Assembly (NCBI RefSeq): GCF_964204645.1
Contig: NC_134025.1
Span: 29,666,001-29,730,000 of the forward strand
DNA length: 64,000 nt
Direction: 5' to 3'
Source: Tubulanus polymorphus
Lineage: Eukaryota > Nemertea > Palaeonemertea > Tubulaniformes > Tubulanidae
Every line of letters begins with the position of its first letter. Positions within the stretch are counted from its first letter, which is position 1. This document shows positions 1 to 64,000 of this stretch, one piece after another. The notes below the pieces were generated by a model. That model saw only the letters and a program-made list of their open reading frames with translations, had not been told where the DNA came from and did not search any database. The translations under genes were made by a program, and so were the position numbers.

Positions 1-165
1 TCCACCTTTGTTTTTAGAATTTCCAAAACGTAGTATAATTTCTGAACTTTCATTTTTTATGTTTAGAAAATTTCATTATTCAATAAACTAGGGCCTTGAG
101 ATGGTTTCAAACAGCATGAGAGTATACACGCTATTCTACAACTAAGATTCTTTACTAAAACTTAC

Positions 166-751
166 CGATGCTTTAAGCGGTTCTTTAGTCATTTTATCGA
201 GCTGTCTTCCTCGTCCCGAAGACTTTGTCTGAGCCTTTTTTCTTTCTTCATTTATCACGCCCTGAATTTGATGTTGAAAGATTTAGAATTTCGACGATTT
301 TTTCGGAATGAAAATGATAAAAGCCTTTATCGTCGACGGATATTCTAACCTTCATTTCTTTTTTAGCCGAAGGGGTTCGTCTGTGAGTTGGTGAATTTGA
401 ATCTATTTCAGCCAGTTGAACGGAACCACCTTTAACACTTTCAGCGATTCTACGATCAGCTTCTACCTCCTGAAGACAGAATCATTCATTTTGCGATTAA
501 ACCAAAACCGTAACTAAAACCGACGCGATTACAACTCCTTTCTTACCTCGTGTCTCTTTTTCAGGGCTTCGTTTTTCTTTCGAATTTCCTCCATCTTTTT
601 GTTGAGAAGAGCCTCTTTCTCTTCTTTGCTCAACATGTCTGGACTTGTCTGTAAAATTAAGAGCAGGAAATAATGTTCCATTCATAGCTATTTTTGTCAT
701 AACTATCAATGATAAAATACGAACCTGTCTAGCCGATTGTGTAGCTGACAT
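166..751 (-). CDS. CCDC9: CCDC9-like coiled-coil protein, 5' part (partial)
   Basis: Four minus-strand exons keep frame: 725-751 (MSATQSARQ), 547-648, 350-469 and 166-261, 115 residues in all. The gene runs off the left edge, since the last visible exon ends in a good donor (gtaag, 161-165). The start is the ATG at 749-751. Exon 2 carries KEEKEALLNKKMEEIRKKNE followed by ALKKRHE, which matches the N-terminal coiled coil of human CCDC9 (KEEK, IEALRRKNEAL). The rest is polar and basic. Vertebrate CCDC9 is associated with mRNA and the exon junction complex, so that is the likely role; the paralogue CCDC9B is possible. The gene is divergent from CHURC1, about 1 kb away. Confidence 0.72.
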
Positions 752-1756
752 TTTGATATGTTTGGATTTTCTGTGACTTTCTTAAAACAGAAAACTGTAA
801 ATAGAAAAGTAAAGCATTTAAACACCTTCCATTTAGAAATGGCATGATCTAAACTAGCCTATTGGTTCCTGAGACAAACAAACATTCCCATCATTTGCAG
901 TTGATAGGGCCTAGCCTAAAATTAGAATCGCTGTTTTTTAAGCTTAACTCTCTAGGTTAAATTTGACTGGTAGGCCTTCCACTATCTCTACACTCAATTC
1001 AGTCCAACGAATGTGGTAGATCATAATATTCAATTTCCTGATTATAATCACGATTGCTGTGAGAGTTTACTGATTGTGAAGAAAGAAATAAGTGAAGAAA
1101 TGTTCCACATTTGAAGCAGTGAAATATCTGTGAAAAATGTTTTGCAGACAGACAGTGGATCTTATTGCAGCACAGGTTAATGGAGTACACTGACTCACAC
1201 TGTGTCGGATAGTCGATGGTGGATGAATGGATCAGACGAGAAAGAAGAGAGTAAGACTGTGTCAGTGTGTGAGGAGCCGAAAGGAAAGGCGGGGGAGATT
1301 AGGACTGGGAGTGAGTGAGAGAGCTGCCCCGCCCCAAGATGGGGTGTCGCAACAAGCAAATAACAGATACAAATAATACATCACCAACTGAGTTCACATA
1401 TCACCTTTAAAAATGCATCAACCTGTTATTAGAACGCATTTACCACTTCTTAAAAATGTCATCGAATAGTCTGAGCATGTTCTGCCGAGTCTGACTCCGT
1501 TCAATTCAATTTAATTTGTTGATCCTTGCAGTAGAAACAAGTAGCTTATGATTTACACCAATACACTATAAATTCTAGAAACATGATATAACTAATGTAT
1601 TTGAAAACGGAGATTAGAAATGATTTACAATATTGTAACACTAGTTTACTGAACTGACACGAGAGGGGGACACTCTACGGTCTAAGTCACAGAGTACTAC
1701 TGAACTGAGGAATATTTTGGATGGTGGCTATTGGTTTATGGTGCTAGACTCCAAAT
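752..1756. other. Intergenic region between divergent CCDC9-like and CHURC1 genes
   Basis: No ORF with coding character is visible. This roughly 1-kb stretch should hold both promoters and 5' UTRs, but I see no clear TATA box or initiator. A run of GA-rich sequence lies near 1225-1320. A short open frame at 999-1190 on the minus strand resembles no known protein and is treated as chance. Confidence 0.5.
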
Positions 1757-2532
1757 ATGTGTAACGAATGTGTAAAGGAACAGTATCCGAATCGTGTAAG
1801 TCTTATACTTATAACAGATATCCTTTAAATCAAGTATTTGAATAGGCTACTACCCAAATCTGATAGGCTAGGGGGCGACACTATACGGTGATTAATAAAT
1901 AAATAATCTTGCGGGCTGAGGCTAATGCTCGGCGTTCTCAATCACTTAATAGGGTTACATGTAGAGTTTGAATATTAACTCTTATTTCAGGAAAATATTT
2001 GTATCGAAAGCGGTTCGTATAGATTGAACTATGCGGGATGTGCCGATTGTCAGAGTAAAGAGATCAAGACCACTAATTTGATAAAAGAGGAAGAAGACAA
2101 TGAAGAGACCATAAAATATGAACGTAAGATCAAATTTAGAAAGAATGTAGACTCTATGTATGAGAGTGGCAATCGAAGAGAGTGGTGGTTATCCAGGGTA
2201 CAGTTGCTCAAAGAAAACCGGCGGATAAATATTATAGTAACAATAAACATTTGATTTTGAGATGTCTTATTGTGAATGCAGTCTGGTGTGATAGTTCGTA
2301 GCACGCCGAAATCATCATTGAGTTTTGATTACCATTAGATAATAAATATGAATTTGTTTTTTCAGATACATGCGCTGATTGTAATCATGTTATCGCTAAT
2401 CATGAATATACGTTCGAAGTAGATGATGATTTCCAACATTACACGATGATGTGTGAACTGTGCGGATGCGCTGAAGATCAAAGAAGTATTTTACCGTATG
2501 ATCCTAGAGCACAACAAGAATTATTCATCTAG
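1757..2532 (+). CDS. CHURC1: Churchill protein, complete
   Basis: Three exons join in frame: 1757-1795 ([13 protein letters not shown]), 1991-2123 and 2366-2532. The product is 112 residues, the same length as human CHURC1. Conserved features are the CxxC near the N-terminus (C2, C5), C30-x2-C33, C60-x2-C63, H65, the HEYTF motif (70-74) and C87-x2-C90, ending [14 protein letters not shown]. These Cys/His residues form the zinc-binding core of the Churchill family, which acts in transcriptional regulation and in FGF response in vertebrate embryos. An open extension of exon 2 past the donor at 2124 reaches a stop at 2254; it is intron read-through. Introns are short (195 and 242 bp). Confidence 0.96.
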
Positions 2533-2614
2533 ATATTCCTTAATGCTTATATCCTCCAATTCGAGTGAATCAATCGCGGCAAAGTTTCCTATTTATTTAT
2601 TTATACTCTAGAAA

Positions 2615-2620
2615 AATAAA
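2615..2620 (+). promoter_or_regulatory. Poly(A) signal of CHURC1
   Basis: AATAAA lies 82 bp after the CHURC1 stop codon. Confidence 0.6.
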
Positions 2621-2675
2621 TTTTGTTATACGAGAAAAAAAAACAAACTTTTTTGTTATTCAATTTCAGGGTTAT

Positions 2676-2681
2676 TTTATT
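2676..2681 (-). promoter_or_regulatory. Candidate poly(A) signal of the PLAT membrane protein gene
   Basis: TTTATT on the plus strand reads AATAAA on the minus strand. It would end the 4209-8178 gene after a 3' UTR of about 1.5 kb and places the two convergent 3' ends about 56 bp apart. Confidence 0.35.
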
Positions 2682-2917
2682 TTCCACAATACAGGAATAA
2701 TAATTGTCATCGTACATCATCAGATTATGATAAATTAAAGGTGTAAATTTTATGAACGTGAAAACTTGGAAAAACCATCAACAAAGAATGATATGTTAAC
2801 AATTGCGTTTACGTCGAAATAACTGGAATGGATCATTGGTAACAGTAGATGTCCGAGTTTTTAGCATGAAGTTGATATTTTAAGCAAAAGATAAAGAGCT
2901 AATTATTTTGATTGATA

Positions 2918-3010
2918 CAGAAGACTGCACTTGCCTCGGATCTTGCAGGACCAGCACGAATTTTTGTCGCACCGGGCATGAAAATAATCCGAGGCAAGCG
3001 TAGTTATTTT
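2918..3010. mobile_element. Short MITE-like element, CTTGCCTCGGAT termini
   Basis: The left end carries cttgcctcggat and the right end its complement atccgaggcaag, with a loop of about 50 bp between them. The same motif begins the larger element at 3851. No coding capacity. Confidence 0.55.
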
Positions 3011-3850
3011 AAGCAGGAAAGTGCGTAAAATTTCTACATAAAAACTATATGAATAAACTACAGGAAATGATGATAATAATAAATCTTATATAAACATTTT
3101 TAAGGGAAAAACCAGAGACAAACGCCTTGTATAGGAGAAATAAAATACAGATCAATACCGTGGACCTAGATTACAGTAAAATACTGTATTACACTATATA
3201 CCATCTCGAAGAGACAGAGAAGCAAACACAAGATTTAACCAACCTGGAAGACAAAACTAAATGCTTTGAGAAAATGCAATTGGAAACATGAAAGATTCTG
3301 AAACATATCCAACAATACTTAACTTATACTCCTCACTATGTCATGTGTTGTATGTACAATACTTTTGATTAGTGTATAAATAATGTCTGAATGCCTCACT
3401 ATATACAGGCTTTACTCCTTTAACTATGTAGTTTAGACTGGCCATATGAATAAATTAGAAAATTAAACGATACTTACCTTGGTAAGGAGATGTTTAATGT
3501 CAGAGTGAGGGATTACATGAGTTATTATATTCATGGATGAGAGATTCTTGAGAGTCATGCATTACTTGAATGTATAATTCATTGCTCTTTCATTTAAGCT
3601 GGGTTCAATTGGAATGTAGGAAAACTTTATAGATGAATTGTAGGCAGGTTGTGCTGAGACTAGGGGCCATTCACAAAACATGTACTGTCATTCAGCATTA
3701 TGTACATAGGAAGAAGTGTGCAATTGTTTTAACTGCTCCACCCGAAATACATACTTTATGAACGGCCCCTTGTATATAAATTGTATATAATCATAAATGT
3801 ACATACTAATAAATGCATTTAAAGCGATGTCATTTCTAGCTACGGTAGAT

Positions 3851-4198
3851 TCAGTAGACTCCGCTTGCCTCGGATGTCACGGGACCAATCAATTCTCTCC
3901 GAGTTATAACAGATTCGGGAGCAGATATTGGTCGTTATCATGATGAATCGAACTCGGCAACTTCGAAATATTTGTCCTTGGTACGCTATCAAGGGCAGAT
4001 CTCGGGCAAACAAATGTCTGGAGCTTCTCCTAAAGGAGATAATTTGTCTATGAGATGAAAAAAAAATTGATACTGTTAATTCGAAAATGATAACAATTTT
4101 ATCATTTGGGGGCATCCCAGAAATCTTTCGGAGAGTCCACTTACGTCTGCCCTTGATAATCGGAGGCAATTGACTCCGGAGTAAACGTAGTCTACTGT
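3851..4198. mobile_element. MITE-like element, about 350 bp, next to a stop codon
   Basis: Ends are inverted: cagtagactccgcttgcctc on the left and the complement of cggagtaaacgtagtctactg on the right. Interior has no real gene; a minus-strand open frame across it is fortuitous. The right end lies about 10 bp past the stop codon of the PLAT membrane protein gene, so the element forms the start of that gene's 3' UTR. Confidence 0.6.
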
Positions 4199-4208
4199 AC
4201 GTATATAT

Positions 4209-7200
4209 TTAGGAAGCATTAGCAGTCGTTGTATTGACAGAATTATCTTCTAACTGAATGCGTTTCGACGTAGTTTTAAATCTGTCGTAGCAAACTCGTA
4301 TTAAATACGAAACGACGGCGCAAACGATCAGTTTAAAAACTTCCAGCATCGCCGCTTCTATAATTACTGCATAAAATAACGAACCGAGCCAACTGACGAC
4401 TTCTTCATTAGATAAAGAAATTCCGAATAGCGGCGTAGCTATAAACATTCCGATTATATGAAATGTTAGTAGAATATACGATACGTAATGAATGAAATAC
4501 GGCAGGGGGCGGTGTCGCGCGTTACGAGCCTCCAGTTCGATATCTAATAATTCCGATTCGAGCATGTACGTCGCGAAGATCGGACCGTCGAAGTCGTTTT
4601 CTTCGTTCAGAGTTATCACCGAGTTGAACTCTTCGAAACTGACGGCGTCTCGCAACGATCGCATGTTTATAACGGAACCCGTTCGAAACGACGTGAACGA
4701 CGACAAACTGCGGTCGTCCGATATCCAGCTGTTACGAGCCGTATAGAAACTCTCCAGATCGGATGCCGTCACGCTTGGCTGCATCGAGAACCGATGACTC
4801 GATATCGGAGTGCCACCTAGTTTACGCATCTCAACAACAACTTCCTCTGAAATATAAAACCATATTTTACTTCATTAAATTAATTTTTACATGTTTTAAT
4901 GATAGTATTTCATAACGAGTTAACTTTTTATTTGACTGCCACTGCAAAGCCCATTTTGAGGATATCTGTAATGGAAGAACTGAACCATAGTCCGGTCACG
5001 GACTATCCAGCAGTCCGATACCAGTTCCACACTCACCTGGTTCAGTAGCTAATGCTCCCGATAAACGACTATAAGCGTTTATTATCGGATCCCACAACAT
5101 TCGTCCCCAGGTTTTTTTCGGTAAAGGATCCGGCATCGACGAATCGTCATCAATCGATTCATCGGATGACAATCGGTGATAATCTTCATCGATTCCTCGA
5201 TTCATCGCGACCACGCTTCCGTCGTCGGGCGGCATCTTTTTAACGAACTGCTTCTCATCGTTGTCGTTTGATTTTAGATTCTCATTCTCTTCAGCTCCGG
5301 GAGCGGCGACCACGTTTCCGTTCATTTCTTGTTTTTTTCTGGGAGGTGGCGGCACCGGGCGACGCTGTTTACCGCTCGGTTTCGGAGACGAAGCTTTCAT
5401 CAATGCGCTGCTCAATATCGATTTCGGGAGAAGTTTTTCTTTCTCCGCTCCGACAGATCCGTTTGCTCCGGATGTCTGTTTCGTTATCGAATCGTCTTTG
5501 TTAGTTTTATTGTTATCTTCTCGTTCCCAGCCGTCGGGAACGTGCGCGATGGCCGAAATATCGCTGGGAAAACACGGTAACTTAACGATGCCGGCGTTCG
5601 CGCAGACGCTGTTCGTCGACGACGACGCCGACGACTGAACAGTCGTGTTTAACAGATCGCACGAACGAACCGTGTGAACGGGCGTTCGACGGATCCGACG
5701 CGGCTCCGTCAAACGTAACAGAGTCTCGAAAATCCACGAGGAAACAGCGGCGAGCAGAATGAACGCGAAGCCCGTTCGAAATCCACGGTAGATATCGGCG
5801 TAACGAGCGATCGCGGCGAAAAACATGAACGACGTCAAGAAATGAGCGCACAATAAAAACCGGGCGAACGTCGGCATATAACACGGGCACTGCCACTGCG
5901 TTAACGACATCCATATATGCATATCACCCATCTGTTCGAGGAAATAATATAGAACATATCTGAAAATAAATATGAATGAATGAATTCATTTTTTATTGTA
6001 TCAATGATGATATAAATATATAGAATATTCTATAAATTGTGACGCAATGAAGGAGTCTAGATAGCCAAAGGCTGAATACTTTGTGGCCGAGGCTCCTTAT
6101 ATTTAAATGAGCATGAAAAAACAAGTGAGAGAGAGATAGACATGCTTACTCAATTAAGGCCTTACGTACATGTATGTATCTATACAGGGATTAATATGGA
6201 AATGGAAATACTAGAGTAATTGATGGTTGATTGGGGGAAAGATTTGATGATACCACGCTCATTTAAAACTGTGTCTCATACTCATGATTTATGTACCTCA
6301 ATATTCCTTCAGGGGGTAAATGAGTTGTAAGCGGAAACTGGTGAATATTTTCCTCATTCGGTTCGGCCCTCAACCATCTACTATCCTTACATCGGTACCA
6401 TAATTTAGTGTCGAGATCTTGCACAGAAACACATGTGACATACCTAAAAACGGTAAGTAGAAAACAGTCCTTCATGAAAATACTTTTTTTATAAGAAAAT
6501 CAATCGTTTAATTATCACAGAATCTCACCAGTTATCGGGGCCTTTATGTTTGATTTCAACATATTCTAAAACTCCGAGATTATCTGTGAATAGAGGAATG
6601 AAATGATAATCAAAATACATGAAAATCAAGCGGAAAATGTATATGAAAAATCTTCTCTACCTGGTCCATTACAGTAGAACATATCGAGTTTGCCTTTCTG
6701 AAACGGTTTGTCTTTCAATCCGTTGCGTCCAGTGATCTTATATTCACCGCTCGATGCATCGGATCCAATCATTCGCAAACTGATTCTCGGCGAAATTGAA
6801 CTGGCACCTGAAAAATTATCGAATAACGAAATTCAATTATTTGTGACACAGATATTCGAATAGTTACCAGTACCGAAAACCCATACATGAACTTCCATCA
6901 ACTCCTGATGAGATTTCTTATTAATTTTCAAAAATCATGCAGTACCCAAACGATGAAAACCATTTTCATTGATTTAACCCAAGGTGGCCACTTTCCGCCC
7001 ATTTACAAATTCCCAGTGAATTAAAGAAATTTCTTGGTTTAACAGCAACAATTCATTCACTTTTCATTGAATTTCTAAGTGATAAAGAAACATGTGGTAA
7101 ATAGCATTATCCAAATTCCCTGATATTTTCAAGGATTTGTCAAATTCCATGAGTTTTCCCTGATTTTTTCTAGATTTTTTTATTCCCCGAGTTTTCCCCG

Positions 7201-8178
7201 AGGTCAGTGGCCACCCTGCAAGACTTCAATCGGTTCGTGGTCAGATATTAACGAGCAATCTCATTTTATTTTGAATTTGGCAGACAGGAAATAATTCTAG
7301 GGATATGTCGACAAGTCATTAGGATTCAGGATCGAGACTTATTATATTCAGTCCATCACGAGTGACTAATTATGTGCTGCATATGCATACAGTCTATTGA
7401 TCAAACAATGCGGTGGTATAATCAACATGGTGTTGTGACTTGCATCAGATGGCTATGACTCTATATTTTTATGCTTGTACGAATCTAGTGGGCTGAATTT
7501 ACGGTATATATGTGAACATTCTCTTGACTAGAATAAATTCTCAGATCTCCCGAGACCTCGGAAATAAACATGCGAACATTTCAATCGATTGATTACCCTT
7601 AGTGAATGGTCCTGTATAAGGAAAAATAGTGAATTATACGATTATAATACAACTAAATAAAATTTGAGCGATTGATGAGAAAAAATCATGACAAAAAGAC
7701 AGTACATGACAGAAGAATAAGGGGTCAGTTTACACAGCAGCATGTAGTGGTTTAACAAGCGTGAGAATCAAACAAACATACCTCGCAAGTAACTAGTGAC
7801 AATAGTTATCAGATATGGATGACAATCTGTGCTGTTTGGGGTTTTTAAAACAATTACCGAACTCTGAAATAAATTGAGAGAGAGATTTGAAGTTTTTAAG
7901 TGGTGAGATTTGGAGTCTTGTAGCGGAGAGAAATCTCATACACCACGATACCTTTACGAGGAGGCAGTACTTACTAGAGTCCTGTTCTTCCATAATCGAA
8001 TGCCGAGGAATATATAAAAAGCGCAAACAAACAGAAATATGATGACATCAACAGGAATGATGATATCATTACGTAATATATACAACTGCCTGTCAGTCTC
8101 GGGGGTAGCAGTTATTAGTGTAACATTGTTAATGCTTCCTACTGTAATAGTGTAGGAGGTATTAGTGTCATTCATCAT
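4209..8178 (-). CDS. Polycystin-1-like PLAT domain protein with five membrane segments
   Basis: Seven exons join in frame: 7975-8178, 7782-7863, 6661-6807, 6529-6583, 6297-6443, 5037-5959 and 4209-4846, giving 731 residues. The start is ATG at 8178; an in-frame stop lies 15 bp upstream. Residues 1-38 carry several N-glycosylation sequons, TM1 spans about 39-62, a PLAT/LH2 domain about 84-195 (RISLRMIGSDASSGEYKITG, then WYVTCVSVQDL), TM2 about 245-266 and TM3 about 273-293. A long Ser/Pro-rich loop includes RRPVPPPPRKK. TM4 (636-660) and TM5 (672-702) precede a 29-residue tail. The order TM1-PLAT-TM2-TM3-loop-TM4-TM5 and motifs such as LPYFIHYVSYIL and SWLGSLFYA match polycystin-1, but the REJ/GAIN ectodomain and the TM6-11 channel are absent. 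Function is unknown; by family it may act in cilia or membrane signalling. Confidence 0.85.
6980..7219. mobile_element. MITE-like element, AGGTGGCCACT termini, in intron
   Basis: Left aaggtggccact and right agtggccaccct are inverted. The interior is AT-rich with repeated attccctga/ttttccccgag motifs. It sits in intron 2 of the PLAT membrane protein gene. Half-copies with the same interior motifs recur near 49500-49580 and 52040-52100. Confidence 0.5.
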
Positions 8179-9147
8179 CACGCCAACATTTCACTGATCA
8201 ATCATCATTCATAAAACTCTTCAATCCGTCTGGTCTCCAGCAGGCGGCTTACACACACACTACAGGAGTATAAAGTTTGCCCCTCTGGAAAATTGAGTTA
8301 ACAACTTTTTTAACAACAGACAAGTAACGACATTCGGCGTAAAATCTTATTCAAGACCAACCAATTCAAGAGCAGAGGTTTAGAATGATGTGAACAGCGT
8401 AGATTATAGAAAGCTCAGTCCCGCGGTCTAGGCCCTTGGCCCTTGGGACAAAAGTCAAGGCACTGCTATCTACTGAATGACAGAATCCAGGCTAAAATCT
8501 ATCTAGTGAAGATATCTTAAAATTAACCAATGGCATGAAATGAAATTGCTGATGACATTTTGAATCTGAAACAATGATATTTAATGTAATTGATTGAACC
8601 GTTTATTTACGCGGAGAGGTGCAGATCTGCACTTTACCAACCTTCGTTTCAACTGCCACAATACATAAACAGATTTCTTACCTGCTTTAAGCCATATCAA
8701 CCATTAGAACTACGACTGACTGCTGGAGCAGTGCAGGAGCTCCAGCCAGTAGCAGCGCAGTGATGCGGAACGAACATCCTCAGCAGCCACGGCACAAATG
8801 TTTGTAACAGCTGTAGCAAAAAAGCATATATTTCATATATTTTCTATTTCAAATATATAATTAATCATCATATATCCAGCGATAAAGTTTATTTTATGGA
8901 AATTAGAGCTTAATCAATATTAAAAGATCCAGATTAAAAATAAAAATTCGAAATTTTGAAATAATTATTACAGCAGTATGTAAACAACTGAACTCCTTCC
9001 CAGTGCCATTGAGGGTGTATTTTATTGGATGATCGAGATTCTACTCAGTTTACATTCTACCGCGAATAGGTATATCACGTGATCGAGTTCTAACATGTCG
9101 TGCTTACGGATCGACCGCTGAAATACGACACATAGTGAATCTGCACG
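8179..9147. promoter_or_regulatory. Divergent intergenic region upstream of the PLAT gene and EIF4A3
   Basis: No coding sequence is visible. The 969 bp separate two divergent start codons and must contain both promoters. A palindromic CTGCTGGAGC/GCTCCAGC patch lies near 8721-8755. No TATA box could be assigned with confidence. Confidence 0.45.
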
Positions 9148-12100
9148 ATGGCGTCTCGTCGAGTTATGAACGACGATTTAAAAAACGTGGAATTCGAGAC
9201 TTCAGAAGATGTTGAGGTCATCCCGACGTTTGATTCTATGTCTCTGAGAGAAGAGCTGATTCGTGGTATTTATGCGTACGGTAAGAAATATTTAGATTCA
9301 TCAAAAATGACCCGATAATTCTTATGACAATGATGAATTACCTCAATTAGTCTGTGTATTTTCCGTTTGTGCAGAGGTTATTTCTACTACGATTTCCTGT
9401 TAATTTCAGGTTTTGAGAAGCCATCAGCAATTCAACAACGATCCATCCGACCAATAGTGAAAGGAAAAGATGTCATTGCGCAGTAAGTATCTTACCTAGT
9501 CCTAGCCTAACAATAAATCAAACAACATTTACCAATGCCAAATCGGCCACTTTTCGTCTTTTGTAGCCTAAATAAACTTTGGAATTACTTTCCTAATCCA
9601 TTTGTATTTATTCATCTCACAATGCATTATGTATCACTAACTATTATGAATTGAGTCTAATTAATCATTATTATTCAAATTCATCTCACTAACAAAAAAA
9701 TTCTATAGTAGACCTGGGAGATGACTTAATGGATTGTAGTCGAAACATTGAATAAACTACTAGCTCTTAAGGAAACATTTTTGGATTTCATATTATTGTG
9801 GGATTCTCTGGGATTATTGTCATAATATAGATATAGTGAAGCGTTTTATCAGTGATTATTCAAACTCTTATTATGGATGCCTTCAGCACAATCTATAACA
9901 CTTTGCCATTGTATGTTTAACATATTTATTCAATTGTCAACAGGGCTCAATCTGGAACTGGTAAAACAGCCACATTCTCGATATCAGTTTTACAATGTCT
10001 CGATACTCAAGTGAGAGAAACACAAGCGCTGGTTTTATCGCCGACAAGAGAATTAGCAAAACAAATTCAGAAAGTAAGTATTTTTTCCTTTGTAGGCTTA
10101 TTGTTGTATAATTAGTCGTTTAAGAGGTCTATATGATATAAATTGTTCTGCGTAGGTCGTGTTGGCTTTAGGTGATTATATGAATGTTCAATGTCACGCT
10201 TGCATCGGTGGAACAAACGTAGGTGAAGATATGAGGAAACTTGATTACGGGCAGCACGTCGTTTCTGGTACACCTGGAAGAGTTTTTGGTAGGAAATTTT
10301 TTTTCTGAATAATTCCAATAATTTGTAATAAGATTTTTTGGCAATGCTTGCAAAATGGATATAGATACGATTGTTTATTCAGACTACACAGTTTCGCTGG
10401 TCCTATTAAAACCAGATTGAAGAAAATGTTCAAAAAATTAAGAGAAATATCCCCAACAAACCAACCCAGACAAAAAATAGACTTCAGGACTGATCATGAT
10501 AAAATGGATGTTTATATGATGTGTTATTTTAGATATGATTCGAAGGAGAAGTTTAAGAACGAGATCAATAAAGATGCTGATTCTTGATGAAGCGGATGAG
10601 ATGTTAAACAAAGGTAGAACTACAACATCATCTCAATACAGTAGAACCTGCTTAATCTGTATCTTTTGGGGACCGATGAAATTTATCCTGTTTATGATAA
10701 ATCTGTCTTCAACATCCTATTTTTCAAACATTTATGCACATATGGACCATAGATAAATAATGTCCAGATGAGAAAAAACCCGCATTAAATTGATCCAGAT
10801 TCAGCAGATTTTACTGTAGAATAATTTTGTCTTGCTCTAAAACAAACTGGTTCCACAATCCGCATGCTCGAGTAAAGCACCGTCCTATGGTAATTTGTTT
10901 GTTATATTTAAGGTTTCAAAGAACAGATTTATGATGTCTACCGATACCTTCCACCGGCAACTCAAGTGATTCTAATCTCTGCCACGTTGCCTCACGATAT
11001 TCTTGAGATGACCAGTAAATTTATGACCGATCCAATCAGAATTCTCGTCAAACGGTCAGTGACTAAAACAACCAGTCCGCTCCCTAGATTTTATGATATC
11101 TTTTTTCTTGAAATGTGAATGATTTTATGATATCTATAGTGATGAATTGACGCTTGAAGGAATCAAACAGTTTTTCGTCGCAGTTGAACGTGAGGAATGG
11201 AAGTTCGATACGTTATGCGATCTGTACGACACATTAACTATCACACAGGCAGTTATATTCTGTAATACTAAAAGAAAGGTATATATTTTAACACTCTCAG
11301 TGAAATACAGGAAATCTGTTCATTCGATATACAAGATACTTGTTGATTAGATCAAGGAAAGTCAGGGAATTTTGACTCTTCTTGGAAATTCGGGTAAAAC
11401 AAGCAATTTGAACTTTGGACACAAGGAGCCCCTTGAGAATAAAAACACAGCCCACTGAAAATACCTTGTGTAATAAAATCAGGGAATTTTTAGTCAAGTG
11501 TCTGGGAACTGTCAAGGAATTTTGGATTCCATGATCTATAACAACGCCGTTTATGATGATGACTTCCAGTTGAGTTGTGGATCTGATGCTGTTTGCAAGA
11601 TCCACATTTGGATAATACAAAACCCCGATAGAACTGCCATCAACTAGGTTCGTCTGTGATGTAGTGTCGTCATTTATAAAATGGTATAATTTTTCATTCG
11701 TTCAGGTTGATTGGTTGACGGATAAAATGAGAGAAGCTAATTTCACAGTAACGTCGATGCACGGTGACATGCCACAGAAAGAACGAGAGGAAATCATGAA
11801 AGAATTCCGATCAGGTGCTAGGTATGTATTTCTAGATTTCTGTATTGAAATCTCTTTCACACGCAATTGAGATTGTTTTCAGGAAAAAATCTAAGCTATG
11901 TGTCGCACGGAATTTTAGAGATTATTTTGAAATTACCGCTCCATGTTGACAACTTAATCTATATTCTGTTGTTTGATATTTCAGTCGAGTTCTGATCACG
12001 ACAGATGTTTGGGCTCGAGGTTTAGACGTTCAACAAGTGTCGCTTGTCATCAACTACGATTTGCCGAATAATCGTGAGTTGTACATTCACAGGTAAATCT

Positions 12101-12447
12101 TCGAAATCAAACTGCATCTGAACAGAATTTACATTTGGAACTATTGTCATTATTTCAACGTGTCTCTGTGTTTGATTGTAGAATCGGTCGATCAGGTCGT
12201 TTTGGACGTAAGGGAGTAGCGATCAACTTCGTTAAAACAGATGATATCAGAATTCTGCGAGATATCGAGCAATATTACTCGACTCAGATTGATGAGATGC
12301 CCATGAACGGTAAGTGTCGAAATATCAGTTATATATATTTCTTTACTTCAAGCAAGTCAAATAAAAGTGGCCACTCGGTAATTTTTTCTGTCTCCTGTGT
12401 TTATATTTGTCTCTGTGTCTCTCTTTTTAGTTGCTGATTTGATCTAA
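9148..12447 (+). CDS. EIF4A3: Eukaryotic initiation factor 4A-III, DEAD-box RNA helicase
   Basis: Eleven exons join in frame: 9148-9280, 9410-9482, 9944-10073, 10156-10288, 10533-10613, 10913-11054, 11140-11278, 11706-11821, 11985-12092, 12182-12309 and 12431-12447. The product is 399 residues (human 411). All DEAD-box motifs are present: Q motif [10 protein letters not shown], motif [25 protein letters not shown] at 175-178, SAT at 206-208, motif [11 protein letters not shown] and motif VI HRIGRSGR. The C-terminus DEMPMNVADLI is identical to human eIF4A3 and, with VEFETSE and NVEFETS-type N-terminal sequence, separates it from eIF4A1/2. It is the RNA-clamping ATPase of the exon junction complex and acts in splicing-coupled mRNA marking and nonsense-mediated decay in the nucleus. 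The last exon codes only five residues plus stop. Confidence 0.98.
10638..10819. mobile_element. MITE-like element, ACAGTAGAACC...TTTTACTGT
   Basis: Inverted ends acagtagaacc and gattttactgt flank an AT-rich core. It lies in an EIF4A3 intron (10614-10912). A diverged relative starts at 38907 in the Sp-family gene. Confidence 0.55.
11347..11560. repeat. Dispersed AGGGAATTTT-rich repeat in EIF4A3 intron
   Basis: The intron 11279-11705 carries phrases such as tcagggaattt, tggattccatgatct and tcaaggaatttt that recur at 14211-14405, 34870-35090, 51188-51424 and 53419-53633. This suggests one old, diverged repeat family. Confidence 0.35.
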
Positions 12448-12741
12448 GATCGCTATGAAGTCATCGAATACGAACACGTGCGTCCGAACTGCATTCCTCA
12501 CTGACTCCTTTTGTAAATATGAAAATGCATTGGAATTCTTTTCGAAAATCCTGGGATGTTCATCCTCTGTAGATGCAGTGAATGTAAATAGTTTATTTCT
12601 TTTATGTATCATGGTGTCGCGATCTTTTATTGATGATATTGCCTCCGAACGGATTCAAAACTTAATTATGATGCTCTTCGCAAACATCGTCGAAGAATTA
12701 CTTCAGACATATAGAACATTTTTGTATATGCATTTAGCAAA

Positions 12742-12747
12742 AATAAA
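12742..12747 (+). promoter_or_regulatory. Poly(A) signal of EIF4A3
   Basis: AATAAA 295 bp after the EIF4A3 stop codon, in AT-rich 3' UTR. Confidence 0.55.
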
Positions 12748-12927
12748 CATTTTAATGTAATATATTGAACATGTATGTTATTTAGTATGGGTTTGATGTC
12801 CACGTGTGGAAGAGATTCTGATATAAGGAAGACAAAGTAATACTTTTCAAAGTGGAAGATTCCTTGAGTTGAAATGCAGAGTGAGTCATTAACGATCCTC
12901 GGGGGCTGCATCACGAATATGAATATT

Positions 12928-13130
12928 TATTACACTCCAACCATTCCCATGGTATATGGAGGAAAAAAACAGTATTTACAAAAACAGTAGATAAAAGCAC
13001 TTTGAAACATAACAAACGTTATTTACAACATACTATTTACACACTACCGGAGATATCTATATACATCTAGACCTAATTTGATAAATTTAGCCAGTCTAAA
13101 GGTTGTAATTTTTTAAACATCAAGATTCCG
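12928..13130. repeat. Dispersed repeat, copy 1
   Basis: Begins tttattacactccaaccatt with ccatggtatatggaggaaaa next to it, and continues with tatttacaaaa, actatttaca, atctatatacatcta and aatttagc. The same series in the same order occurs at 39840-40060, so the two are copies of one element about 200-230 bp long. Confidence 0.65.
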
Positions 13131-13156
13131 AAAGGTATCCTTCTTATATCACTATA

Positions 13157-13310
13157 CCATAAGGTGCTGCCGCTATGCACATCGTTAGCGAGTTTTTCGT
13201 ACACTAACAGGAGTCGACTCTGGCAATTGTCAACGGTAATTGCCAGAGTTCGTTTCATATTAGTGTATGAAAAATCCGCTAAGGATGAGCAATGTGGCAG
13301 CACCTTATGG
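13157..13310. mobile_element. Foldback MITE, copy 1 (CCATAAGGTGCTGCC)
   Basis: The left arm ccataaggtgctgccgct is the inverse of the right arm that ends ggcagcaccttatgg. The inner arms gactctggcaatt and aattgccagagt also pair, so the whole 154 bp folds on itself. A second copy lies at 47901-48064. Confidence 0.75.
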
Positions 13311-13465
13311 AGCAGTCAGGCAGCGCGATATGTTTCTTCACCGATGGATGTGAACAAGACAAGAAGTAATCGTTATTCGTTCATTCCCATGTAAACTCTT
13401 CAGTCAAATTCTAACCCTGACACGAGAATAGAAGATGTCAAACCATTTCTTTGTAAAGATAAAAT

Positions 13466-13471
13466 TTTATT
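13466..13471 (-). promoter_or_regulatory. Poly(A) signal of L2HGDH
   Basis: TTTATT (AATAAA on the minus strand), about 490 bp after the L2HGDH stop codon. Confidence 0.5.
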
Positions 13472-13960
13472 GAAACATGGATTTGCATAGACAACTTACA
13501 GATATCTAATGTAATCTACAACTATCATAAAATATTACTGGCGCTTCGAATCAGAGTACAAAATTCTTCACAAGAATTCGTTAATTCAACTATATCACAG
13601 TTCTATTGTAATGTCATGTTGATTTGAGACACCCAATGTCTTTTGTGGAAAATAGATCCAGGATAAATAATATACAGAAAGCTAAGTGAATGAAGCACAT
13701 GGAAAATATTAAAACAAAGGAAAAAACAATTCTAGAGATCTAAGACTAAGTAACAATAATCATATTCTATATGAGATTACTGAATTCTTATCTAAATAAA
13801 AGAAGATATTGTTCGTAATATATAGACTAGTTTCATAGACGTGAAGACATTATTCAGAAAATATAAAGTCTTTTCTTTTGTTCATTCGTATAATAAAGTT
13901 ACGAAAATAATTTGATAACAAGATTCGAAATTAGAGAAAAACCCGAGTCAGTTTGAATGA

Positions 13961-16932
13961 TTACAGCGAGAATTTAGTGTTCACTTCATCGGCGATCATT
14001 TTACCGATTGCTAATGAAGAAGTAGCTGCCGGCGATGGAGCATTCCGTACATGTATTACCCGTCCGGCTATTTCACCAACTCCCCCATCAAATACGAAAT
14101 CATCGACTAAATTCCCAGCAGCATCTAATGCCTGCGCACGAACACCAGACGATCCCCTGAAAGAGATTGAAATCAACAACGATTTAACAAGTGGAAATTT
14201 TATTCAGGTTTCTTACAGATCAGGCAATCTAAAATTCCCTCACTAAGTTACTCTCAGCGTGGCCTGTTTCTTATCAATGTGTCAGTCTTGTCACCAGCAA
14301 GAACAACACAACATCAAAAACTAAAATTCCCACACTTTGCCCTGATTTTCAAGAAGAGTTGGAATTCCCTCACTGCCTTGATTTTTCGGACCCTGTTCAG
14401 GATATGATCCTATATCCTACCTAATAACATCAGAAACCTGCAAACTCGGTATGAATCTCTGCAACTGTTTCACTTGCGCAGAAATATTAATTCCGCGGTA
14501 CATTTCATCCAGTCCATATGATAAATGCTTGAAAACCAGTTTTCTAAGACCACTGAAATAAAAGGAATCGTACACAATATTCATACACATGCATAGGGAA
14601 CACAGGTACAAAATCCCTATGTACATAATGCACAATACATCGATTACAGGTAACATGTTTAAATTCCTGCATACAGAAGGCTCCGCTAAAGTCTGTTAGA
14701 ATGCATCCAACTTTAGTGATATCCGTGTTAGATGTTATCTTTTTCACATAGACATTTTAGGCCCTGAGTTAATCAATAATCATCGCGCACGTAGATCGGA
14801 TCCAGGCAGTCTACGATAAAATGTATCATAAAACATTCACAGATAAATATCTTACCCGAAACCGATCGCATCTGCGAATTCCTTCGGATGAAAATCTAAA
14901 AGTTTATAGCCTTCTCTTCGAAATGCGAGGACTGCATTCGGACCCAACCAGACGCTACCATCCATTCGAGGTGTAAAGTGAACTCCTAGGAATGGGAACT
15001 GAGGATTCGGCACCTGAAACAGACAGACAGATGTTTGGAATGAGTATCAATGATTAAATCTAATGTTCTTAGGGCCATTCAAATATTTGCCTCTCTTTAT
15101 ACACAGTACCGGTAAACCTGGCCTAGCTTGGACAAAATTGGACGGGAATAATTGGCCTGAAAATACTGAGCTACGAATTAGAAAATACGGTAGGAAGACA
15201 AAATGATTTTGTTTTTGAAGGAGTTGGTTATGTCTGAGTTAAACGAGGTTCGCACTGTAGACCTTAATATTGTGAAAAGGGTCGTTGAAAATTTGCATAT
15301 ATGAAGTTACAACATAAAGTTACTCACAGGATAGATATTTCCATTCACCATGTTTGACTTTTCCGGCTTCAGTTGAAGATAATCTCCTCTAAACGGTACA
15401 ATTCGTGGTATTGAGTTACAGCCTGATTTCTCCGCTAATTTATCCGAATATAAACCACCGCACGTTAATAAATACTTGCACCTCAAATTAACACCCTTGA
15501 AATATGAATGAATTATACATGAAATGAAGGTAATTTTCAATTTTTAGAAATTTGATCATCAATTTTCGTACTTTTTTATCGATTACTGAGACTGGATATT
15601 CCGGGTCTGACGACATCTTAAAATTAGCAACTTCGAATGATGTGAATATTTTTCCGCCGCGCTCTTTGAAATTAGTTCCATACGACCGCGATACGAGCTG
15701 CCAATCAACAATACCGGTGTGCGGAGAATGGATCGCCTTTAATCCCTGAAAAAACACGAAATATCTCATATTAAACAATCATTTACTATTAAAGCTCGAA
15801 CGACAGTCTAAATGGTAATGAACTGTTGTTCCGGTGACCCAGAGGTAAAGCAATTTGTATTCAGATGAAATATGGTATTCAGGTTTAACAGATGGGCATT
15901 TCAGAAATTGACCCCATCCTCTGCGTGACATTGACACTTTCACAGCATTCAAAGAACCACTCAGAGAAACCCTGAAACTCTTGGACAACAAATCTTTTGG
16001 TTGAAATGTGAATTTCAGATCAGAGAATTTGAGAGATCTGAATCCGGGAAATATCAGGAAATTTGGGATAGAAACTACTGACGATTATTCTATCCTATGA
16101 TATGATAATTACCAGACAATTTGGTTCAATTTCTCTGATTTCATCAGCTCCAACGTAACGAACATCTTTAACGTTATTTTTCAAAGCTCTGTCCCACAAT
16201 ACGTTGAGTCTGGGGATTTCATCCGGTTCTACGGCAACTATCAACTTTAACAATAACAGAAACACGTCAAAAAGCCGCAAAACAAATTATCGGATTGTTT
16301 TTCTTCAGGATTTCAACTGACCTTTCCAACTTTTTTGTAAGGTATATTATTTTCGTTGCAGTATTTATAAGCCAGATCCATTCCTTCGACGCATAGTTTC
16401 GCTTTCAGAGATCCAGGCGTGTAGTATATTCCAGCGTGTATTACTCCACTGTTGTGACCACTTTGATGCATAGCTGAACAAAAAATTCAAACATATTTAT
16501 TCGTAGTACACTAGAAATAAAAGCAATTCATCGGACAACTGCTCGATTTCACAACTAATGTCTTATAATCATTCATGGAATTCTTTTAGGTCTTGATATT
16601 AATCAAATATCTAAAATCAATACCCTTCCCACTGTCTATGAAAGAAATTGAATACCTCTTATGGATAGTAATACTAAAATCTTTGATCTGACAAGCCCGT
16701 ATAATTTGAATGGATTGTTTAATCTTACCCAGGTGTTTCTCTTTTTCAACGACGGCAAATTTAAGATTCGGATGCCTAAGAATAAGTTCTCGAGCCGAAG
16801 CCAATCCAACGATTCCACCACCAACAATAATAATATCATAATCATCATCAGTTGATTTCTTGGTTGCGCTGCTGAAAGTGATGAAAACAACCAAAAATTG
16901 AATTACCTGTCAACGGAACTACAGAGAAACAT
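13961..16932 (-). CDS. L2HGDH: L-2-hydroxyglutarate dehydrogenase, mitochondrial
   Basis: Nine exons join in frame: 16907-16932, 16729-16871, 16322-16473, 16113-16244, 15572-15745, 15328-15495, 14856-15013, 14421-14552 and 13961-14156, 426 residues (human 463). It is an FAD-dependent enzyme that oxidises L-2-hydroxyglutarate to 2-oxoglutarate. The Rossmann motif [19 protein letters not shown] is at about 20-38, followed by [60 protein letters not shown] and the C-terminal [19 protein letters not shown], all family hallmarks. The first exon codes only MFLCSSVD plus two bases and lacks a clear basic mitochondrial targeting signal. The frame stays open upstream to an acceptor-like site at 17050, so an extra 5' exon may be missing from this model. 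Confidence 0.95.
14211..14405. repeat. Copy of TTCTTACAGATC repeat family in L2HGDH intron
   Basis: Begins ttcttacagatcaggcaatc and shares ctaaaattccctcac/gat and ttgtcaccagcaagaa with the copy at 53419-53633. The right terminus is not clear here. Confidence 0.45.
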
Positions 16933-17897
16933 TTTTTGGTACCATAATTGTTCCGGAGGTTCATCCACTTCTTGTAGGTATGATCTTACTGGCAGTGACA
17001 GAGACAGGATAGTGATGTTAAGCGGAATATGGCTTCTTTCAACAGGGACCTGTCACAATTGATAGTGAACGAATAAAACTAATGTGATCAATGACCAGCT
17101 CCAGTAAGGGCTCTGGTTTTACAGACTGGTATTACCTTTAACCCGGGGCTAACTAAATTCATTTTCAATTCACTTAGCCCCCGTTTAAAGGTAATACCCG
17201 TCTATAAAACAGGGCCCTGTAGTTTTCTTTATTATGTATAGGGATACTGATACTGGACCTGGTCATTATTTGGTTTTATTCATTCGATTCTCTTCTTCTA
17301 TCAATCAATTGGAATTGTGACAGCTCCCTCCCTGACCTGCCAGACCCTGCTGGAGCTGCGTTTTTTCACTTTCAGCTCTTTTCCTCGGGATTGTCAGTCT
17401 ATATTTACCTGTTGGTCGCATATCTATGTCTTCTGCTTTGCTCGTTTTTTCTTTTGATGCTCAGTAAATGTGAAGTTGAAGCTGCAACGGGCCGAAATTG
17501 ACCTCTAAACTTCACGAAATTAGACACTAAACCAGCCATTATTGCCCAGAGACACCGTCAGTAGTCGCCATCTAGCGGCAGATGATAACTCGATAGCGGG
17601 TGGCTCCGATCCCTTAATATCGAATACTGCGAGCACCAAGTGCTCTTGCTCTTAATAGCCACCGTGCAGCATTCCAAACCATCACTAATAAACTAAACAG
17701 ATCTACATAAAGAAGTTTCAATTTACTAGATAGATTTTGTGAAGAAAAACAAGTACTGGGTTTTCAGTTGTGAAAGAGGGAGGTTGGCCAACACACGAAA
17801 CACCAACACTCACGTGCCAGTACCAGTTTCTAGTCGCTGTTTCAATCAACACCCTGCGCATATTTCAAGATGGCTTCGTTTTGACCTGGATGATCGG
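16933..17897. promoter_or_regulatory. Divergent region between L2HGDH and the CAP-Gly gene
   Basis: Contains a foldback MITE (17107-17218), a possible extra 5' exon of L2HGDH (about 16950-17050) and the 5' UTR of CAP-Gly first exon A. A short upstream ORF begins at an ATG in ttcaagatggcttcg (near 17870). No confident core promoter motif. Confidence 0.4.
17107..17218. mobile_element. Foldback MITE, AGGGC(T)CTGGTTTTA termini
   Basis: The left arm agggctctggttttacagac, then tggtattacctttaa, is the inverse of the right arm ttaaaggtaatacccgtcta followed by taaaacagggccct. The loop is only about 20 bp. Confidence 0.7.
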
Positions 17898-20800
17898 ATG
17901 TTCAGCATCGAGATGAAAACCAGTACTGGCTCGAGTAGCAGTCCACCCTCCAGTGAAGGAGGAGGCGGCAGTTCGTGGGTGAACATTTGGCAAAATAATA
18001 TCAACCTATCAGACATTCAGCTGAGCAGTGAGTATAGCCTGTTGTTTTAGTGAAATCATTTGATTTGTGTGTATTTTGGATTGAAAAATATGATCCATAA
18101 AAAATGCCTTCCACCTGAGAAATTAGATTAGTACTGTTTTTGATCTATTGAACTCAGATTCTAGTGTGTTGTCATTCAGTAATTATCACACGCTTATATC
18201 TAGAAGATATCATATAGATAAGATAAAGAAAGTCATCAGGAAGAGATGTGATTAGATTATTGAGGAAATAGGCCAAGCCGCCGATTGTAGTAGCCTAGTT
18301 GGGCTCAGTGACAGTGAATTGGTGCGACCAGGCAGCGGGATTAGTGGATTTTTTTCGAAAGGTCAGAGGTGTGAGCGGCGAGCGTAGAATGTGCAAAGCC
18401 CGGTGGAGGGTCTGCCCCCCAAAAAAATGTTTAAAACTAGATACCGGTACTCCATTTTTAAATGTGGAAGCCGAAGGCGCTTAGATTTCTGTTTTTTCCA
18501 CTGTTTTATTAGGCCTAGTTTATTTTTCATGTTATTTAAGAATTTTATCATTTCCTGATTTTTAGCTTCCTGTTTAGGCTTATGTTTTTAACTATATTCT
18601 GTTAGATAAAACAACGCATATTTTCTAACCAAGGCAGTCTTAAATAGGGCAGCTGGATTTTCACTCGATTTTTATATTCGAAAAATTGATCTCGATTTTG
18701 TTAGCCAGCAATGTATTTTACCATTTTCAAAGATTTTGATTTTTTTCCAAAAAAAAAAATTTGAATAAATTTATGTTTTGAAGTTTTTGAAAAATGAAAA
18801 AAAAACATATGCAAATGTCTACGAAAAGTATCATAGGCCTAGTTCCCGCAGACAATGAATTGTCTGGAGGCTTAATCCAAAAATATCGCGTTAACAAATA
18901 AAAAAACAACAACTAAACCAGTGTCAGTCAGCCCTTCCTAGTTCGATAAGAAGATTTAATATCACATGAATTATGGTTCTTTTACAATTTGACAGAAGGT
19001 AGCTTAAAGCCTGTGTTTGATTGGTCGTCGTAGTTGTTTTCAATAGTGACACAGTGACAATATTCAATGGAGATTTCTATGAAATTTATGCGTACATTCA
19101 CAAAAAGCTCTATGCCACCCTGTGCGCGTTGAGCTTTTCTTTTTGAAATAGGGTTTTTGTGGGTACTGTCTACGAGCTTTGACCCAAATGTAATATTATA
19201 TATGAGAGACTCCGGCGAAGACAACGTCCCGGTTGAAAACTTATGTGATTTGTAACGATTTAGGCGTCGATAGTGCCTGAAAATAAATAGTTATCGAATA
19301 TCATGTTCGCGGAATTATTACATGTGTAATGTCTGGATTTATATCGGCGTTACAGTTAAGGCAATTGCCTGGCATCGCGGCGAGACAGGGTATTTTTAAC
19401 GCAGGATTTACCGATTCTAGTGGTGAGTTTAGGGCTATACGGATTAATACAGTCCAACTCGCATTGTCTTAGTTCACATGATCATTATGTGGATGACTTA
19501 TCCAAGTAATGACTTACTTATAATTAACCTAGTAATTTGTATTGGAATTGATAAATGGAGACGACTTCAATATTGTGACAATAGTCTAAATAATGACTTC
19601 ACTGAATAGAGTGAATTGGAAATATTGACCTGGACTAAAAATGGAGATGACTTCAGTAATAAGATGACTTATCAGATGATGCTAGTGTGATAGTAGTCAC
19701 TAACGTTTCTTTATCAAACACAGGACTTTTCAAGCTGTATCCTCAGTATTATTATAAGTCCTCTCATTTTGAAAGTTTTGTATGAATTCAACCTATTTCC
19801 TTTTCAATTTTGAATTCTATTAATTTCTATTGTTCGCATTAATTGGGTTTTAATCTCGATTCCATAATATCAACATTATTAAAAACCCTCCTCATTTTGA
19901 ACCTCCTCATGTAGATTATGCCTATGACTTTCACTTTCGATGTAATCAATCATCTCGCTACGAACTGATCTAAATCAGTTTTTTAGTTCATTTTTTACTT
20001 AAAATGCTAAAATCAAACTCAGACCTTGCGCAACTCGGAAAGAATGTTACCATTCCGAGAATACCTGTCAAAATAGTAGAGGAATATCTGACGATGCTGT
20101 TTTAAGCGGTAGTTAGTAATCTTAAGATTGATTGACAGCTCGTCTCTATTTTTATCATTAAAATCTCGTTAATCACGAGCAACAAATTAGCCTGAAATTC
20201 CTGAGTTATGAGTTGAGCATTGTTTCCAACAACTGTTCATTATATAATCCATCAATTAGGCCTAGGTAAAAACAGAGTAAGATTCTCGTTGACTAAAGGT
20301 ATTTTTAAATCTTTGTTCGGGCCCAGTTTACTGATTGTCTAAGTAACTTTTCTGTGTCTGTGTCCTTATGGCTCCTTGCTTCTTTAAAATAAAAACTCCT
20401 AAATGGAAAATGCTTTTAAAAGTGCTTGAAACTCCCTTAATTTGAACAAAATGTCCAAAACTGCTTCAATTTTGAGAAATAGGCAATTAGAAATGTTTGT
20501 AGTCATAGGCCTACATAGCTACTCCTAAATCTGCACAGTTGGGATATTGTTTTTATCCTTTTTTAGGCAGTTGCCCAATAAGAAACTGAGTTTATGTAGT
20601 GTAAAGGATAAAAATGTGCCTACAGGACCTTTAAACGAGATAAACATTACCGATTTAGGAGGAATGTAATTGGAATACGAAAGTGATGCTGCTTGCTCGA
20701 GATTTGAAACTTTCTCCTTTAAAACTCGTTGTCTCCGGGAACGACTGATCTGTAGAGCGCCAGTTTCTATAGAATCATTCGAATATATGTAAAATATTGT

Positions 20801-23800
20801 AGGTTACCCGCGGAAAACGGGTAAATTCTGGTTAAGATCGGAATCTCTGTCGTAAGGAAATGACCTCTGTTAGCTTTGATTAGTTAGTGAACCGATCAGT
20901 TTTGTTTTCACAGCGTTGCTACCCTAAAACCTGCGATTTCTATCGCTCCCGGTATTTTTATATCGTGCCAATCCGATTCGATTAAATCATAAGCGCAATA
21001 AAGTCGGAACTAGTATTTATAAACGGCTAATCATTTAATTAGTCGTATCGATCGATCGGAGAGAAGTGTTCGTGTATTAGGTCACATACGGTATGTACGG
21101 TACTCTCTCTCTCTATCTCTCTGATATTTTATCAGTTTAGCTGTTGATCTTGAGAGCGAATAGACCGAAGACCTATCTCAGAATGCCAGTAGGAATTACA
21201 TTAGTGGAACAATGGAATAGACCGTATATGAGCCAGGGATTAGACTCGAGCGGTTTAGGAAGATCGACGGGCACGTTGTCTGATGTACCCAGTTTACCTT
21301 CGGTTTCAGGTAGAAATTCGAGACGATTAATGAATTAATATCACGAGATAAAACTTCTCTTAGAAATAGAATACCGCGCTAGAAATGAAAGAATAGAGTC
21401 TGAAAAGTTTCCTCTAGCTTGTAGGCCTATATTCAACGTTCCGACTAGGCCTATCGTAATATACCTCTTCATGAACATTGACTAGCCCTACTAGGAAACT
21501 TTTTTTCATTCTTAGTGTTGGATTTCATATAATTGTTATTAAACGGACTCGTGGTGTTTAAGGCTTTTTTAGTATTAACTGTACTTAAAAAAAATTGTAT
21601 CGAATTAGTGTACTGTGTGACCTGTAATGTTTGATATCCAGTGACCAGCAAATGACATCTTAGCGCTGTCTATTCCCGACCCTTGTGACAAAAACCACTT
21701 TATATCAATTGTACAAAATTGTATTTATTCTCGTTTAAAGCAATGTTCTAATTATATATTCCTGGATGGGTTAATTATAGGATTGGGAGTTATCGGAATA
21801 TATTTAACTACGTTCCGAGGATAGGAAACTATATTTTCAGTGATGATTAATTCATTTCGAGTTCCTTGTATTTCTTCATCGGATCTCATTTTCAATGTAA
21901 ACTTGTTTTTTTCGTTTTACTCATTCAATAATCTATGAATAGTAAGACCTCATTAGGACGAAGTATCAACATTCGAGTTACTGTATAATATATCTCTTGA
22001 ATATAGCTGGAGAAAACACTGGTTTTTAGCAAAAGAATTTTTAAAATAACACTTAGGAATACTGCACCAGCACACTGCTGTGCGTTACTGTTAATCATCA
22101 ATTTATTGATTTGTTTTGATCAGTTTGGACGCATTCCATATAGATATAGTACATAACTAATAATGCAACCATAAATCTGTTATTTAAACCTTTCCGGTTC
22201 CTGCTACTTGTAGATATATTTACTGCCTGCTTTTTAATCCCTTGAAAAAAAATCAGGAAATTCCTCATTTTGAAGGTTTTGTGTACGGGAGATGATAATT
22301 TCTGTACTGGCGCTGATCCGTTGTTCTTGCGGGGGTTTGCCCAAGACCCTCGGATGTTTTCAATTGCCCTTTTCTGAATAAACTCTTTACTGCCTTCTTA
22401 CGTATAATATTATAAACTCCTCTCGCATATTTGAAAGGATTTATAAGTATTCCAACTTGGAAGTGATGTAAAATACATCTCACCCATCTACAAATCTTCA
22501 AAAGCGAAGCCTTACTCCAAATATACCTTTTCACTGATAAATCTTATTGTAGAAAGACCTTCTAAAATAGTGCTCAGATCGACCCCTCTCAGATCGACCC
22601 CTCTCAGATCGACCCCTCTCTGATCAACCCCTCTCAGATCAACCCATGCTCCTCATGAATGTAAGCAGTTTTCCCATGTTTGATTCATCGTCCGGATGTT
22701 TAATGATAATATCAGTGTTTTTTCGAACACAGTAGGCACAGTGAAAAAGTGGTTTATCTAGTGAAATATCTATCAGCAGCCTTTTTTATCGGTCTCGTCA
22801 CTTGATATGATTGAAACTGAAATGGGAAACTAGCTTTCCCCCTGTTTCAATTTTTTCTTTGTTTATCGACATCATTCCAATTTCAGTCTGAATTCGTTCT
22901 TTGATCAGCAACAGTCATAACATTGTTTTTATTCTTCGCGTTTTAAAGAGAGATTTTTAAATGAATTGTTTACAATGATTCATACAGACCAGCAGCGTGT
23001 TGTGTGTTGTGGTGTTGCAGCGTGTCATGTGGCGTTGCTTGGTGTGGTGCGGTGTTGTGTGGTGTGGCAGCGTGTCATGTGGCGTTGCTCTGGGTGGTGC
23101 GGTGTTGTGTGGTGTGGCAGCATGTCATGTGGCGTTGCCTGGCGTGGTGCGGTGTTGTGTGGTGTGGCAGCGTGTCATGTGGCGTTGCTTGGCGTGGTGC
23201 GGTGTTGTGTGGTGTGGCAGCGTGTCATGTGGCGTTGCTTGGCGTGGTGCGGTGTTGTGTGGCAGCGTGTCATGTGGCATTGCTTGGCGTGGTGCGGTGT
23301 TGTGTGGTGTGGTGTGGTGTGGCAGCGTGTCATGTTGCGTTGCTTGGCGTGGTGCGGTGTTGTGTGTTGTGGTGTGGCAGCGTGTCATGTGGCATTACTT
23401 GGCGTGGTACGGTGTAGTGTGGTGTGGCAGCGTGTCATGTGGCATTGCTTGGCGTGGTGCGGTGTTGTGTGGTGTGGTGTGGCAGCGTGTCATGTTGCGT
23501 TGCTTGGCGTGGTGCGGTGTTGTGTGGTGTGGCAGCGTGTCATTTGGCGTGGTGCGGTGTTGTGTGGTGTGGCAGCGTGTCATGTGGCGTTGCTTGGCGT
23601 GGTGCGGTGTTGTGTGGTGTGGCAGCGTGTCATGTGGCGTTGCTTGGCGTGGTGCGGTGTTGTGTGGTGTGGCGTCGTTTGGTAGTGCAGATTTCTCGGG
23701 TGTCCAATTATGCAATAAGAACAAATTCAAACTATGCTGGATGCTAAATATAATATCTGGGGATACTTTCAAAATTTGGGGACCACCGACATATTTTCAG

Positions 23801-26800
23801 GATCTCATTCTGTTTGGATCATTGACTCTTTGAAGAATAGCATATATTACACTATTCTGTAATGTATGCAGCCACAGAGCAGAACTGCATCCTGTTCCTC
23901 AGAGTTGAAATAAGTCAATTTCCAATTTTTTAACCAAGGAGGTTGGAGTGTAACCAATGAGTCCGATAATTGAAGAAATAGACACCTGAGTTCAAATTCA
24001 TGAAAGTCGATCAGGGTGGATGCTGATCTGGAAAAATCTTGCAAAAATCCACGAATAATGCAGGGAATTTTAAAAAATATCCTTAAGCCTGGAAAACTGT
24101 GGGAATTCGGATAAGCTGTTGACCTGAACTCAGGCAATTTTGTGTGTTAAACGTCGAAAAATTATTTACAAATGGGGGAAAGTGACAACCTTCTCATTTT
24201 CAATGAACTATGTATATCTGTATGTTGAACTGCAGGGTCCGATCTTAGGAATGAAAGCCACTTGCCCCGGGGGCAAGCATATCTGAAATTTTGCTTGCCC
24301 CCTCCAAAAACTACTTGCCCTACACAGGCAGTCAATTGGTGGCACTATCATCCGTTGTATCGAGTGGGAAAAAAAGCTTTGTGACATAAAATTCACTAGC
24401 CCGGCGGACAAGTGATAATGATAACCTACTTGTCCCGGGTATATTAGATCAGACCCTGAACTGGATCCTGATATTCTTTATTGCGTATATTTTTATAGGT
24501 CGAAGAGAAACTGAAGAATCAACGACGGATTTAAGCGAATTAATCGAAGATAAAGAAATAGCGTCGAAAGCTGTGGCATTTGTGGTGAACAGCACGAGAA
24601 AGGGCATTGTTCCGTTATGTGCAGATATCGCCAACCTGTTAGTCGACAGAAAAACGTACGTTTTTTTCTCCTCATTTCGTTTGTCTTCGCGAGATCCATT
24701 ATCGTTCAACGGCGGAATATTTTCGAAAGATCGTACGCAATGTTTCGCTCGTTCAATCGAAAGCTTTTATCGGTATTTGGATTGTATACAAACAGACGTT
24801 ATTTTTAGAGTACATTTTCGAATTGTTTATTAGTATTGAAAAAAAATATCACCCGAAAGCGTTGTCCGCAGTCATTATTCGGTTGAATCATGATTATATT
24901 ATGTTCACATTAGTTATTTAGATAACTTCTTCAAATACAATAGCGCGAATTCCTCGTAAGCATTTCAATGTATGTAAATATGTGAATTTGCTGTGTATTT
25001 TAGACATGTGAATCGGGTCTGCCCCTCGAGTGAGTGAGTGATGTGCCTCGTTTCGCGTCAATTTCACTTCTTCCGCTTCGGCCATTACTGTCCCGAATTT
25101 ATGGCAAACATTTTCATTTGAATATTCGTCGTTTCGATGTTTACAAATTCGAGCAGCTACATAAATTTAGAATGAATGAATTTTCGAGGAAATAAATCAA
25201 ATACCGGGCCTATAAAAAATCATTAATGTTTTGCTAGTTGTTCAGAAATGTATATTTATAGAGCGTTATATGACTGAGTCCTGGTTATTTTCTATTGTTT
25301 ATCATTTTCCCACTAAATTCAGTCACCTTTAAATTTTGCCCTTTGATTATTTGACATTCGCTGAAACTAGAGGTTACTTTAGATGACAATCTTTTTTCAT
25401 AGATATTTTTTTCATCTTTTCAGTTTGGAAAGGAAACTGACGAACCTTTCGAGAGAGAATGACGTGCTCAGATCTCAGACCGCTAGCTTACGAACGAGTC
25501 AATCAACCAGTCCAACTCCACCAACTATCGCTAATTACTGCAGCAGTGATCAGAGTAGCAGAACCAGGGTAGAGTATTTCATCCCGTTTTATTTTAGCCC
25601 GGGTTTTCCCATTTATAGCTCTTCCTTGAAATTTGCCTCAACGATTATACAACGAGCAATCTGATTGGTGCCGCCAGTTTTCGTTCGGAAAGCTGCGCAT
25701 GTACCTGCGCACCCGGTCTACTGATGCAGGGGTTCGTGCCGTGGCTGAGTGTAGCGATGCCATCAGGTTCGAGTCCCTGCAGAGGGAGGATGGTAACAAG
25801 CAGGAGTCAGATGGATGTAGAGTATCACACAATAAGTACCAAAAATGATATAGGCCCTATATAGTGAGTGCGAAAGTGTTTTTTTTTTAGCTAGTCGTAT
25901 ATTCAATGGGAAATTGAAGTTTATTCGAAGCAGAAAATTTTCATACGCTTCTTTCACCTCTGCGAGAGGAGAGGAATAAAATTTGGTTTTTGATTTTTCA
26001 GGAGAAGGGCTACCGTCCTTGTTCGCGCTGTAGCCAATGTTCCAGCAGTCTCCATAGTAACTCGCCACAATTCGACAAGATGCCGCGTGCGTCATCGCCA
26101 AACAGTTCAATAGACAGTTTAAATAGACAGAAACAACGACAACGACAGTATTCGACAACATCAACTAAAAAACATCATCATAGAAAACACTCGTTACCTG
26201 ATATAACTAATGATACTGTAGCGACTGTCAGGTAATTTCTACCGGTTATATAGACCCCCATTTTCACTGTATCCCAGCATACCAAATGTACTAGATTATT
26301 ATTTTGTGAAGTAAATGCAGTAATTTAGTTAGTAATTATATAATGTTAAGAAATGAACAAATTTGATTTTCAAAGGGTAAGTAATTTAACCCTATAGTGA
26401 AATTGTAACCATGGACCTGGTTCAAATGTCTCATGATTTATGTGTGAATTTCAACCAATCGTCCTCGACATTCTGAAACATGTTTTCGATTTGTAAAATT
26501 TGCGATCACGCCACCGGCATCTTATCATCTTGATTTTAAATAACAAAACATTTCAAGAGATTTAACAATAGATGCTTCGGAATCGTGTGACTTCACAATC
26601 AGCGGACAACATCACGCCACTTTTTCTTATCTCGCAACCATGTACTTGAAATATCAATTGAAAAAACATTTTCGAGGACCCATGATTCTAATCAGCACGA
26701 TAGAATTGACTTTTATCAATAAAGACCATGGAAATTTCCATAGAATGTCGGAAAGTTTTTCAAAAATATTTGTAAATAGTTTGTAAATCAAGTCTAGACT

Positions 26801-29800
26801 TACGATTTTGGAAAGTTACATTGAATTCAGCTGTTAATGAAATGATCTTTATGTCGGGCAAATAGAATTGTTGAACTTAATTCTTGACCTTAAATTGATA
26901 ATTGATTCAGTAAACACTCAAATAGAGAATAACACGTATGGAATATTGAGAGTTTGCCAAAATATTGTGAATTTTATTGACACTCGTTTAATTGATTTGA
27001 ATACGAGTAGAAGATCACGCCACCTGAAGCTTATCTTTATGACATTTAAAAAAAAGTAATAGGCTTGTTGTGGAGATATTTGTGGTAATCGTCTAATAGT
27101 GATTATGATCATTTTAAGTGCATCAGAGCAGTATGAAATCAAGTGTTGACAACTGTTTAAAAGTTTGAATTCATTTCATTGCCAAATTCATCGTAACTGC
27201 GTAGCTGTGTTCGTATCTTAAAGCTGTTATTCTTGGCATGAACATATTTAAATTTCTTTCATTCACATTGTTTATGAGTAGAGAGCCAAAAGTCCTGATT
27301 AAACTCAATATTTTCTAAGCCTCAAAAATTGGGAAAACTATTTTATGATTTGCTTTCATTGGGTATGAAATAGTTTTATGAAGATCTACGTAACTGAAGC
27401 CAGTTTCACTGTTCACAATTCTACTTATAAAGACTTAAAATATGTTTGTTTTCAATGTTTTTATGTTGCCAAGTTAATTTTACCGAGAAACGTTAAAGTT
27501 GGTACTGAAATGGCTATTAACTGAATTGTCTTATAGAAATGTTCCAGTTCTTCTCGTTTTTCTCATTATTTTAGTTACGACTATAAAACTTGTCCCTGAA
27601 CTCGAATCAATGGTATCGTTTGAATTAATACAGATAACCCGCTGATTTAGACTTGTTATTAGTTCATTTCATAGAATTAATGCCAGCTTTAGGCGTAAAC
27701 AAACCCCCGGCAGATCATAAAAGTCAGTTATTACTTAACGAGAAGATTACGATTTCGTTCACAGAGGCTTGACCAGAGTCGCCAGTATCGAAGCGAATTC
27801 ATACAATGTTTATACGATTATATTTCGCCCTGAAATTTGCGAACATGAATCACAGTGAAGTAGTTGAAATTACGATTCAACGCCGCGTTATTTATGTATA
27901 TCTGTATATAGAGTTCGGTTCACTGATTTTATTGCTAAATAACCGACAATTGAAGTAAGTTTTCAACTGTGTCGTCGTTGGTTGTCGGTGTCGTGGTGTG
28001 ATCTGCAATGAATGTATTAATTGAATGGCTTTTATTGCACTTGTAGAAAGAGCGAGCGTTTAAAACATGACCGCACTATAATAATATCGATTCATACGTT
28101 CCCATGATATTAAATTAAAAATCTGTGATTTTTATTGTCGATTCTGTCAGATTTTATGATGATTTTCACATTTCTCCGAGGCGTTTCGTGAAATAATCAT
28201 TGTACTTTTTGATTAGTTTTTTTTCCCTCATACGTCCTATTAACGATAGTTCATTTAGTACGAAATGTGTGAAAATACAAGATTACATCACGCTCTGATT
28301 GTGTTTGTATATTTTCAGTCCTATCGCTCGAACGTCGAAAGAAGTTCAATGTACTATAATTGGTTCCGATGCCGACTATAAATTAGAGGAACAATTTAGA
28401 GAAAGTAAGCAAATATTCATGTACTGGCACCAACAACTTCAGTTTGTTGTTCAACCACGATCACACGAATGATGATTTGGCCCGAGTCAAACTGGTCCGG
28501 ATTAGATTCGAGTCAAATTAGTCCCGTGTCTTATTAGACAGCCGCGTAAATCACTGACTCGTTAGTAAAATGTTATCAAAATGATGCTGTGGCAAGTGAG
28601 GTGAGTCACTTCCAGAACCAGTTAGCATTCATACGGTATAATTTCAACCCATTTTGGTTGGGCCAAACAGGCGCCGACTCGTTTGGCACTGGTGTGAACG
28701 GTTGATGGAGGCTTTATCTCTGGCTCGTGTGATCGCAGGTAGAAGGAGACCCTAACCTCATCAGTATCAGCGTTAATTCATTTTCACTGTTAAATTGTAG
28801 CTGTAAGACTTAACGCGAGACTTGCTGAAGAATTAGGAGCCTGTAGAATGGAAGTAGAAATATTAACCGGACGATTGAAAGAATTAGAGGTAATATTGTC
28901 AAACTTACTGCTGGTTTTGCTTCAGCTGTGTTCGAATTTATGAAATATTTAATGAACACCGGACTCAGTTTCACTATACAGAGCGGCATGCCCGTTATGC
29001 TGCGTTCTGAGGTAGAATTTTCCAAAATTCTAAAATCATCTCTAGCATTTTAGGGTACAAAACTGTCAGCACTGAAAGGGTTGCATAGATTTAATTTTTT
29101 CCTGTATTCAGATCACCTCAAATCGACTTTTAAGAATAATCCATTTGTGTGAAACTGATCCCCGGGCTGTACATAACATAATTATTGAATTCTGGTATAT
29201 TTTTCATTTTAGATGAATAATTTAGCACGACAATATACAGACAATCGACATATGGAAAACGAAACTACAATATCATATTTTGATGAAGTTAACCATGCAA
29301 TCTTGCCTATAATTGACCACTCCAATCACCATCCACATAGGTAAAATATACAGCTGACTATTAGAGTACAGTGACTGATTCAGTTGGAGGGAGATATGTA
29401 TAGATATATTATACTAAAAAAACTCAGATTAATCAGTCTATTAAATCTACTGAATAGGATTCTGAAACTTCAATTATCGATATTATTATTTATACTTGTT
29501 TGTTGTATGAAATTAAGCGGAATGTTTTAAATCCGTTCAATTTCAGTTCAAAAAAGTCAAAATCTACGAAAAAGAGCAGTAAAGAGTCATTACCTGTTCC
29601 TGGTAAGAGTGTTGTATTAATACATGGTTGTAAATGTGCGAACTGTGATGGTAAATCTGTTCATAATGATATGAAATTCCCTATAAAGTGAGTATTGTGT
29701 AGACTAGGTCTCGAGCAATTCACCGTAAAATACTGTTTATTTCAACATTAACTTGATTTTGTTGTTTTTTTAGTGAGAAAGAGAATGTTGAAGTTGGCGA

Positions 29801-30651
29801 CCATGTTGTCGTACGAGGCAATCGAACCGGATTTATTCGATATATCGGACATTTAGATAAAATATCACAACCTCAAATAATATTCATCGGTTTAGAGTTA
29901 GACGCGCCAGGTATTTACAACCAGAGATCTTACATCAGTTTTTTTAAATTTTGTAACATTAGATGGATTTTGATTAAGTGTTTCTGTCATTTAACAGTCG
30001 GTAGACATGACGGATGTCTGGATGGAAAACGTTATTTCCAGTGTAAAAAGGAATATGGTGTTTTTCTTACTTTACAAGATGTTGTTTGCATAATCAGTAA
30101 AAAAGTGAGTATTAATATGATCATTATTGCTCTATTCAGCGCTAGACACTAAAAAATTAAATATCTATTAAAGGCACTTATAACATTTAAAACAGTATAT
30201 GAAATTCAAAATATAACTAGATAAGCCACATCCCTAGGGCGGGTTCAAAAGTATGTACTCCACTACTCCCGATTTTCTGATTTTCCGCAATGTAGAGTGT
30301 CGAGCCAAAAATCTTTAAAACTGAAAATAACCCCCAAGTTTTATTAATCTGCGTATTTCAGGTCTCAAAACGCCCTCATTCGTTTGAGAGTAAGAAGAAA
30401 TCCTCTTCATCGGACAATGACTCCAAAGGTCGCAACACGAAAATTTCTTTGAAACGAGAAAAATCTGACAAGTCTGGTCATTCGGATAAAAAATCCTATA
30501 AATCAGATGCTAAAATTGAAATCGGGTAAATATCGATACCATAAAACAGTTCAATAAAACTGCCTCAGTTTTAATCTAAATCTTTAATTTATGTTGTTTG
30601 TATTTCAGGGAATCTTCTCATTCGACTCCGTACGATTTTGTGGACATTTGA
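17898..30651 (+). CDS. CAP-Gly domain coiled-coil protein, unassigned family
   Basis: Common exons: 24499-24655, 25424-25568, 26002-26231, 28319-28404, 28801-28889, 29213-29340, 29547-29687, 29774-29910, 29998-30104, 30362-30525 and 30609-30651, joined in frame and ending STPYDFVDI. Three first exons (17898-18027, 19329-19422, 21183-21309) each end in phase 1 and splice to 24499. With the third, the product is 517 residues. A coiled coil (about 85-130: LERKLTNLSRENDVLRSQ) precedes a Cys cluster CSRCSQC (150-156), Ser-rich sequence, a second helical stretch, CKCANC (349-354) and one CAP-Gly domain (about 372-445) with FIGLELDAP and GRHDG in place of the usual GKNDG. CAP-Gly domains bind the EEY/F tails of tubulin and EB proteins, so a microtubule role is inferred. 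The C-tail is Lys/Ser-rich. I could not match it to CLIP, dynactin, CEP350, CYLD or TBC families. Confidence 0.8.
19329..19422 (+). CDS. Alternative first exon B of the CAP-Gly gene
   Basis: ATG at 19329 opens MSGFISALQLRQLPGIAARQ, followed by 11 more codons and a good donor (gtgagt, 19423). It ends one base into a codon, so G joins GTCGAAGA at 24499 to continue GRRETEESTT. It cannot follow first exon A, because the phase would give a stop, so it is best read as a separate first exon with its own promoter. The encoded sequence is weakly amphipathic. Confidence 0.5.
21183..21309 (+). CDS. Alternative first exon C of the CAP-Gly gene
   Basis: ATG at 21183 opens MPVGITLVEQWNRPYMSQGL and ends SLPSVS with donor gtagaa at 21310, again in phase 1 and compatible with 24499. 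In-frame TAG upstream (21128-21130 in ttatcagtttag) means it needs its own ATG. A CT-rich tract (21104-21122) precedes it, as at many invertebrate start regions. It could instead be an internal exon joined from a phase-0 donor. Confidence 0.5.
22574..22645. repeat. 15-bp tandem repeat
   Basis: About five units of cagatcgacccctct with G-to-A variants (ctgatcaacccctct) in the last two. Located in the CAP-Gly gene intron before exon 24499. Confidence 0.9.
22987..23684. repeat. 50-bp G/T-rich minisatellite, about 14 units
   Basis: The unit reads gtggcgttgcttggcgtggt then gcggtgttgtgtggtgtggc and agcgtgtcat. Copies differ by single changes and by insertion or loss of tgtgg blocks. The plus strand is almost devoid of A, so stop codons are rare, and open frames of 137-278 codons appear in all three plus frames and two minus frames. 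Because 50 is not a multiple of 3, each frame cycles through the unit; there is no sign of selection on any one frame. It lies in the intron 21310-24498. Confidence 0.92.
24233..24459. mobile_element. MITE-like element, CAGGGTCCGATCT...AGATCAGACCCTG
   Basis: Inverted ends cagggtccgatct and agatcagaccctg. Internal repeats of cttgccccc/ggggcaag give extra hairpins. It ends 40 bp before the common CAP-Gly exon at 24499. Confidence 0.65.
25715..25830 (+). repeat. tRNA-derived SINE-like sequence
   Basis: A pol III A-box-like tggctgagtgta (about 25743) is followed about 30 bp later by a perfect B box ggttcgagtcc (about 25767), then ctgcagagggaggatgg. No cloverleaf with a 3' CCA-type acceptor stem can be drawn, so it is not a functional tRNA. 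The phrase gatgccatcaggttc recurs at about 57515. Confidence 0.5.
26232..28318. other. Long intron of the CAP-Gly gene
   Basis: About 2.1 kb, AT-rich. The motif gatcacgccac recurs at about 26503, 26611 and 27014 with AT-rich flanks, suggesting a diverged local repeat. No exon with supporting splice sites and phase was found. Confidence 0.4.
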
Positions 30652-32922
30652 AACAATGTGTAAATAATCATCAGCTCAACGTGGGGAAAAGCTAATATCT
30701 GACTGGAAATACTCGACCTTGAGACCTCATGAAACTGAGTACCTGATACTTGTGACTCGTGCCTTGTGATTCATTGCGACCACGATTCGTTGCGTCTACC
30801 AGCAATGATCGCATCGCGATGACCCATCGAGGTGCATGTGCTATGCTACTTTCTGCATCCCGACTGATGACTTGCGACTGACAGAGTAGGTAGTCACACA
30901 CCACCGCCGGTCGCAACTAATTGCGTTGCAAGTCGACCTATTGACTTTATTGACTCCGATACTGCGGTGCTTGGTCAGCTGACTCAAACGACTTACTCAT
31001 TGTAGTATTGGCAATATTAGTGCTTTATTGGTTGTGATCGAGAAATATAACTCAAACTGAAGATCGGTACAAAACTCGGTGTAGATCAGATCATTCTATG
31101 TTTTATTACATGTAAATGTATGTAATTAATGCACATTTTGTTCTTTTATTTAGCCATCATGGTCTACATGGTTTTCGCGTGTATTTTTTTCGAGTGTTAT
31201 TTTGTTTATTTGAAAAAAAATCGAAACAAAAATGAACTCATGTCAAAAGTTCATTTTGGTGAAATTTCATATGATTCATATATATGTATATAATATATTT
31301 GTTTCCATATAAAAAGACAAATCCATGATGGTAAAAGTATTAGTTTCACTAACTGTTTTATATTTAGTATTTATTTCTGTATATTTTGTTGACATATAAT
31401 ACGCATTTCACCAGTTACTGATAGTTTTGTTAATCGTGGATAGATGTCACTAGCTAGCAGCTGCTCACTGTGGCCTCAATCCCTGAGAGAGAGGGATTGA
31501 AATGGGCATAATGTTCCTGGACCACTGGAAGTATCAAGCTGAAATGTTTAAATGATATAACAGAGCTTTGGTTAATATATTTAGGGTGGGTTTTAAATGT
31601 AATTGATTTTTTCTAACCATTTCGACCTGTTTTGGCCCTCGTCAAAACCAAACTGTTTTTTTAACCTTGAAAAGTATGTATTTTTTTTCGGTTTGACATT
31701 TTCAGTATTGATTAAAAATATGATCGAAGAACTCTTTATGAAATAGAGAGGGAAAATTCAGCACAAATTCTGTATTTTTAAAACTATGTATAATGAAGTT
31801 TACTGTATGTATATGGATTGATTTGATGTAAATGACTCTGTTGTTCCCTTTAAAGTTTAGATTAAGTTCTGAAAAAATGGCAGTGAGTTAGAGGTGTGAC
31901 CTTCTATGACTGTATCTATGATTCTGTGTTTGCAATCCAAGTGCTGGCACCTCTGAATAATAGCAAAAAATAAATAATTGGAAAAAATATCGCCCTTTTT
32001 AATTTATTGTTGCTGTTTTTGGTTTAATTGGCGTTATTATTGAGAAGCAGGGTGATGGTTTGATTGAGGAAAACTGTGCCATGAAGCTTGGACCAGTGGA
32101 AAAGTTATCCTGCGAAAAAAAAACACTGCAGGACCGCTCAGTATTTGGCACCTATTTCCTTACCAGGACGTGGCGCCCTCTTCAGTGATTTCTCAACACT
32201 AATACCATGCAAAACGTTCATTTAAAGGCGTTTCTGGCCTGCCAGCTGCTAGACGATCCCCATTAATGACATTCGGGCGAGCTAATTTTAGATAGTTGGT
32301 TGTAGTGTAACTGAAATCTCAAAAATATAGCTGCTGGAATGAGAAAAGTTACTTCATCAATTATTCAGCCACGTGCTTTTGTGTGGGCCAAGCCAATTAA
32401 AGAGTTTCTGTATCCCCAGCTTTGTTTACATCGGGCGTCGCACCTCTTGAAATATCAATATGATTATGATAATTAAAAGTTTGTTAAATCTGATTATAAG
32501 GCATCACCTTTCGTGCATGGAACATAAGTGAAGCCGTAAGAATTGCTGTATTTTCATGAATATAAAAGGGAACTGGAAACTGCTGGCGCTCTAATCGAAG
32601 TGGGAGAGCTGTCAATCAAGCACAAACCCTCCAGCTGAATCACTGTCGAAAATTGTTCCGCGTTGAACGTTCAAACTCGAATTCACGGATAGAAGCTTTT
32701 AGTTTTATCACCGATAAAATTGAAATCTGATATCAATTTTTGATTACCTTTAGTCAGAGATATCTGTTTATTCTTGTTATCGGAAAAACTGTACGGATCA
32801 GTAGAAATAGTGCGCGCGGATGTAGTGTTATTCGGGTAGAGAGGCGGTGCATTCTACTCTGATCTTCTCGGTGGTAAACTTTACTGGATTTACCTTCATT
32901 TTAGACGTTTAAAAGCTTCCAA
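30652..32922. other. 3' UTR of the CAP-Gly gene and upstream region of the Sp gene
   Basis: No coding sequence seen. The 3' UTR probably runs to an AATAAA at about 31969-31974. Its first 350 bp are rich in TGACT/TTGCGAC words. The 900 bp before 32923 should hold the Sp promoter; no TATA box is assigned. Confidence 0.45.
31969..31974 (+). promoter_or_regulatory. Candidate poly(A) signal of the CAP-Gly gene
   Basis: AATAAA in gcaaaaaataaataattgg, 1.3 kb after the stop. Other weaker signals exist earlier, so the 3' end is uncertain. Confidence 0.4.
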
Positions 32923-35900
32923 ATGTCGACAGTGAATGTAAAGAGGGAGTATTTAGTTCCATCGAGCAATTCACAGGTAAATACGATCGATTTAAAGCGT
33001 GTATTCGGCGAAAATGTGTTTCAATTCCACACCACCCGATTCATTTTTAACCCCGCCTTTTTGCGTTATTGTAGGACATACAACCGTCCCCTTTAGCGTT
33101 GCTGGCGGCCACATGTAGCAAAATAGGTGCACCCTCTGCTGAACAAGACGCCTCTCAACAACAACAACAAAATACCAGCAGTGCACAGGGACAACAACAG
33201 CAGCAATTAAGAATAGTTGGACAAAATCAAATTATTCAGTTACAAGCAAATGATTTGGCTTCAGCTCAGAATTGGATTCAGCAGTTGTCATCGGCTAATG
33301 TCGTAGATATAACTGGAAAACCAGTTCAACTCGGGCAACAGCAACAAGCGATACAAGTCACTTCAACTCAGAATAATCAGCATCAACAGTTTGTCCAGTC
33401 GGGACAAACTCAAGTGATAACCGGTACAGCTGGTGGTGCTGCTGGGGGCAGTTTCAGTATGACCGTACCCCCTACCCCTCAACAACAGCAGGTTCCTCAA
33501 TTTCAAACTGTCAACATCGAAGGACAAGAATATCTGATACCGGTAGCTAACCCTACCCCGGCGCCTCAACCCCAACCCGCTGCCGCCATGTTAGGTAGCA
33601 ACGCTCAAACGTTTATAACCCCGTCGGGACAAGTGATACGAGCCCCGGTCACGATGCAAGGTCTACCCGGATTGAATCTCGGTAATATTCAACAAGTCGC
33701 GACTCCCGGAATTTCAAACCTGGCTCAGGGCACGGCGGCGTTTACCGGGGCTGGGAATGTGTTAAACGTGGCCGGTTTACAGAATGTCTCTGTTCGACCG
33801 ATGAACGCCGGCGGGAATTTAGTACAAACTATTCAAATGCAACCTCCGCAAGTTCAAACAATTCCGGTTCAAATTCCGGTGTCAACGGCGACTGGTCAGA
33901 CAGTGTTACAGACCGTACAGGTTCCCGTTCAGACAGTCGGACCTCCGAATATTCAAAACTTTCAAAATGGTATGATTATGGGTAGCATAGCGAATAATGC
34001 CGGAATGATATTCTCTCCAACAATGAACACCCCGGTCGCCACGCCGACCAATCATCAACAAGTGACATCAGTCGGTGCAGCGGAACAGCAGCAGCAGCAG
34101 GTGCAGGCGGCAACTGAGCCGAATAATGGAACTACAACTCCGAAATCAGATGTTCACCAATCGCAGACATCCGCTGAAAACGCAGCCAATCAGCAACAAG
34201 CGCAGGTCACTGCGCTTCAAAATGTTATCAGTCCGATGGGCGGTAGTATAATCATGACGTCACCACCAGGGGGCGCCGGCGGTAATACCGGTCTAACGAT
34301 ACCGACATTTCCCGCGAACAATTTGTTGTACAGCATGTCGGGGGCGGGAACGAGTAACCAGAACGTGATAACGATCTCGATGCCTCAAACGGATACCACG
34401 ACCACGTCATCGGTATCAAATCCGATACAGTCGGTACCGATGCAGAGTATCCTCTCGTCTCCGCAGATCATTCAAACGATTAACGGACAGAACGCGATTC
34501 AGATACCGCAGGGACAGATGCTCGCGCAGACTCCGTTCGGGCTGCAGGCCGTAAACGTGCGTCCGACTGCGGCGAACTTTCAGATGCAGAATCATCAGAA
34601 CCTGGCAGCGGCGGCCGGTTTACAGAACTTACACGGATTCCAGGGAGTTCAGACGTTAACGCAGGCGCCGCAGTATTTCAACGCGGCGGGCAATACGATA
34701 CAAACATTGGGCACGACGACCCTGCCGTTCTCGGGCGCGGGTAGCGTGGCTAATCTCGGCACGTTGCAGCAATTAACTCCTCAAGTGCAGATGTTATCGG
34801 GTCAGAATCAAACGCTTCAAACGATCACGACAGCACCGGTCATCGGTAAGTTATACATCTTTCTATTTTCTGGGATTCTTCCAGCTCTGGGCAAATCGGG
34901 GAATTCTGACTTTTTCTTGAAAAAATGTGGAATTTGAATTTTTTAGTGTCTTGTGGTTCTTGCTATCTGTAAAGTGGCACGAGGAACCTCTTTTTGACAT
35001 TAAAGATATCTCGCATGATTTATTGACAATTTTTGGTTAAGCATCAGGTCATTTTGGATTCCCCGATCAGTGAAAGCTATTATTTGTTTCAAATCTTTGC
35101 ATTCTATTCAAATCGTCACACGTTCATACAACTAGTTCTGCTGTAATCAGGGTTTTTTGGTGTCGATAAAAAGTACGTTTCAGCGAATGATGAAATATCT
35201 TTTGATTCTTCGGACGTTGTGAAAGTTAAACCGCGTTTCTTTGACAGAGGTTTTCCTTTCTATCGTCGTCGAGCCAACTCCAGCCTCCTCTATCACCATG
35301 GTAACCAGTGGACGTATCGACTAGCTGGTACCGGTGATAGCGTGTGTCGTGTGTTTCTAATGTTGGAGGCGTGCGTTAAATTCTCTAGTGATTAATACAA
35401 TATTCATGTATAGCCGAGGAGCGATAGTGGGAGAGAGAGACGCGATCATTTTACTATTTCATTATACACTTTCAAATGTTGCTTACCGGTATTTGTATCA
35501 TCGAGGCTAATATTTCAAGAGAGTATCATCTCGGGATACATCCAGAACCTTTCTATTCAAAGGCATCAAAGTTTCATATATTAATCGCAGTTGGGCTGTA
35601 AGTTTCTGATGAAGGAAATACATGAAAGAATTTAACATCTTCTTTAGTGAAATCAGAAATTTCTTTTTTGTACTTTGCTCGTATAGTTTCATTGCAATTT
35701 TTAACCCCTACAAAAGATCCTCATTCCATTTTAAAGATATTTGATTACCCACAAAAAAAAGGTTTATTCAATAATTTTATCAGTTAAATCAAAACGAATT
35801 ACGTAAAAGCTTTATTTTAGACTCGATACACATTTAAGACTTAAGACTCTCGGTTTGTTTTTTGATAAAGTTCACTCTAAAATCTATGTCTTGTCTAAGG

Positions 35901-38900
35901 AATGTTTAATAACTGCTGTCACTCGTCATAAAGCAGTTAGAACTTGAAACCCTCTCGATTAAAATCATTTAGAAATTAGATTTACATTTAAAAAAGGGTT
36001 GCGTACTGTGAAGTTTGAACGAAGTAGAATTGTTTGTTGAAAATTTCAATGGGCGTCTAGAGGGAGGAGCTCAGGTGACCGGCCTTTTTATTTGTGTGCG
36101 TCTATGTGTACTGTTATTACGAGTTGTAAATATCGTTATCAAACGTTAAAGATTTCATCAGAAAACATTTTCCAAACTGTTTAAATTGTTGTACATGAAT
36201 TTATACGTGTGAAATTAACGTCGTTATGTTATACCGAGTATGAGGTTTGAGTGTAACGTGTTTGCTATGATAAGTTATATCAAACGAACGAACGCAGTAG
36301 ATCTAGTGCTCTCAATGAGCGGTATGTTATATACTGTATTCTACACCAGTCGGCGGCTGTCTGCTCGGTGTAGTGGTCGTTATAAACGCTTCATTATCAT
36401 AAGAATCGGATTCGTTCGTGGCAGGCAGTCCTTTCTCATGAAAGCTCCGCCATGTTTGAATGAGTCGGGAAGAACCGGGGAGGTGTACAGCCACGAGCTA
36501 CGCAGACAACTCGACAAAGATCTAACGCCGTCTGCTTAATGGTCCTCCCCTATTTCGACCGGCAAACTCGGCGGTTCTCTTTGTTTTCGAAGTGCGTTCT
36601 GTCACAAAAGCGCGTACACTGCCTCTTAGCTATGAATTCGTTGTGACTAATGAAATGACAGATTTTCAAACTGTGAACCCTTCTCTCTCTTCCTCTCTAT
36701 AATCAGTTTCTTTTGAGAACGAAATCCTTTTGCCCATTTTATGAAGTTAGAAAATTATTTTTAGCATTTTTCGGAAGAAAAGAATTTCGTAGTTGCCAAT
36801 ATTTTTATGAACATCTTGTAAATATGCAATCTTTGATTATAAAGAAAAAAATATCATTCAGATTCTATCAAGCCTAGGCTAGATTCATCTGTGAGATCCA
36901 TGATTCTTCCTCAAACTGCTATAAATCAGTTCACTGGTTTTAATAGTATATATAGAATATTAATCAGTAATTATTGAAGTACTAAACTAAACCGGTTCAT
37001 AAAATTTCGTCCGAACGTCTCACTTCGTCTATATGGAAACCGTTACTGGCAGAAGTTTTGATGGGAGAATTCTTGTAACTCTTGAAATGATAGAATTAAG
37101 TCACCACCAGCCCTCAATACCCGCTGAATATACCAGTCTTCAATTAATTATAAATGTTAATAAGGTGAATGTTTTATTTCGATTAAGGACAGGCAATACC
37201 TGAGACGAGCGCCGATGGGACGACGAAATGGCAGGTTTTATCCACGGCGAATACGACTGTACAAAATCCCGTCGGTAATATGAGTCCTTCTCAACCCGCT
37301 TTAAATATCGATCAGGGAACGCCATCTACTGGACGTAGGCTGCGTCGTGTTGCGTGTACGTGTCCGAACTGTCGTGACGGTGATGGACGGTAAGTGATCG
37401 ATGATTTATTTATTACTGGCGTCCGTCGGTTAGAAGGCAGTATTAATTTGAAGGTAGAGACATCGAGGATATGCGCGACTGGCCTCGAGTCAACAGCCCT
37501 GAATCCTCTTGCATGGATTCGATGGACGCCTCAGATTATCACGTGCCCCGTCTGACAATATGTTACATATTTTCTGACTACAAGTCATCATGATGATGAC
37601 CTATCCCTGCTCCGACCTGTATCCCTGCTCCACCTATCCATGCTCCAACCTATCCCTGCTCCAACTGCCCTGAATTCATATTTCATAGAAAGAATACGAT
37701 ATTTCAAATTTATTGCACCCACGAGATCGAGACAAGCCGAGTCTACTACTAAACTATTATACTGTCCTTTATTCAGTTAATTCAAGAGTGTTTATTGTAA
37801 GCCTGCTGTATATATAGCCATGCAGGCGATACCTCTCTCTCTCTCTCTCCCTCTCTCTCCCTCTCTCCCTCTCTCCCTCCCTCCCTCTCTCTCTCTCCCT
37901 CCCTCTCCCTCCCTCCCTCTCTCCCTCGTGCAGCCTGTCATTTTCGCACGTATTAAATAACCTCTGTTAATTCTAATGATATGATTATAAATGTTTCCCT
38001 CCCCTTCTCCAGGTCGCATGTATTTCAATCTCTCAATTGATAGCTGTTTAATGAGCAGGCATTAATTTGCTTTATTCAAATCTATGTAAGGTAGAAATAG
38101 AGTATTGGAGTCGGATAGATCATGGACTCGAGTCCATGGATAGATTGAGTAGAAATAGAATATTGAAGGGTTGGTTTATAATGATAATACGCATGTACGC
38201 CTAGAATAATATTTATTTGCCCGATTTGTGTTCAGTGTTAATAGCTCAGCTTTCTCTACTTCACCAGATAGATATACGTCCTTCCTTCAGATATATAAAT
38301 CAAAAACCACGTATCATATAGGCCCCATTACCTCAACATCTGTACATCCTAGACAGGAATAGATTAGACTAGATGATCATTTATTTATTTTTTTCAACCT
38401 TTTTTTGTATGTAAAGTATAATAGCACGGACGGACGGGACTGTACTAGCACCTTCCTCCCTTACTGCGTACGTAATAACCCGTGGGCAGAGATTCCGATC
38501 TCATGAATCCGTTTTCATTTTCAGTAATAAAGATAATAAAAAGAAGCAGCATATTTGCCATATCCCCGGCTGTAATAAAGTTTATGGTAAAACCTCTCAC
38601 TTGAGGGCGCATTTAAGGTAGGTTTGAGCTTGTTCTTTCAGTGAGGGTAGTCGTAGAATATAGCCTACCTATGTAAATTGATTTCTTTGGAAAAAAAATG
38701 CAAATATTGCTAGAAACTGAGTAAAGATACACGTATAGATCAGAAATAAATAGATAGGGGTGAATTGAAGTTTGGTCCGTTTATTTAAACTACGATACCA
38801 GTATCAAAGGGTGAAGTGACCATTTTTTTACCTGCACTTATTATTGATGTCCCACTTCGATGAATAATTCTTTTTTAAACTTTACATTCAACGTGTACAA

Positions 38901-40451
38901 TTAAAACAGTAGAACCCGCTTAATTCAGATCATTAGGAATGAAATTCATTCAGTTTATGAGAAATCTGTATTAAACATCATGCGATCATTTATGTACCTG
39001 GTATAAGTGGACGACCATAATTATAATCTGAATTACCGATAGATCAACAAAATCCAGATTTAATTAACTGATCCGACTGAAGCGAGATCGACTTCGTTAA
39101 ATAAATGCATTTTTTTTCGATGAATGGTGATAATTAATTGATGATTGTTTAATTAAAGGTGGCACACCGGCGAACGTCCGTTTGTTTGTAGCTGGTTATT
39201 CTGCGGGAAACGATTCACGCGTTCCGATGAATTACAGAGACATCGTAGAACACACACTGGTAAGTGAGGTTTCGTCGTGTTCTATTGTGCTGCGGTTATC
39301 AATAGGATTTAACTGTTTATTGCGTTGTATCCGTTTCAGGTGAAAAACGATTTCAATGTCCTCAGTGTTCAAAACGATTCATGAGAAGCGATCATCTTTC
39401 CAAACATATCAAAACACATCAAAACAAACGGCCAGCCGGTGAAAACCAGGAAGGTGAGTCGATCGTGGCGCCATCTATCCGTAAACATCGATATCAATAA
39501 GCTAGCTCGATTGAAATTCCTGTTGAAAAAGTTAACTGGAAGATCGTCGACATAATGGCCATTTAGATTTTGTTAATACCATTTGAGCAAACCCACAGTT
39601 GATTATATAACAGTTTATTCTGGCATACTCATTAACATACTCATACATCATATTTCTGAAATACTAAGATTAATATCAGTCTACCAACCTCCTGGTATTT
39701 GTCCACTGGTTTAACAAACCTTTGAGCAACTGGTCACTGATGATGGCTGTTCGTAAACGGCTTAAATGTCGCAAAATTGCCACTATTCGATCAGTTAGAA
39801 GCATTTCGTGGCTAGTTCAATATTCCCTGTACGATTACGATTTATTTACACTCCAACCATTTCCATGGTATATGGAGGAAAACTATTACACATTTATATA
39901 CAAATATTTACAAAACAACACTGAAGTGATAAAAATTTAGAGAATGAAAACGTTACATCAACTATTTACAATACTATATATACTATTGGAGGGATCTATA
40001 TACATCTAAGCCGGTCTTAACGAATTTAGCTAAGTTGACCGTTGGGTTTTTCAGAATATCACTCATTTAGGGGTAGCGCCACTTACCTTGAAATCGGGGA
40101 AAACTTGGGGAATCTCCTTTTCGTTAAACAGTTTCCATCTACCGGTATGTCTTATGTATTTGACTGTGTTAATTGGCTGGATGAGCAGATCAAGTTGGGT
40201 AAAACAACATCAGGAAGAAGCAATTCTAATAAAAGTGGTGACCTGTCATTGATCGTGGAAATTTTCCAATTTCAGCCGGTGTCGATCTAGAAATAGCAGT
40301 AGATACAGGAGAAGGTGAAAGTATCGGTGAAATGGATGCGATCGGAACTGATGAAGACGACGAATTAAACCAGTCTCATTTAGATGAAGAAGGCGCTTTA
40401 TCGATAGAGGGCGCTGATATTAAACCTAGTATTGAATTACATATGGTGTAA
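32923..40451 (+). CDS. Sp1-4 family zinc-finger transcription factor
   Basis: Seven exons join in frame: 32923-32976, 33075-34845, 37188-37389, 38525-38617, 39159-39259, 39340-39453 and 40276-40451, giving 836 residues. The Sp box [14 protein letters not shown] is at about 23-36. A very Gln/Ser/Thr-rich activation region follows (about 40-610, single large exon). The Buttonhead box CTCPNC is at 665-670, then three C2H2 fingers (about 687-767) with the Sp recognition helices KTSHLRA, RSDELQR and RSDHLSK, which contact GC/GT boxes. An acidic tail (DTGEGES, TDEDDE) ends ELHMV. Sp1-Sp4 class is indicated by the long Q-rich regions; Sp5 and Sp6-9 types are shorter and lack them. It activates promoters in the nucleus. 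Exon 2 read-through past 34845 reaches a stop at 34937 and is intronic. Confidence 0.95.
34846..37187. other. Large intron of the Sp gene
   Basis: About 2.3 kb. It contains a compact hairpin (35290-35340), a repeat related to the ttcttacagatc family (34870-35090) and a GC-richer patch (36340-36600) with a 99-codon open frame that resembles nothing known to me. Confidence 0.4.
35290..35340. repeat. Imperfect hairpin in the Sp gene intron
   Basis: The arm ctatcaccatggtaaccag pairs with ctggtaccggtgatag, with two small bulges and a loop of about 16 bases. It could be a remnant foldback element or a structured RNA; nothing decides between them. Confidence 0.5.
37601..37670. repeat. Short tandem repeat (ATCCCTGCTCC)
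   Basis: Several units of atccctgctccgacct and close variants, in an Sp gene intron. Confidence 0.75.
37836..37927. repeat. CT/CCT microsatellite
   Basis: A 90-bp pure pyrimidine tract of ctct and ccct units in an Sp gene intron; the minus strand gives a false R/E/G-rich open frame. Confidence 0.95.
38907..39075. mobile_element. MITE-like element related to the one at 10638
   Basis: Begins acagtagaacccgcttaat, matching the start of the copy at 10638, and shares atgaaattnatyctgtttat and gaaatctgta-like phrases. Its right end is eroded. Confidence 0.45.
39840..40060. repeat. Dispersed repeat, copy 2
   Basis: Shares tttacactccaaccatttcc, atggtatatggagg, atctatatacatcta and the following aatttagc with copy 1 at 12928-13130, in the same order. 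It lies in the last Sp intron. Confidence 0.65.
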
Positions 40452-41132
40452 CACGATCCGTACAGTTCGTGATGATAGCGCCATCTATATGCCCGACTCG
40501 TGATAGTGCCGCGTGTCAGAATATTGTATGCATTTACAATTGTTTTGTTAATGACTTTCAGAAAACTGTTGATTTGTTTGTTGGATCCGGTTCCACAGTT
40601 TTGAGTCTATACAAGAGATGAGCATTTCAAAATCTGCCCTTTTTCAAATTAAGCGCTCAATTTCAATTTTCAGGAATCCCAGATTCATCGTAATCAATTT
40701 AGAAAAGTCACTGTCTCAGTAGTCAAGAGACCCACAACATTGACGATTCACATCAAGAATTAGTCAAACGGATATTTCTGGGGAGATGCTGCAATATTGT
40801 CGATTCAGATTTTACCCGCGTAAACAAAACAGAAAATCAACGTTAATGATGTTAATTTTATTTGAAGCCGTACTCGCCATAAGTTGGCGTTGAATAAGTG
40901 TTCAGCTTATGGTGATCCCAACTACGACGATTGAAGGGAGTTTGACTGTAAATTAACTAATTGAACTCGATTCATGCAGTTACTGTGGAATCAGCTCCTC
41001 AAACAGAAACACGTTTATTTATCTATTCGTATAGATATCTGAATTCATTATTCTATTTATTGTGCAATCGTGACTTTGAAAATACTTTGTGAATCTCATG
41101 ATTCATTCCTGTCTCACTGGGGAAACAACGAG

Positions 41133-41259
41133 TACAGTGGAACTCCATATAAAGAATATAGAATTTAGTCCCAAATAAGACTAATTGATTAATTTCATAC
41201 CGGACGAACATATTTTCTGGTCGTGTGAAGTTTGCTGTTTGTAACGAGGTTCCACTGTA
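41133..41259. mobile_element. MITE-like element, TACAGTGGAAC termini
   Basis: Inverted ends tacagtggaact and ggttccactgta over 127 bp, AT-rich core, no coding capacity. Confidence 0.65.
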
Positions 41260-42587
41260 GTCGGGTTTTTTTTAATATTATCACCTGGCTGTGAATAGTA
41301 CCGGGTATATGTAATATAAACATATTGTGGTTTTAGATACTTCAAATGAATCGATGAATTTTTACGAAAAGTGCTATGATTGATGTATTATTACATACTT
41401 AATGTATTATGAACTAATAATCATTGAAATTATATAGATATTGATTACTATTTATTACTGTATGATATGATTTATTGTACTGTCTATTTTTTCAATGCCT
41501 CATCATGTACTATACATTTTCTATATTATACAGAAATACAGATTCTTCTCTATAAAAAGAAAGAAATGAGTTTCATTTACCGGTATTTTCGATTAGGATG
41601 TTTTGGATCTGCGTGTGTACTGAAGGAACTCGGGGGCAGATCTTGTGTTCCTGTCGAAATTTTCCCATGCTTGAGGAATTTGTATTAAAACCCCTGTTTT
41701 GGCTGTGCGTGGATATTTGCCCTTTTTAACAGTAGAAAAAGTCTTATTTTCCATTTCATTGTCCTCCTGGCAATGTCTACCCCTTGAACTAGCCCCAGAA
41801 TAAGGAGTTCAGTCTAGCATTGACATTGCGTCCACCAAGGTCGAAGAGGATCCAATTTACTTGAAATATCAAACTGAAGTTTATATTGGTTAAAACTTAA
41901 TATACATATATTTCAAAAATTCACAGAACAATTTTCTAATAGATAAACAATGATAGAAAGAACGATACACGACGGTCACATTACGAGGTTTTCATAGAAA
42001 ACCTGGAAATGTTTCATACACGAATACAATAACACTTTACAAATAACTGCTGGTTATATCGAATAGTATACAATTTTATGTTTAATTTTCAGATTAATAT
42101 CGATTAATTTACAAAAGTATATGTATCAAAGAGTCAGACATACAGTAGCGCCCCTCACGAGTAAACGTTGAATTACTCTGTAAATGTGCAGTAGCTATCA
42201 TACGAGCCTAAATCAATAAATCGCACATTACAGAGTAATCAATCGTTTTAAGTTGTTTCTATTATTAACACGCGGACTTTCAATGTCTCAAACGCAAACA
42301 TGCATTCCGTCAATTTCATCGCGGTAAAATTCACAACAGAACGTTCTGACAATTTGTCATAAGTTACGTATAAAAACAATTCACAATGGAATTACTAGTA
42401 TTCATCCCCCAATATATGGGAAATATTTACACTTGAGAATCTGGCTCCCACGTTTTGGCTCTGAATCGTTACAGGACCTGTAGGCTATTTCTCTTCATTA
42501 GAAAGTTCTAAAGCATTCTGTAATCAAATTCTGATTAAGTTCGATCGAACGGAAGTTCTTAACACCATTAACTCTCTAAGCTCTCTA

Positions 42588-42690
42588 CAAGCCTGTGCAT
42601 TTAAACTAATTAAACACACTGATGCCCTTCAACTTCACATTTCTGCAGGTGTTTAAAGGGCACTTCACTGATTAATTACACGCAGGTTTA
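42588..42690. repeat. Imperfect foldback sequence
   Basis: Left aagcctgtgcatttaa and acactgatgcccttc face right gaagggcact-like sequence and attacacgcaggttt. Arms are mismatched, as in an old MITE. Confidence 0.35.
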
Positions 42691-43000
42691 TAAGAACGAG
42701 GGCAATAATAGGCCAACATATTCATTTATATCTAGACATCATTTTACAACAAGTTCATAGCAGATTTTATAACACGGGTTCTTATTCTACACGATTGTCA
42801 AAATTTCTGGAATCTCGGATTCTGTTCCCATCGGAGATGCATCATCATCATCCTCCAGGCCACCTGCTGCTGATGATGCATCGATCTGTTTCTGTAACCT
42901 GATTGAATGAAGTGTTAAGGTATTTGCTCGATTGCGTCCAGGTACACGTAAGCAAGAGGTGACGCTTTTACATTGAATTTATGAAGACTGTTGTGACATT

Positions 43001-44380
43001 TTACACGGTAGATCGCAATAATGGAGTTCCACTCGTACTAGTGAGTCTAGTTTCAGTGACCGCGGGCGATTGGGAGCAATCTCCTTCCAGTAACGGTTGC
43101 CATGGTGCTCCAAACTGTATCGGATGAGATGGGTCACCCATTAGTAATGCTGACCTATGAATACAATAAATAAAAATACCTCCTTATTAGCTTAAAGGGT
43201 GACGTTGATCGGTTTTGCTGAAGAGTTGTTGCCGCATAAAAACAAGAATCTCTGAAAATTGGTTTTATGCTGATGTAAATTCTCCATTGCGCTTAAAAAG
43301 TGCAATCCAAGGCATCTGATCCACTCTAAACTACGTGTGCACTTGAATCTTATAAAACCTAACGCGCCTTCGTCATCAGCATTTCTCTTTGAAATTGTTG
43401 TTGAAGTTCTCCAATCAAGCTAGATTGAATTTCAAGAGGTTCGCGACTAGAATTCCAATTATGGTACAAGTGGGATTCGTGAACTTTGGTAAATAACACG
43501 ACCGGTTTTCCACAATGAATAGTCGGAGCATTGACATAAGACCGCATCAATATTTTATGGTTTAACGGAAGCAAAGAAACATTTATTTCATGTAAGGTTG
43601 GAATGTGAACTGGTCCCAGGGTTTATTAATTCCGGACGTGCCTCTTTGAAGCATTAGAACCTCTTAAACCCAGACATGGCTTTCATCGGCTATGGGGTGA
43701 AGTTGGCGATTTCGGGGGGTTGGCGTCTTAGCGAGCCCCTAGATGTAGTTGATGAAGCCCAAAGAATATCAATTGATATCTCAAAACTAAACAGTTCATC
43801 AACATATCTATTTTCGCATACTCTATTTTCTCTCAACCATGACGACCAGGAAATATAGCAACAGCATTAAAGAAGGATAATGAGTTACATACCGTTTTAA
43901 AGATTCTTGAATCGTAGATTGAGTCCCTCTTCGATCATTATTCAATCTAGTTAATTGTATGATGTTATTCTGTGTTTGAGATGATATGGATTGTCTCGGC
44001 GTAACGGTGTAAGTCTCGTTTCTAAATACAACAGTTTGACCGATCAATTCTGCTGGAAAATTCTCGCAGTATTGTAACTGTTTTTTCCTTGAGCAATGGC
44101 AAACGGTGGCTAGTCCGACTATAGTCATTAAGGCGCCCAGACCTAAGAATGCTGTCCACATATAATCTGCCCAGTATTCGGGCGCTACTAACATTATGGT
44201 CCCTGATGCGATAAGGCAAACTCCGCACATGAACACTAAAGCACCGAAAATGACATAGCATTCGTGGCAACAGCGACCATCCTGCTGGACTGCGTCAGAG
44301 TTTGTAAGTTGAGCATGGAGATTCTCAATAAATTTGTATTCGTCCATCGGTTCTTGGCACGGATTCGGACAATTACTCAT
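43001..44380 (-). CDS. Two-pass transmembrane protein, uncharacterised
   Basis: Main exon 43893-44385 (ATG at 44380) joins in frame to terminal exon 43001-43154, giving 213 residues. After a Cys-containing N-terminus (MSNCPNPC, then GRCCHEC) come TM1 (about 41-65, CYVIFGALVFMCGVCLIASG) and TM2 (about 74-95), separated by a short loop APEYWADY. A polar tail ends LLRSTV, which fits a class I PDZ ligand. An upstream exon at 44539-44599 (MLAPDRINTAPIPSKTVSRH) splices in frame through PI to this ATG and may extend the N-terminus by 22 residues. The layout of two short TMs and a long cytosolic tail recalls barttin or small ion-channel accessory proteins, but I see no specific match, so the family is left open. 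Confidence 0.65.
43358..43600 (-). pseudogene. Unassigned 80-codon open segment
   Basis: An open minus-strand frame runs from about 43600 to a TAG at 43359, reading HIPTLHEINVSLLPLNHK, then KPVVLFTKVHESHLYHNW, and ending EMLMTKAR. Composition looks protein-like but no family is recognised and no convincing acceptor is seen. It lies inside the intron of the two-pass membrane protein gene, and may be a transposon fragment or an exon of an unseen isoform. Confidence 0.25.
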
Positions 44381-46104
44381 GATTGCTGTAATAGATTATC
44401 TTATCACGATCCTATATAAACTATTCGCTCCATATTAGACATTTTCTGTTGTCAGAAGTTGCAAATGTTAACCATCTCTTCATCTTGGAAACTTCAGCAG
44501 GATTTTCGGAAGCTTGGCTCGGAGCGCTACTGAATTACGATGACGGGATACAGTTTTGCTCGGTATGGGAGCCGTATTGATCCGGTCGGGTGCTAGCATG
44601 TTTCTGCAATGAAATAAAGCATGAATTGTTTGATGAAATTCACTAATATATAAGACATAAAAACAACTCTCAAGATGCGCCCTTTAATCGTGTTTTATTG
44701 AAGAAGCTGTGACGTCAGTCAAGAAATAAAAGACGTTTGATCCCCGTAAAAAATAACTCATCAAATCAATTTCTACCGCGCCTTCTCCGAAAAAGATAGT
44801 AAGAGATTAGTTGATGTTTTCGGCGTTGCGCATTATTCACCAGTAGATGGGAAATCCGTTGTTGTGTTCTGCATCAGGATTAGTAGAGAAATCATTAGTC
44901 TCTCGCTGATTGAAATTACCAGTAATTATTGGAACCAAGCCGTGAAATACGAATAAAGCTACATAGCTCATGACTGACTGATAACCATCTCATTAACGTA
45001 CGGCAGCTAATACAAGGCATAAATCTCTTAAATTTCTCCGAATGAAACCGGAATTGCTTCATTATCTCCAAACCGCGTAGCATTTCTACGATTTCGGAAA
45101 TATAAAATCGTATAATATAGAGTGTGGAACGAGGATATTTTTCAAGAACGGTTGATACTTAATTCAAATATATAAGTGTAATATTCTCTTACATGTAGGA
45201 ATTCGGGTTATCGAGGTAACATCTTTATCTTTATACTCTGCATAACTACAGATTCTTATTACAAAATCTAATAATACTGAAACAGAATATGAACAGATTT
45301 ATACGTATGTCGTCCATGTGGATATACTGCCGGTGATAAAGATATGAATGCGAGCAAAGTTTGAGGAATTTCTCATGAAGAAAATCACTCGATATATATT
45401 CCCCTGGACCCGCAGCTTTTAACCGATAACAATGGAACCGGAACCAGATGTGTCCCCAGTTACTTTGAAGGAAAAAATTAGTATCACCAAAACGTAGATA
45501 CGGTATAGCACGATATTATAGAATGGCTTTAATGTCTGTATACGTAAATCGGAAATCCTGGTACATATTGATATTCGGACGATCGAATCTTCAATAATCT
45601 CCAGGGAGCTTCGTTCACTAACCTCGCAACCACGAAAGGGAAACCTATGTAATTCATTTACTCTATTCGAAGTAAGATACCATATATCGCGGTCTTTTTC
45701 CGGCGATCAAAAATCCAATGAGGCATCTCTATCTCATATCTATGAATCTGTCATGCGATACTTGATCAGTCACGTCAACGACGAATGATATATTTCATAT
45801 TTCTTCAAAGGTCCGATTGAGATATCAACGGTTAAGTGAAACCGATAAAGTCCGCGGAAAAGAAATAAAATTCTGATCTCCAGTTATTGAGGAGCGATCG
45901 CTTCTGAGGAGCTCGCGATTTCTGATCAATATGCAAACGAGATATGGGAGAGACAGACACAGATGTGTCCTCGGGACATAGAGGTATTATCTCAGAGATA
46001 ATGATCAGATACAAACTGATATTTCGAATGTCACCATTCACGGTCGATATTCACAAAATCTACAACTCGGACCCCAGAGTTAGAAGTCAAAGGGCTACTT
46101 AATT

Positions 46105-46314
46105 TTAGCCATAGCTTGATTGACCAGAATGGCCATAACTACACTCATCGCACGCTGGCTTGAATTCAGGTTCATAACAACAAATGGGAATTGCTTCTGT
46201 GGTTTTTAGATATCTTCTAATCTCTAAATATCGATGTCTGGTTTTTCTTCGAATATAATCCAAAGATCTATAAGCCGCAAATAGCGCTTCGGTAGGCTCG
46301 TCTGTCGTATCCAT
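46105..46314 (-). CDS. Hypothetical small protein, 69 aa
   Basis: A true ATG (46314) opens MDTTDEPTEALFAAYRSLDY, followed by a strongly basic helix (RRKTRHRYLEIRRYLK) and a Cys-rich end (CCYEPEFKPACDEC). It has no signal peptide or membrane segment. Charged, helix-prone composition is unlike the AT-rich surroundings. It may be a single-exon gene or the first exon of a longer one. No known family. Confidence 0.35.
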   Translation of the reverse strand: MDTTDEPTEALFAAYRSLDYIRRKTRHRYLEIRRYLKTTEAIPICCYEPEFKPACDECSYGHSGQSSYG

Positions 46315-47618
46315 ATCTTATCCAGGTTGCGTGGCCATGTAGGAATATCAGCTAATCGTATTCTAAACGCATATCTTGTAATCATATGGCAATTACTTAT
46401 AAGCTTATATAGATATTGAATTAACGATATTACATTAGATCAGTGCAGATCAATCAGAATCTAACGCTGTATATCAGTCAATAGACTCAGACTTGTCGCG
46501 TATACACTGTGTTAACCTTCCAAGAGGCAAACTCAAGATTTCCCCATGCAACATCTATAATAACCAACCTGTCATAAACTATTTATGAAAATAAATGAAT
46601 GCCGTGCGTAAATATTATCCGTGTATCGAGAATAGTAACACAAACCCTTTAAGACAAAGAAAGCTGTAAGATAATTTGGTGTAAACAAGTGTAAATAAAT
46701 AACCTATCGTGTATTTCTATCACACAACGCTGTGGGTACCTAAGTACTCTATGTTGGAAACCGACAGAAAAATACACCCTATAACTCTGTGTGAGATCTA
46801 TTCGCCGAGAAAATTTGATAAGAAGATTCGATAAATAATTCAGAAATATTCGATTGAAATTGTGACCGTGAAAGATGTTCCCATCCTCTATAATGATTCG
46901 TTTGTTATTTTTATTATTCAGTTAAGAAATGAGCGCATGCAGCGTGCATCGACGATTCAATTTCAAAAACATGTTCTTGGGGACGTATTTAATCCAAATC
47001 CATCGCTGCTGCGCACTGAATAACGAAGCAATCTGGACGTTGATATATCTAGTACTTAATCATTAATTTCATCAATCACAATTTGAAGAAAAACCTGAAC
47101 GAATGAAATCGTGTTGCAGCAAACACGAACCGATGTTGATGCGATAGAAATTGCTCTTACCGTTTTATTGTTAATACATTCACATCACACACACACTGCA
47201 TCAGTACCACTACATCATCAGTACACACCGGCACCAACCCGATAAATTTGAGTCAATATCAAATGTTGCTTTGGCAGTAGAGCGATGCAAGCGGCATTTC
47301 CCGCGTATCGCGGCGTCGAGGAGTTGCGGTCTCCTCTCTCGTTATTGCTATTTGCGACACCAGCAATGCATTCCGATACATAAGAGATTTCAATTCCTTC
47401 TCATTCATCCATGCGCCTCAGACTCGAATTTTGTCGTCAGAGAAAAGATTCAGATTTATAGAAAATATACTCACATTTAAAGCCGAGAGATGAATTCTTC
47501 ACAATGAAATGAAAGTCAAAAGAAGCATTTGTTTTAGGAATAAGAATAGGACTGTAATCGAAGTACCGGATCCGATGAGATACGGGGTCGGTCGGTAGCC
47601 GCGGCGCGATGTGCACCA

Positions 47619-47747
47619 GGGGCCGGTTGCTCAAAAGTTGGTTAGATCTAACCAGTGGATAGTTGATATGGTGACAATTGAAATTTCATTGTTACTATGG
47701 TATTTAACGACTGGCTATCTTTAAACAACCTTTGAGCAACTGGCCCC
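47619..47747. mobile_element. MITE, GGCC(R)GTTGCTCAAA termini, copy 1
   Basis: Left ggccggttgctcaaaagttg and right caacctttgagcaactggcc are inverted; the inner sequence contains taaccagtggatagttgata. The same family is found at 52190-52309. Confidence 0.75.
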
Positions 47748-47900
47748 AGCCCGTTAAAATTGCGGATACTGTGTTCACGGTTAAAGCTTATACTTAAACT
47801 CGGTCTTGCGACGCCGTGTCGATGGCTTGCACCAACAGTACAGATGCCTATACATCGATAGAGGATTGCACTGAGTTGCATTCAATGTGCTGCATCAATA

Positions 47901-48064
47901 CCGTAAGGTGCTGCCGCTATGCTCATCGTTAGCGGAATTTGCATACACTAACACGAACTGACTCTGGCAATCAATGTGCTGCTTCATTACAAACTTGCCA
48001 CAGTCGACAAGTGTTAGTGTATGAAAAATCCGCTAACGACTAGCATAGCGGCAGCACCTTACGG
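47901..48064. mobile_element. Foldback MITE, copy 2 (CCGTAAGGTGCTGCC)
   Basis: Arms ccgtaaggtgctgccgctat and the inverse atagcggcagcaccttacgg are perfect over 20 bp, with inner arms catacactaacac and gtgttagtgtatg. Same family as 13157-13310. Confidence 0.8.
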
Positions 48065-48363
48065 GGTTCAGGGAAGCGATAGGCGTGTATCGGGAAATCG
48101 GTCATGACGAACATATTTTGTAGACTTCTGTAGTCTGTCGAGATTCCAGTACTGTATCAGTGCATGAAAATCCACTAAGTACCCAATGGTGTTGTCAAGA
48201 ACCAAAATAATTATCATTTTTCACTTAGTATGGTCAATGCAAAGGCAAGTTGATCATCATTAGTCGATTTGTATCCTTTCCTCTCCTCAGGGATCGTGTT
48301 ATTCAAACAATCCACATTCACATATAAAATATAAACCATAGATATTTACAGACAAGAGCACTG

Positions 48364-48369
48364 TTTATT
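48364..48369 (-). promoter_or_regulatory. Candidate poly(A) signal of SRRM1
   Basis: TTTATT (AATAAA on the minus strand), about 615 bp after the SRRM1 stop codon. Confidence 0.45.
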
Positions 48370-48982
48370 GTTAGTATTTTACATGTATCCAGATTACAAT
48401 AGATCAGTTTTTTATGTACATCACAAAACAACATCTCATGTAAATTTTCCGGTAATCATAATCAGTACAAAATGAAATCAGACCCAGTTCCATGAATCTT
48501 GATCTCTGTTTTGACGCTTAGAGCTAAAATTTGTTCACCTCAAAAAAGTTTTTTCGTAGAGCTAGATCTGACGCCGCCACATCTTGATGCAAACATGCTT
48601 TCATAAATGCTGTTTTCCACATTTGTTTTCACATATGACACATTGTTGATATCAACTTGAAAACGTTAATCTTTTTAAATTTGATTACTACCGATACATC
48701 TTTATAGAGAAAATTGACTGAATAATAAAAACTGTACATTTTCCACGACAATTATCTGCACCTTAGACAGAAGACACGCTATAATAGTGACAACGCTACA
48801 GATTCCCAGCAACTTCAATGTAAATTAATGAACCAGAACCACAAATAACTTCTACATTATTTACATCATCTCATTTCTAAAATCGATTCGTTACTCTATG
48901 AAATGAAAGCCGTTTAATCAACACCAGGTAGCGATGATTCAAATAAGAATTGTCTGCTTGTTGACGCACGCGCACCGGACGC

Positions 48983-51900
48983 TCATGAACTCATTTCTTC
49001 CGTTTCTTGTCGTTTAAGCGTTTCCAAAGCTTTCCTTCGCAGAGCTGCAGCGTCTTCGTCTAAACTTTCATCTCCGGACGCAGCCTGAAACGTACCAGAA
49101 ATAAATAATATACAAACCGAAGAAATCAACTTAAAGATAAACCTGCAGAGGAAAACGAACTACTGATACTCTCTCTCTCTAATACTGTAGAAGAATAGAA
49201 AAGAATTTTTAACTCTTACTCCTGTTTCACCATCCTCAGCAGTTTTCGCATCTTTCTTATGTTTGTGTTTCTTATGCTTCTTGTGTTTCTTATGTTTTTT
49301 CTCTTTCTTTTTCTTCTTCTTCTTTCCGTCGCCCGATGCCTAAAAATCACACTCAGTTAGCTAAACTCTCAGCGAGTCCTTTTCCCATGCATCCCATATA
49401 ATAAACACTAAATTCCCCGAGTAGAATGGAGATTGTGAGAAATTTCTTGGCTTCAAATGTTTCAACATTTTCATTTTTTTGTGTGAGTAACATATTGATT
49501 TAGAAACGCTTGGGCATTATCGGAATTGCCTGAATTTCCCTTGATTTGATTCCCCGAGTGTTCCAGGTTAGTGGCCATCGTTGTAAAGAAGGATATATGA
49601 ACTGACTGACCTGTGAACCTGCGCTCGGTGACTCACTTCCCTCTTTACTAGTCTTCGATTTCTTTTTAACCGGTAAATCTTTCAGCGGACTCGGAGAACG
49701 CGATGGTTTACGTTTACCAGGCGAGCCGATGTCTCGTCGACGAGCCGCGTCGACATCCATCGTCTCTTTACGACTGTTCCTACCACGAGGCGGTGACACC
49801 GATCTCGATGGCGACCGTTGTTTCTGCTGATGCTCTGTAGGTGGCGATACCGAGCGTTGTTTAGACCTCGGTTGCGGTGAAGCGGAGGCTTGTTGACGTC
49901 TGGGTTTCGGGGCGGGAGGTGAATTCGAGCCGCGTTGTCTACGTGAAGCTCTGGGAGGAGGGGGCGGCGGAGAACCGGACGAGGAACGAGCACGTTCAGG
50001 AGATAGGCTAGGTCTACGTTGTTGATCTGGTTTACGTCGAGGGGGTGGTGGAGGGGATACCTCGGGTTTACGAGGTGGGCTGCCTCTACGCTGCGTAGGT
50101 GACGCCGCTCGCTGTGTTTTACGTCTAACCGGAGAACCCGATTGCGATCGACCCCTGGCAGGTGAGTGTTTAGAGCGACGAGGTGGTGATGTTTTACCTC
50201 CGCGCTGCTGCTGTTTAGGGGTTGTTTTACGCGGACCGCGAGAGGGAGGAGGTGGGGGTGGACTCTGAGAACCTGAGGGCTGTCGTCTTTTAGCGGGTTT
50301 TTCTGGACTACTCGACGCAGACCTGTAACACAAAAAAATATTCATATAACATTTACTCGATATCCAGACACCAGGAACAGGTTAATCGTTCCTGTGAGAC
50401 TCGAGGTATCAGCAGTCTACTGCAGACGACACTCACTTGGGTGATGATTTTCTCGCAGTTGTTTTATTGCGTCTCGGTTGTTGAGGTGAAGGTGATCGAC
50501 TGCTCGCCGCTGATGACTCCGCCGATGAATCTCGTTGTTTACGACGCGCTGCAGGTGGCGCTGCCGCCGGCGAGACGGATCGTTGTTTAACCGGTCGACG
50601 CTCGGCAGATCCGGACTGACGTTTTTTCGCCGGTGGTTCCGGCGAGGCTGATGAGGATGATTCTCCTCGTGGCGCAGCGCGACGAGGAACCGCCGGAGGA
50701 GGAGATGTAGAATGCGCGACCCGTTTTTTCGTGTCTGATGTCTCCGGACTCTCGCTCGTTCTACGTTTCATCGGTTTTTTCGGCGACGGAGAAGCGCTGC
50801 TGCGCCTAGCGACAGGTTCCGGCGATGACTCTGATTGTTTCCTGCGTCTCTCAGCTGATTCTCGACTCGGAATTCTCCGGCCGCGGGGAGGAGCCTGAGG
50901 TGATGATTGACGACGTCTCGGGTCAGGCGGAGGCGAGTCTCGACGTCTCGCGCCCGGAGAGTTTCTACGGTCCGGGGACGACGACGGAGAACGACGTCTA
51001 CGTCGATCCGGAGAGATAGACCTACGCGGCGGAGGAGACCTGCGTCTCGGAGGAGAACGACGTCTCATCGGAGGACCTCTCGGAGGGCTGCGTCTATAAC
51101 GCGGTGACGGGAATCTGTAATCGTACCTTTTCAATTTAAAAGTTTATCCAAAATTAGAAACGACGACAGAACAACGAAAATTCAGATTTCTTACAGATCA
51201 CGGAATCCATCATCGCCTGATTTTGACCCCAATACTAGAACAATTCCCTGATGCCGCGACAAGTTTAAAGGAGCAACCACAGTTAAATTACAAGATATTC
51301 TCAGTGGGGCTGTTTCCCCGCGCCATGCATCACCAGCATGAACAACAAGAAAACAAAATTTCTAAATCCCAGGTTTTTAAGGAAAGAGTCAGAAATCGCC
51401 CAGATATTCCCTGATCCGTAAGAATCCTGGATATAGAGTAGTTATTTGTAACATGTTTTCTTACCGTCTCAATCGATTATCGAATCTACCCCTGGGAGGT
51501 GAGTATCGTCTACGAGGTGGCGAAAAACGACGTCTCGGAGACGAGTATCTTCTACGTCTCGGTGATCGAGACCTTGAACGTCTGTCTCCTACAAACACAT
51601 TATATTCAACCTGATATCAGTGTTTCCGGTTATAAAGCCTGTTTTCATCTTATTTTCCCAAGACTTAACCTATTGGATTGTTCATTAAACCTCGTCAAAT
51701 TTCCAAAAATTCCCGAACTGCGAAATGTTATTTTGAAATTCACAATTTCCTGATGAATGGGTGAATCATTGCTTGCTGGGTGTCGAATAATATTAACCTT
51801 TTCTCGGAGATTCATCTTCAGAAGATGATGAACTATCTGAACTATCAGATTTAGTGGCATCGTTGTGAGTTCTGTAGTGACGTCGTTTCTGCACTGAGAC

Positions 51901-54900
51901 CGGTTTATCAGGGGAAGAATCATTTCCATCGTCCGATTTCTATAAATACAATTCATTAAATGATTATTTCATTCTGTCCAGAGTTTTACTGTGTAATGCT
52001 TCTAAATGAAAGTCATTGACCTCTGAACCTACCGACTGAGACGTCGGCCACTTGCCCACCGAGTTTTATTTAGAACACAAAATTCCCTGAATGAATCCGC
52101 TGAGAATAGAGTAATCTCTCGGTATAATATGTTAAAACGTATTCATTTTCCATGAATTATGTATCGACTAAGAAACAGAAACACACCTGGGACCAGTTGC
52201 TCAAAGTTGTAACTGGTGGATAAATACCATAGCAACATTGAAGTTTTAATTGTCACTACGTCAACTATCCACTGGTTAAGTTTAACCAACTATTGAGCAA
52301 CAGACCCCAGGCATTTCTTTATCAATTCATGAATTATGAATAAATTTTAACTAACATATTAAACTATGAAATTTCTCTATTCACCTGTGGATTCATTCCT
52401 GAGTGGTTTCTCTGATCCATCAGAACAGGGAACGCCCACCTACAAATTGTGAAGTCATTTCTAAAATACGAACCTTTCCATCGTTATTTTTATTTGAAGG
52501 TGACCTTGAACGCGAGGAACTCGAAGATGAAGCTCGTTTACGCGATTTCTTCTCCATCGATCGTTTGCCGCGGCGATGTCGCGGAGACACGCTGCTGCGA
52601 CGTCTCGGCGATCTACGACGAGGACTCGACGGTGATCTACGACGCGCGGGCGATCTACGACGTCGAGCCGGTGATCGCCTCCGCGGAGACCGCGATCGCG
52701 ACTTCCTGCGACGACGATCACGAGAACGCGATCGAGAACGTTTCTTCTTACGATCGCGTGATCTCGACCGGGATTTCGATCTGCTGCGACTCCGCGCTTT
52801 CTCTTCTTTCTTCTCACTCTCTCCAGTGTTCTCACCTTCTTTGCTCTTCTCTGCATCTTCAGGTTTCCCCCTAAAATTTCAGTAAATTCATAGCTATTAT
52901 TAAAGAAAATGTTAAATGTTGACTAAGTTATGGCGCAAAATATCTTGAAAAAATTTCAGCACTATCAGGATTTTACTAAAATTAAGCGCTAATCAGTACT
53001 TATCGTATCCCTAATACTTTTAGCACTTTTCAGACTCAAGGACATTACCAAAATTTAAATAAAGAGTTTCAAGCATATCTGTATAAGATTCAGGGTCCTT
53101 CACTTGAAAGGAATCAAGCGAGTAAGACATATGAACTCCTTTAAAACTATTTTCAATACGTACTCAGTTTCCTCTTTATCTTTCCCATTCTCATCTCCTT
53201 CGCCATTTTTCTCCTTTTCGCCGTTCTCCTTTTCGGGACTCTTCGATTTCGAATTTTTCGGTGATTTCGATGAATCATTCTCCTTCCTACGCGGTGATCG
53301 ACTCCTACTTCTACTGCTGCGTTTCCTTATATCATACATAAAATCTAATTTATGGCAAAATACCAATAAATTTCATAATAAGGTACAACATCAGAGGCCA
53401 GTTTTAACGTCCATGGTTCTCTTACAGATTAAGTAATCTAAAATTCCCTGATATTTCCCTTCAGACCCTCGACCAAAATATCCCAGCTCAAATCATTTCA
53501 GATATCCATAGTGGGGATTGGTTCTTAAAGAGGTTCCTTGTGCCACTTGTCACCAGCAAGAAGAACCAGACACCCAGGATTCAAAATGCAGTCAGAATAC
53601 ACTAAATTCCTGGTTTCCACGATCTGTAAGAATGGATTAGTTTCCACAACTCATTTAACTCTCACTGGCCCTGATGTAATTCACATGACTTTTTTCGTTA
53701 CCTGCTACGAGGTGACCGCTCCTTCTTATCTTCATCCTCTCTTTCCTTCTCTTTTGCCTTTACCTCTTCTTCGATTCTCTTGATGTTTGTTTGCATTCGC
53801 TCCATTTCAGCCTTTAACACAAGAGCAATAGTGGATACTTTGAATTTACTCGAAGGTTTTTTTTCAAATGAAATTTTAGCGACGTGTATCTTAATTCGAT
53901 AGTTACCTGTCTTTGTTTAATTTCCTCTTTCTTTAACTCGACGAATGCAGCTGGAATACCGCTGATATTTTCCTGCGCGCTGCACAGAAGATCCCACAGT
54001 TCTTGAACGAGGATTCGAGCGTTCTTCGCGTTTAGGAAACCGGTCAGGTTGATCTGTAACTGCTTCGAGTCGGGATACTGAAGAGAGAAAACAAATACAA
54101 ACGATTCCCGATTATTAACCGAGCCACAAATCGATACAGTTCTTGTATAGATTCACTTAAGGAATTCGACTAATTCCCCTCGAATGAATCGTAATTAAAA
54201 TAGTCACAAAAACATAGCGAAGACACACTTTTTTCTGATGATGTGATTTGCTTACCAAACGAGAGCCACAGTTCCAAACCCTGTATTATACAGCAGTAAA
54301 TAAAATATCAGCATTAAACCGAACAGAATCATTTAAAACTCAATCAGAATTATTTCTCGTGGTATGTGAAATCTTTCTCGTAAAGTATGAAATGCTTTTA
54401 GCATTAGCAGCAATGTAAATTTTGCATAATTTTTTCTTCTTAAAGAGAACTAATATCTTATAAATAAAATCTAAAATACGTTTATCATATCATATAAGTT
54501 TGTAACTTATACAACACCGAAATATACATGATGCAGACTACAAAAACAGTAATAGTTCTAATACAAACCATTATTTGTTATTCCTGTGACCAATGGGGCC
54601 GGTGAATTCGGCCGGCCTCTCCGTACGGAACATCCAGATATAGTCATTGTGCTAATACTAAGGAAATGCATTCATTCATGAATCTCGATCGGTCCTTGAG
54701 TGGACTGTACTGACTGTGAGAGGTGTTCAGTTCAATGGGTCGCATACGTTTGTTATTTTACCTCTAATTGTGAAGGAAAACGTAGTATATATAAGTATAC
54801 AGTATTATCAAACTAAATATGTACGGTAAGTTGTAGAGATGGCGACACACGATGATGATCAGTTTATCTTTAAAACGGCGAAAGCTCCGAGTACAGGCCT

Positions 54901-57174
54901 CATAGTATCACGAACCCCACATATAAAACGGAAGTAAGCCATACATGAGGGCTGGTCTCGGCTCCTTCACCGAACGATACACCATTTCAATCGAGGCGGC
55001 CATCTTGGATCGCGTTAGACTCAGGTAGAATTTTAGTCGCCGTGCTCAAACCATTTGACCAGAGTCTCTGACATCGATTCATCAAAATCAAAGATAGCCG
55101 CTTTCAAACTATGAAATAGGTATATTCAAATATTCTCTTTAAAAGGGGATCATATTTCTGGGTTGTTTTCTTTTGAAAGCCTAATGAAGCTATAGCCCCT
55201 CGCAGCACGTTTCAATCAATATTCAATAACCACTTACCCGTAACAGAATAACACGTTCTCAATCGAGATATATAACATTTTCAATCATCATCATGAATTA
55301 CAACAAAACAAATGGGCTACAAACTCATTAAAGAAGCTATGATTTATGGAGTTTGATAGCAGAATAGACTGTACTCTTCAACGTGGTCAATAGATCATGT
55401 AATTAAAACCTGCTATTTGCAAATTTCAAGATTGAAAGTTACGTTCACGATAGACCAAAAATTACATACAATTTGAGCGTAAGAAAGGTTTTTCTTTTTT
55501 AAATCGAAATTCTCAGTAAAATTAGTGTTTATCTTAGATTTGTACATAGCAGGTTTTAACGTTATGTAAAACTCTGGTGGCTGTATTTGTCCACACTACT
55601 ACAAAATAAAATAGCATTCAATTTCGCTGTGAACAAGTTTAGAATAAAAGCTTCGAGTAAAAGAATTTATTACCTGATCGGTTTCTAATTGATTATTGAT
55701 ATATTCAATAACGACGTCATCCTCTAATCCGAGCATTTCCGTCACTTTCTTTGTGATCCACGGCTTCAAAACTTCCAAATTTACTTTTGTCATATCGACC
55801 TACAAACAATTAGCATTATTTAATTTTCACAACCAACGGGAGGAATTTTTAAGCCTATTTCTAGCTTGTTTCAGAATATGGCTTGATTTGGGTTATGAAG
55901 TTAGGGAGCGTTCAAAAATTACGTACCTCCATTGGGGGGTTACTGAATTTTGGTACAAAGTGGTACATGGGGGAGGGGGGTCAGCAAAAAAGGTACGTAC
56001 TTTGAGGGAGGGGGATATTAATCAATCTTGGTACGTACTTTATGTACCAAACTCAAATGAAAATGGGCGTTGGTATTTTATCGGCTTTTAGTACCGGGTA
56101 TATAAAATCAATAAACAACAATACTTGCTTAATTCTTTGCATCAATATAATTGGGGGGGGGGGGCGGTGGTCATGGGTTCGATGGTACGTACCTAAGAGG
56201 GGGGTCAGTGAATTTGGTACAAAGGTGGTACAAGGGGGGTCAGAAAAACCGGAGGCTTTGAGGTACGTAATTTGTGAACGCTCCCTTACTAGAGCCAGAG
56301 GCGGAGTACACCTCGTTGCAGAACTCATCGCATCCAAAATCTATTCACTTACAGTTCTATCGTTTTTACAGTACTCTAGTAGAGAAACATAACAACTTAT
56401 CTAGTCATACTTGAAATCTTTCAGACCTACATCTCATATTCATAATGCAGTCATATCAGGGATGTCCTTAAAAATGAACCATAACCCTTTAGAAGAGCAA
56501 TATAGATGAGAGGTGACTTAAACCGTGAAGGCATAAATCATAAGATCATAATCAATGCGTTGTGAAAGATTAAAGAATGACAACTGCAGGTTCTTACCTA
56601 CATTTGTAACTGGTCTAAACTAATGACTGAGAGTTAATTCTGAACTGAGGAGGACATTTTATTTTGGACTGCAGCACTAAAATCCAAATATTCTCTTTAT
56701 TATATGCTAACAATTGATTCCTCTGTCTCTTATAGCTAGCTACACCCACCCTAGGCCTATTGCCTATTCCATTCCATCCTATTATTCCTTTTACTTTGTT
56801 ACCTACCTTACGGTCAACACCTTCTCCAAACTTCATTGACTTCAGTAACTTCTTCCGTTTATCGGCGAATCGGTTGTCTTGATCGGCACTAGTGCCCTAG
56901 AAATTAATCAATCAAAAATGAAACCGATTTGATTAACACTTTAATCTCCCCACGACGCTCAATTTACGGCGGCCATTTTGTTTTCTTTTTTCAAAAATTC
57001 TCGCTTTAAACCCGTAAATTCCTGAGAATGTAGACATGACTGATACATATTAAATACACCTTAGTATTCTTCACTTCAAGCACCAGTAGGAAAATATATG
57101 AGAATCTTATTTGAGGAGCGATTTAAATAGCAATAAGGCATAAAACTCACTTTGAAAAACCCTGCGTCGGTCAT
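48983..57174 (-). CDS. SRRM1: Serine/arginine repetitive matrix protein 1, PWI domain
   Basis: Thirteen exons join in frame: 57151-57174, 56807-56896, 55674-55799, 53907-54077, 53702-53811, 53164-53325, 52474-52870, 51798-51939, 51465-51588, 50437-51126, 49611-50322, 49220-49339 and 48983-49084, about 989 residues (human 904). The N-terminus MTDAGFFKGTSADQDNRFAD matches human SRRM1. The PWI domain (about 39-137) has LKPWITKKVTEMLG, INLTGFLNAKNA and IPAAFVELKKEEIKQRQ; it binds nucleic acid. Then come long RS and RSP repeats, proline-rich blocks, a Lys/His run (KKKEKKHKKHKKHKKHKHKK) and the end ALRRKALETLKRQ. SRRM1 (SRm160) is a nuclear splicing coactivator that bridges SR proteins, snRNPs and the exon junction complex. 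The exon 50437-51126 has a second in-frame acceptor 12 bp inside it (51114). Confidence 0.96.
51188..51424. mobile_element. MITE-like element, TTCTTACAGATC termini
   Basis: Ends ttcttacagatcacggaat and attccctgatccgtaagaa are inverted. It fills most of the SRRM1 intron 51127-51464. Related to 53419-53633. Confidence 0.6.
52190..52309. mobile_element. MITE, GGACCAGTTGCTCAAA termini, copy 2
   Basis: Left gggaccagttgctcaaagtt and right aactattgagcaacagaccc are inverted. Inner ggtggataaataccatagca and tatccactggttaag match the family at 47619. Located in an SRRM1 intron. Confidence 0.75.
53419..53633. mobile_element. MITE-like element, TTCTTACAGATC family, copy in SRRM1 intron
   Basis: Left tctcttacagatta and right gatctgtaagaatgg are inverted. 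Shares ctaaaattccctga and ttgtcaccagcaagaa with 14211-14405. Confidence 0.6.
54081..55673. other. Long intron of SRRM1
   Basis: About 1.6 kb between the two exons of the PWI domain. No gene seen. A YY1-like motif in opposite orientation (ggcggccatcttgga, about 54990-55010) is present; its use is unknown. Confidence 0.4.
55903..56286. mobile_element. MITE, GGGAGCGTTCAAAAATTACGT termini
   Basis: Left gggagcgttcaaaaattacg and right cgtaatttgtgaacgctccc are near-perfect inverted ends, with subterminal tacc/ggta repeats and G-runs (tgggggaggggggtcag, ggggggggggcggtgg). 384 bp, no transposase. It lies in an SRRM1 intron. Confidence 0.8.
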
Positions 57175-57218
57175 GATGAGAGTTTAACATACGACAGATG
57201 GCGCCACACAAAAGAGAT

Positions 57219-57499
57219 AGACTGGTTGCCTGTCCAATATTCCCAGGTAGAAACCGGTAACCAGTCTAACTAGGGTTCGAATCCTGCATATTCCTCTTTA
57301 ATCCTGGACGATTCATTTACTAACAGGGCATGTGATTGCACAAGGTCAGGAGAATAAGAATCGATTTTGATTTTCATAAAATGGCTTAAAGTTAATGAAG
57401 GGGTATCCTCGCTTGCCAGGGATCCGGTATCACTCCCGAACTCGCTTCCCACTAGACTGGTTACCGGTCTCTATTTCAATTAGACAGGCAACCAGTCTA
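57219..57499. mobile_element. Element with long nested inverted repeats (AGACTGGTTGCCTGTC)
   Basis: Left block 57219-57267 starts agactggttgcctgtc and ends accggtaaccagtct. Right block 57454-57499 is the inverse of the left. Each block is itself palindromic at its outer 9 bp (agactggtt/aaccagtct). The core contains a tRNA B-box-like gggttcgaatcctgc (about 57273). Confidence 0.65.
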
Positions 57500-57706
57500 T
57501 ACCGTAGCAATCTCGATGCCATCAGGTTCATCCCTCCCTGGGGGAGGATGGGCAAAAATCCTCTACCTTTCAACTTCAAGTGAAGAGCTCGTGGTGATTT
57601 CAGCGTCTAAATCCAACAAACGATACATCAATGAAGCACAACATCTTATATTTTGTTCATAACCAGATTCGTCAAATGAACGTATTCTGAGCTTAGGAGA
57701 GCAAAA

Positions 57707-58219
57707 TTTGCAGGTCAGGGGCGACTGGCAGGGTCGGGCTATGGGTGATTTACTGGTAGGGTCGGGCTATGGGGTGATTAACTGGAAGGTCGGGATCATG
57801 GGTGATTTACTGCTGAATAGAGGATGTACACTAGGGGTGTCCCGGGTTTGAAACCTAGTCATTACTGACACTGATTCAGAGTGATCCTGATGCTGAATAG
57901 AGGATGTACAGGGTTGTCCCAGGTTTTTTGCAGGTCAGGGGCTACTGGCAGGGTCGGGCTATGGGTAATTTACTGGTAGGTTCGGGCTATGGGGTGATTA
58001 ACTGGAAGGTCGGGATCATGGTTGATTTACTGCTGAATAGAGGATGTACAGGGGTGTCCCGGGTTTGAAACCTAGTAATTACTGATACTGATTCAGAGTG
58101 GTCCAGATGCTGAATAGAGGATGTACAGGGTTGTCCCGGGTTCGAACCCAGGATTTACTGATACTGATTCAGAGTGGTCCAGATGCTGAATAGAGGATGT
58201 ACAGGGGTGTCCCGGGTTT
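57707..58219. repeat. Tandem repeat with about 220-bp period and inner sub-repeats
   Basis: The unit begins tttgcaggtcaggggctact and includes gggtcgggctatggg, ctgctgaatagaggatgtac and gggtgtcccgggtttgaaac. Two nearly full units start at 57707 and 57927; the tgctgaatagaggatgtaca block alone repeats five times. Confidence 0.85.
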
Positions 58220-58732
58220 AGTGCAATGGTGTTAGATGTCTAAAATCATAGTCTTAAACATTCCCCACTTTCATCTCTGAGTCAGGGGTCCGCCTATAAA
58301 AAATTTCATGCATTCTCAGTCCGCAGATCGAGACACGACCCGAGAGAGTCGCGCTGCCAGCGCCAGAATCCCACCTTGTAGTACCGGACCATGTGTAACA
58401 CCAGGGCTAGGTGGGGAGTTTTACAGAACCTAGTGGATGACAGCAATAAAATCACGACCACCGTTGATACAATGCCGGACTGCCACAATTTGTCACAATT
58501 AATTTTGATGGAGGATGGATGATGGGCCAATATCCCTATATAAACAAGAATCTTTTTTTATATAGGGATACTGGTATCATCCACTCCTCCATCAAATTGT
58601 GACAAGCCCGTCTGAACCCGAGCCCGACCCCGACCCGCGTTGATATTATTGTTTGCGAATTTATCTGGTCAAATCAGATTTGATTTGCCTAATTATAATT
58701 TGCTAGTCACGTGTAATCTAATCAAATAAGAT

Positions 58733-58850
58733 TTGCACAACAGGATGAATTTGACGTCTTGTTCCAAACAGCTGACAAGAAAATACTGTCCCACTTTTCA
58801 AAATATTATTTCCCATGAATGGGTATCAGGTTTCTCTTTCAGTTTTGACA
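58733..58850. repeat. Direct repeat, left copy
   Basis: aagatttgcacaacaggatg, then aatttgacgtcttgtt and gctgacaagaaaatact, is repeated at 59047-59163. The surroundings are rich in AATCAAATTTGATT words. Confidence 0.75.
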
Positions 58851-59046
58851 TTTTGACAATTTGTGAGTCCACCATCTTCAAATCGTATCAAATCGCCTCC
58901 GGTGGTGATTTGAGGATTTGACAAATCGATTTGAATTTGATGCCGTGTTAAATTAAAAAATTAGACCAAATCAAATTTGATTATGACAAGATAAAAACGA
59001 TTTTACTTCAAATCAAATTTGATTTGACGTGATAAATTCGCCTAAG

Positions 59047-59163
59047 ATTTGCACAACAGGATGAATTTGACGACTTGTTCAAAACGGCTGACAAGAAAAT
59101 ACTACCCCGGTTACTGAAATATTATTTCCTATGAATGAGTTTTAGTTTTTCTTTAAGTTGTGA
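59047..59163. repeat. Direct repeat, right copy
   Basis: Second copy of the 58733-58850 sequence, about 314 bp downstream, with roughly 85% identity by eye. Confidence 0.75.
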
Positions 59164-59306
59164 CCAGTTATTATCAGTTTTTCGAAAATATTTGTGTACT
59201 TAAAATCAAATTTAATTTGACGTGATAGATTTGCCTTATGGTAAATATCTTTAAGGAAACATATATTGAGGTGGCGCTAGCGTGAACGGATCGAAAAAAT
59301 CTTAAA

Positions 59307-59393
59307 CTAGCAAGTGGCATTTGACAACTAGCAATTGGCAACAAGCCCAACTAGCAAATGGCAACTAGCAACTGGCAACTGGCATGCCGTCTT
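59307..59393. repeat. Short tandem repeat AACTAGCAANTGGC
   Basis: Variants of aactagcaatggc / aactggc repeated about six times. Confidence 0.7.
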
Positions 59394-59643
59394 CCATAGT
59401 AGAATTGTCCATTGCACCTACTTGTCAGTCATGCTCCGTGTCACATGGGAGCGAATGCGTTCACGGCTTTAAACTGATTAAGATCTTTATTTGCCGAAAA
59501 AATGTCTAGCGTGTGAGAATTACAAGTGGAAGGAAAAGGCTACTTCATGTATTTCTAGTCAATGGAGCAAAGCCATTAGGTTAGTATTGACAAGAAACTC
59601 CAACCAGGAGCGCTTCCCTGTTAGCATCCAAACATTATGTACA

Positions 59644-59692
59644 CTGGTTTACCGGTCTCTATCTTATTGAATGGGACAGGCAACCAGTCTAG
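59644..59692. repeat. Solo inverted block of the AGACTGG family
   Basis: ctggtttaccggtctctatc with gacaggcaaccagtct about 13 bp later matches the right block of the element at 57219-57499. No partner block is nearby. Confidence 0.55.
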
Positions 59693-61993
59693 ATTCCCAC
59701 CAGTTGGGGGAACAGCTTTTGCGTAATGGTTTCGAATCCCTTGACCTGGTGAAGATGATGAAGGGGTGGTTTCGAATCCTTCATTTTACAATCGTCCGAA
59801 TGCAGTTAACCCTATAATACGATGACTAAAATCGTTTTTAATTTTTATAAAAGGTTTTTAATGGCTCAAAATCCATAGAAATCGCTGTAAAATGTTCACA
59901 TGTCTTTTTTTGATGTTATGTTGAACAGGCACCAGAGATTTCATTTATAAAAGTGAAAGTTTTATACGATTAAAACAACAGTTTTACACAGAAAAACAAA
60001 ACCGAATACACTGAATTTTTTTCTCTATATCGTGTATGCCATGTCATATTGTTTTAAATTTATGATATTGTATACGACACTACCCAGTCAAAAATCCTAA
60101 AAAAATACTGAAATTTCGAATTAGCAAGTGATACCCTGTCTAAAAATGCTCAAGCGCAGCAATTTCTTGAAAACTAAAATAAAATATAGCAGTATCACAG
60201 CTGCATAACACAAATTTTATATTTGTTCATTTTTTGCCATTCGAGCGTTCGTGCGCTGATCTGGTTTTTCAGACTAAAAGTGCGAACTTATCTTAAAGAT
60301 TCTAACGCCATTTTTATATCAATCATTGAAGTAACAATTCTAAAAGCGAATTTATACAGCATTTTACAGAAATATGAATAGAGAGATGATAGAGAGAAGA
60401 AGAAAGCTGCCAACTCACAAGTGACACACGCATTCACAATGACTCTACTACGCGTTACTACTATTATATCTCTAACTGTTTTACTGGATCACCAGACATC
60501 ACAGAAAATATCAATATAAATATCCATTATTATTATATACATGTCGACAACTGAATGACAGCGCACGTTATCAGGGACAGATCCAGAATTTAGGGAGAGG
60601 GTGGCACTCCTTATATTTATTACCTCTCTTACCCGGCATGATTAATCAGAGAGTTCGCTGGTCCTTCCCTTAAATTGTTTAATTTCAACAACCTCAGATG
60701 CAATTCACAGCCTCTCGGGCTGTAACAATCTAATAAGCTGGCAACATGAGACAATAACCAGATAAGAATGTAAAATCTCTCGAGTGAGAAGAGCTGATAG
60801 CAACTTCTGAAATGTTACATGAAGGGTTTTTAGGAGCACCACCCCTGGATCTGAGCCCGCGCATGATTTATCAAAAACTCATGATTTATTTTCTCTCAAA
60901 TATCTGACAGAATCAACATCATCATAATTGGATCTAATTCCTGATTGCAAAATCTGATAGAGCACATAATCATTCAAACAATCCTATATCATACCATCGT
61001 CCTATTATTGATCGAGACTATAATTCAGTTGCGCTCATTTTACAGCCTCAATATTTCTATATCATGTTTATACAACAGCCAATAAGCGAACAGCTAACAC
61101 TGCCTCGAAAATGACACAAAATAACCCGAAACAACAGCCTTTAACTGATATTAGATCAACTCACAAGTTACCATAGTCAAATACAGTCAAAATGAAGTCA
61201 TCCTAGTTGTGATGATTTTGAAGGGCGTCCAGTTCCATGAAAAAGATAAACTCAAATTTTTGATTTAATTCCTATAGGCAACTTCATGTTTACAATGAGT
61301 ACAACTATTCGAACTTCATAAATTTAAGGTTAAACATTTTCATGAAACTGAACCCTGGGTTTCATGAATTCGACTGTATTTTTCTCATATCAGATGGACC
61401 GTATTTGTACAATCACTCGATGCACTCGTAAAACAGTTGCAGCATTGTTAGCCTTTCGAATATTGCGAGACCTTCGCGATTTACTACGGAAGGATACGAA
61501 AAACGAAAACATCATCATCTTACGGCGTCATCGTAAATATTACAATTATATTCGGTTTTAGTTTTGCACTGGTGATTATTGCATCTTTCAATTCATTGAA
61601 AAAATAAACACATGAATACTCCTTAAGCAAAATACACTTGTAGTACGTATATATATAGATATAATATAAGCATAAAAAACATATACAATTTAGAATTATT
61701 CACATTATACGATATACATACCATACATAGTCAGTTTTGCTGATTTTATTACATAGGAAAATAAATGATTTGCGACTGAAATATTTCAGATAAACACATT
61801 TTTACAATGAAACGTGTATCTATTTCAATGTTTTACATAATTGATATCGCGCAAGTAAATATGACAAGCCAGAATTAATGATCATTTTCTTATTTTCTTA
61901 AATAGCTGCCATTTTCAATATCTATGTAAATAATGAAGGAAGGACTGCGTGAGACATTGATCTTATCATCTGAAAAAGAGCTATTAGTAGCGT

Positions 61994-62174
61994 TAAAGCC
62001 TGGTTTTCGCGAACGGTTTCCAGTTAGCATTTTCCTGCTTCCGCTGAAACTGCACTTGAAAAAGCTTGCGGTTGGTATTCAAATTCGATTGTCCAGGTGA
62101 CCAGTAGCCGGCCAGGGTACATTTTCACTTAGCTGGAAAAAGCTAGCTGAAACCGTTTGTGAAAACCAGCCTTT
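61994..62174. mobile_element. MITE, TAAAGCCTGGTTTTCGCGAA termini
   Basis: Left taaagcctggttttcgcgaa, then cggtttccag, and right ctgaaaccgtttgtgaaaac, then cagccttta, are inverted. The 180-bp element has no coding capacity. Confidence 0.75.
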
Positions 62175-64000
62175 AGTAGTAGATGGCACAAATGAAATAG
62201 AAAAATTGTTTAAGTGTAGAATTTGTAGTACAGTTATTCATATCTACAATTAGTTTTTAAAACACGTGTATAACAAGTTCCTTAAATCTAAAACTCACAC
62301 AAAAGTGTTCTTGATTTTACACTAAACACTTTGAGCACCAATTGTTTTATAGCTTAGGAAAATTTAGATCCTATTTTCTAAACACAGTAAAATATCAAAT
62401 TTCCTTCAAACATTTAGTGCAAAACTTCCATTTATCATTTCGGGTGGAACTTCGATGGATTAAAAAACAAAGATTTAAAAATCAGTAAAATCATGATTAA
62501 ACGAATATCGTGTGGTGAAATAAGTGCTTTTGAATGTGATCCATTTAAAATAACGGTGAAGTATTTAATGGTATGTTACTTTTGTTACAACACCGTCAGA
62601 ATTATTGGCACTTGTTCACTATTGGAAATATTCAGAACTTTCAGAGTACATGTTTAGTGCTTCGTTTTACGATATTACGCAACAACATTCAGGCTAAAAC
62701 TGAACTAATAAATCAACTTGAAGTGAAAGAATCTGTTTTGTATCTTTATATAAAAGGTAGAATTTCTACTGTTCAAACAAATCTGAAATGTCACTGAAAT
62801 CTGTGCCAGTTCGAAAAACAAAAATAATCCATGTACCGACTATTAAACTATTAAATCAAGTATTCTACCTTTTAGTATGGCTTTTCTAATAGATTATAAT
62901 TTGTAGCAAAACAACTAACACATTCTGAGCAATACTCTGTACAATTTAACTAAATATTTATATATCTGATATTTTCTAATGACAACGAATCTTCGACAAC
63001 AATTTCTTTCTTTAATAATAAGACCATTTACTGCAATTATTCAAATACAAAAATATAATGTTAATTTCCACTTTGAGAAACGTGTACAGTGCGTATACAC
63101 TTTGTATATAGAATTATTACGATAATAACTAACAGAATTAAAAGCGGGTTTTAATATATGTGTAAAGATCATTTTAAGAGCCATCATCAAAGCCACAAAC
63201 AACAGAATTCTACGCATCACAATGCTTGTTGAAATTGTATGTTTAAATCTAATCATTTTGAACTGATTTTCAAAATAGTCTCTATTTGGCTGTAATCGTA
63301 ATGTTACAATACTCTGAATTTCAGTTTTTTGATGAGAAATTCTCATGAAATCTAACGTAATACCTATGATCATTTTCAAAACAATGAAATGGAGCTTCTA
63401 CGACCTAACTAACATTATCATCTACCTATTGGTTGAATGTACATTTAAAAAGAGATATCAACATTACATGAATTAATAACTCGATTGTCGAAGATGATTG
63501 ATGATTTTTATACGAGAGCCTGATGTGATTAATGGCAAAATCATCTATAAATATCAGTTCTATCTTTTTCAATGAACGATAAAAATCCTGTATCAAGGAT
63601 TAAAGAATCTGGAAGTTTCCTTCAGTTAGTAAACATTTCAACGATATTCTTAGATTCACTTTTATAGTCATGTTCAGGAATGAAGATGATTATATTCTCC
63701 TGAAAATGACTATCAGAATGAAGTCAAAATGTTGAATGAACAATAAGCTCAAGGAAACATTTAGGACTTTCTGAGTGTTTCATCAGTGGTTAAAATTTTC
63801 ATACTTTTCCATCCAGAGATGAAACATTTATTGATAAGAAATTTAGAAGTATTTTTTTCCGTAATTGATGCCTTTAATAGAAATGTTGCATGATGATGGT
63901 AATATCAATTATATATATATATACAATATGAATTAGAAATATAAGAATGATTATTATTATTATGGTTATTATATATTTATCCATACTGATATATGGAATA

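Follow-up and report, generated by a model that had tools for sequence, protein, structure and literature searches.

A predicted five-transmembrane homologue of the polycystin-1 TM1-PLAT-TM2-5 module, lacking channel and ectodomain, in Tubulanus polymorphus

A seven-exon gene in a 64,000-nucleotide stretch of the Tubulanus polymorphus genome (NC_134025.1, positions 29,666,001 to 29,730,000; here called the window) encodes a protein homologous to the TM1-PLAT-TM2-5 part of polycystin-1, the receptor associated with kidney cysts. We consider it, with a probability of about 60%, to be an intact nuclear gene for a pore-less homologue with five transmembrane segments (TMs), which forms a distinct channel-less subfamily with a paralogue on C6 and which is most likely a non-conducting scaffold.

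Gene model and neighborhood

The gene occupies positions 8178 to 4209 on the minus strand of the window, and its product comprises 731 codons plus a stop. Coding exon 1 (7975..8178), delimited by splice-site and frame reading and by hydropathy, contains the ATG, a short N terminus with three N-glycosylation sequons that is predicted to be extracellular, and TM1. Exon 2 (82 bp; 7782..7863) encodes the TM1-PLAT linker and the first PLAT strand. The PLAT domain continues through exon 3 (147 bp; 6661..6807), assigned by profile alignment, and exon 4 (55 bp; 6529..6583), which includes a shortened EIKHKGPDNWY stretch, and ends in exon 5 (147 bp; 6297..6443). On the basis of hydropathy and profile alignment, exon 6 (923 bp; 5037..5959) carries an HIW motif, TM2, TM3, and most of a long proline-rich and acidic loop that is predicted to be cytosolic, and exon 7 (638 bp; 4209..4846) carries the remainder of the loop, a PLP-F motif, TM4, TM5, a 29-residue tail, and the stop codon.

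All introns are of the GT-AG type with mutually consistent phases (0, 1, 1, 2, 2, and 1), every splice site is intact, and no frameshift or stop interrupts the 731 codons. The GC content is 0.455 in the exons versus 0.341 in the introns (0.34 to 0.38 for introns and flanks). Hydropathy peaks place the five TMs at approximately residues 39 to 57, 244 to 262, 275 to 293, 644 to 662, and 680 to 698, with ~29 to 33 residues following TM5. The intron borders, the fitting phases, and the hydropathy profile bear out the coordinates, the seven exons, the length of 731 residues, and the domain order given in the original prediction, which had also placed the C terminus 29 residues after TM5 and the start at a true ATG behind an in-frame stop. 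Such a stop, a TGA, is located directly upstream of the ATG. The 5' and 3' ends of the gene as modelled here are predicted ends. Exon 1 may extend upstream into a 5' untranslated portion (8179..8284, minus strand) that contains the in-frame stop, and a noncoding first exon may be located at 8682..8810 on the same strand, as suggested by a consensus donor (CAG|GTAAGAAA) at 8681 and a candidate acceptor for the next exon at 8284.

The gene is flanked by a Churchill gene (window positions 1979 to 2532, plus strand; Pfam E value, 1.9e-38) and by a putative DEAD-box helicase gene resembling eIF4A3 (~9148 onwards, plus strand). A putative FAD-dependent oxidoreductase gene resembling L2HGDH is located at 14.8 to 16.9 kb on the minus strand. 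Farther along, the region from 22001 to 24000 shows a marked strand asymmetry (GC skew, 0.21; AT skew, -0.24).

Homology to the polycystin-1 core

The product has the order TM1, PLAT, TM2-3, long cytosolic loop, and TM4-5, followed by the stop. Pfam searches with the 731-amino-acid product identified no polycystin domain and did not reach the PLAT model itself, the best match being the PLAT-like ATS3 (E value, 0.005), and phmmer against the PDB returned nothing relevant and no polycystin. We attribute these misses to strong divergence rather than to search failure, since the same searches matched the core of a true PKD1 gene at C10:1.12 Mb in this genome to human polycystin-1 (PDB 6a70; 5.6e-45) and to Pfam PLAT (1.4e-22). 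Because the Pfam PLAT model misses the protein, the divergence is far greater than the original prediction implied.

The homology became apparent with a profile of six true polycystin-1 cores, namely those of human PKD1, the C10 gene, and four more loci on C4 and C5, from which the window protein was left out. This profile matched the window protein with 81.9 bits, or 87.0 bits after removal of the long loop, and the alignment covered PLAT, the H-I-W motif preceding TM2, and the TM2 to TM5 spans in this order; the PLAT-to-TM2 part scored 59.7 bits. Among 2,000 copies of the window protein shuffled in 12-residue blocks to preserve the membrane pattern, the maximum score was 11.7 bits. In addition, BLASTP aligned the protein with the C10 PKD1 protein over 331 residues. 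The proposed PLAT domain, TM2-5 segment, and homology to the middle of polycystin-1, for which a profile search against the PKD1/PKD1L families had been suggested as a check, are thus substantiated by scores of 82 to 87 bits, compared with no more than 11.7 bits for shuffled sequences.

As in human polycystin-1 (PDB 6a70 and 8z6f), PLAT follows immediately after TM1, and an HxW motif, TM2-3, a cytosolic loop, and TM4-5 succeed it in that order, the homology being detected via the profile. However, the identity to polycystin-1 is only ~20%, the GAIN/GPS/REJ ectodomain and TM6-11 are absent, and the PLAT domain has no WHDNSG stretch. Judged from its sequence, the window protein is therefore a homologue of the TM1-5/PLAT module and is not a polycystin-1 by the criteria of 11 TMs, GPS, and PLAT. 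Lipoxygenase and LOXHD1-type PLAT proteins combine PLAT with a lipoxygenase domain or contain repeated PLATs, and they have no TM2-5 core. The window protein, with one PLAT inside a five-TM protein of the polycystin HxW/TM2-5 order, does not belong to either type. Elsewhere in the genome, ~16 PLAT exon matches within 30 kb at C11:8112776-8142935 have the layout expected of a putative LOXHD1-type gene, and a PLAT match at C5:11533782 was set aside, as its sequence looks like a lipoxygenase-type PLAT exon.

Missing modules and a channel-less sister gene

The original prediction held that the gene has neither the REJ/GAIN ectodomain nor the TM6-11 channel, and searches that succeed at true PKD1 loci indeed detected neither nearby. 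Exons for PKD_channel (PF08016) and Polycystin_dom (PF20519) were identified at many sites in the genome, none of them near the window gene or on C6. With the C4 channel protein as the query, tblastn gave a match no better than chance in the 74 kb of C1 surrounding the window gene and no match in 30 kb at the C6 gene, and the same query recovered channel exons at all four of the other PKD1 loci tested. REJ exons were found on C4, C10, and C61 but none on C1 or C6. The REJ module is also absent from PKD1L3. No GPS was detected near the window gene, either in the genome-wide search or by tblastn with the C10 GPS exon, and C6 likewise gave no GPS match; this absence is softer evidence because some weak GPS copies also go undetected at true loci. 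Of the features of the PKD1 family, the window gene thus has no GPS/GAIN before TM1, no REJ module, and no TM6-TM11 to make up the total of 11 TMs. Five to six near-identical polycystin-like loci at C4:19.89-20.63 Mb and on C61 contain REJ, Polycystin_dom, and channel exons with equal scores and represent a recent expansion or a haplotype duplication of one PKD1L gene.

The best match to the window protein elsewhere in the genome was at C6:23.028 Mb, and in the reverse search the C6 protein had its best match outside its own locus at the window gene. Exon-by-exon reading of the C6 gene (C6:23021028-23028054, plus strand) gave an open frame of 1,680 residues with one stop just past TM5. From the N terminus, its product comprises an additional membrane span followed by TM1, PLAT (Pfam E value, 1.7e-8), TM2-3, a loop of >1,100 residues with repeats, and TM4-5, and it is also channel-less. 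The PLAT exons measure 82, 147, 55, and 147 bases in the window gene and 82, 153, 55, and 150 bases in the C6 gene, with identical phases. Two of the introns, one following the first PLAT strand and one splitting the W-Y pair, had no visible counterpart in the C10 PKD1 gene, and the WHDNSG stretch of true PKD1 copies is lost from both proteins. The two sequences formed a clade with support of 99.5/100. This support could be inflated by the long branches of the tree, but the shared introns argue against such an effect, and both introns and deletion are independent of the tree. The genes differ in the extra N-terminal TM exon of the C6 gene and in their cytosolic loops, which are very long and unrelated to each other. 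That of the C6 protein is encoded by a single exon of 3,663 bases (C6:23024392-23028054) that contains runs of glutamine as well as tandem repeats of LETGDN and GANHPA, and a minisatellite starts immediately after the stop codon. A weak match to the PLAT-end/TM2-3 region of the C6 protein (C9:3767928-3768185; E value, 0.14; 29% identity; two in-frame TGA codons) could be a third, decayed member. As the C6 sister has the same truncation, the short architecture is that of an established subfamily and not a lone annotation accident, and it has the look of a genuine and ancient lineage within the family, not of a degraded copy.

PKD1 relatives short of the full set of 11 TMs are known from the sea urchin, in which SpREJ7 has six predicted TMs and other SpREJ proteins have one or two; however, these proteins retain large REJ ectodomains (SpREJ7 has 3,580 amino acids), whereas the window protein has 731 residues and no ectodomain module (PMC1934368). 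Fish pkd1l3 remnants and human PKD1L2, which are PKD1L relatives, carry PLAT and lack a channel domain, but they either keep the GPS motif or are judged to be remnants or polymorphic pseudogenes (PMC5318412), whereas the window and C6 genes are two intact, diverged sisters. In the planarian and acoel PKD1 proteins of the literature covered here, both PLAT and channel are kept (PMC11448475, PMC10904500). Channel-less relatives are therefore already known, and the part of the literature covered here yielded no account of an intact relative of PKD1 that lacks the ectodomain as well as the channel.

Alternative explanations and possible function

The window gene could be a fragment of a longer polycystin-1 gene whose ectodomain and channel exons are located farther away and are spliced in. 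Its ends are predicted from sequence only, and a plausible acceptor lies within exon 1 at 8141; its phase, 1, is also that of the second exon of the C6 gene. However, a coding upstream exon for this acceptor was sought and not found, an in-frame stop precedes the ATG, and close neighbors are present on both sides (Churchill ending at ~2532 and the helicase from ~9150). This part of C1 contains no channel, GPS, or REJ exons detectable by searches that succeed at true loci, and the C6 sister likewise stops just after TM5, leaving a longer gene very improbable. Decay of a PKD1L gene into a remnant without selected function, comparable to fish pkd1l3 and human PKD1L2, is somewhat easier to reconcile with the data, as channel-less remnants are on record (PMC5318412) and the window sequence is strongly diverged. 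It is nevertheless unlikely in view of the uninterrupted 731 codons, the intact splice sites, and an old, separately maintained sister with an intact frame of 1,680 amino acids and a matching PLAT exon layout.

A stronger competitor accepts the gene as functional and supposes that the module has been freed from the polycystin complex, the protein acting on its own as a PLAT-based lipid or adaptor scaffold. The absence of both channel and ectodomain, the divergence of PLAT and TM2-5, and the very long, unrelated loops of the two sisters are in keeping with such channel independence. However, the HxW motif and the arrangement of TM2-5 have been kept, which suggests that packing surfaces have been preserved, and several full PKD1 and PKD2-like genes in the genome could supply partners, so that we regard this explanation as possible but lean against it.

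We favor a pore-less homologue that serves as a non-conducting scaffold with a regulatory or trafficking role. The eleven helices of the PC-1/PC-2 structure are arranged as two units, with TM1-TM5 at the periphery and TM6-TM11 forming the core (PMC7728438), and the window protein corresponds to the peripheral TM1-5 domain. In the membrane, its short glycosylated N terminus would face the outside, and PLAT and the proline-rich long loop would be cytosolic. PLAT would contact lipid or trafficking partners, and the loop would bind adaptors. Polycystin-1 PLAT controls trafficking and has phosphatidylserine, PI4P, and beta-arrestin as binding partners (PMC9672506); since the WHDNSG stretch has been lost, these interactions may not carry over to the window protein. 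The protein may also bind in trans to full PKD1/PKD2 complexes, in which TM1-5 normally flanks the channel core. A regulatory-subunit or scaffold role is plausible; the original prediction had proposed that the protein could be a regulatory subunit or decoy for polycystin complexes. Rather doubtful, and put forward only tentatively, is the further step that naturally free-standing TM1-5/PLAT proteins constitute a dedicated family whose members serve polycystin channels in trans as accessory or dominant-negative subunits, independently of both ectodomain and pore.

PKD1L3 TM6-11 alone retains channel activity with PKD2L1, and the same paper cites a report on PKD1-CTD with PKD2 as agreeing (PMC8357825). 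As TM6-11 alone still makes channels with PKD2-type subunits, the role of TM1-5 and PLAT in polycystin-1 is unclear. A natural protein consisting of the module only would allow its binding partners and its effect on channel trafficking to be tested without a 3,000-residue ectodomain or a pore, and the second, old paralogue shows the split architecture to be a stable one in this lineage.
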